From positions 95,028-130,184 of the forward strand of contig FIZI01000001.1 in the NCBI GenBank assembly GCA_900016865.1: a stretch of DNA of 35,157 nucleotides. The letters are read 5' to 3'. The translations under genes were made by a program, and so were the position numbers. How positions within the stretch are numbered: the first letter of the stretch is position 1; each line of letters begins with the position of its first letter. This DNA is from an uncultured Clostridia bacterium (GTDB lineage Bacteria; Bacillota; DTU014). Below the pieces are notes generated by a model, which saw nothing but the letters and a program-made list of their open reading frames with translations, did not search any database and was not told the DNA's origin. This document shows positions 1 to 35,157 of this stretch, piece by piece.

Positions 1-1410
1 GTCTTGATCCAGCTGCCCCGGCCTCAACTCCGCCGACGGCGGCTTTTCCAATATCGCCCTTGGTATGAGTTCACGCTCGCGATTTATGTATTCAGCGAGT
101 TTATAGACTATCGTTTTGGGCACATCTGCAAGCACTGCAAGTGCACCGCTCATATCTCCGTAGAGAGTGCAGTACCCAACTGCCAACTCGCTCTTGTTAC
201 CAGCAGTCAGCACGAGATAACCGCGTTGGTTTGAAAAAGCCATCCATATGTTCCCTCTGATCCTAGCCTGTATGTTCTCAGCCGCTACGCTGTCTTCAAT
301 GCCATCTAGGTGCTTACTCAGCACGTCCAGGTAAGCAGAGTACAAACTGTGAATGGGGATCACTTCAAGATGGATTCCAAGGCGCGAAGCAAGCAGTTGC
401 GAGTCCTCTACACTGCCTTTGGAGGAGTATTGAGATGGATTAGTAATCCCGAGGACATTGGCGGGGCCAAGGGCCTGAGCAGCCAAGCAGCAAACGACTG
501 CCGAATCGATTCCACCGGAGACACCAACTACAACCTTGGAAAACCCACACTTGCGCACGTAGTCGCGTATACCCATTACGAGCGCGTCGTGAATCGACTT
601 GACTTCATCCAAAGGCTCAAAACAAGCCCTGCGTTCATTTGCTGACGCATCGACTATCTCGATCCATTCCTCAAAGGCCCCGCCGATTGAGAGCAAGTGC
701 CCGTCGGCCGAAAACGCCATGCTGCGTCCATCGAACAAAACATCGTCGTTCCCGCCTACCTGATTGACGAAGACCATGGGAACTCTGTGCTTCAGCACAT
801 GTGCTCTCATCAGCTCATATCGAGTCCGATCTACTCCAACCTCAAACGGAGACGCGGAGATATTGACGATCAGTTGCGCTCCATTGGCGACTGACTCCCC
901 TATCGCATCAAGAGAGCCTATATTGCGCCCCTGCGCCAAGTCTGGAATTGTCCACGCGTCCTCGCCTACGGATATTCCTAAAACCTTGCCCGAAAAAGAC
1001 GCAGTTGATACGGATTCGGCAGGGTCAAAATACCTAGCTTCGTCAAAGACATCATACGAAGGGAGCAACGACTTGGCGTGCACAGACACTATCTGCCCTC
1101 CGGCAGCCAAGATCGCGGCATTTCGGAGACATCCTCGACAATCTGCATCTCTAACAGGAGCGCCAAAGAGAACTCCGCAGCTCTCCATGCTCCGAGTCGC
1201 TTTGGCGATGGCCGTTGTCGCATCAGCAGCCCGGGAGACAAACCAGTCCCTATCAAGGAGGTCTCTCGGTGGATAGCCTACGAGAGACAGTTCGGGAAAC
1301 ACGACAAGATCTACTCTTCGCGCCAGCTCGGTCGCTGTGTTGATTATCCGCGTGCAATTGCCCTCGATGTCACCCACAGTGGGATTTATCTGGGCGATCG
1401 CGATCTTCAT
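1..1410 (-). CDS. nadE: NAD(+) synthase, glutamine-hydrolysing type, 3' end cut by window edge
   Basis: Last step of NAD synthesis: amidation of deamido-NAD using ATP and ammonia, the ammonia normally coming from glutamine through an N-terminal nitrilase-type glutaminase domain. Seen: start MKIAIAQINPTVGDIEGN at 1410 with GAGGAGG 10 nt upstream; glutaminase Glu in FPELSLVGYPPRD; Lys in HAKSLLPSYDVFDE; NISASPF and VNQVGGNDD; then the synthetase P-loop VSGGIDSAV, ENIQARIRG and TAGNKSE. 470 residues are present and the C-terminus lies outside the window. The catalytic Cys of the nitrilase motif (family GISVCEDxW) is Gly at residue 149 (ISVGEDAW), so glutamine hydrolysis is predicted lost while the ammonia-using synthetase half looks intact. 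The gene lies 15 bp after prs, so the PRPP and NAD steps are probably co-transcribed. Confidence 0.93.
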   Translation of the reverse strand, partial: MKIAIAQINPTVGDIEGNCTRIINTATELARRVDLVVFPELSLVGYPPRDLLDRDWFVSRAADATTAIAKATRSMESCGVLFGAPVRDADCRGCLRNAAILAAGGQIVSVHAKSLLPSYDVFDEARYFDPAESVSTASFSGKVLGISVGEDAWTIPDLAQGRNIGSLDAIGESVANGAQLIVNISASPFEVGVDRTRYELMRAHVLKHRVPMVFVNQVGGNDDVLFDGRSMAFSADGHLLSIGGAFEEWIEIVDASANERRACFEPLDEVKSIHDALVMGIRDYVRKCGFSKVVVGVSGGIDSAVVCCLAAQALGPANVLGITNPSQYSSKGSVEDSQLLASRLGIHLEVIPIHSLYSAYLDVLSKHLDGIEDSVAAENIQARIRGNIWMAFSNQRGYLVLTAGNKSELAVGYCTLYGDMSGALAVLADVPKTIVYKLAEYINRERELIPRAILEKPPSAELRPGQLDQD

Positions 1411-1425
1411 AATCACGACGCCTCC

Positions 1426-2418
1426 TCAACACCTCTTGGGCCTGTGCTTCGAAACCTCGCCGGGCGTTCGATCAAAGAGGACACTGACAGACTCTCTATT
1501 GTGTATCCGAATAATGGCCTCAGCGATAAGTGGAGCCACTGAGACCACCCTGATCTTGTCAGACATCTCAACCCAGTGGTTTTCTACAGAATCAGTGCCA
1601 ATGACTCGTTCGATATCACTGTCATCGATACGCTTGACGGCTTCCTTGTTGAGCAACAGATGAGAAAGGCAGGCGATGATCCGCTGCGCACCTCTCTTCT
1701 TGAGCTCCCTAGCAAGATCAACTAGAGTCCCTCCGGAGATGCTGAAATCATCGACCACCAGACAGTTCTTGCCCTCCACGTCTCCAATTATCTCCAACAC
1801 CTCGGCCCTTTCATCATGGGCCCTGCGGGTCTTGTCGCCGATAGCCACTGAGGTCCCAAGGTGAGAGGCGTACTTGCGGGCCTGCTTGGCAAACCCGGTA
1901 TCCGGCGACACGACAACCAAGTTGTCGATGTTTAGGGTCTTTACATAATCGCACAACACCGGGAGAGCAAAAAGGTGGTCAACAGGGCGTTTGAAGAATC
2001 CCTGAATCTGTGGACTATGAAGGTCCATTGTTACCACCCGATCAGCTCCTGCCATTTCAATGGCGTCTGCGCAGACTCTAGCCCGGATCGATACTCTCGG
2101 TTCGTCCTTCTTGTCACCTTTCGCATACCCAAAATACGGTATGATTGCTGTTACTGAGTTGGCGCTTGCACGCTTGAACGCATCCAGCCAAAACAGAATC
2201 TCCACAAATTCGTCGTTCGGCCTGAGTCCTATCGACTGAACGAGATAGACGTCTTTGTCCCTAACTGTCTCTTTTACGCGCACAAACGTATTGCCCTCAG
2301 AAAAAGTGATTACCTCTGACTTTCCCAAACTGACCCCGATATACTCGCACACTTTGCGTGCGAATTCCCGTCCAGAGCTCCCGGCAAAAACCTTTATCTC
2401 GCTTTGCGGCTGTAACAT
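1426..2418 (-). CDS. prs: Ribose-phosphate pyrophosphokinase (PRPP synthetase), divergent
   Basis: Transfers pyrophosphate from ATP to ribose 5-phosphate to make PRPP for nucleotide, His, Trp and NAD synthesis. 330 residues, close to the usual 310-320. Seen: IKVFAGSSGREFARKV at the N-terminus, the NDEFVEILFWLDAFKRA helix, IPYFGYAKGDKK, TMDLHSPQIQGFF (metal-binding His region), VSPDTGFAKQA, the GDKTRR lysine region and the PRPP loop VVDDFSISGGT. The loop and the downstream CLSHLLLN stretch differ from the common forms (DDMIDTGGT, ATHGL), so this is a divergent branch, but the binding Asp pair and GGT are kept. ATG at 2418 has TGGAGGG upstream. Directly followed by nadE, a natural partner because PRPP feeds NAD synthesis. 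Confidence 0.9.
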   Translation of the reverse strand: MLQPQSEIKVFAGSSGREFARKVCEYIGVSLGKSEVITFSEGNTFVRVKETVRDKDVYLVQSIGLRPNDEFVEILFWLDAFKRASANSVTAIIPYFGYAKGDKKDEPRVSIRARVCADAIEMAGADRVVTMDLHSPQIQGFFKRPVDHLFALPVLCDYVKTLNIDNLVVVSPDTGFAKQARKYASHLGTSVAIGDKTRRAHDERAEVLEIIGDVEGKNCLVVDDFSISGGTLVDLARELKKRGAQRIIACLSHLLLNKEAVKRIDDSDIERVIGTDSVENHWVEMSDKIRVVSVAPLIAEAIIRIHNRESVSVLFDRTPGEVSKHRPKRC

Positions 2419-2484
2419 ATTCGTGTCCCTCCAGACTGCATCTAGCCCCTAAGAAGGTGCGGTTGAGCCGATCTACCCTCTGTG

Positions 2485-2490
2485 ATTATA
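2485..2490 (-). promoter_or_regulatory. Possible -10 element (TATAAT) upstream of prs-nadE
   Basis: A perfect TATAAT on the minus strand, 67 bases before the prs start, in the 153-bp gap after lysC. No good -35 is visible at the right spacing, so prs-nadE may instead be read from the promoter upstream of the 97-residue gene. Confidence 0.35.
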
Positions 2491-2571
2491 CTTAGACGGT
2501 CATGCAGTTTTCCCTTTGTGGGTGCAATCGTTGCGTGTTTCGAGCGAAGAATGGCATGAACTGCTCAGTCA

Positions 2572-3921
2572 CTACCCGGCCAAACCCGCATCTGCGCTAG
2601 ATCTAGCTCGGACAAACGCATCGTATATTGCCCGTACCGCTACCTCGAAATCCTCAGTCTCAACCCCCACTATGATATTTATCTCACTGGAGCCCTGGTC
2701 TATCATCCTAACGTTGACACCTGCGTCCGCAAGAGCTGCAAAGAGCTTGGCTGCTACGCCGGGTGTCCGGGCCATCCCCCTCCCGACTGTAGCAATCAGC
2801 GCCATGTTGGGATGGACCTCGATCAAGTCGGGTGAAAGCTTGTTACGTATGGACGCAAGGACCCTATCGAGCCTGCCGTTGAGTTGAGCATCTGAAATCA
2901 CTACTGATATTGTGTCAATTCCTGTTGGCATGTGCTCAAAGGATATACCGTTGTCCTCCAAGATGGACAGCAATCTTCTGCCAAAGCCCAATTCTGCGTT
3001 CATCAGGGCCTTCTCAACTGCAATCACTGTGAAATCCTTGCGGCCCGCTATCCCGGTTATAGTCCCCATCTGAGTAGGAGGTCCTACATCCTTGACAATA
3101 AGTGTTCCTTTGTCTTGGGGCGCGTTGGTGTTCTTTATGTTTATGGGTATCCCGGCTTTGCGCACAGGGAAAATAGCATCTTCATGCAACACATTGGCAC
3201 CCATGTACGACAACTCACGCAGTTCACGATATGTGATCTGCTCTATGGGCAGAGGATTGTCTACTATTCGGGGATCGGCCATAAGGAAGCCTGAGACGTC
3301 TGTCCAGTTTTCATAAAGGCTGGCTGAAACGCCTCGGGCAACGATCGCACCTGTTATGTCAGAACCACCGCGCGAGAAGGTCTTGATCGAGCCGTCGGGT
3401 CTGGCTCCGTAGAAGCCGGGTATCACCGCCCTGCTGTGCCTTGATAATACCTGAACGGCCTTCTCTTGAGTTGCTTCAGAGTCAAATTCGCCTCTGTGTG
3501 TAAACACGATAAACTCCACAGGATCGACAAAATCAAACCTCAAGAGATGAGCTAGTATCAGCCCGCTCAGGTACTCACCCCGGCTAGCGGCGTAATCAGC
3601 AGAAGCTCCGCTCGCGATCTGAGCCTTGATGGACTCTAGTTCCGGCTTCAGATCCAAGTCGATCTCGAGAGCCTCAACAATCCCAAGGTATCTCTCTTCG
3701 ATTATTGCAAAGATTTCGTCAAAAGAGACGGAATGCTCTGCGAGAGTATGACAAAGGTATAGCAGGTCAGTTATCTTCTGGTCGTCAGGTTGCCGTCTCC
3801 CGGGTGCGGACGGCACCACGTACCTGCGCTCTTCGTCTGACAGCACAATCGAGCGCACCTTAAGGAACTGCTCAGCGTCTGCGAGGGAAGTCCCTCCAAA
3901 CTTCGCCACTTTGACTCCCAT
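2572..3921 (-). CDS. lysC: Aspartate kinase
   Basis: Phosphorylates L-aspartate, the first step toward lysine, threonine, methionine and diaminopimelate. Seen: N-terminal KVAKFGGTSLADAEQF (kinase motif KFGGTS); SAPGRRQPDDQKITDLLY; the central FSRGGSDITGAIVA and ENWTDVSGFLMADPR of the catalytic domain; then two ACT regions (TVIAVEKALMNAELGF and ALIATVGRGMARTPGVAAK), the usual sites of lysine/threonine feedback. About 449 residues, standard for a monofunctional aspartokinase. I prefer ATG 3921 over the in-frame GTG at 3930 because GGGAG lies about 10 nt before the ATG but almost touches the GTG. Ends with TAG. Flanked by the 97-residue unknown upstream and prs downstream on the same strand. Confidence 0.93.
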   Translation of the reverse strand: MGVKVAKFGGTSLADAEQFLKVRSIVLSDEERRYVVPSAPGRRQPDDQKITDLLYLCHTLAEHSVSFDEIFAIIEERYLGIVEALEIDLDLKPELESIKAQIASGASADYAASRGEYLSGLILAHLLRFDFVDPVEFIVFTHRGEFDSEATQEKAVQVLSRHSRAVIPGFYGARPDGSIKTFSRGGSDITGAIVARGVSASLYENWTDVSGFLMADPRIVDNPLPIEQITYRELRELSYMGANVLHEDAIFPVRKAGIPINIKNTNAPQDKGTLIVKDVGPPTQMGTITGIAGRKDFTVIAVEKALMNAELGFGRRLLSILEDNGISFEHMPTGIDTISVVISDAQLNGRLDRVLASIRNKLSPDLIEVHPNMALIATVGRGMARTPGVAAKLFAALADAGVNVRMIDQGSSEINIIVGVETEDFEVAVRAIYDAFVRARSSADAGLAG

Positions 3922-3997
3922 GTGACACACACTCCCAGTCGATATCTATGATCAAAAGGACCGAACAAGTTCAACGACTTGACCAAAGACGCCGATC

Positions 3998-4291
3998 CTA
4001 GGTTAGGCCTATGATCTGAGTATAGCCGGGTTCACTCGTGACAACGATCACATGTCGCCGGCCATCATACCGTACCCACCCCGTGCCTACTCGCAGCATA
4101 GGCACAGCGCCTAGCGCATAGAACACATCATCTGCCAGTGTCAGTATGCACTCCTGCCGGTCAAACGCAGTCATGTCGTGCCAGCAGTCAGCAGGCATGT
4201 CTGTGAACGCGTAGACGTCTCTTATCCCTTGAAGTGCGTTGGACAGGTCTCGAGTGATGTCGCAGTACCTGCGTGCGAAACGCACACCCAT
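3998..4291 (-). CDS. Uncharacterised 97-residue protein upstream of lysC
   Basis: I do not recognise the family. ATG 4291 is chosen because AGGAG lies 9 nt upstream; in-frame GTG codons further upstream (4327) lack a ribosome site. The protein is soluble, with no signal peptide or membrane segment. It has two Cys (in RRYCDIT and RQECIL), a Trp-His pair (DCWHDM) and a beta-rich C-terminal half (GTGWVRYDGRRHVIVVTSEPGY). It sits 76 bp before lysC on the same strand behind an extended -10 promoter, so it is probably the first gene of the lysC transcript. No function is proposed. Confidence 0.7.
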   Translation of the reverse strand: MGVRFARRYCDITRDLSNALQGIRDVYAFTDMPADCWHDMTAFDRQECILTLADDVFYALGAVPMLRVGTGWVRYDGRRHVIVVTSEPGYTQIIGLT

Positions 4292-4376
4292 TGGCGGTAT
4301 CTCCTGAGGAACTCGGATGTACACCACATGCGAAATATTGAAAACGCCTAGTTAGACGCCAGTCATGCTAACTGAC

Positions 4377-4385
4377 ATTATACCA
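4377..4385 (-). promoter_or_regulatory. Extended -10 promoter for the 97-residue gene and lysC
   Basis: The minus strand reads TGTGGTATAAT, a perfect TATAAT with a TGn extension. The -35 region is poor, as is usual for extended -10 promoters. Predicted start of transcription is near 4370, giving a leader of about 80 nt. The same TGTGGTATAAT-like element recurs before other units in this window. Confidence 0.6.
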
Positions 4386-4419
4386 CAGTGACAGCCAAAA
4401 CAAACCTAGAATCGACACG

Positions 4420-4436
4420 TGGACCTGGCAGGTCCA
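4420..4436. repeat. Short perfect palindrome TGGACCT-GGC-AGGTCCA
   Basis: A 7-bp inverted repeat with a 3-base loop, 29 bases after the helicase stop codon and upstream of the 97-residue gene promoter. It could be the hairpin of a helicase terminator, but no T-run follows on either strand, so it may be a protein-binding site instead. Confidence 0.35.
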
Positions 4437-4465
4437 AGTAATCAAACTAGACTCCAGTGTTCGAG

Positions 4466-6370
4466 CTAGAACAGGCTCGCTTGTCTGAATCCGCTTGACG
4501 GCTTGGCTAAAGCACCCAAGACTGCAGTGCGGACGCAATCAGCTGGGATTTCACTGACAAACCGAGAACGCTCTCTAGGCTCATCTCCTAGACGCTGCGA
4601 CCGCCTCTTCGCGTGGGTCAGATAAAGCAAGTCCTTTGCTCGCGTCATAGCTACGTAGAACAGCCTTCGCTCCTCCTCGATAGACACGTCTGAGCAGTCA
4701 TCGTCGCTCCTAATCAGTGGCAGGAGCCCTTCTTCGCATCCGGTCACAAATACGACGGCAAACTCAAGGCCCTTGGCAGCGTGAATCGTCAGCAACGAGA
4801 CATGTTCCGATCCCCTGCCCCCATATCCAATCCTGACCCAATCAGCTTCTTTGCCAAGCAGGATGTGCTTGTTGAACTCAGAGATGCTCATGAACTCATC
4901 GGCATATGCGATCAAGCGCATCAGCTCTGTAGTCAGCGGTTGGCCGGATACGCGAATGCAGCGCTCAACAAGCTCTCTAGGAGTCAGGTCATCCTGTCCA
5001 CTTGCAATCGTGTGGAGATCTGCAATCAGCGCACTGAGCTTCTCCCTGTCCTTTTCGCAGAGGTCTAGATCTCGCAGGCTATTATAGCAGCCGTGAACGT
5101 TCGAGGGAAAACGTCTCCAGTTTGAGACTTCACGGGCAACTAGGCGAAGGCCTTCTCTAGTAAGGCTGTACTTGGGAAGCCTCAGACAACGCAACCACCT
5201 AAACACCTCTATGCCGGCCTTCGCGAAACACTCCTCAAAGACATCTCCCTGCCGCCCAGTCCGATAGAGAACTGCAATGTCCGAAAAACCATAGGTGCAC
5301 TGTAATCCGGTATCTCGACCCGCATTCCCCAGTTCATCTGCCTGCAGCATGTCTGTACCGCCAACGAGCCGCTCTATCTCCTTGACCACACCTACTGCTT
5401 CAGAGCGGTCACTCGAAAACCCGGACACAATTATAGGCGTCAACGCGCGTCTCGTTGCTGCGATTTCCGCATGTGTTCCTCTGTTGTGACGAATCACGGC
5501 GTTGGCAGCCTTTGTTATGACGGACTGCGAGCGATAGCCTTCGACGAAGCTGATTTGGTGTACGTCTGTAGAACCTGACGCTAGTTCGTTGAAATACTTG
5601 CCACTTGAACCGCGGAATCCATAAATAGATTGATCTGGGTCGCCTATGATAAACAGGCTCTCACTCCGGGACGACCAAGCGCGGGTGAGCCTAAACTGGG
5701 CTTCGTTTACGTCCTGGAACTCGTCTACAAGCAGATGACGGAACCATGAATCAAAGGCCTTGACTACCTCCAAGCCAGATGCCCACAGACCCAGAGTCTT
5801 GAGGATCAAGTCATCATAATCGAGGCAATTCCAGGTGCTCAAAATCGCGTCGTATTTGAGATAGATCTCTGACAGCCAGTCAGGGACCTCCGGATCGCCC
5901 GGACGGATACACCTGGACTTGAGGAGGGAGATCTCTCGCGCTATGTCTGTTAAGGAGGCAGGTGCGCGGCCAGGTCCGCTGTCGGCGATCGCCTCCTCGA
6001 TGGCTAGCGTCCTCTCTGACTCGTCGATGACCACAGCATCTCTGAAGTCGGGAATCGCCTGGAGGATCTGCATGCAGATGGAGTGAAAAGTGCCTATACG
6101 CACGGGAGGAGTTCGGCGCATGTCTGCGAACTGAAGAGTGACTCGTTCCGACACTTCACGAGCTGCCTTCCTCGTAAAGGTGACAGCTGTAATGCAGCTT
6201 GGCTCAACCCCGCTGCGCACCAGCTCAGTTATGCGCTGCACCAGTGTCCGAGTCTTCCCTGATCCCGGCCCGGCAATTACTACTACCGTTCCCCTATGCA
6301 GTGAAGCAGCTCTTAACTGCTCCTGGTTAACACCGGCTGCCCTCGGTGCTGCGGACTGTGAAGAAGCCAA
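4466..6370 (-). CDS. UvrD/PcrA-like superfamily 1 DNA helicase
   Basis: ATP-driven 3'-5' DNA helicase for repair or replication-fork work. Seen: a Q-motif-like GVNQEQLRAAS, Walker A IAGPGSGKTRT, motif Ia AVTFTRKAAREV, motif Ib IGTFHSICMQIL, motif II (Walker B) LLVDEFQDVNEAQ, motif III IGDPDQSIYGFRGS, motif IV VEGYRSQ, motif V LLTIHAAKGLEFAVVFV with GCEEGLLP, motif VI RRLFYVAMTRAKDLLYL. 634 residues from TTG 6370, shorter than PcrA (about 720-740). The C-terminus RQASLF resembles the beta-clamp motif QLSLF. There is no ribosome site before TTG 6370, and the frame stays open back to the TAG at 6419-6421 that ends the EndoQ gene. The helicase may therefore be made by readthrough or coupling, or may originally have been the C-terminal half of a fusion. 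Confidence 0.88.
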   Translation of the reverse strand: MASSQSAAPRAAGVNQEQLRAASLHRGTVVVIAGPGSGKTRTLVQRITELVRSGVEPSCITAVTFTRKAAREVSERVTLQFADMRRTPPVRIGTFHSICMQILQAIPDFRDAVVIDESERTLAIEEAIADSGPGRAPASLTDIAREISLLKSRCIRPGDPEVPDWLSEIYLKYDAILSTWNCLDYDDLILKTLGLWASGLEVVKAFDSWFRHLLVDEFQDVNEAQFRLTRAWSSRSESLFIIGDPDQSIYGFRGSSGKYFNELASGSTDVHQISFVEGYRSQSVITKAANAVIRHNRGTHAEIAATRRALTPIIVSGFSSDRSEAVGVVKEIERLVGGTDMLQADELGNAGRDTGLQCTYGFSDIAVLYRTGRQGDVFEECFAKAGIEVFRWLRCLRLPKYSLTREGLRLVAREVSNWRRFPSNVHGCYNSLRDLDLCEKDREKLSALIADLHTIASGQDDLTPRELVERCIRVSGQPLTTELMRLIAYADEFMSISEFNKHILLGKEADWVRIGYGGRGSEHVSLLTIHAAKGLEFAVVFVTGCEEGLLPLIRSDDDCSDVSIEEERRLFYVAMTRAKDLLYLTHAKRRSQRLGDEPRERSRFVSEIPADCVRTAVLGALAKPSSGFRQASLF

Positions 6371-6418
6371 TGAGTCAAAAAGGCTGACAACTTGTTGGAC
6401 CTCGACTGCCGCTGCCTC

Positions 6419-7777
6419 CTACCGGGGCGGCAAAGGTTCACTTGATGTCTCACCCGGCTTCTTGCCGCCTCTATGCGGCTCACTGTGGGGCATGGTAAAG
6501 AGCTTCGCTTGACCGGCAAGCTCGTTTCTTTCGGCGTCTGTGAATATCTCGACCTTCCCGTATTCTCCGTCAAACCCCGGTGCTATCGAGAGCTGACCTT
6601 CTCTCACGCGCCTAACCCCTTCGGCTATAACCGCTCCCGCAGCCGCCTTGATCTCGTCTAGGGGCACGGTCCTGAGAATAGCCAGTTCAGGAGCTAAAGA
6701 GTGAACCAACAACTCGTACATCCGCGTGACGGATACAGTCTGTTCGGATGTACCCAAGGCTGAAGCAATGACAGACCTAAGTGGGACCAGGCGCTCAAAG
6801 TGACGAGCTACCTGCGGCCGCACACCCTCGGGCCTGTCTGCCAGCTCGTCTACTCTGTGAAGCACGCCCTGAGTCACCTGCTTACCGCACACGGGACAGA
6901 CTCCGCCATGCAAGTTTGTCTGTGCAGGGTCCCACCTGATTCCGCACTTGCGGTGTCCGTCGTAGTGGTATTTCCCTTCTTCTGGGAAAAACTCAAGGGT
7001 TCCCACAAACCCGCCTCCGTCTGCGGTCAAGGCATTCCGGATTGCGGTGTAGCTCATCTCACAGTCGAACAAATTGGATTCCCGGGCCAGGTTTCCCGGC
7101 GAGTGAGCATCAGAGTTTGATATGAGAGCAAATCGGTCAAGCGCTGACAGGCGCCAGTTCATAGGCGGATCCGACGACAGTCCGGTTTCCATGGCTGTGA
7201 TATGATCTACCAGGTCGCCGAAGCACTCCTCGACTGTGTCAAAGCCCGACTTAGCACCAAAGAGCGAGAAGTGCGGGGTCCAAATGTGGGCAGGAACGAA
7301 CATGACCTCCTCACACTCTTCTAGGCACAGCTCCAACAGATCGCGGCTATCCAGGCCGAGAATCGGCCGTCCATCAGCCTCGATATTGCCTATTTCACTG
7401 AGCCTGGCTGCGATTCTGTCAGCAGCGTCAAGCGTCGGAACCATCACTAGATTGTGTACCTTGCGGGTTCTTCCGTGTCTCTTGTATATACTGCTGATCT
7501 CCCCTGACACTACGAAGCGGACAGAGCTGAGGTCCAGACCTGGAGCGCTCTTTGAGAGCTCGGACAATCTCTCGTCGTTTAGGCGAAAAAGCCCCTGCCC
7601 GTCCTCCACAAGTGACTCCCTCAGCTCTTCTCTCCATGCAGGATGGGTGAAGTCACCCGTACCCACAATGTCCAAGCCCTTCTTTGCCGCCCATATGCAG
7701 AGATTGTAAGGATCACATTTCTTGCTTGTCGCCATCGAATAGTGTGAGTGTATATGTAGGTCCGCAATGAACTGCAA
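6419..7777 (-). CDS. Endonuclease Q-like PHP-domain protein
   Basis: Resembles the EndoQ family (first known from Thermococcales, also in some Bacillota), which cuts DNA 5' of deaminated bases such as hypoxanthine and uracil and at abasic sites. Seen: PHP metal motifs FIADLHIHSHYS, IVGTGDFTH, VVSGEISSIY, VPAHIWTPHFSLFG and NSDAHS in the first 235 residues; a zinc-finger region with HRKCGIRW and CPVCGKQV followed by VLHRVDELADRP; then a helical C-terminal region. About 452 residues. The start is set at TTG 7777 because GGGAGG lies 7 nt upstream; a TTG at 7792 overlaps that site. The C-terminal stretch contains GQAKLF, similar to a sliding-clamp-binding motif. The TAG stop is immediately followed, in the same frame, by the UvrD-like helicase. 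EndoQ homologues are often mislabelled UvrD helicase, consistent with real fusions elsewhere (recollection, not checked). Confidence 0.85.
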   Translation of the reverse strand: MQFIADLHIHSHYSMATSKKCDPYNLCIWAAKKGLDIVGTGDFTHPAWREELRESLVEDGQGLFRLNDERLSELSKSAPGLDLSSVRFVVSGEISSIYKRHGRTRKVHNLVMVPTLDAADRIAARLSEIGNIEADGRPILGLDSRDLLELCLEECEEVMFVPAHIWTPHFSLFGAKSGFDTVEECFGDLVDHITAMETGLSSDPPMNWRLSALDRFALISNSDAHSPGNLARESNLFDCEMSYTAIRNALTADGGGFVGTLEFFPEEGKYHYDGHRKCGIRWDPAQTNLHGGVCPVCGKQVTQGVLHRVDELADRPEGVRPQVARHFERLVPLRSVIASALGTSEQTVSVTRMYELLVHSLAPELAILRTVPLDEIKAAAGAVIAEGVRRVREGQLSIAPGFDGEYGKVEIFTDAERNELAGQAKLFTMPHSEPHRGGKKPGETSSEPLPPR

Positions 7778-8189
7778 TGGAAGTCCTCCCAACTACTGTC
7801 CTGCTCAACCCTTTACTTATTCTCTCACGCAAGTGGTATTTCCGTCTAGTGGATGGTGGGTCGGGAGCCGTGTGCGTGGCCGCTGTTTTTCAAGCAGAGT
7901 CGAGCAGGGTCGAGCTATTAGCCAGCATTGACGCCATCCCCAAATCCTGGGTTCACATGCACTGATAATGCTCTGGACTCGTATGCCTAATCCAACACAA
8001 GATGAGATATTTCCTCGTCATCTGCATTCGGCCATATACGTACATCAGGCCTTATGTATATGGGGCTACTCGGACTCAGTCCGTACAGAAACACCCGGCC
8101 CCACATATATTCGATGCGAGGCCGGGCGCTATATGCTCGTCAGCAAGCGAGCTGATGACCAGGACGGCAGTCAACCCAAGCGGACTGGA
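7778..8189. other. 412-bp gap between EndoQ and superoxide reductase genes
   Basis: No convincing gene on either strand; long frames here are mirror images of the neighbouring genes' codon pattern and lack ribosome sites. It holds three inverted repeats: 8041-8058 (TACAT/ATGTA around AGGCCT), 8071-8083 (CGGACT/AGTCCG) and the stronger 8094-8126. It probably carries the dfx 3' untranslated region and the EndoQ promoter, though I cannot pick out a promoter. Confidence 0.5.
8094..8126 (-). terminator. GC-rich hairpin downstream of rbr-dfx, possible terminator
   Basis: CCCGGCC and GGCCGGG arms (7 bp, 19-base loop). On the minus strand the second arm is followed by TGTTTCTGT, only moderately T-rich. 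It lies about 60 bp past the superoxide reductase stop codon, which fits the end of the rbr-dfx transcript. Confidence 0.4.
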
Positions 8190-8573
8190 CTATGGGTATT
8201 CGGCCTTCCACAACCCGTGCAGATTGCAGTATTCTCGAGCTACTGCGTTCTCTCCATCAACACAGAACTCCGCAACGGGCTGGTCACCGGGATTGAGGAA
8301 ACGTCTGTAGGAGACTCCGTCAACCACAAGCTCGATCCACTCGATGTAGTGATCCTCGGTGGACGGATGTATGGTACTTCCGACAGTAACCTTGAACCCA
8401 GTCTCTGTCTTCTCTATAACCGGCACGTGTTTCTCACGCGACGCGTCCACTGTTCCAGGCTCATACAGCTTCATCGGCTGACCGCAGCAAACCAGCTCGC
8501 CGACGCCCTCGTGAAGGACCTCGACTATGTTGCCGCAGATCTCGCACTTGTAAATCCCAAACCTGACTGCCAT
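8190..8573 (-). CDS. dfx: Desulfoferrodoxin (two-iron superoxide reductase)
   Basis: Reduces superoxide to hydrogen peroxide without releasing oxygen, in the cytoplasm of anaerobes. 127 residues, the family's usual length. Seen: an N-terminal desulforedoxin-like Fe(Cys)4 site, [12 protein letters not shown] and LVCCGQPM; then the catalytic Fe(His)4Cys centre with EKHVPVIE, the [14 protein letters not shown] histidines, and the C-terminal EYCNLHGLW (Cys and His ligands). ATG 8573 has GGAGG 7 nt upstream. It follows rubrerythrin by 48 bp on the same strand. The pair makes a superoxide-to-peroxide-to-water route, with rubredoxin (encoded at 32.6 kb) a likely electron donor. Confidence 0.96.
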
Positions 8574-8621
8574 CGCTCGGCCTCCTTCCGTGATGATCGT
8601 CTATAGGCGGTCATCACAATG

Positions 8622-9200
8622 TCACCAGTTCTCGCACAGCAGCTCGAAATGAGCCTGTGGGTGAGCGCAAGCAGGGCACACTTTCGGAGCATCTGTTCCC
8701 TCATGCAAGTATCCGCAATTCCTGCAGCGCCAAACGACTGAAGTATCCTTTGAGAAGACCTTGCCTGTCTCGATGTTCTTCAGCAGCCCCAGATATCGCT
8801 TCTCGTGCTGCTTCTCGGAGACGGCAATGGCCTCAAAAACGTCCGCTATTGCGTCAAAGCCCTCTTCTCTGGCAACCTGGGCAAACTCCGGGTACATCTC
8901 GGTGTGCTCGTAATTCTCCCCTTCGGCTGCAGCCTTGAGGTTCTCAGCGGTGTTGCCTATGACTCCGGCTGGGAAGGACGCTGTTATCTCCACTTGGCCT
9001 CCCTCGAGGAACTTAAAGAGGCGCTTAGCATGCTCCTTCTCATGGTCAGCAGTCTCCTCGAAGATGTGAGCGATCTGCACATAGCCTTCCTTACGTGCCT
9101 GACTAGCGTAGTAGGTATACCTGTTCCTGGCCTGAGATTCACCGGAAAAAGCAATCACCAAGTTCCGCTCTGTCCTGGTACCCTTTAGGCTCTTTGACAT
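8622..9200 (-). CDS. rbr: Rubrerythrin
   Basis: Peroxide reductase of anaerobes: a four-helix diiron domain plus a C-terminal rubredoxin-like Fe(Cys)4 domain. Seen: helix motifs GESQARNRYTYYASQARKEG, EETADHEKEHAKRLF and EAIAVSEKQHEKRY carrying the Glu/His iron ligands, and the C-terminal WRCRNCGYLHEG with KVCPACAHPQAHF. 192 residues, standard. The second of two close ATGs (9200) is chosen because GGAGGG lies about 9 nt before it and touches the first ATG at 9209. First gene of the rbr-dfx unit, divergent from the marR-ABC operon. Confidence 0.96.
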   Translation of the reverse strand: MSKSLKGTRTERNLVIAFSGESQARNRYTYYASQARKEGYVQIAHIFEETADHEKEHAKRLFKFLEGGQVEITASFPAGVIGNTAENLKAAAEGENYEHTEMYPEFAQVAREEGFDAIADVFEAIAVSEKQHEKRYLGLLKNIETGKVFSKDTSVVWRCRNCGYLHEGTDAPKVCPACAHPQAHFELLCENW

Positions 9201-9286
9201 CCTCGACATCCCTCCAATTTGTTATATCCGACACTCGGTCAAATTAGTGTGCTTACTACATGATAATAATAACAACGTGCACCACT

Positions 9287-9315
9287 AAGATACCATCTAT
9301 ACCTCATAGAGTCAA
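9287..9315 (-). promoter_or_regulatory. Predicted promoter of rbr-dfx
   Basis: On the minus strand TTGACT, 17-base spacer, TATCTT, giving a leader of about 80 nt to the rbr ATG. The leader contains an A/T-rich GTTATTATTATC tract. I looked for a PerR box and did not find a good one. Confidence 0.5.
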
Positions 9316-9403
9316 TACCCTTGTTTGCCACACTGCGCCAAGCGAAGTGTGGACTCTGCAGCTTCACAGGGTTCGGCTGCTCGCGATGAAGCCCGTAACC
9401 CTA

Positions 9404-9432
9404 TTGACAACAACCCGCACGTCTCTTATTAT
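9404..9432 (+). promoter_or_regulatory. Strong promoter of the marR-ABC exporter operon
   Basis: TTGACA (9404-9409), exactly 17 bases, TATTAT (9427-9432). The -10 lies inside the short palindrome at 9427-9440. Transcription should begin near 9439, which places the first in-frame ATG (9388) of the regulator frame outside the message. Confidence 0.7.
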
Positions 9433-9440
9433 TCCTAATA
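9427..9440. promoter_or_regulatory. Operator-like palindrome over the marR promoter
   Basis: TATTA-TTCC-TAATA, a 5-4-5 inverted repeat that coincides with the -10 box and expected start of transcription. MarR-family repressors usually bind A/T-rich palindromes of this kind over their own promoters, so autorepression is a reasonable inference. Confidence 0.45.
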
Positions 9441-9475
9441 GTGTTAGCAATATAGCGCGGACTAGGGACGGTGAT

Positions 9476-9907
9476 ATCATCGATTTCTCGGCCTTTACGT
9501 CTGAGCTTATTGAGGCATTACAGCGCTTGCTTCGGACGACTGCCCAGAGACAGGTTGATGAGTTCTCCAAAGGAGAAATGTTCATAATGAACCACCTGGT
9601 CGACTCTGGCGGAACAGCCCTTCCGAGAGAGCTGAGCATTGCCATGGATGCAAGTTCAGCGAGAGTCGCAGCTGCTGTCAACAGCCTTCAGCGCAAAGGA
9701 CTTGTCACCAGGCATGTCGACAGCCGCGACCGGCGAAGGACCCTTGTGACTATCACAGAGCGCGGACGCCTGGTAGTCATGAACAAGCGCAAGCAAATGC
9801 ACAGGAACATGGAGCACGTTATGCGCAAGCTAGGCGAACGTGACGCGAAAGAGTACTTGCGCATACTCAAGCGCATCATTGACATAATCAATGAGGCGGA
9901 TCAATGA
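9476..9907 (+). CDS. MarR-family transcriptional regulator (start uncertain)
   Basis: Winged-helix repressor, probably controlling the exporter genes it overlaps. Seen: a first helix ELIEALQRLLRTTAQRQ, then HTH and wing LPRELSIAMDASSARVAAAV and GLVTRHVDSRDRRRTLVTIT, the classic MarR DxRDRR wing, and a C-terminal dimerisation helix. The start is a problem: the excellent promoter at 9404-9432 puts transcription near 9439, and no ATG, GTG or TTG is in frame from there to helix 1. I mark ATC 9476 (AGGGACGG upstream, 143 residues, family-typical length) as tentative. ATG 9388 would be canonical but has a weak ribosome site and would overlap the promoter. The stop overlaps the open frame of the next gene. 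Confidence 0.75.
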   Translation: MIDFSAFTSELIEALQRLLRTTAQRQVDEFSKGEMFIMNHLVDSGGTALPRELSIAMDASSARVAAAVNSLQRKGLVTRHVDSRDRRRTLVTITERGRLVVMNKRKQMHRNMEHVMRKLGERDAKEYLRILKRIIDIINEADQ

Positions 9908-9938
9908 CTGCGACGTGCAAGAGAGGGGCATACGGATA

Positions 9939-12077
9939 GTGAGAATCCTTAGGTATCTGAAGGGTTCGGGAGTTGTCGTTTTCATCGTCTTTGTGGCACT
10001 GATAGTCCAGGCTCTTTGTGAGCTGTCACTCCCTTCCTATACCAGTGATATAGTCGACATAGGTATACAGCAGAAGGGCATCAGCAACGCTGTTCCGCTT
10101 TGGATAAGTCCGGACACACTTTCAAGACTACAGCTTCTCATGACCGATGACGAGATATCGTTGGTGAATAGCGCCTATGCCCTCAATGAGGATGGCATAT
10201 ACGAACTGACTGCCTTCGGCAAAGACAGGATCGAAGTACTGAGCGATGTCTTTAGCATTCCGATGGCAGCGCTTTCTCACCTGCAAAACACCCCTGCTGC
10301 AGATCTTCAGGGCCTTCAGCAGGCACTAATTGCCGGAGCACTGACCAAGGAACAACTTCTGCTGATCAGAGAGAGGGTCCTGGAGTCTCTTGATGGGTTT
10401 GCCGACAGCATCATCCTGCAACGAGCTGTGCTCTTCTTGCAGGAGGAGTATGCGGCTTTGGGGATCGACGTAGGCCGATTGCAGATCAACTACCTGATAG
10501 GCACCGGCGCGAAGATGCTAGCGGTCACGGCCATGATGGCGATCGCAGCAATTCTTGTGAACCTTCTTGGCAGCCGTTTATCTGCCAAGATCGGCAGAGA
10601 TCTTCGCGAGCGTGTATTTGAAAGAGTGGTCTCCTTCTCTGCAGCCGAGCTGGACCGTTTCTCTACTGCCTCGCTCATTACCCGCAGTACGAACGACATA
10701 CAGCAAGTACAGATGGTCGTTGTAATGATGCTGAGGGTAGCTCTATACTCCCCGATACTCGGAATCGGCGGGATCATCAAGGTATCCCGCACCAACACGG
10801 GTATGGGATGGATCATCGTCGTTGCTGTATGCGCAGTCATGCTGCTAGTAACAAGCCTGATAGCAGTAACGATGCCGAAGTTCAAGAAGATGCAGACTCG
10901 CATAGATCGTGTAAACCAGGTCGGCAGAGAGATGCTGACAGGGATCTCAGTGATCCGGGCGTTCAACCGCGAAAAGCACGAAGAACAGCGCTTCGATATC
11001 GCGAACCGCGATCTAATGGGCACACAGCTCTTTGTAAACAGAGCAATGAGCTTCATGATGCCCGCGATGATGTTGCTGATGAATCTCATCACTGTATTGA
11101 TCGTGTGGATAGGGGCTAAGAGAATAGACTTGGGCCATCTCCAGGTCGGTGAAATGATGGCCTTTATCTCCTATACCATGCAAATAGTCATGTCGTTTAC
11201 GATGCTTACCATGATGTCGATCTCCCTTCCCCGTGCGAGCGTCGCTGCAGGGCGCATCGAAGAGGTCCTTCAGACTCAGCCGTCGATAGCAAATCCACCT
11301 AAAGAACGGGAAGTCACTCGCGAGCATTGGGATGGTGTCGTCGAGTTTCACGACGTGTGCTTCCGTTTTGAGGGTGCGGATAGGGATGTGCTGGAGCACA
11401 TAAGCTTCACTGCAAAGCCAGGACAGACAACCGCCATAATCGGCAGCACCGGCAGTGGCAAATCTACTCTCATTCACTTGATTCCGAGATTCTACGATGT
11501 CACTGGGGGGAAGATCACAATCGACGGAGTTGACATACGAGACATCAGCCTGAGAGAACTCCGCAGCCTGCTTGGATTCGTGCCTCAAAAAAGCATCTTG
11601 TTTAGTGGAGACATTCGCTCCAACCTGAAGTTCGGTGGCAGCGACATAGATGATCAAGCCATGATCGAAGCGGCCGAGATTGCACAGGCTGCAGAGTTTA
11701 TCGAGGAGAAGCCGGGTAAGTATGACAGCCCAATCGCTCAAGGAGGGTCCAACGTTTCAGGCGGTCAGCGACAGCGGCTTTCTATTGCTCGTGCTATCGC
11801 CAAGAAACCCAAGATTCTGCTCCTAGACGACAGCTTCTCTGCAGTAGACTACAAGACCGAGGTGGCTATGCGCCGCGGCCTGAGTGAAAAGGCCAAGGAC
11901 ATGACAGTCATAGTCGTAGCGCAGCGCATCTCGACCATCATGCATGCTGATCAGATAGTAGTGCTCGATCAGGGCCGAGTCGCCGGGATTGGCACACACG
12001 AAACTCTAATGAGAACTTGTCGGACCTATAGAGAAATCGCTCGCAGCCAATTGAGCGAATCAGAGCTTGCTATATAA
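9939..12077 (+). CDS. Heterodimeric ABC exporter, subunit 1 (degenerate ATPase site)
   Basis: Membrane-spanning plus ATPase half-transporter of the multidrug/lipid exporter type. GTG 9939 follows AGAGAGGGG by about 10 nt and gives VRILRYLKGSG; ATG 9891 is upstream inside marR with no good site. About 712 residues. Seen: TM1, a roughly 140-residue mostly external insertion (GIQQKGISNAVPLW onward) before TM2, typical of this Bacillota subgroup; six TM segments; Walker A IIGSTGSGKSTL near residue 500; signature NVSGGQRQR; Walker B ILLLDDSFSAVD. The catalytic Glu after Walker B is Asp and the H-loop His is Gln (VVAQRIST), so this subunit supplies the non-hydrolytic site, as in TM287-like partners. 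Substrate unknown; MarR control suggests a toxic compound. Confidence 0.9.
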   Translation: MRILRYLKGSGVVVFIVFVALIVQALCELSLPSYTSDIVDIGIQQKGISNAVPLWISPDTLSRLQLLMTDDEISLVNSAYALNEDGIYELTAFGKDRIEVLSDVFSIPMAALSHLQNTPAADLQGLQQALIAGALTKEQLLLIRERVLESLDGFADSIILQRAVLFLQEEYAALGIDVGRLQINYLIGTGAKMLAVTAMMAIAAILVNLLGSRLSAKIGRDLRERVFERVVSFSAAELDRFSTASLITRSTNDIQQVQMVVVMMLRVALYSPILGIGGIIKVSRTNTGMGWIIVVAVCAVMLLVTSLIAVTMPKFKKMQTRIDRVNQVGREMLTGISVIRAFNREKHEEQRFDIANRDLMGTQLFVNRAMSFMMPAMMLLMNLITVLIVWIGAKRIDLGHLQVGEMMAFISYTMQIVMSFTMLTMMSISLPRASVAAGRIEEVLQTQPSIANPPKEREVTREHWDGVVEFHDVCFRFEGADRDVLEHISFTAKPGQTTAIIGSTGSGKSTLIHLIPRFYDVTGGKITIDGVDIRDISLRELRSLLGFVPQKSILFSGDIRSNLKFGGSDIDDQAMIEAAEIAQAAEFIEEKPGKYDSPIAQGGSNVSGGQRQRLSIARAIAKKPKILLLDDSFSAVDYKTEVAMRRGLSEKAKDMTVIVVAQRISTIMHADQIVVLDQGRVAGIGTHETLMRTCRTYREIARSQLSESELAI

Positions 12078-12092
12078 GGAAAGTGAAGCGCA

Positions 12093-14003
12093 TTGAAGAG
12101 AGAGAATGACGCCATCAGAAAACCGTCAAACAATCCAGAGATCTCCGACACCCCACAGTCGAGAGAGAGTACGCGTCCTCGTCCGCGGGGCGGCGGGCCG
12201 CGAGCACATATGTTCATGGGCGAAAAACCAAAGGACTTCAAGGGCATAGTGCAAAGACTCATTGCGTACATCGGCCGCTACAAGATCGCTCTGTCCCTTG
12301 TCTTGGTTATGGCAGTAGGGAGCACTGTGTTTAACATAGTGGGGCCCAGAATCCTGAGCAAAGCGACAACCGAGTTGTTCAACGGGTTGGTAGCCAAAGT
12401 CGCGGGCACTGGAGGTATCGACTTTGGCAAAATAGGTTCGACTTTGTCGCTTCTCCTATGCTTATATGTAATCAGCGCAGCGTTCAACGCCATTCAAGGC
12501 TGGACTATGGCTGGCATCACCCAGGACCTCTGTTTCAGATTGCGCAAGGAGATCAGCGAGAAGATCAACCGGATGCCCATGAAATACTTCGAAGGCCGCA
12601 CTGTCGGTGAGGTGCTGTCCCGCCTCACCAATGACGTTGATACCCTCGGGATGACCCTTAGTCAGAGCGTAACGCAACTGATGGTTGGCCTCGTCACCCT
12701 AATCGGTGTGTTGTACATGATGCTGTCGATCAGTCCACTGATGACACTGATCGCTCTTGTATTGATACCTGCGTCTGCCCTACCGACCGCTGTTGTCATG
12801 AAGCTTGGACAAAAGCACTTCCGGGCACACCAGAGGTACCTCGGAGACGTCAACGGTCAAGTCGAGGAGATCTACAGCGGCCACCACGTGGTAAAAGCCT
12901 TCAACCGCGAGGGACCTGCCCTGGAAGAGTTCCGTGCAACAAACCTCCTGCTATATGAGTCCGCGTGGAAGAGCCAGTTCATATCTGGCCTGATGCATCC
13001 AATCATGATGCTTGTCGGAAATCTAGGCTACGTAGGAACAGCGGTCTCAGGAAGCATACTAGCAGCAAGAGGTGCGATCACAGTAGGCGACATTCAGGCC
13101 TTCATCCATTACGTTAGGAACTTCACTCATCCGATCACTCAAATGGCACAGGTCATGAGCATGCTGCAGAGCATGGCTGCAGCTGCCGAACGCGTCTATG
13201 AGTTTCTCGATGAGGAGGAAGAAGACCAGAGGGAAGTCAAGAGCCCGATAACGGCCGAAAGAGTCAAGGGGGCAGTGGCTTTCGAGCACGTACGTTTCGG
13301 GTACACGGACGACAGAATAATCATCAATGACTTCAACTGCAACATAGAGCCGGGGCAGACAGTTGCGATTGTCGGGCCTACCGGTGCAGGCAAGACCACA
13401 GTAGTCAAGCTTCTGATGCGGTTCTACGACGTGAACAGTGGCAGCATAAAGATCGACGGCCACGATGTGCGGGATTTCGACCGCAGAGAACTGCGACAGT
13501 GCTTTGCAATGGTGCTGCAGGATGCGTGGCTTTTCAAAGGCACTATAATGGAGAATATCCGTTACGGCAGGCTCGATGCGACAGATGAGGAGGTCATCGC
13601 AGCTGCCAAAGCCGCTCACGCGCATCACTTCATCGAGACACTCCCGGGCGGGTACAACATGGAGCTGAACGAAGATGCTACCAACGTGTCGCAGGGTCAA
13701 AGACAGTTGCTGACCATAGCCCGGGCGATTTTGGCAGACAAGCCAATCCTCATCCTGGACGAGGCTACATCAAACGTAGACACACGAACGGAGATCCTGA
13801 TCCAAAGGGCAATGCGCACCCTTATGAAAGGGCGAACCAGTTTCGTCATCGCCCATCGTCTATCAACTATACGAGACGCCGACGTCATCCTTGTTATGAA
13901 GGATGGAGACATAGTGGAACAAGGAACACATGAAGAGCTGCTGGCAAGGGGCGGCTTCTACGAAGACTTGTACAACAGCCAATTCGAAAAGCTCCCTGCG
14001 TGA
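12093..14003 (+). CDS. Heterodimeric ABC exporter, subunit 2 (catalytic ATPase site)
   Basis: Partner of the preceding subunit, 15 bp downstream. TTG 12093 after AAGGAAAGTG; 636 residues. The N-terminus is a charged, Pro/Gly-rich cytoplasmic tail (RPRPRGGGPRAHMFMGEKPK) before TM1, common in this subgroup. Seen: six TM segments, FNREGPALEEF coupling region, Walker A IVGPTGAGKTTV near residue 426, Q-loop VLQDAWLF, signature NVSQGQRQLL near 531, Walker B ILILDEATSNVD with intact catalytic Glu, H-loop VIAHRLST. It therefore completes the hydrolytic site that subunit 1 lacks. The signature Q (SQGQ for SGGQ) is common in this family. Confidence 0.92.
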   Translation: MKRENDAIRKPSNNPEISDTPQSRESTRPRPRGGGPRAHMFMGEKPKDFKGIVQRLIAYIGRYKIALSLVLVMAVGSTVFNIVGPRILSKATTELFNGLVAKVAGTGGIDFGKIGSTLSLLLCLYVISAAFNAIQGWTMAGITQDLCFRLRKEISEKINRMPMKYFEGRTVGEVLSRLTNDVDTLGMTLSQSVTQLMVGLVTLIGVLYMMLSISPLMTLIALVLIPASALPTAVVMKLGQKHFRAHQRYLGDVNGQVEEIYSGHHVVKAFNREGPALEEFRATNLLLYESAWKSQFISGLMHPIMMLVGNLGYVGTAVSGSILAARGAITVGDIQAFIHYVRNFTHPITQMAQVMSMLQSMAAAAERVYEFLDEEEEDQREVKSPITAERVKGAVAFEHVRFGYTDDRIIINDFNCNIEPGQTVAIVGPTGAGKTTVVKLLMRFYDVNSGSIKIDGHDVRDFDRRELRQCFAMVLQDAWLFKGTIMENIRYGRLDATDEEVIAAAKAAHAHHFIETLPGGYNMELNEDATNVSQGQRQLLTIARAILADKPILILDEATSNVDTRTEILIQRAMRTLMKGRTSFVIAHRLSTIRDADVILVMKDGDIVEQGTHEELLARGGFYEDLYNSQFEKLPA

Positions 14004-14087
14004 CACACAGAGGACGATCTCACGCTTCTATGGGAACTATATGACAGACACACTCTAATGCATGCCAACCCCGACAGGAGGTCACAG

Positions 14088-14345
14088 ATGCACAAAATAG
14101 GGGTAGACAGGGAACTCTTGCCCGTTAGAGACTTCTTGAGAAACGCAGGATACGAAGTAGCTGAGCTCGATATGGCAGATTCGGAAGCGATCCGAGGCTT
14201 CGATGCAGTCGTAGTGTCAGGACTCAGGAGAAACATGCTAGGAATCCAGGATACGACCAACCAGGTACCAATCATCGACGCAGCAGGCATGACACCAAGA
14301 GAGGTGCTAAACGAGGTCAGGTTGAAAATCGAGAAAACGCGTTAG
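14088..14345 (+). CDS. UPF0180 (YkuS-like) protein
   Basis: Small soluble protein of the UPF0180 family, function unknown. ATG 14088 has AGGAGG 6 nt upstream, giving MHKIGVDRELLPVRDFL and 85 residues, typical for YkuS. Seen: the family core DAVVVSGLRRNMLGIQDTT and the PIIDAAGMTPREVLNEV ending. It lies 84 bp after the ABC exporter on the same strand and may be the last gene of that transcript, though UPF0180 proteins are not known to be tied to transport. Confidence 0.85.
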   Translation: MHKIGVDRELLPVRDFLRNAGYEVAELDMADSEAIRGFDAVVVSGLRRNMLGIQDTTNQVPIIDAAGMTPREVLNEVRLKIEKTR

Positions 14346-14350
14346 AAACA

Positions 14351-14398
14351 AATCCTGCCTGTAGTAGACTGACTGCAAAGGTCTACATCGGCAGGATT
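14351..14398 (-). terminator. Terminator of tmRNA
   Basis: Nested inverted repeat: AATCCTGCC/GGCAGGATT outer arms with an inner GTAGAC/GTCTAC stem. On the minus strand the hairpin is followed by TGTTTCT, fitting an intrinsic terminator for ssrA. On the plus strand no T-run follows, so it may stop the ABC/UPF0180 message only weakly. Confidence 0.7.
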
Positions 14399-14455
14399 AC
14401 CTATGTACTCAGACAGAACTGTGCGGCCGACGACAGCGCTTCGAACGCTTGCTAC

Positions 14456-14810
14456 TGGTGGAGGCGGCGAGAATCGAACTCGCGTCCGAGAAGGCAGCCA
14501 TCTGAGCTTCTACGAGCGTAGCGTCAGATTTGCTGATTCACCCTGCCGAACCCCCTGACGCCGGGTTCCTTTAGGGCTATCCCGCTAGATCTCGTTGCTT
14601 ACCCGCGGGATATGGCAAGCAACCAGCCTGATTGGGTGACACCCGGCACTGTCTGCTCAGGCAACAGACAGTCGGATGGCTGCGTTTATATTACGCAGCG
14701 GCCAACGCGTAATCGTCGGCAGTTATTTGGGTCCACCGATTAACGAGTAGGTGGGATCTCGGCTCGCTACTCAGCTGTCCACATCTTCCCGTCGAAACCA
14801 TTGCGCCCCC
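14456..14810 (-). ncRNA. ssrA: tmRNA (10Sa RNA)
   Basis: Rescues stalled ribosomes by acting as tRNA-Ala and then as message for a degradation tag. Seen on the minus strand: 5' end GGGGGCGCAATGGTTTCGAC, 3' T-arm and acceptor GTTCGATTCTCGCCGCCTCC ending CCA, about 355 nt. The tag frame at 14720-14691 reads ADDYALAAA then TAA, just after ATAACT. Most tags end -LAA, while this one has a third Ala. The 3' CCA is encoded. It lies 80 bp after smpB, the gene for its partner protein, and has its own promoter. Confidence 0.96.
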
Positions 14811-14840
14811 ACGTGCTAGAGCCTACGACCGCGCGACAAG

Positions 14841-14869
14841 AGTATACCACAAATAAGCGTCGCCATCAA
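14841..14869 (-). promoter_or_regulatory. Promoter of ssrA
   Basis: Minus strand TTGATG, 17 bases, TATACT, with a TGG extension directly before the -10. Transcription would start near 14834, leaving about 24 nt to be trimmed from the tmRNA 5' end by RNase P. Confidence 0.65.
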
Positions 14870-14890
14870 ACAGCAATCAGATTGTAACCA

Positions 14891-15352
14891 CTAACTGTGC
14901 TGACGCTCCTTGAGCCGCCGCTGTGTTTCGACACGCCTTTCGCGCTCGGCGATAGCCTCGCGCTTGTCAAACGCCTTCTTGCCCTTGGCGACTGCAAGCT
15001 CGACCTTCAGCCACGGCCCCTTGAAATACAACCGCAAAGGAATGAGTGAGTATCCTCGTATCGTTGCCTTGGCTTCTAGTTTGCGAATCTCTGACTTGTG
15101 CAGCAGAAGCTTGCGAGGCCTCTTGGGATCGTGGTTGCCATAGTGAGCGTATTCCCATGGACTGATGTGCATGTCGTAGAGGATCGCCTCGCCTCCTTCG
15201 ATCCGAGCGAAGCTGTCCCTCAGATTGACTCTGCCACGACGCACTGATTGTATCTCAGTGCCCGTCAGCGCAATGCCGGCCTCGTACCTATCTTCGATGA
15301 AATAATCGTGAAACGCCTTCCTGTTGCTGGCAACAAGTCTCTCTTCACCCAC
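14891..15352 (-). CDS. smpB: SsrA-binding protein
   Basis: Binds the tRNA-like part of tmRNA and places it in the A site of stalled ribosomes. GTG 15352 with GGAGG 10 nt upstream; 153 residues, standard. Seen: SNRKAFHDYFIEDRYEAGI, TGTEIQSVRRGRVNLRDSF, HISPWEYAHYGNHDPKRPRK with the LLLHKSEI segment, SLIPLRLYFKGPWLKVE and the basic C-terminal tail GKKAFDKREAIAERER that inserts near the decoding centre. The gene directly precedes ssrA. Confidence 0.97.
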   Translation of the reverse strand: MGEERLVASNRKAFHDYFIEDRYEAGIALTGTEIQSVRRGRVNLRDSFARIEGGEAILYDMHISPWEYAHYGNHDPKRPRKLLLHKSEIRKLEAKATIRGYSLIPLRLYFKGPWLKVELAVAKGKKAFDKREAIAERERRVETQRRLKERQHS

Positions 15353-15375
15353 GACAGCCCATCCTCCAAAAAGAG

Positions 15376-15927
15376 CTACAATCCCAGTTCTCCCGCTATC
15401 TGCTGCATGGCCGATAGGCCCACACCCACAAACTCCTCCAAACTCATGCCAAAGGACTCACATGAGGCAATCGCGTCGCGGTCAGCACCGCGTGCGAAAG
15501 ACCGTTCCTTGTACCTGTTCAGCACAAAATCAGCATCAATCGAACTAAGCTTCTTGTCGGGGTGTATCAGTGCAGCAGCGACGATCAGGCCCGTCAGTGG
15601 ATCTACGGCGTAAAGGGCTTTGTCAAGGATCGTCTTCCTCGGTAAGCCGTGATGATGATTATGAACTTTCACCGCGTAGATGACATGCTCCGGCAGACCT
15701 TCCCTTTCGAGTATCTCTGCTCCAACTATGCTATGAGCTTCAGGATCAGTCGCAGTCTTGTCATAGTCAATGTCGTGCAGAAGACCGGCCAGTCTCCACT
15801 CTTCCTCGTTTTCGCCAAACTTCTCAGCGAGACTCGCCATAACTGCCTCTACTGCAAGCATGTGCTTAATCAAGTTCCTATTGCTGACATGGGACTTCAA
15901 TAAAGCAAGTGCGTCATCTCTCGTCAT
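15376..15927 (-). CDS. HD-domain phosphohydrolase
   Basis: Metal-dependent phosphohydrolase-type protein of about 183 residues. Seen: His in NLIKHMLAVEAVM, the paired HD in GLLHDIDYDKTATDPEAHS, further His in AVKVHNHHHGLP and Asp in YAVDPLTGLIVAAALI, which complete an HD metal site. The substrate cannot be told from sequence. The gene lies between secG (14 bp away) and smpB (23 bp away), so all are probably one transcript. In many Bacillota this slot holds rnr (RNase R), making the HD gene an unexpected neighbour for ribosome rescue and secretion genes. Confidence 0.85.
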   Translation of the reverse strand: MTRDDALALLKSHVSNRNLIKHMLAVEAVMASLAEKFGENEEEWRLAGLLHDIDYDKTATDPEAHSIVGAEILEREGLPEHVIYAVKVHNHHHGLPRKTILDKALYAVDPLTGLIVAAALIHPDKKLSSIDADFVLNRYKERSFARGADRDAIASCESFGMSLEEFVGVGLSAMQQIAGELGL

Positions 15928-15941
15928 TCGCAGACCACTTC

Positions 15942-16181
15942 CTAGATAAAGACATCAAAGGCCGAAGCAAGGACTGCTAGAACCATGAATCCTATAGCAA
16001 CGTACGTGGTTGCCTTATCTAGGAATGCGTCTAAACCCGACTGAGCATGGTGAAACAGGCGGCCTCCTCCGCCAATAGAACCAAGGCCCTCTCCCTTGCT
16101 CTTCTGGAGCACTACAACGACAATGAGCGCGATGCTGACAAGGAACAGAGCAACCGTGACTACTGTACGCAAGACATCCAC
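15942..16181 (-). CDS. secG: Preprotein translocase subunit SecG
   Basis: Small membrane partner of SecYE. GTG 16181 (VDVLRTVVTVALF) is preceded by GGAGGAGG at about 8 nt, giving 79 residues, the family length; an upstream ATG frame would add an unlikely N-terminus. Seen: TM1 TVALFLVSIALIVVVVLQ, the conserved loop QKSKGEGLGSIGGGG, then TM2 AIGFMVLAVLASAFDVFI. First gene of the secG-HD-smpB unit. Confidence 0.93.
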   Translation of the reverse strand: MDVLRTVVTVALFLVSIALIVVVVLQKSKGEGLGSIGGGGRLFHHAQSGLDAFLDKATTYVAIGFMVLAVLASAFDVFI

Positions 16182-16250
16182 TTGTGACGCCTCCTCCCGC
16201 AACTCCAAGACACTAGCGCTCAAAACGCTTACATGCTGCAACGCTATGTC

Positions 16251-16279
16251 ATTCTACCACAACACACAGTCATTGACAA
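16251..16279 (-). promoter_or_regulatory. Promoter of the secG-HD-smpB unit
   Basis: Minus strand TTGTCA, 17 bases, TAGAAT, with TGG directly before the -10 (extended -10). Transcription start near 16244, leader about 63 nt. Confidence 0.6.
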
Positions 16280-16320
16280 CTCGATCAAGAGATATCAACG
16301 AGACACTCGCAGAAGACACA

Positions 16321-16363
16321 AGGCCAGGCTCGATACCTCCAACCCAGGATCAGAGCCCGGCCT
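16321..16363 (-). terminator. Hairpin after eno, possible terminator
   Basis: AGGCCaGGCTC and GAGCCcGGCCT arms pair over 11 positions with one mismatch and a 21-base loop. It lies 45 bp past the eno stop. The minus-strand sequence that follows (TTGTGTCTTCTG) is only moderately T-rich. Confidence 0.5.
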
Positions 16364-16407
16364 GAGAGTGCGCTCCAGACACTGCAGGATCTCCGGCTCT
16401 ACGGGCA

Positions 16408-17697
<1,290 letters not shown>

Positions 17698-17772
17698 CTA
17701 TCGTTCCTCCCTCCAGTGCGATTTCGCAAAGCAATGTCTGAGCTAGTAACCTAAGAGCTGAAACCGCAGCAA

Positions 17773-18522
17773 TCAACCTCTGGCGATAGCCAGGAAGGAG
17801 TCTGCTTTCAGACTGGCTCCCCCTACCAAAGCCCCGTCTATTTCTGGCTGACGGCTGAACTCTGCGATGTTGTCCGGCTTGACACTGCCGCCATACTGAA
17901 TCCGGACCGAATTGGCTATTCCATCGCCATATATGGCTTTCAGGGTCTTCCGGATCAGACCGATAACCCTGTTGGCGTCCTCCCCAGAGGCCGACTTGCC
18001 TGTGCCGATGGCCCAGATCGGTTCATAGGCTATTACAACGCTGCTGACATCGTTCATACCTACTCCGTCAAGCGCCATCTCTACTTGCCTGGTCACGAGT
18101 TCATCAGTCTCGCCTGCCTCGCGCTGCTCAAGTGTCTCTCCAACGCACACTATAGGCTTGATACCGTGATCAAGAAGCGCTCTCACCTTCCTGTTGACAT
18201 CCATGTCGCTCTCTTTGAAGTAACCTCTTCTCTCGGAGTGGCCAACGATCGTGTATTCGCAGCCTAGGTCAGTGAGCATGACAGGTGAAACCTCACCCGT
18301 GTACGCGCCGCTTTCCTCCCAAAAGACATCCTGAGCGGCCAATTTGAGGCACGTGTCCTTTATGGCCATACCGACGGAGTACAGCGCTGTGAACGGAGGG
18401 CAGATCACAAGCTCAGCCTCTTCATCTTGTCGCAGCTTCGGCCTGATCTCATCTACAAAAGCAAGCGCTTCTGGAATCGTCTTGTTCATCTTCCAGTTTG
18501 CGGCCACAATCTTTCTTCTCAA
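17773..18522 (-). CDS. tpiA: Triosephosphate isomerase
   Basis: Interconverts dihydroxyacetone phosphate and glyceraldehyde 3-phosphate. TTG 18522 with GGGAG 6 nt upstream, 249 residues, standard. Seen: [10 protein letters not shown] (catalytic Lys), [13 protein letters not shown] (catalytic His), [16 protein letters not shown] (catalytic Glu and flexible loop 6), [11 protein letters not shown] and [10 protein letters not shown]. It follows pgk by 12 bp, with the pgk stop just before its ribosome site, so the two are probably translationally coupled. Confidence 0.98.
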
Positions 18523-18534
18523 GTCCAGCTCCCC

Positions 18535-19719
18535 TTACTTGTCATTTAGAGCTGCAATTCCAGGCAGAGTCTTGCCTTCCAAAAACTCAAGTGCAGCCCC
18601 GCCTCCGGTTGACACGTGTGTCATCTTGTCTGCAAAACCCATCTGCTCGACGGCAGCAGCCGAGTCGCCCCCTCCGACGATCGTGACAGCATCAGACTGG
18701 GCCAAAGCTTCTGCTATAGCCTGAGTGCCCTTGGCGAACGGCTCCATCTCAAAAGCTCCTAACGGGCCGTTCCAAATCACTGTTCGAGCCTTCTTGATCT
18801 CGTTGACAAACAGGTCAATCGTCCTAGGCCCTATGTCAAGCCCTTCCCAGCCCTCAGGGATGCTGCCTGCATCGACTACCTTAGTATTTGCAGTGGCCGA
18901 GAAGTCATCAGCAATCACATTGTCTACGGGCAGGAGCAGTTTGACACCTTTCTCTTCTGCTAGGCGCTCGATCTCTCTCGCTGTCTCAAGCTTGTCGCTC
19001 TCGAGCAGTGAATTCCCAACCTCCCAGCCTCGGGCTTTGAAGAACGTGTACGTCATACCGCCGCCAATAATCAGAGTGTCAACCTTATCCAATAGGTTAG
19101 TAATAACATCAATCTTGGTAGAGACCTTCGCTCCACCCAGAATCGCCAAGAACGGCCTCTCCGGATTGGTAAGCGCCTTGCCCATTATCTCGATCTCTTT
19201 CTGCACCAAGTATCCTGCTGCTGCCGGCAGATACTTGGTTATGCCTTCAGTTGACGCGTGAGCTCTATGTGCGGTGCCAAAGGCGTCGTTGACGTAGACG
19301 TCTGCCAGTGATGCAAGTTTCTTGGAAAACTCGGGGTCATTGGCCTCTTCTTCGGCGTAAAACCGGAGATTCTCCAGCAAGACCACATCGCCGGGAGACA
19401 TAGCAGCGACCGCCTTCTCAACCTCCGGGCCTATGCAGTCATCAAGCATCGTGACGTTTCTGTTGAGCAGCTCTGAAAGCCGTTCGGCTACGGGTTTGAG
19501 GCTCATTGTCTCTACGCGCTTGCCCTTCGGACGCCCCAGATGAGATGCGAGTATCACCTTGGCGCCTTTGTCGAGCAGCCTTTGAATAGTAGGTATCGCG
19601 GCAGAGATGCGTCTATCGTCAGTGATATTTTGATTGTTGTCCATGGGAACGTTGAAGTCAGCTCGTACAAAAACCCGCTTACCGGAAACCTCGAGGTCGT
19701 CTATGGTAATCTTGTTCAT
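18535..19719 (-). CDS. pgk: Phosphoglycerate kinase
   Basis: Makes ATP from 1,3-bisphosphoglycerate. ATG 19719 ([19 protein letters not shown]) has AGGAGG 9 nt upstream; an earlier in-frame start would add an improbable N-terminus. 394 residues, standard. Seen: [49 protein letters not shown] and the C-terminal nucleotide site [14 protein letters not shown] with [14 protein letters not shown]. Between gapA and tpiA, with a strong hairpin in the leader after gapA. Confidence 0.98.
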
Positions 19720-19753
19720 GTCGAGGCACCTCCTATCTCCGCATAAGGTGTCA

Positions 19754-19784
19754 AGTCGCCTAGTCCTCACCGGACCAGGCGACT
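19754..19784 (-). promoter_or_regulatory. Intercistronic hairpin between gapA and pgk
   Basis: AGTCGCCT/AGGCGACT arms (8 bp) with an inner GTCC/GGAC stem. No T-run follows on the minus strand, so it is more likely an mRNA processing or 3'-protecting element for gapA message than a full terminator. Glycolytic operons often make much more gapA message than the rest. Confidence 0.5.
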
Positions 19785-19818
19785 GAGTGCAGTGCTTGCC
19801 ATCCTAACTGCCGATGGT

Positions 19819-20838
<1,020 letters not shown>

Positions 20839-20877
20839 CTATTTCAAGAATGTCTCAGTGCCCGTTTGTACGGGAAC

Positions 20878-21969
20878 CTAGGCCTGATCGTTGGCTTCCT
20901 TTGACGCCTGCAGTCCCGCATCTGCCCTCGCAGGACGATTGCGGCCCCTTGTGAGGGCAAGAATGCGCCTAGACGCCCCTTCATCGGTGATCAAAGCCTT
21001 ATGCAGGTTGTTGGCAGACACAGCTATAATAGCCTCGGCTTTGGTCCTGCCTCCTCCGACAGCAATAACCTGCTCGATCTCGGACAAGTCTTCGATCTTG
21101 AGTCCAAGACTCGGTGTCGTGTGTACCACACTGCCATTGCGGTCGAAGTAGAATCCGAAGGCCTCGCCTACGGCTCCAAGTCGCCTTAACAACCTGGCTT
21201 GTTCCTCCGGGAGCCGACGCCGCCGTGCCATTTCCTCTGCGGTTCCGATTCCATGGACGACCATATCAGCATTGCGGATTTGTTCGACTACCTCGTAAAT
21301 CCTCGGTTCCTCTACTAGTTGCGATGCGATGTCCTCGCTCAGATCGTCAGGAAGGTTTAGGAGTCTGTATGACCCACCAAGACCCTTCGCAACAGCAACA
21401 GCTACCGTGTCGGACTGTTGTTCAATCTCCTCGCCAAGGCTGCCCCGTGCCGGGACCACAGTCACATTCCGCTTTGTCCGGCTGGGAGCAAACGCTCGGG
21501 CAACCTCGGCCATTGTTGTCCCGCCAGTAACTGCAATAGTGTAATCGTCCTTCAGGTTTTTCTTTATATAGTAGGCGGCAGCTTTGGCAAGCTCTTTCTT
21601 TACTGATTCATCGTCATCGGAGTCGCCGGACACCACGATCACTTCCTGGAGGCCTAAGACCTCAGCAACCGAACGTTCGAGGTACGACAATCCGCGGAGA
21701 GTCCGGATGTACTCACGGAGCTCTCTCAGTATCTCCTCTCCCTCGGCCGTCAGGTGCATTCCTGCACCGGTGATCTCGACCATTCCGGCGTCACGCAGAA
21801 AGTCGATTTCCCGGCGGATCACGCGCTCCTGCGTCTTGAGCCGGAGAGCCATTGCACGCCTTCCGATCGGCTGGGAGAAGTGTATGTTTCTTAATATCGA
21901 ATACCTCAGCTCGATTATTGAACTCAGCTCCGGTGCTATTCTCTGCTGAAGCGCTATAAGTCTATCCAT
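20878..21969 (-). CDS. cggR: Central glycolytic genes regulator (SorC/DeoR-type repressor)
   Basis: Repressor of the gapA-pgk-tpiA-eno operon that in Bacillus responds to fructose 1,6-bisphosphate. 363 residues. Seen: an N-terminal winged helix (RYSILRNIHFSQPIGRRAMA, KTQERVIRREIDFLRDAG), then the sugar-phosphate-binding SorC domain with VTGGTTMAEVARAF, NVTVVPARGSLGEE, VVHGIGTAEEMARRR, GEAFGFYFDRNG and VIAVGGGRTKAEAI. ATG 21969. It heads the cluster, 51 bp before gapA, as in Bacillus. GGGACA/TGTCCC elements upstream match the half-sites known for CggR. Confidence 0.93.
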   Translation of the reverse strand: MDRLIALQQRIAPELSSIIELRYSILRNIHFSQPIGRRAMALRLKTQERVIRREIDFLRDAGMVEITGAGMHLTAEGEEILRELREYIRTLRGLSYLERSVAEVLGLQEVIVVSGDSDDDESVKKELAKAAAYYIKKNLKDDYTIAVTGGTTMAEVARAFAPSRTKRNVTVVPARGSLGEEIEQQSDTVAVAVAKGLGGSYRLLNLPDDLSEDIASQLVEEPRIYEVVEQIRNADMVVHGIGTAEEMARRRRLPEEQARLLRRLGAVGEAFGFYFDRNGSVVHTTPSLGLKIEDLSEIEQVIAVGGGRTKAEAIIAVSANNLHKALITDEGASRRILALTRGRNRPARADAGLQASKEANDQA

Positions 21970-21997
21970 TGATCAGAACCTCTCTCAATCTGAGGAG

Positions 21998-22060
21998 TAA
22001 CCTTCCAATTCGGGACACCTAGCGGCCCGCATACGCGCATTCTGTCCCATTGGAAGGTTA
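21998..22060 (-). promoter_or_regulatory. Large inverted repeat upstream of cggR (operator and/or attenuator-like hairpin)
   Basis: TAACCTTCCAAT (21998-22009) is the exact reverse complement of ATTGGAAGGTTA (22049-22060). Just inside are GGGACA (22012-22017) and TGTCCC (22043-22048). The arms make an 18-bp stem with a 2-base bulge on one side and a 25-base GC-rich loop. GGGACA/TGTCCC resemble the CggR half-sites (CGGGAC...TGTC) of Bacillus. It lies 28 bp before the cggR start and 73 bp after rpoN. It could repress cggR-gapA or stop rpoN transcripts; no T-run follows. Confidence 0.65.
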
Positions 22061-22133
22061 GTTCAACTCGAAGTGCGTCAATTCCTGCTTGAGTCTTGAG
22101 TTCGTTTGCCTAAAGTGATGCAGCCGACAGATA

Positions 22134-23546
22134 TTACGGCCTATGTACGTACCTCCTTCGTCCCATGGACGAGGGGATTCCCACGGACTCTCTATACTTG
22201 GCGACAGTCCGCCTCGACACCATTATCCCCTGACTCTGCAGCTTTTTTGTAATAGCCAGATCGCTGAGAGGATTCCTTGGGTCTTCGGCTTCAATTATCT
22301 CGGAGATCAGCCGCTTGATCGCCTCCGACGAGACACCTTCGCCGGCGACGCTCTGAACTCCACTGTGAAAGAAGAAGCTCAACTCATACGTCCCTCGAGG
22401 TGTCTGAACATACTTCCCTGCTGACGCCCTGGAGACCGTGGATTCATGGATACCGAGGTCGTCGGCTACGTCGCGGAGAGTCATCGGCTTGAGGGCCTTG
22501 GTGCCTGAGACGAAGAAGTCCCGCTGCCTGCACACAATGCGCTCAGTGATCCTGTAGATCGTATTCCGCCGCTGCTCTATGCTCTTAACAAGCCAGATGG
22601 CCGACTCCAAATGTTCCTTTAGATACTTGGTGGTATGAACGTCTCCACCGCCATTGCGCGCCAACCTCGCATATGCGGCATTGAACCTTAGGCGAGGCAT
22701 TGCAGAGTCGTTCATGACCACTACGAAGTCGCCGTCAACCTCCTTGACTATCACATCAGGTATGACGTAGGCGACGTCGGCAACGGGGTCTAACGTTAAG
22801 GCAGGTCGCGGGTTGAGTGATCTTATAGCATCAACTGCAAGCTGACAGCTGCCCAAGTCGACTCGCAAAACCTTCGCCAGCTGGTTTGTTGTCATTGACG
22901 CCAGGTCTTTGAGGTGCCGGGTCACTATTCGAATGCATAGCCGTCGCAAGTCGGCGTCCATATCGCGCCTCTTGAGCTGGATCGCAAGACATTCCTTGAG
23001 GTCTCTTGACGCCACACCGGCAGGCTCGAGGCCTTGAACGATCTCAAGAGCCTTCCTCACGAGCTTCGTGTCTGTTGAACACGCGTGAGCAATCTCCTCG
23101 ACCGTAGACCTCAGATATCCGTCACGATCCAGGCTGGCGATAATGCACTGGCCAATCCGGGCTATGGTCGGGTCTAATACCGTCGTACAAAGCTGCGATA
23201 TCAGTTGGTCATAAAGGGTGGGTGTCCACCGAACAGGCGGTTCAAATATTCGCTCCTCGTCAATATTGATCCCTCGTGAGTCCCTCACATATCCAAGGTC
23301 ACTGCAATCTGCGAAGTACTCGTGCCAGTCAATATCATGACGATCCTCGACTTCCTGCTCGGCTGCTGGGTCACGTTCATCTATATCTGAACTGTCAGAT
23401 TCAAGAATGGGATTCTCAACAAGCTGCTGATTGATAAACGCGCACAGCTCAGTCGTAGGCATTTGCAGGATGTTGATAGACTGACGCAACTTGGGGGTCA
23501 GAACCAACTTCTGCAGTTGTCTCTGCTGCATACGGTAATCAAGCAT
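22134..23546 (-). CDS. rpoN: RNA polymerase sigma-54 factor
   Basis: Sigma factor for -24/-12 promoters that need an AAA+ activator. 470 residues. Seen: the Gln/Leu-rich region I (MQQRQLQKLVLTPKLRQSI, NILQMPTTELCAFINQQL), an acidic linker, the core-binding domain (GLEPAGVASRDLKECL), the HTH (TLRDVADDLGIHESTVSRA) and the C-terminal RpoN box SRRTVAKYRESVGIPSS. ATG 23546 with GGCGGAGG upstream. Placed before cggR on the same strand, as seen in several Clostridia. No activator gene and no clear -24/-12 promoter is in this window. Confidence 0.96.
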   Translation of the reverse strand: MLDYRMQQRQLQKLVLTPKLRQSINILQMPTTELCAFINQQLVENPILESDSSDIDERDPAAEQEVEDRHDIDWHEYFADCSDLGYVRDSRGINIDEERIFEPPVRWTPTLYDQLISQLCTTVLDPTIARIGQCIIASLDRDGYLRSTVEEIAHACSTDTKLVRKALEIVQGLEPAGVASRDLKECLAIQLKRRDMDADLRRLCIRIVTRHLKDLASMTTNQLAKVLRVDLGSCQLAVDAIRSLNPRPALTLDPVADVAYVIPDVIVKEVDGDFVVVMNDSAMPRLRFNAAYARLARNGGGDVHTTKYLKEHLESAIWLVKSIEQRRNTIYRITERIVCRQRDFFVSGTKALKPMTLRDVADDLGIHESTVSRASAGKYVQTPRGTYELSFFFHSGVQSVAGEGVSSEAIKRLISEIIEAEDPRNPLSDLAITKKLQSQGIMVSRRTVAKYRESVGIPSSMGRRRYVHRP

Positions 23547-23617
23547 GAGAGTTTGCCTCCGCCCTACACCTCGCGTTCTTTGTCGAGTCCCTTGACACTG
23601 GTATTCTCTCCACCTAG

Positions 23618-23646
23618 GCTATATCCTTCCCATATGTGGTTTTGAA
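23618..23646 (-). promoter_or_regulatory. Possible promoter of rpoN
   Basis: Minus strand TTCAAA, 17 bases, TATAGC, about 70 bp before the rpoN start. A moderate match only. It lies back to back with the dinB promoter. Confidence 0.35.
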
Positions 23647-23656
23647 GCCTACCGGG

Positions 23657-23665
23657 TGGTATAAT
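23657..23665 (+). promoter_or_regulatory. Extended -10 promoter of dinB
   Basis: TGGTATAAT, a perfect TATAAT with TGn extension. Transcription should start at about 23671-23673, at or just before the first candidate start codon (GTG 23674). Confidence 0.6.
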
Positions 23666-23673
23666 GTGCTAGG

Positions 23674-24843
23674 GTGAGTCCGGTGGAGCGAGTCATCGTC
23701 CACGTTGATATGGATGCATTCTACGCTTCAGTAGAGCAAAGAGACAATCCTGCTCTGAGAGGCAAACCCGTCATTGTGGGAGCACCAAAAGATGCCAAGA
23801 GAGGGGTTGTCTCTACCTGTTCATACGAGGCACGCAAGTTTGGCGTGAGGTCAGCGATGCCAATCGCAAAAGCAGTCAGCCTCTGCCCGGACGGCATCTA
23901 TCTCGTGCCGGACATGAAGCGATACATCGAGGTGTCTCAACAAATTCAGGCCATACTTTATGAGTTCACTCCCGTAGTTGAACAGGTCTCAATAGATGAG
24001 GCATTCCTCGACATGACTGGATGCATGCACTTCCATCCTGATGAGGAAACCCTGGGACGCAGGATCAAAGAGAGGATCAAAGCAGAAACATCGCTTACAG
24101 CCTCCGTCGGCATCTCTGTCAACAAACTGCTCGCAAAACTGGCTTCCGATGCCAAAAAACCCGACGGGCTCGTCGTGGTCAGGCCTGATCAGATAGAGTC
24201 GTTTCTATCCCCCATGCCTTTGCGCAACCTCTACGGGATTGGAGAGCGGTCGGCTTCTGCCTTGCTGAAATACGGGCTTAGGACCGTCGCGGACGTAAGA
24301 AAACGCGGACCGGCGGAACTCGAGCGAATCTTGGGCGACAGCGGAAGGCGCCTCTACCTAATGTGTCTAGGACTAGATGACAGGCCTGTCTGCACGGATT
24401 CGGAGACGAAGTCAATTAGCCATGAGACGACATTCCAAACCGACATCTGCGGCAGGAGTGCTGTACTCGCTTGCCTGGCGAACCTAATACTCGATGTTGG
24501 ATCCAGGCTCCGCAAAGCCAGACTTCGAGCGCGCACGGTCACGATCAAGGTGAGGTATTCTGAAGGGTTTGAAACCATCACCCGCAGCCGGACGTTGAAG
24601 GATGCTTTTGACGACGATGACACAATCTACAGCGCAGCGCGATCTATAGTGATGGACATAAACCTAAATCGGCCAATCCGACTGGTCGGAATCGGTGTAA
24701 CGAATCTCACACGCGACTATCAACCGTCTCTCTGGGCAGACGAAGACGAACGCAAATTGACTCGCGTTCTTGATTCGATCAACCACAGATACGGCAAACA
24801 CGTAGTGTTCAAGGGCCGGTCGTTTCAAAAACCCGAGGGGTGA
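23674..24843 (+). CDS. dinB: DNA polymerase IV (Y-family translesion polymerase)
   Basis: Error-prone polymerase that copies past damaged bases. 389 residues from GTG 23674. Seen: VIVHVDMDAFYASVEQRDNP and VSIDEAFLDMTG (catalytic acids), CSYEARKFGVRSAMPI, SVGISVNKLLAKLASDAKKP, NLYGIGERSASALLKYGL (HhH thumb) and the little-finger domain ending GVTNLTRDYQPSLWADEDE, where QPSLW stands in for the clamp motif QLSLF. The promoter leaves almost no leader, so GTG 23674 would be leaderless. GTG 23683, with AGGG 8 nt upstream, is the alternative. Divergent from rpoN. Confidence 0.96.
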   Translation: MSPVERVIVHVDMDAFYASVEQRDNPALRGKPVIVGAPKDAKRGVVSTCSYEARKFGVRSAMPIAKAVSLCPDGIYLVPDMKRYIEVSQQIQAILYEFTPVVEQVSIDEAFLDMTGCMHFHPDEETLGRRIKERIKAETSLTASVGISVNKLLAKLASDAKKPDGLVVVRPDQIESFLSPMPLRNLYGIGERSASALLKYGLRTVADVRKRGPAELERILGDSGRRLYLMCLGLDDRPVCTDSETKSISHETTFQTDICGRSAVLACLANLILDVGSRLRKARLRARTVTIKVRYSEGFETITRSRTLKDAFDDDDTIYSAARSIVMDINLNRPIRLVGIGVTNLTRDYQPSLWADEDERKLTRVLDSINHRYGKHVVFKGRSFQKPEG

Positions 24844-24846
24844 CTA

Positions 24847-25203
24847 CTACCCGACGAGCTTCTTGACGGTTTCCAGGACCTTCTCAGGCTCAAATGGCTT
24901 CAGTATGAAGTCCTTAGCACCCGCCTTAATGGCCTCGATCACCATAGCCTGCTGCCCCATAGCAGAAACCATGGCAACGACAGCGTCCTTGTCGATCGCC
25001 TTGATCTCCTTGAGGGCAGTAATCCCATCCATGACAGGCATAGTGATATCCATTAGTACCAAGTCAGGAGAGTGGGCTTGAAACAACTCGACACCCTCTG
25101 CACCGTTCTCTGCCTCAATAACCTCATAGCCTCTCTCGACCAGCAGCTTCTTGCATCTCATTCGCATGAAAGCAGCGTCGTCTACTAGGAGTATCTTGGG
25201 CAC
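24847..25203 (-). CDS. Orphan CheY-like single-domain response regulator
   Basis: Receiver domain with no output domain, 118 residues. Seen: ILLVDDAAFMRMR (acidic pair), DLVLMDITMPVMDGI (phospho-acceptor Asp about residue 52), AMVSAMGQ (Ser switch residue), DFILKPFEPEKV (conserved Lys). GTG 25203 with GGAGGG 7 nt upstream. No kinase or chemotaxis gene is nearby. Upstream on the same strand is lysS (137 bp away), and its stop lies 3 bp from the dinB stop on the other strand. Partner proteins may include CheA/FliM-type or Spo0A-pathway components; this cannot be told. Confidence 0.92.
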   Translation of the reverse strand: MPKILLVDDAAFMRMRCKKLLVERGYEVIEAENGAEGVELFQAHSPDLVLMDITMPVMDGITALKEIKAIDKDAVVAMVSAMGQQAMVIEAIKAGAKDFILKPFEPEKVLETVKKLVG

Positions 25204-25340
25204 TTCTCAACCCTCCATATCACACGGGAGACTTCGACGTCACAAAGCCAAATCCTGCCCCTGTCACTAGCCAACAAGCTCTTGAACAAACTTCTGCACA
25301 TCAAACTGCCGAAATGGCTGCAAGCCAGCAAGAGGTCTGG

Positions 25341-26849
<1,509 letters not shown>

Positions 26850-26891
26850 TCAACGCCGTGTCACCGCTCTATGTGGTTACCAACAACTAGC

Positions 26892-27368
26892 TCAACGCGA
26901 TATTCCCATTATGCGGTAACGCACAGTTCCGGCCGGGACTACCACGTCCACCAGATCGCCGACTCTATGCCCGAGAAGCGCCTTGCCAACTGGAGATTCG
27001 TCTGAAATCTTCTGCTCGATAGGATCGGCCTCGTGCGGTCCTACGATGGTAAACTCGATTCTGTTCTTTTCGTCGTAATCCTCGAGTATCACTTTTGAAC
27101 CGACTTGAACCACATCTGTGCCAACATCCTCATCAGAGATGATCCTGGCATTCCTCAAAATGTTCTCAAGCCGAGCTATCTTGCCTTCGACAAACGCCTG
27201 CTCGTTCTTGGCGTCGTCGTACTCGGAGTTCTCGGATATGTCGCCATACTCGATCGCCTGCTTGATTCGTTCTGCAATCTCGCGGCGTTTGACACGTTTC
27301 AGATAGTCAAGCTCGGCCTCGAGCTTCCTTAAGCCGGCCACAGTAAGCACTACTTCCTTCTCAGGCAT
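26892..27368 (-). CDS. greA: Transcription elongation factor GreA
   Basis: Rescues backtracked RNA polymerase by stimulating transcript cleavage. ATG 27368 (MPEKEVVLTVAGLRKLE) with GAGGAGGAG upstream, 158 residues, the normal size. Seen: N-terminal coiled coil with the catalytic tip GDISENSEYDDAKNEQ and the C-terminal FKBP-like domain (KISDESPVGKALLGHRVGD, VVVPAGTVRYRIMGIS). The frame stays open upstream for 56 codons through the leader to a TTG at 27536, which I do not include. Confidence 0.97.
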   Translation of the reverse strand: MPEKEVVLTVAGLRKLEAELDYLKRVKRREIAERIKQAIEYGDISENSEYDDAKNEQAFVEGKIARLENILRNARIISDEDVGTDVVQVGSKVILEDYDEKNRIEFTIVGPHEADPIEQKISDESPVGKALLGHRVGDLVDVVVPAGTVRYRIMGISR

Positions 27369-27559
27369 CAATGACTCCTCCTCGAAGCTCGTCACACCCA
27401 ATAGCCATAGCAAAAGCACACTACGCCATGTCCTCAGGATATGTCTAGTGTCACTAGCCGTACCTGAAGGCGCAACAATGGTGAAGTGTGCGCAACCGAA
27501 TCTCTCCTTATGCGAAGCTGAGATAGAGAAGTCCAACCAACTCCCTATCTCACGGGACT

Positions 27560-27588
27560 ATTATCACAGATACCCATCGCGTTGTCAA
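27560..27588 (-). promoter_or_regulatory. Promoter of greA-lysS
   Basis: Minus strand TTGACA, exactly 17 bases, GATAAT. Start of transcription near 27553, so the greA leader is about 185 nt, long for this window. I see no riboswitch that I can name in the leader. Confidence 0.7.
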
Positions 27589-27627
27589 GAAATCGGTAGC
27601 ACAAAGGGACAAGAGTCAAATCAGCAA

Positions 27628-28698
27628 CTAACGGCCGGCTTTTCTCCTTATGGACTCGATCTGCTCATCAGTAACGGGTCGTTCAAAGCTACGCAATCCA
27701 GCCACTTTAAAGCCATGCTTGTCCGCCAATGCACAGATACGCCGCACTCGCTCTGCGGAGTATTCACGGCCCAAGCTGAAACTCTCGTATGTGCCCTCAA
27801 GTGCGAGGATCATCGTCTCAGCCATGCAGGCAAAGGCGAGACCTGGAGGGAAGCCAAAGTTGAAGTGGAAATCCACATTGTCACCCGGAACCTTTATCAC
27901 ACCGCCTTCGATCACGAGCACATCTTCTCGCTCGTCAGCCACCTTCTTGGAAACGTCTCTCGGCCGAGCTATGTCGAGGACTACCGCTCCCTTCTTAAGG
28001 TCGCCGGGATTTATCAGAGGCTCCGCTGCAGACGACGCGGTAACTACCAGGTCGGATCGTCTCGTAGCTTCCGACACGTCTGTAGTTATAGATGCCTTAA
28101 GTCCACTCTGATCGCATAACTGCTGCTGAAGAGCCTCGAGTCTCGTGCGGTCTCTAGCCACCAGCGTCAGGTCAGAGACCTTGTCCGCGAGAAGGTGGCT
28201 GCAAGCAGTACCCACCGACCCAGTAGCGCCGATCACTGCAACTGAGCAGGTCTGCATGTCAATATCCATCCGGCGGGCGGCGAGCTCAAGAGCTTGAATA
28301 CCCGCACCTGCCGTATAACTGTTGCCCGTGGTGACACCGACAGATACGTGTCGGCTGACTGTAATCCCTGCATCGCCTACTACAGATGTAAATGCGCCCA
28401 GGCCAATGATCTTCGCGCCTAGCTCCTCAGCCTTCTGCGCAGCCCGGATTATCTTCCGAATCACATAGTCCTGATCGAGCTGCAGCATTTGCCGCGCAGT
28501 CAGCGTGCAGCCCACGAACCACCCTTCTGCGGACGCTCCCGTAGCAGACTTTATCCCGGTTATCTTCGACGCCACCACAGGTGGCATCAACTTGAGGCCG
28601 AACTCAATCACCAATGGCGGGAGATACTTAGCAAACGTGTACTTACGTGCGACATCTGATGCGTCTAGCGGGTGAAATATGAAAGCAAACGTATTCAC
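27628..28698 (-). CDS. Acyl-ACP reductase-like NAD(P)-binding protein (AAR-type)
   Basis: Resembles the cyanobacterial long-chain acyl-[acyl carrier protein] reductase, which makes fatty aldehydes. 356 residues against about 340. Seen: GLGAFTSVVGDAGI (AAR-like GGFSSIV), TTGNSYTAGAGIQA at 123-136 (AAR TTGNTHTA), the Rossmann loop SVAVIGATGSVGTACSHLL at about 152-170, LIEGG-type strand VIEGGVIKVPG, and FACMAETMILALEG with Cys 291 aligning with the AAR active-site Cys in FACFAE. GTG 28698 with AGGAGG 7 nt upstream. The substrate is unproven; such proteins outside cyanobacteria often get the label shikimate dehydrogenase. Third gene of a cassette with a quinate-DH-like protein and an HTH regulator. 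No aldehyde deformylating oxygenase is here, as expected for an anaerobe. Confidence 0.75.
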   Translation of the reverse strand: MNTFAFIFHPLDASDVARKYTFAKYLPPLVIEFGLKLMPPVVASKITGIKSATGASAEGWFVGCTLTARQMLQLDQDYVIRKIIRAAQKAEELGAKIIGLGAFTSVVGDAGITVSRHVSVGVTTGNSYTAGAGIQALELAARRMDIDMQTCSVAVIGATGSVGTACSHLLADKVSDLTLVARDRTRLEALQQQLCDQSGLKASITTDVSEATRRSDLVVTASSAAEPLINPGDLKKGAVVLDIARPRDVSKKVADEREDVLVIEGGVIKVPGDNVDFHFNFGFPPGLAFACMAETMILALEGTYESFSLGREYSAERVRRICALADKHGFKVAGLRSFERPVTDEQIESIRRKAGR

Positions 28699-28758
28699 GA
28701 TCCAACCTCCTGAAGTCTCAAACCCATTGCCAAACAGGAGACACGTCTCTCCGGACTC

Positions 28759-29664
28759 CTAGAACGACAGCACTCTCGGCTTGAAATCTGCCCTATCAAG
28801 TACATCCTCAAGCTGCGAGAAGGTCAACGTCTTTGGGTCAAGGCCCGAGGCAAGCACTATAGCCGCCTCAAGGACGTTGGTTCCAAACGACCTCCCATCA
28901 AACTCCGGGGTCGTGGTTATCAGCATACGCGCACCCCGTCTGCGCAGCTCAAGAACATCATCATGTGTCAGAGTGTTCGATATCACAGTCTTCCCGGCCA
29001 TGTCGTCCGGCATGTGCTTTCTGATGTAGTGCCAGTCACCTGCCACAATGTCCGCCCATTCGAAATAGCGGGCTTTCGTGTTGGATGACGACTGGACATC
29101 TTGGTCCTTGCCGGTGGGATATAGCCAACTGAACGGAAATTTGGTCACCAGCGGCATGAAAGCTAAACCTAGTGCGTTTAGGACCTTCAAGCTGTAGAGC
29201 GGTATCGGAACTCCAAGTGCAAATATGAGGTCCCCATACAACACCTTCTTGGAAATAGACTCGAGTGCCTGGGCAATACCCGGACGGTCGGTGGCGGCGG
29301 GCACAAGCACGTTGCTCGATGCGAAGTCCACAATATTCTGCCTGTTGAGGTCAAGGATCACGCGCCGCTCCCAGGTGTTCTTGAGGTAGGATCCATCAAA
29401 GACAGGAGTCTGCCTGGCTGCAGACACTATCTTAAAGGCATCGCGAATCGGATACCGCCTTCCGGCAGCAAACAGGTAAAGATCGATACCGCCCAACCCG
29501 AATGCATCGACCTTGCCGTCGAGTTCGGAGATCTTGCGCATCATCTTCTGGGTATCCCCGTCGCATCCGATCCTCTCGAACACGAACTCGTGGCCGAGAA
29601 TGGTGGCTGTGACGGTTTTGTCCCTTCTTGATGAGCCCAGGCTAACACTGACGATTCTCTTCAA
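28759..29664 (-). CDS. Conserved protein of the type auto-labelled quinate 5-dehydrogenase
   Basis: 301 residues from TTG 29664 behind GGGGGG. I recall similar Clostridial proteins carrying the automatic name quinate 5-dehydrogenase, but I see no quinate-specific residues and no clear GxGxxG nucleotide loop, so I do not claim that activity. Seen: an N-terminal beta segment VSVSLGSSRRDKTVTATILG, a Gly-rich AFGLGGIDLYLFAAGRRYPI, a hydrophobic stretch DLIFALGVPIPLYSLKVLNALGLAFMPLVTKFPFSWLYP that could sit at the membrane or bind lipid, and a C-terminal GKTVISNTLTHDDVLELRRRG with MLITTTPEFDGRSFGTNVLEA. Between the HTH regulator (15 bp) and the AAR-like reductase (60 bp), so it probably works with both. 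Confidence 0.7.
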   Translation of the reverse strand: MKRIVSVSLGSSRRDKTVTATILGHEFVFERIGCDGDTQKMMRKISELDGKVDAFGLGGIDLYLFAAGRRYPIRDAFKIVSAARQTPVFDGSYLKNTWERRVILDLNRQNIVDFASSNVLVPAATDRPGIAQALESISKKVLYGDLIFALGVPIPLYSLKVLNALGLAFMPLVTKFPFSWLYPTGKDQDVQSSSNTKARYFEWADIVAGDWHYIRKHMPDDMAGKTVISNTLTHDDVLELRRRGARMLITTTPEFDGRSFGTNVLEAAIVLASGLDPKTLTFSQLEDVLDRADFKPRVLSF

Positions 29665-29679
29665 TGGGCGAGCCCCCCT

Positions 29680-30225
29680 TTAGTCTGCAACTAACGACTT
29701 CGCATCGCGCAGTTCCTGAAGAATCGCTCTCAGCCGACCAGTATCAACCTCTCGATCTCCTCGAAGAGGCGACGTACCTAGCTCGATAGCGACCACCTGG
29801 CACCTCAGGATCGACTTCACCAGTCGTATGCGCATGTCGGAGCCAAGAAACACTACTGACCTGAATCCCTGCAGCTTTCGAATCAGCTCCATGACCTCAT
29901 TTATCAATTGCGCTCCCGATCTGCTTTCGACATAATCCCATCGTTCTTTATCGTTCATCAGCAGTACGAAGTCAACACCGAACTCCTCTGCAAGGGTGGC
30001 TATCTCGAACTTGTTCGCAATAGGAAACCCCACGAGAGCTATCCTGCCGCCTCTCCTTACCTCGCCGAGGCTCTCAAGGCGTGATACAAATGTCCTGTCG
30101 ACTCCGATCTTGTCGGCAGCATCCTGCTGGGAGCCTCCCTCCGCACGAATCCTGAGCAAAGCGTCGATAGCATCATCAATGCGGTCTCTGTCTATCAGTT
30201 TATCTCCTATACGAACAAATCCCAC
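29680..30225 (-). CDS. Helix-turn-helix regulator of the reductase cassette
   Basis: 181 residues from GTG 30225 with AGGAGG 7 nt upstream. Seen: an N-terminal region FVRIGDKLIDRDRIDDAIDAL, an Xre-like HTH at about 30-55 (GSQQDAADKIGVDRTFVSRL), then an alpha/beta domain beginning GGRIALVGFPIANKFEI, VDFVLLMNDKERWDYVES, SVVFLGSDMRIRLVKSIL, which may be a ligand-sensing or nucleotide-binding fold I cannot name. First gene of the cassette, 15 bp before the quinate-DH-like gene, behind its own extended -10 promoter with a repeated TGTkCACA motif. Likely an autoregulator of the cassette (inference). Confidence 0.75.
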   Translation of the reverse strand: MGFVRIGDKLIDRDRIDDAIDALLRIRAEGGSQQDAADKIGVDRTFVSRLESLGEVRRGGRIALVGFPIANKFEIATLAEEFGVDFVLLMNDKERWDYVESRSGAQLINEVMELIRKLQGFRSVVFLGSDMRIRLVKSILRCQVVAIELGTSPLRGDREVDTGRLRAILQELRDAKSLVAD

Positions 30226-30262
30226 GCCACCACCTCCTGACAAAAAGTCCCGTGCTGGCTGG

Positions 30263-30282
30263 TGTTCACACTTTTGTGCACA
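30263..30282. promoter_or_regulatory. Operator-like repeat at the cassette promoter
   Basis: TGTTCACA (30263-30270) and TGTGCACA (30275-30282), 12 bases apart, next to the predicted start of transcription of the HTH gene. Position and spacing suit binding by the HTH protein as autorepressor. I find no further copy inside the cassette. Confidence 0.4.
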
Positions 30283-30287
30283 TACCG

Positions 30288-30296
30288 AGTATAGCA
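30288..30296 (-). promoter_or_regulatory. Extended -10 promoter of the HTH/quinate-DH-like/AAR-like cassette
   Basis: Minus strand TGCTATACT, a good -10 with TGn extension; weak -35 (TGGTTT at 17 bases). Start of transcription near 30281, leader about 56 nt. Confidence 0.5.
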
Positions 30297-30338
30297 CAAC
30301 TGCTTATGCGAAACCATCACTTATATATCTACACCCGC

Positions 30339-31343
30339 CTAGGTCATGGGTGGTTCTTCAAGCGTCGCAAGGTATTCCATCAACTTGCGTTCAACCTGCT
30401 CAACTGAACTCAGAGTATTTAGCTCGCCACGCACCTTTGAGGAGTTTTTCAGGCCCTTGATATACCACCCAATATGCTTGCGCATCTGGCGCACTCCCAT
30501 GTGTTCTCCTGAGTAGTCCACCTGAAGGCGCAGATGCCACAACGCAACACGAATCCGCTCCTCTGCCGTAGGCTCGGGCATTACCTCACCGTGTCTTAGC
30601 AGTGCTTGGGTCCTCTTGAAGATCCATGGATTCCCCAAGGCACCCCTGGCTATCAGCACTCCATCACAGCCGGTTTCATCGAGCATTTTCTTGGCGTCCT
30701 CCGGTGTGAACACATCACCGCTACCCAAGACAGGTACGCGCACGGCGTTCTTAACCTCGCGTATTATATCCCAGTCGGCTTCACCGGAGTAAAACTGCTC
30801 TCTATAGCGGCCGTGAATTGCTACGGCGCTGACGCCCTCATCTTCGGCGATCCTGGCTATCTCCACCGCATCTCCTCGCCCGGGCGCCCATCCTTTCCGA
30901 GTCTTCACAGTGACCGGCAATGAAACAGCACGACGGACTGCCCGGATTATGTCGCGAGCACGCAATGGCTTCAACATCAGGGCTGCGCCTTCTCCGTTGG
31001 CTGTGATCTTCGGGGTTGGACAGCCCATGTTGATATCAATGAAGTCCGCTCCCGCCTGTTCTACCAGTTTGGCGGCTTCTGCCATTCTCTCCGGATCACT
31101 GCCAAACAGCTGGACAGACAAGGGATGGTCGTTTGGGGAGATAGTAAGCATCTTGGACGTGCGCTTGTTGCCGTAAATCAAAGCGTTGTCAGACAGCATC
31201 TCCGAGTATGCGAACGAACACCCCATTTCTCGGACTACTTGCCTGTATGGGGGATCGGAAATGCCGGCCATTGGAGCAAGTACGATCGGATCACGCTTGA
31301 GTATATCCTGAATGCTGCAGTTGCTCAATCGCTGAAAACACAC
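30339..31343 (-). CDS. dusB: tRNA-dihydrouridine synthase (DusB-like)
   Basis: FMN enzyme that reduces uridines in tRNA D-loops. 334 residues. Seen: IVLAPMAGISDPPYRQ, SVQLFGSDPERMAEAA, DINMGCPTPKITANGEG with the catalytic Cys, VTVKTRKGW, VSAVAIHGRYREQFYSG, PVLGSGDVFTPEDA and CDGVLIARGALGNPWIF. GTG 31343 is taken as start although GGAG nearly touches it; a TTG five codons later is possible. The coaX stop is 4 bp upstream, so the two are probably translated in sequence. Confidence 0.95.
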   Translation of the reverse strand: MCFQRLSNCSIQDILKRDPIVLAPMAGISDPPYRQVVREMGCSFAYSEMLSDNALIYGNKRTSKMLTISPNDHPLSVQLFGSDPERMAEAAKLVEQAGADFIDINMGCPTPKITANGEGAALMLKPLRARDIIRAVRRAVSLPVTVKTRKGWAPGRGDAVEIARIAEDEGVSAVAIHGRYREQFYSGEADWDIIREVKNAVRVPVLGSGDVFTPEDAKKMLDETGCDGVLIARGALGNPWIFKRTQALLRHGEVMPEPTAEERIRVALWHLRLQVDYSGEHMGVRQMRKHIGWYIKGLKNSSKVRGELNTLSSVEQVERKLMEYLATLEEPPMT

Positions 31344-31347
31344 TCCG

Positions 31348-32115
31348 TTAGCAGTAGTTCTTTTCGTAAATGGTGCGCAGACCCTGCAGCGTCAGATCAC
31401 TGCAGACCTCGTCGATCTGTTCGGACTCTGCACTGATCAACTGTGCCAGGCCTCCTGTCGCAATCACGCGCGGCTGCCATCCGAGTTCAGACTTCATCCG
31501 GCGAACTATTTCATCGACCAACCCGACAAACCCGTACAAGATGCCGGACTGCATACTCCTTACAGTGGTCTTGCCGACTACTGTCTCTGGCTTCGTGATC
31601 TCGACTCTGGGCAACCTAGCGGCTCGCTGAAACAGGGCTTCGCTCGCTGTCCCGATCCCGGGCGCGATGACTCCGCCCAGGTAGTCTCCATCGGCAGAGA
31701 TGGCACAAAATGTAGTAGCTGTTCCAAAATCAACGACTATCACTGGTCCTCCGTAGCGATCATAGGCAGCTACTGCATTGACAATGCGGTCCGCTCCTAC
31801 TTCATGGGGGTTGTCATAGCGAATGCGAAGACCTGTCCGAGTACCCGGACCAACTATCAGCGGAGTGCGTCTGAAATACTTCTCGCACATCTCCACAATC
31901 TCCGGGGTCAACGGCGGAACTACACTCGAAATCACAATTCCATCAACGTCGCGAGCACTGAGGCCGTTATGGTGAAACAGCTGGCGAATGAGCATACCGT
32001 ATTCGTCTGCTGTCTTCTGGCGATCAGTAGAGACGCGCCAACTGTGAGCCAGAAGCCTGTCCTCAAACACTCCACACACGATATTGGTATTGCCGACATC
32101 TATAGCAAACAGCAT
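31348..32115 (-). CDS. coaX: Type III pantothenate kinase
   Basis: First step of coenzyme A synthesis; this type is not inhibited by CoA and needs a monovalent cation. 255 residues. Seen: [16 protein letters not shown] (phosphate loop), [39 protein letters not shown] (catalytic Asp), [46 protein letters not shown] 32115 with GGAGG 7 nt upstream. Between a GDT1-like transporter and dusB. Confidence 0.97.
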
Positions 32116-32133
32116 TTCAACGCCTCCGAATCA

Positions 32134-32424
32134 CTACCGGCCCAGGGTTTCGCATAGCACCCGCCACAGTATCCCTGCGCCGATCCCTATGAACATCAAA
32201 CCTGCTCCTATTTGGATGTAGCGGACTGGAACTACAGAGGAGATAAACTGCCCGGCGATAACGGCCACCAGGGTCAAAACAGTCAAAGCCAGCGAAGCAC
32301 CGATGAATATGGGCAACGGTGCTCGATATTGGCTCACTAAACTGAAGACCACTAGCTGCGTCTTATCGCCGAGCTCAGCCACTATGAGAAGGCCGAAAGC
32401 CAGTAGAACGAGGTGCCAATCCAC
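32134..32424 (-). CDS. Half-size GDT1/UPF0016 cation transporter
   Basis: Membrane protein of the TMEM165/GDT1 family, linked to Mn2+ or Ca2+ transport. About 96 residues with one UPF0016 repeat: the signature AELGDKTQL in the first helix, then two or three further TM segments (FIGASLALTVLTLVAVIAG, YIQIGAGLMFIGIGAGILW). Many relatives have two repeats (about 190 residues). This single copy must pair with itself or a second gene elsewhere. GTG 32424 is preferred because AGGAG lies about 9 nt before it and abuts the upstream ATG 32433. 18 bp before coaX. Confidence 0.88.
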   Translation of the reverse strand: MDWHLVLLAFGLLIVAELGDKTQLVVFSLVSQYRAPLPIFIGASLALTVLTLVAVIAGQFISSVVPVRYIQIGAGLMFIGIGAGILWRVLCETLGR

Positions 32425-32534
32425 AAGCCCCATCTCCTAACGACTCTCGTGCGCTGCTGCTCTCCCACTCACATATGTATTTGAAAATGCGCTACAATAG
32501 TCATGGGACGGGGCTATAGATTGACGATAAGGGT

Positions 32535-32699
32535 TCACTCGTCTAGAGGTTCAAACATATCCTTCTCGACTCCACACTCGGGACATACCCAGTCATCGGG
32601 CAAATCCTCAAATGCGGTGCCAGGCTCGATGCCGTTTTCAGGATCACCTACCTCCGGATCGTATACATACCCGCACACTGTACACTCCCACTTCGACAT
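32535..32699 (-). CDS. Rubredoxin
   Basis: One-iron electron carrier, 54 residues from ATG 32699 with AGGAGG 7 nt upstream. Seen: the two Fe(Cys)4 knuckles [20 protein letters not shown] and [14 protein letters not shown] with the conserved Tyr and Phe/Trp packing residues. It probably donates electrons to superoxide reductase and rubrerythrin (8-9 kb) or to neighbouring redox proteins. It follows the ParB-ferredoxin fusion on the same strand. Confidence 0.96.
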
Positions 32700-32825
32700 A
32701 GGCCTACCTCCTCTTGCCTCCTCTTTTCGCATAACCAAATAGGCAAGTAAATGATATGCCAATCCAGACTCTTTTACAAGCCGATCTTCAAGCCCGGCAG
32801 TGACACAGACAGCTCCCCTGACAAC

Positions 32826-33761
32826 CTACGGATAGCGCCTTATCGCGTCTGGAACTGGACACACACCGCTGCAACGCTCGCACCCGCCGCAACTGGGGTC
32901 GATTCTGAACCTGCCACCCTGTTCACAGATAAGCCCCTCAGGGCAGGCTTCTGCACACTTGCCGCAGTTTGTGCAAGCGGCCGTTATGAACAGGCTCCGG
33001 AAGATCGACGCGATCCGACTGTACAGAGTCTCACTGCCGCTCTCCATCTTCAGGTTGTCGATCGCTTCTTCATATGTCAGTTCCTCGCCCTGCAACCGCG
33101 ACTTAACATACTTGTGGTGAGTAGCGTACAAGAACAACTCTCCAACAGAATGGTCGGGGAACTTCCAAAGCAAGTCCTCCCGGGCTATGGCACGAGTGAC
33201 GGGTTGGTAAATACTAGAGTACCATCTGGCTGCAGCGCTCCTCAGGTCTATCTTGACTCCCTCTTGTTTCTCCAGTTCACCTTTGTAAAGCTGTATATAG
33301 TGAAGAAGCAGAGGGTACATGCCAATCTCGCCCAACTCTATGTCAGTCAGGCCCGTTAGAAACTCAAATCTCGAGCGCTCGCGCCAGAGTGAACTCTCGC
33401 TATCGTCGCCACTTGGAAGGTACTCGATCACGTGTGCGTCGATGAACTCCTGGCCAGTGCGTTTGGCAGCAGCTACTCTGTGATTCCCGTCGACCACATA
33501 GTAGTACTGCCCTGCCTTGTATACATGGATTGGCGGAAGGGGAACCCCCTTCGCCATCAGCTTGATTATCCTGTCCAACCTTTCGGATTGATGATGGCTG
33601 TCCGCGTTCTTTACACGAAACTCGGAGTCAAAATCCTGCCACCGGTTCAGACTTCCAATGATCCGATTGACAGGTATCGTCATCACACTGAGATCTCTTC
33701 TCTCGTCTAGGCCGTGTCTCTCAACTACTTCATCGAAGCTGGCTAAATCGCGGTTTGGCAT
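32826..33761 (-). CDS. ParB/Srx-fold protein fused to a two-cluster ferredoxin
   Basis: 311 residues. Seen: residues about 25-115 carry a ParB/sulfiredoxin-like domain (VPLPPIHVYKAGQYYYVVDG followed by NHRVAAAKRTG, the NHR box at about 91-100). Residues about 130-240 are a helical region (LTGLTDIELGEIGMYPLLLH, ARWYSSIYQPVTRAI, FPDHSVGELFLYATHHKYV) that resembles the region next to ParB domains in DUF4032-type proteins. Residues 263-301 are a bacterial 2[4Fe-4S] ferredoxin: CTNCGKCAEACP and CGGCERCSGVCP, both C-x2-C-x2-C-x3-CP. ATG 33761 is preferred over the upstream GTG on ribosome-site spacing. The role is unknown; I infer a redox-sensing or redox-driven nucleotide/nuclease enzyme. Upstream of rubredoxin on the same strand. 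Confidence 0.75.
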   Translation of the reverse strand: MPNRDLASFDEVVERHGLDERRDLSVMTIPVNRIIGSLNRWQDFDSEFRVKNADSHHQSERLDRIIKLMAKGVPLPPIHVYKAGQYYYVVDGNHRVAAAKRTGQEFIDAHVIEYLPSGDDSESSLWRERSRFEFLTGLTDIELGEIGMYPLLLHYIQLYKGELEKQEGVKIDLRSAAARWYSSIYQPVTRAIAREDLLWKFPDHSVGELFLYATHHKYVKSRLQGEELTYEEAIDNLKMESGSETLYSRIASIFRSLFITAACTNCGKCAEACPEGLICEQGGRFRIDPSCGGCERCSGVCPVPDAIRRYP

Positions 33762-33815
33762 GCAGGTCACCCATCCTTTTTGTCTGCGGTCCAGTCAGCC
33801 TTGAAGTCAATAGCG

Positions 33816-34448
33816 TTAGCAGTGCCGATACTGATCGCCGCGGTCTCTTTCGCTCGGCCCTTCTTCGTAGTCGAACATGTAGTAGCCGCTACAGTTGATC
33901 ACCCATGTATCTTCAAGTCGCTGCACTCTCTTGAGTCCGCGCCTGTAGTTCATGTGCACGTGACCGTGCAGGAAATACTTCGGACGAAAGCGCTTGATGA
34001 GATCCCGAAAAACAGCGAATCCCCGGTGACATACATCCGGTCCGTCCTGACATCCCTTTACAGGAGCGTGCGCGATAACGATGTCCACCCCGGAGTTGAG
34101 CCACAACCTGGGATACAGTTTCCACACTCTCCATTTCATCTGCCACTCGGTATACTGCAGAGGCCCGCCGCCATACCACATGCTTCCTCCGAAGCCTGCG
34201 ATGGAGATACCTTTGTACTTAACGATTTTGCAGTCGATGTCTTCTCCTCCAACGTTCTCGTCCCGCCCTGTGTCGTGGTTCCCGCGAACGTAGTACATAG
34301 GCGCAAGAAACGCCCCCATGAGGTAAGCCCGATACGCCGGATCGAGGTCTCCGCAACCAATGATCAGATCGATCTTTGGAAAGCGGTTGACATCAAATTC
34401 ATCATATAGCTGCGGCACTCTCTCGTCTGCTACAGCCAGAATCCTCAC
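33816..34448 (-). CDS. Metallophosphoesterase (calcineurin-like)
   Basis: Two-metal phosphoesterase, 210 residues from GTG 34448 behind GAGGTGATC. Seen: motif I position VRILAVADERVPQLYDEF, then GCGDLDPAYRAY, VRGNHDTGRDE, VIAHAPVKGC and FLHGHVHMNYRRG. The usual DxH of motif I is DER, a pattern I recall in a Clostridial subgroup with DxE or DxD there, so activity may still be present. Substrate unknown. Same strand as the ParB-ferredoxin gene, 54 bp before it. Confidence 0.88.
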   Translation of the reverse strand: MRILAVADERVPQLYDEFDVNRFPKIDLIIGCGDLDPAYRAYLMGAFLAPMYYVRGNHDTGRDENVGGEDIDCKIVKYKGISIAGFGGSMWYGGGPLQYTEWQMKWRVWKLYPRLWLNSGVDIVIAHAPVKGCQDGPDVCHRGFAVFRDLIKRFRPKYFLHGHVHMNYRRGLKRVQRLEDTWVINCSGYYMFDYEEGPSERDRGDQYRHC

Positions 34449-34646
34449 CTGATCACCTCTAGTGCTCAAGATCTCCGAGCCGCTTTTCAGACCATTCCAA
34501 CTGTTCAACTCATTCGCTCAGTCTCTGATGGAGACAGATCAGTCCAAGAAGGCATTTCGACGAACTCAAGACAAAATCATGGATATTATAGCCACACATG
34601 TGAAATATCTAACTTCGAGACTCAGGTCTCAAAGGAGGAATGCTTG

Positions 34647-34823
34647 ATGACGGCTTTTCACGTTATTCACATCTTAGTAGGTGCATGGCTTGCACTTGCC
34701 CCATATACTGGTCTGCTCGAAACAGAATCTGCGCTGATCTACAACAACATAATCGTGGGTGCAGTCATCGCACTTTATAATCTATACTACCTATCCGCCA
34801 AAAACAACGTAGATGTGAAATGA
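34647..34823 (+). CDS. Mini membrane protein, SPW-repeat-like
   Basis: 58 residues from ATG 34647 with AGGAGG 8 nt upstream. Seen: two TM segments, HVIHILVGAWLALAPYTGLL and IVGAVIALYNLYYLS, with the pattern G-W-x-x-x-P and N-x-I-x-G that resembles one SPW repeat. SPW proteins usually carry two such repeats. Divergent from the metallophosphoesterase, with no operon partner in view. Confidence 0.7.
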   Translation: MTAFHVIHILVGAWLALAPYTGLLETESALIYNNIIVGAVIALYNLYYLSAKNNVDVK

Positions 34824-35157
34824 CACCTGAGGATCATCGGCCCAGCTTCGCTTGATCAAGTTTGGTCGTAAACGTACGGACTACTGACTACCTGTCGACC
34901 TATGAGTATACATGCCTAACAGTAGCAATAGAGTGGATCGTAGAGGACCCTTTGGGGGTCGGATGCTCAATTGGTCGTGGGATGGGTAAGGGACGAACAG
35001 AATGCCGTTCACAGGAGTTTTCTTGTACGATACCTCCGAACAAGCAAGCACAGCTTTCTTGTCGCGGTTACTACTTCCTGTATGACTATATGGTTGATCT
35101 ACCCAGCCATGTTTGGCTAGTACAATAAAGAAGCCCACCGTCCGATATTCTCGAAAC
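34824..35157. other. Right-edge region with no recognised gene
   Basis: 334 bases after the SPW-like gene. Open frames on both strands lack ribosome sites and resemble no family I know. A small hairpin GACCC/GGGTC lies at 34946-34960 without a T-run. It may be the upstream region of a gene beyond the window. Confidence 0.4.

Follow-up and report, generated by a model that had tools for sequence, protein, structure and literature searches.

A conserved regulator–MID–AAR-like cassette of anaerobic Firmicutes as the candidate reducing half of an amine-forming pathway

Organization and control region of the cassette

The window analysed here is the whole 35,157-nt stretch of DNA, and the cassette under study comprises three minus-strand genes within positions 27628-30296. 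All open reading frames are present as described in an earlier, sequence-only reading, tightly packed with intergenic gaps of 60 and 15 bp, and so are the extended -10 promoter and operator-like repeat that it had assigned to the cassette. Its span for the cassette holds for the three reading frames, except that the regulator gene starts at 30225 and not at about 30297. The features are as follows.

27628..28698, minus strand: acyl-ACP reductase (AAR)-like thioester reductase, 356 aa, predicted from sequence, PDB and profile matches and conserved residues
28759..29664, minus strand: middle protein (MID), 301 aa, predicted AAR fold without catalytic Cys and without GxxGxxG, from predicted structure and alignment
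29680..30225, minus strand: XRE-like HTH regulator, 181 aa, GTG start, with a small alpha/beta domain at the C-terminus
30263..30282, minus strand: putative operator TGTGCACAAAAGTGTGAACA, a pair of TGTGnACA boxes spaced by 12 bp that overlaps the predicted transcription start
30288..30296, minus strand: extended -10 element (TG-C-TATACT) of the cassette promoter, from sequence, conserved in sister genome L033
27560..27588, minus strand: sigma-70-like promoter of greA (TTGACA-17-GATAAT, 11/12), from a sigma-70 scan

The GTG start of the regulator gene is directly preceded by a ribosome-binding site, AGGAGGTG, and homologues of the protein start at VRIGDK, placing the promoter and operator in non-coding DNA. 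The operator-like repeat reads TGTGCACA-AAAG-TGTGAACA, and the sister genome keeps the arrangement TGnTATACT-N5-TGTGCACA-N4-TGTGtACA with unchanged spacing. Across loci, TGTG-N8-TGTG was found 5' of the HTH gene in 16/107 cases, compared to 0-6 for other spacings. The host genome holds one exact match to the operator, a second match with one mismatch being the same site read on the opposite strand, and a genome-wide regulon search with the operator returned the cassette itself only. The sigma-70 scan did not pick up the cassette promoter because it has no good -35 element; at the other end, the greA promoter (27588-27560) starts the downstream gene and thereby bounds the cassette. A fold search with the HTH regulator gave no significant match.

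The AAR-like protein and the middle protein

Chemistry of the AAR type has been described for alkane formation in cyanobacteria and for a few pigment clusters. The product of the last gene aligns over residues 12-334 with AAR (6jzq, E 1.7e-31) and also matches PigE (4ppm, E 2.6e-39), in agreement with its initial designation as an AAR-type protein. The motifs named at that stage recur exactly, namely TTGNSYTA (residues 123-130), GATGSVG (157-163) and FACMAE with the active-site Cys291, the latter aligned with Cys294 of AAR. Among 79 relatives, T123, G125 and E294 are invariant (79/79 each) and the catalytic C291 is kept in 75/79, while the positions that would contact the NADPH 2'-phosphate are conserved as R182 (74/79), K/R at R186 (74/79) and R/K at R311 (69/79); the roles of the catalytic Cys and of the NADPH contacts are those described for AAR (PMC7089970). 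Owing to the catalytic Cys, the GATGSVG loop and the NADPH-phosphate arginines, the last gene very probably encodes an acyl-thioester reductase. By sequence comparison, its nearest known relatives are the reductase domains of PigE and TamH, followed by cyanobacterial AAR. The protein scores 140 bits against TIGR04058, below the curated cut-off of 449.7, and 238 bits against the PigE NCBIfam model (cut-off 850); judged by these scores, it is a relative of AAR and no equivalog of TIGR04058, and as a stand-alone protein of 356 aa it does not have the two-domain architecture of PigE and TamH.

Automatic annotation would place these proteins among relatives of shikimate/quinate dehydrogenases with housekeeping roles in metabolism. 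PF01488 indeed matches the AAR-like protein (residues 138-255, 57 bits), but this match covers the NAD-binding domain only, whereas the full-length protein matches AAR and PigE. MID, which had been taken for a quinate dehydrogenase-like protein, fares no better under this designation: among 56 members, 0/56 matched the PF01488 profile, no Pfam family gave a convincing match, and the closest fold is that of AAR. The dehydrogenase reading is thus largely refuted and we consider it very improbable. Literature searches for 'quinate 5-dehydrogenase' and COG5322 returned nothing about the cassette.

MID belongs to a highly conserved family of approximately 300 aa without a Pfam entry. Its predicted model (pLDDT 93) has AAR as best PDB match (E 3.3e-7, probability 1.00), and seven of the top eight hits of the fold search are AAR chains, the remaining one being a sugar-binding protein. 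The TM score between model and AAR is only 0.47, so the domain angles of the two proteins differ. hhalign found no match between the MID and AAR profiles; a semi-global profile alignment placed the motifs in register with a z of 3.1, compared to 0.7-2.3 for unrelated controls (dusB-AAR, 2.3). Since the profile alignment is suggestive and hhalign negative, the proposed relationship rests on the fold search, from which MID is predicted to have the three-domain AAR fold. The family has about 40 invariant residues, including D126-R127, D145, R258, GTN261-263 and E266, and has no conserved Cys; DRFG stands in place of the GxxGxxG loop, with D126 and R127 present in 135/135 sequences.

Distribution of the cassette and its aminotransferase link

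The counts for the phylum given below are approximate and rest on the match tables of the sampled genomes, among the matches listed. Similar trios had been expected in other Clostridia, and the gene-neighbourhood survey bears this out: the HTH-MID-AAR trio recurs across most sampled lineages of anaerobic Firmicutes and is ancient. The commonest gene order with MID in the sampled genomes is coaX-dusB-HTH-MID-AAR-greA-lysS, and the recurrent neighbours outside this housekeeping block gave no pathway hint. Among the matches listed, MID occurs in 186/250 genomes, AAR is accompanied by MID in 129/130, and MID stands without any detected AAR in 32-33. A degenerate, Cys-less AAR occupies the same place in approximately 10 loci. 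MID must therefore also act without the reductase.

The retention of HTH and MID where AAR is lost or Cys-less would fit a sensor, in which MID, AAR or both would bind acyl-ACP or acyl-CoA and report lipid supply to the HTH protein, catalysis being secondary. The many invariant polar residues of the Cys-free MID, the small alpha/beta domain of the HTH protein, which could bind a ligand, the single operator at the HTH gene's own promoter and the position of MID ahead of efp-accB-accC in Thermus are all consistent with such a role. However, the single operator of the host genome would restrict the regulon to the cassette, an unusual situation for a sensor of lipids in general. In addition, HTH is missing from some loci that have MID and AAR, and no regulator was found adjoining MID in the inspected Thermus and Meiothermus loci. 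We consider a sensor improbable.

The strongest genome-wide association found for AAR is with an aminotransferase. The host genome encodes, apart from the cassette, a PigE-type class III aminotransferase (G000:C13:24899-26278); among NCBIfam models it scores highest with PigE (491 bits), ahead of putrescine aminotransferase (389 bits). At a threshold of E <= 1e-140, orthologues were present, among the matches listed, in 80/129 genomes with a stand-alone AAR compared to 3/122 without (p 4e-27), and the co-occurrence persisted with one genome per family (median p 3e-11, 104 families). In L231 this aminotransferase is encoded 37 bp upstream of AAR, and five further genomes have its gene at 4-10 kb from the trio. 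Fusions of an aminotransferase (PF00202) with AAR were found, among the matches listed, in 25/58 MID genomes without a free AAR versus 8/128 with one (p 6e-9), and often replace the missing free AAR; in L206 and L099 the fusion takes the place of AAR within the trio, and in L201 it adjoins the HTH gene. On plasmids, each AAR match (15/15) is either part of a class III aminotransferase or its immediate neighbour. The aminotransferases of Deinococcus plasmids are of the ornithine/LysJ kind, and plasmid searches found no MID.

Fatty aldehydes formed by identical AAR chemistry could instead be turned into something other than an amine, such as fatty alcohols or lipids of the ether or plasmalogen type. 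In favour of this, 24/129 AAR genomes have, among the matches listed, no aminotransferase orthologue, second group or fusion, and in several clades dusB-HTH-MID(-AAR) is immediately preceded on its upstream side by an HgdAB/activase-like three-gene set; the HgdAB/activase superfamily includes bacterial ether-lipid reductases. The set is, however, clade-limited and also occurs at loci without AAR, and with the aminotransferase as the strongest association we regard a non-amine product as unlikely.

MID and AAR are also near universal in Deinococcota, where MID was found in 80/81 and AAR in 81/81 genomes, and where all scanned AAR proteins (11/11) carry a fusion to PlsY, a family of phospholipid acyltransferases. 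The major phospholipid of Thermus and Meiothermus strains carries an N-linked long-chain alkylamine, and a related one occurs in Deinococcus radiodurans (PMC3035268, PMC3398001, PMC9636437); the literature on these lipids yielded no enzymes for the alkylamine branch. These observations also bear on a further reading, by which the substrate is a short or polar acyl thioester and the product a small amine or amino compound rather than a lipid. The second-best match of the aminotransferase, putrescine aminotransferase, and the C8 compound that is the substrate of PigE (PMC8341465) would agree with it, but AAR and TamH belong to fatty acyl pathways (PMC7089970, PMC9594044), and the PlsY fusions occur in a phylum with long-chain alkylamine lipids; we consider it likewise unlikely.

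Proposed pathway and comparison with known systems

On balance, we lean towards a model in which the cassette provides the reductive half of a route to amines, probably directed towards long-chain alkylamines. With NAD(P)H as reductant, the AAR-like enzyme would transfer the acyl group of acyl-ACP or acyl-CoA to Cys291 and release it as a free aldehyde, which the unlinked PigE/TamH-type class III aminotransferase would convert to a primary amine. The sequence of a reduction and then a transamination has good support, and an amine is the likely fate of the aldehyde. What the computation shows is the gene order, the conservation of the active-site residues, the fold match, the co-occurrence, the fusions and the single operator; from these we infer thioester reduction, the amine product, its chain length and lipid destination, the role of MID and the direction of regulation. 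The amine would most likely be a long-chain alkylamine for membrane lipids, although the chain may be short given the C8 substrate of PigE. MID may bind the carrier protein, substrate or product as a partner that either lacks catalysis or has a different one, and the HTH protein would repress its own operon via the one operator, located over the transcription start, that is dedicated to it. Of the aldehyde- or lipid-related pathway outside the cyanobacterial system envisaged at the outset, the AAR-type reductase stands by sequence, but the likely route leads to amines and not to hydrocarbons.

Tentatively, and with distinctly less confidence, MID, AAR and the PigE-type aminotransferase may constitute an ancient, unrecognised long-chain alkylamine membrane-lipid pathway common to anaerobic Bacillota and Deinococcota, with MID obligatory, that would provide the enzymes still lacking in the route to the glyceroyl-alkylamine phospholipids of Thermus and Deinococcus. 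The AAR-like unit is a conserved core in about half of the phylum's sampled families and, together with MID, in nearly every sampled Deinococcota genome. If fatty amines are made, the model predicts a membrane-lipid class of anaerobes, alkylamine lipids having to our knowledge not been reported from Firmicutes; it would also assign concrete genes (PlsY-AAR and MID) to the branch that makes the alkylamine of Deinococcus-Thermus phospholipids. Literature searches found no enzyme of the families discussed here from a firmicute or from Deinococcus-Thermus with a known assay.

Of the systems already described, PigE (prodigiosin) and TamH (tambjamine) join an AAR-type thioester reductase to a class III aminotransferase. 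PigE was needed for thioester reduction and transamination in cell lysate, whereas the purified protein gave no reduction in vitro (PMC8341465); TamH combines the same two domains (PMC9594044), and its reductase domain was inactive on C12-CoA. The reductase domains are similar to the AAR-like protein and share the catalytic Cys and GxxGxxG, the aminotransferase partner is of the same type, and the fusions that replace AAR in the trio have the TamH order, aminotransferase first. In contrast, the reductase here is mostly encoded by a gene of its own, accompanied by MID and a dedicated regulator, and its surroundings are conserved housekeeping genes rather than a secondary-metabolite cluster. Cyanobacterial AAR (TIGR04058, 6jzq) aligns over its whole length, with Cys294 corresponding to C291, R189/R193/R314 to R182/R186/R311, and a shared dinucleotide loop; here, however, the protein co-occurs with MID and an aminotransferase, and the O2-dependent partner ADO is not expected because the host is anaerobic. 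The terminal domain (TAD) of carmabin synthetase (9e4x family) shows sequence similarity to the AAR-like protein (E 2e-8), to which it is related, and is among the best fold matches of MID, but belongs to a natural-product assembly line. Finally, the PlsY-AAR fusions of Deinococcota have an AAR domain approximately 36% identical (up to 38%), keep ACLAE, with TNGG for TTGN and the loop GANGVVAFG, and likewise co-occur with MID, whereas they differ in the N-terminal PlsY membrane domain and in that the MID and AAR genes are not adjacent.

The cassette and its control region

Three minus-strand genes with gaps of 15 and 60 bp were confirmed in the window sequence, encoding an HTH regulator, a middle protein of 301 aa (MID) and a 356 aa protein resembling acyl-ACP reductase (AAR):

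29680-30225, minus: HTH gene
28759-29664, minus: MID gene
27628-28698, minus: AAR-like gene
30296-30288, minus: extended -10 TGcTATACT, cassette promoter, 5' of the HTH gene
30263-30282: putative operator TGTGCACA-AAAG-TGTGAACA, five bases after the extended -10
27588-27560: strong predicted greA promoter, just downstream of the cassette

The HTH start was corrected to the GTG at 30225, since homologues begin there and AGGAGGTG precedes this codon, which leaves the promoter region non-coding. The extended -10 and the operator-like repeat that the sequence-only reading had assigned to the cassette are indeed present, and both are kept with identical spacing in the sister genome (G040). Upstream of the HTH gene, the two-box operator spacing was found in 16 of 107 loci (other spacings, 0-6), and a genome-wide site search located the operator in a single copy in the host genome. 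The strong greA promoter just downstream indicates that the cassette forms a separate unit. Elsewhere in the window lie a tmRNA gene (14456-14810, minus; tag ADDYALAAA) and, within 32134-32762 (minus), a rubredoxin gene identified from sequence (32535-32762) adjoining the gene of a 99 aa membrane protein, GDT1/UPF0016-like by sequence.

The AAR-like protein and MID

The AAR-like protein scored 238 bits against the NCBIfam model for PigE and 140 bits against that for AAR, both under the curated equivalog cut-offs, and a PDB sequence search aligned nearly its whole length with PigE (2.6e-39) and AAR (1.7e-31). In AAR, the acyl group is carried on C294, the dinucleotide is bound by GATGDIG and the NADPH phosphate is held by R189, R193 and R314 (PMC7089970); the counterparts are C291, GATGSVG, R182, R186 and R311, bearing out the Cys and GATGSVG landmarks read earlier. 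These key positions are kept in 62-79 of 79 relatives (K/R at R186 in 74/79, at R311 in 69/79). Judged by these residues, the protein very likely reduces an acyl thioester to the aldehyde.

The proposed quinate-dehydrogenase likeness of MID was not borne out, as none of 56 members matched a Pfam family; a sequence search against solved structures likewise gave no match. Using a confident AlphaFold2 model (pLDDT 93), a PDB fold search returned AAR as best match (E 3.3e-7, TM 0.47), the top 20 being mostly AAR chains and the AAR-related carmabin TAD; the low TM indicates a common topology with domains placed differently. Semi-global profile alignment brought corresponding MID/AAR motifs into register (GLGG/GLGA; DGSGLKNT/TTGNSYTV; P-DLxGKxIxTNTxTxxDV/PEDLKPGAVVCDVARPRDV; MEAxLVALxG/MAETMILALEG) with a score of 49.3 (shuffles 37.4 ± 3.8, 1/400 as high). 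Because unrelated control pairs reach z 2.3, homology of MID to AAR is rated probable but falls short of proof. MID lacks a conserved Cys and carries D-R-F-G where AAR has GxxGxxG, which excludes it from the AAR mechanism, and its 40 invariant residues (56 sequences) argue for a precise function of its own.

Distribution and gene order

Phylum-level counts are approximate, referring to the matches listed with handles transcribed by hand, and contig breaks render some absences false. MID matched in 186 of 250 genomes sampled throughout the phylum (45-66% identity) and the HTH family in 154; stand-alone AAR (E <= about 1e-40) occurred in 130 of 251, 129 of them with MID, the sole exception (G019) being 78% complete. 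AAR-only and MID-only genomes both occur. The expectation of similar trios elsewhere held, the order coaX-dusB-HTH-MID-AAR-greA-lysS being found in most of 60 loci inspected. Among the named carriers are Thermoanaerobacter, Tepidanaerobacter, Caloramator, Alkaliphilus, Halonatronum and Syntrophomonas, with Thermus and Meiothermus from beyond the phylum. At judgeable loci, the slot after MID held an intact AAR (~75), an AAR relative without Cys/GxxGxxG (~10) or nothing (~26). MID is the core of the cassette.

Degenerate relatives in the AAR slot (L063:2888-3805, L155:7932-8990, L162:7903-8898, L071:9440-10567 and others) are retained as if the fold were needed and the chemistry not. At L127:7001-8899, MID is tandemly duplicated, with the second copy in the usual AAR slot. 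Twelve loci (L035:2771-3736; L036, L043, L060, L094, L095, L110, L111, L115, L118, L144, L153) encode a conserved ~320 aa protein between dusB and the HTH gene, without Pfam match and with motifs AHTVEHAIIRAL and SG.CGNPLT. In several clades, a set of three genes, similar to those for 2-hydroxyacyl-CoA dehydratase/activase proteins, lies directly upstream of dusB-HTH-MID (L234:7861-10899, L235:7350-10398, L236:8688-11726; similar in L141, L083).

In Deinococcota, MID, a family absent from Pfam and NCBIfam, is near-universal (80/81 genomes). AAR was found in 81/81 genomes (30-38% identity); in 11 of 11 proteins scanned it follows an N-terminal PlsY acyltransferase domain (PF02660), and these fusions keep ACLAE or an equivalent Cys motif. 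In Thermus, MID precedes efp-accB-accC, its stop overlapping the efp start.

A probable aminotransferase partner and the proposed fate of the aldehyde

The strongest functional clue, absent from the sequence-only reading, is the association of AAR with a class III aminotransferase, an enzyme joined to an AAR-type reductase in PigE (prodigiosin) and TamH (tambjamine) (PMC8341465, PMC9594044). Within the phylum, the two halves are fused, adjacent or unlinked. Among genomes with MID, fusions (~900 aa, PF00202) occur in 25 of the 58 that lack free AAR versus 8 of the 128 that have it (p 6e-9), and they occupy the AAR slot at L206 and L099. At L231, the aminotransferase gene lies 37 bp before AAR, and at L232-L236 it lies 4-10 kb from the trio. 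The host gene is unlinked (G000:C13:24899-26278; best match PigE, 491 bits), and its orthologues (E <= 1e-140, at least 51% identity) are present in 80 of 129 AAR genomes versus 3 of 122 without AAR. When orthologues, a second stand-alone group and fusions are counted together, a partner is present in 134 of the 158 genomes that have AAR or a fusion; a stand-alone aminotransferase of either group occurs in 2 of 93 with neither. With one genome per family, the association gave a median p of 3e-11 (worst, 5e-8). On plasmids, 15 of 15 AAR relatives lie within or beside such an aminotransferase.

We propose a model in which acyl-ACP or acyl-CoA would acylate Cys291, NAD(P)H would reduce the acyl-enzyme to an aldehyde and the aminotransferase would convert this to an amine destined for a lipid. 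MID may bind or guide carrier, substrate or product, or run a further reaction, and the HTH protein would repress the operon through the operator spanning the transcription start. Reduction is likely and transamination probable; a long-chain lipid product is put forward tentatively. N-glyceroyl alkylamine is reported as the major phospholipid of Thermus and Meiothermus strains, with a related phospholipid in Deinococcus radiodurans; in this limited literature no enzymes for the alkylamine are named (PMC3035268, PMC3398001, PMC9636437). Such a pathway would call for the kind of fusion seen in Deinococcota, of a reductase with an acyltransferase family of phospholipid synthesis. As for the known systems, pure PigE and the pure TamH reductase domain showed no activity towards the thioesters supplied in the published assays consulted, which may hint that reductases of this type need a partner or the right carrier.

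Follow-up and report, generated by a model that had tools for sequence, protein, structure and literature searches.

A gene in a 35,157-nucleotide stretch of DNA from an uncultured Clostridia bacterium (contig FIZI01000001.1, positions 95,028 to 130,184; the whole stretch is called the window here) encodes a protein in which a ParB/Srx-fold domain, a helical middle domain and a 2[4Fe-4S] ferredoxin are fused. The fusion is conserved, a metallophosphoesterase (MPE) gene adjoins and co-occurs with it, its ferredoxin tail forms a series of cysteine loss among relatives, and its C-terminal domain is exchanged for other domains elsewhere. We tentatively favour the reading that the two genes form a nucleotide/phosphate switch whose C-terminal sensor is exchangeable; in this protein the sensor would respond to redox state or iron.

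The open reading frame runs from the ATG at 33761 to the stop at 32826 with no internal stops or frameshifts; an aagga stretch resembling a ribosome-binding site lies 5′ of the ATG, and an in-frame GTG at 33770 offers an alternative start that would add three residues (Table 1). The initial annotation had proposed the fusion and named a frameshift joining two genes as one finding that would refute it. The fusion is carried by one uninterrupted frame, and an artefact of frameshift or gene joining is ruled out, since the same fusion recurs in many other genomes. Among 398 genomes searched in the phylum, 12 full-length relatives of the same layout were found, with identities of 37–46% for the 11 relatives in the full-length alignment and search identities of up to 49% over the first 260 residues; further relatives came from 72 genomes searched across the class. 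The same domain order was thus found repeatedly, in some 30 other species-level genomes, a recurrence that argues against a chance fusion and for a conserved family. A scan of named-genome contigs gave ferredoxin fragments only. A viral or plasmid origin was rejected, the scans of viral contigs having matched only short stretches of the ParB domain, and PADLOC made no case for a defence system, with marginal matches only.

Table 1. Features of the ParB/Srx–ferredoxin locus, in window coordinates
Feature	Coordinates	Strand	Basis
ParB/Srx-fold + DUF4032-like + 2[4Fe-4S] ferredoxin protein, 311 aa	32826..33761	-	ORF, Pfam
ParB/Srx-fold NTP-binding domain, residues about 20-117	33411..33704	-	PHROG, profile, AlphaFold model
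P-motif DGNHR, residues 91-95	33477..33491	-	Alignment of N-terminal domains
Helical middle domain, residues about 121-255, weakly DUF4032-like	32997..33401	-	Pfam
2[4Fe-4S] ferredoxin domain, residues 260-308, eight cluster cysteines	32838..32984	-	Fer4 models
Metallophosphoesterase, calcineurin-like, 210 aa from GTG 34448; ends 54 bases before the ParB/Srx–ferredoxin ATG	33816..34448	-	Pfam

The immediate neighbours are those given by the initial annotation, with the MPE gene upstream and a rubredoxin gene (32699-32535) about 126 bases 3′ of the fusion gene; a GDT1-family gene comes next. Elsewhere the window holds a glycolytic operon and coaX-dusB-greA-lysS, a gene content suggestive of a Bacillota-type chromosome. 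The minus-strand gene at 27628-28698 encodes a relative of long-chain acyl-ACP reductase and of the N-terminal portion of PigE (TIGR04058 at E 1e-40, well short of the cut-off), and no NCBIfam model matched the neighbouring protein at 28759-29664.

The N-terminal domain was assigned by its fold. The window protein alone gave no Pfam ParB match (PF02195), and PHROG ParB-like families matched it (5e-8). When a profile of 17 N-terminal domains was compared with solved structures, sulfiredoxin was the best match (E 0.0013), with SbnI at 0.0014; ParB/Noc and, weakly, SerK structures were also matched. An AlphaFold model built from a shallow alignment had a mean pLDDT of 68.4 over the whole protein, with 10-residue-block means of 89–96 over residues 61–110 and lower values over residues 41–60. 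Structure prediction of this part, recommended at the outset, yielded a model that VIA-align superposed on sulfiredoxin (Z 9.4), SerK (8.7) and SbnI (7.6), with ParB, Noc and KorB also among the fold matches; by identity, SbnI is the closest solved structure (32% over 75 residues). The N-terminal fold with its C motif and GxxR P motif identifies the domain as a ParB/Srx (ParB-CTPase) fold, and the NHR box previously described as intact is indeed present as VDGNHR at residues 90–95, its D91, G92, H94 and R95 being invariant in 17/17 N-terminal domains.

Among proteins with this fold, the free L-serine kinases SbnI and SerK share with the window protein the N-terminal fold, the DGxHR loop and an equivalent of the catalytic Asp58 of SbnI, with which D91 aligns. 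According to PMC9641203, which cites this result, Asp58 and Glu20 of SbnI are both required for serine kinase activity. The C-terminal domains differ, and the likeness is less clear at the catalytic Glu (Glu20 in SbnI, Glu30 in SerK): no Glu of the window protein is clearly aligned with Glu20, and the region instead holds GS[VL]xR and a family-specific insertion, within which Asp43 and Asp45 are nearly invariant. To our knowledge, neither an MPE partner nor an Fe–S tail is part of the SbnI/SerK systems. Sulfiredoxin shares the fold and a GxHR-type phosphate loop, and its catalytic Cys sits in GCHR; this position is Asn or His in 17/17 N-terminal domains. The window protein differs from it further in having extra domains and in lying in a bacterial operon with an MPE gene, and an identity as sulfiredoxin is ruled out because the catalytic Cys is absent.

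The canonical ParB/Noc proteins, which are CTPase clamps, have the N-terminal CTPase fold in common with the window protein, whereas the latter has no recognised helix-turn-helix (HTH) or dimerisation domain, no ParA-binding motif and no parA neighbour. An LGxGL-type ParA-binding motif was not found at its N-terminus, and no HTH was matched by Pfam, the middle domain model being of modest confidence. The canonical ParB box is of the GERR type. With DGNHR in its place, and with PF02195, the ParA-binding motif and a parA neighbour all missing, an identity as a ParB of the ParABS kind is ruled out. Because the structural matches are SbnI/SerK/Srx-like, the box is DGNHR and D91 is conserved, the predicted domain appears closer to the ATP-using branch of the fold, which it resembles more than canonical ParB. 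The nucleotide specificity of the ParB fold is not predictable from sequence or from AlphaFold3 (PMC12704722).

The middle domain, at first described only as helical, did prove helical; it is not featureless, being weakly DUF4032-like. The window protein scored 22.3–23.2 bits against DUF4032 (PF13224), for which the gathering cut-off is 23.8, and one relative (L047) passed this cut-off with 28.2 bits; the match covers the C-terminal half of the Pfam model. AlphaFold modelled the domain with modest confidence and without a clear structural match, and the comparison with solved structures gave nothing below E 1, which we do not take as evidence of a new fold. It is in this domain that the window protein weakly resembles DUF4032 proteins, themselves an uncharacterised family, and the ferredoxin tail is an addition in the window protein.

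In this tail, several Fer4 models match residues 260–308, and both halves of the CxxCxxCxxxCP...CxxCxxCxxxCP pattern are complete (Cys 263, 266, 269 and 273, and Cys 291, 294, 297 and 301), bearing out the earlier count of eight cluster cysteines; Cys279 is one further cysteine. The modelled part superposes on clostridial ferredoxins by VIA-align with Z about 5 and 40–44% identity, and the domain has the predicted ligands for two [4Fe-4S] clusters. The eight-cysteine pattern is kept across three families, in eight distinct full-length sequences (the window protein, five of family f8 and two of f96). A reduced tail, consisting of one Cys, some 15–20 residues and then a three-Cys motif, occurs in 23 distinct sequences. 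Of the cysteines in clostridial ferredoxins, the fourth of motif I and the first three of motif II hold cluster II, and this is exactly the ligand set that the 23 reduced sequences keep; in the f55 members checked (n=5), the four ligand cysteines are the only cysteines of the protein. One four-cysteine form (L092) has the altered spacing CxxxxCxxC. One member has no cysteines and keeps the hairpin as GLIxDEDGLVxV (family hairpin GLIxxEDGxxxI); its gene is cut off at the contig start, but its C-terminal tail is complete. In a tree from which distant members without ferredoxin were left out, their long branches having distorted an earlier tree, the eight- and four-cysteine sets lie on opposite sides of one branch (support 92/97), and the zero-cysteine member is nested among the four-cysteine sequences. 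On the simplest reading of these sequences, cluster I would have been lost first and then cluster II, with the hairpin retained.

This series from eight to four to zero cysteines points to the ferredoxin as a tunable accessory module. The domain had been taken to imply either electron transfer or iron–sulfur sensing. As a conserved function, two-cluster electron transfer does not stand, because one clade keeps the ligands of cluster II only and one member has none of the ligands; the domain more likely serves in sensing or plays a structural part. The same series bears on the idea of a redox enzyme in which the ParB/Srx domain would hold a substrate and the ferredoxin would supply that substrate with electrons, for sulfiredoxin-like repair or ATP-coupled reduction, with rubredoxin as the redox partner. 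Although the complete eight-cysteine ferredoxin of the window protein, the rank of sulfiredoxin as best fold match and the adjoining rubredoxin gene would suit such an enzyme, the sulfiredoxin Cys position is occupied by Asn or His throughout, the four- and zero-cysteine relatives keep a tail without two clusters, and the rubredoxin neighbour is not conserved; we therefore consider a redox enzyme unlikely. It is similarly improbable that the tail cysteines hold a metal, as Fe–S or zinc, for structural reasons only and act neither as sensor nor as electron carrier: the four-cysteine forms would allow a single tetrahedral metal, the spacing in L092 is altered and the zero-cysteine member retains its hairpin, yet a purely structural role does not require perfect 2[4Fe-4S] patterns across three families.

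The constant companion of the fusion gene is the MPE gene. Of the two neighbours pointed out initially, only the metallophosphoesterase holds as a partner, and rubredoxin was rejected as a functional partner because it is not a conserved neighbour in the relatives. Wherever the contig covers the upstream side of a full-length ferredoxin-type locus, the MPE gene immediately precedes the fusion gene in the same orientation, with a gap of −4 to 65 bases; the other neighbours (nth, PBP, Sir2 and a solute-binding protein) are lineage-specific. MPE was present in 23 of the 24 genomes that carry a ParB/Srx member, against 4 of the 30 that lack one (Fisher 7e-10), a value that overstates independence because the 54 genomes are related and were chosen for presence or absence of a ParB/Srx member. 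In three of the four exception genomes (L159, L160 and L161), MPE adjoins nth and the intervening ParB–ferredoxin gene is missing, apparently through precise losses of that gene. The MPE matches Pfam Metallophos and keeps the GNHD and GHxH metal motifs; in motif I (D-x-H) the Asp is kept and the His is replaced in 12/12 aligned members, a replacement that leaves its activity unproven.

The only PDB matches of the MPE profile were RNA lariat debranching enzymes (E 5e-5), and in the four-cysteine clade the locus is adjoined by nth. Both observations fit a regulator or clamp that works without phosphotransfer, in which the nucleoside triphosphate (NTP) would alter the oligomeric state or DNA/RNA binding as in ParB/Noc/VirB, the Fe–S site would be the redox input and the MPE would act on nucleic acid or a signalling nucleotide. 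The ParB, Noc and KorB structures among the fold matches agree with such a role, and ParB-fold fusions that bind CTP or ATP are common (PMC12704722). This explanation is possible but doubtful, since a recognisable HTH or dimerisation domain, a parA neighbour and a PF02195 match are all absent, and since the DGxHR box matches that of SbnI and not the GERR type of canonical ParB.

Members of this MPE family are likewise paired with ParB/Srx proteins of other C-termini in Actinomycetota, Fusobacteriota and Clostridia. In L057 and L058, the ParB/Srx protein lacks a ferredoxin and the MPE gene lies downstream, overlapping it; MPE adjoins a ParB/Srx protein without ferredoxin in Tsukamurella (L059) and a 562-residue form with a long C-terminal extension in Cetobacterium (L060). 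In addition, MPE adjoins fusions of ParB/Srx to a Bmp/PnrA-type ligand-binding domain in L136-L138, Collinsella (L131), Subdoligranulum (L132) and L139, the last in divergent orientation. These proteins are of ~640 residues (Pfam match to the Bmp/PnrA part shown for L034, the same gene as in L136), and that of Collinsella is annotated as an ABC transporter substrate-binding protein. Where read, the Bmp-type relatives have an EGNKR box as against DGNHR, so that the chemistry may differ among branches. By contrast with these pairs, none of the standalone ParB/Srx proteins (L051-L055 and L061; about 120–170 residues) adjoins MPE, which was found elsewhere in four of the five genomes whose standalone ParB/Srx gene encodes about 120 residues.

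Some of these loci lie in sugar contexts. The plasmid MPE–ParB/Srx pairs come after genes for a sugar ABC transporter in Tsukamurella and after glycogen phosphorylase in Cetobacterium, which may point to a link with carbohydrates; in several genomes, standalone ParB/Srx genes have sugar genes (including FGGY and mannitol dehydrogenase) or arsenic genes nearby, and SBP genes occur in f8. Sugar transport or metabolism as the function, suggestive elsewhere, was set aside as it was not found at the window locus. About 1 kb past one standalone gene, at L051:6280-7698, an N-terminal dicluster ferredoxin is joined to sigma-54 activator-like sequence.

As ParB/Srx and MPE are constant and the C-terminal domain varies, we read the system as a switch with exchangeable inputs, and this pattern leads us to favour an enzyme whose phosphotransfer or switching depends on NTP and which the MPE opposes. 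In such a switch, the ParB/Srx domain would bind a nucleoside triphosphate, most likely ATP, through the DGNHR loop, and would be either a kinase like SerK and SbnI, acting on a small molecule or a protein, or a switch driven by NTP. The MPE would remove the phosphoryl group or cleave the product, so that the two together would determine how much of one phosphorylated species is present. Coupling of the catalytic domain to the C-terminal sensor may fall to the DUF4032-like helical domain, and the state of the ferredoxin clusters (redox, oxygen or iron supply) would tune the switch. Phosphotransfer need not be common to all branches, given the EGNKR box of the Bmp type. More speculatively, the proteins could together make up an undescribed family, with a constant core of ParB/Srx NTP enzyme and dedicated MPE that controls one phosphorylated metabolite or protein under exchangeable C-terminal sensors, namely a ferredoxin with two [4Fe-4S] clusters or a single one, responding to redox or iron, in some Bacillota-like lineages, and Bmp/PnrA in Clostridia and Coriobacteria.

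Recognition of the ParB/Srx fold as a general module for NTP binding is recent (PMC12704722), and the window protein belongs among the ParB-fold fusion proteins, an already known kind. The proteins surveyed in PMC12704722 share with it this general kind, a ParB fold fused to other domains; the main text of the survey mentions no Fer4, iron–sulfur or DUF4032, and an MPE pairing was not seen there. In the open-access literature, we found no paper on this fusion or on the MPE pair, nor one naming DUF4032, and no characterised function, in agreement with the initial annotation, which knew of none. Should the pair prove to be a kinase/phosphatase-like switch, several phyla would share a simple signalling unit of which we found no description. 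The family links the ParB/Srx fold to iron–sulfur chemistry in a conserved manner, and the natural series of eight, four and zero cysteines, together with the exchange of ferredoxin for a ligand-binding domain, makes a sensor role testable by comparison. The closely paired phosphoesterase provides a concrete handle on the role of the fold outside chromosome segregation.
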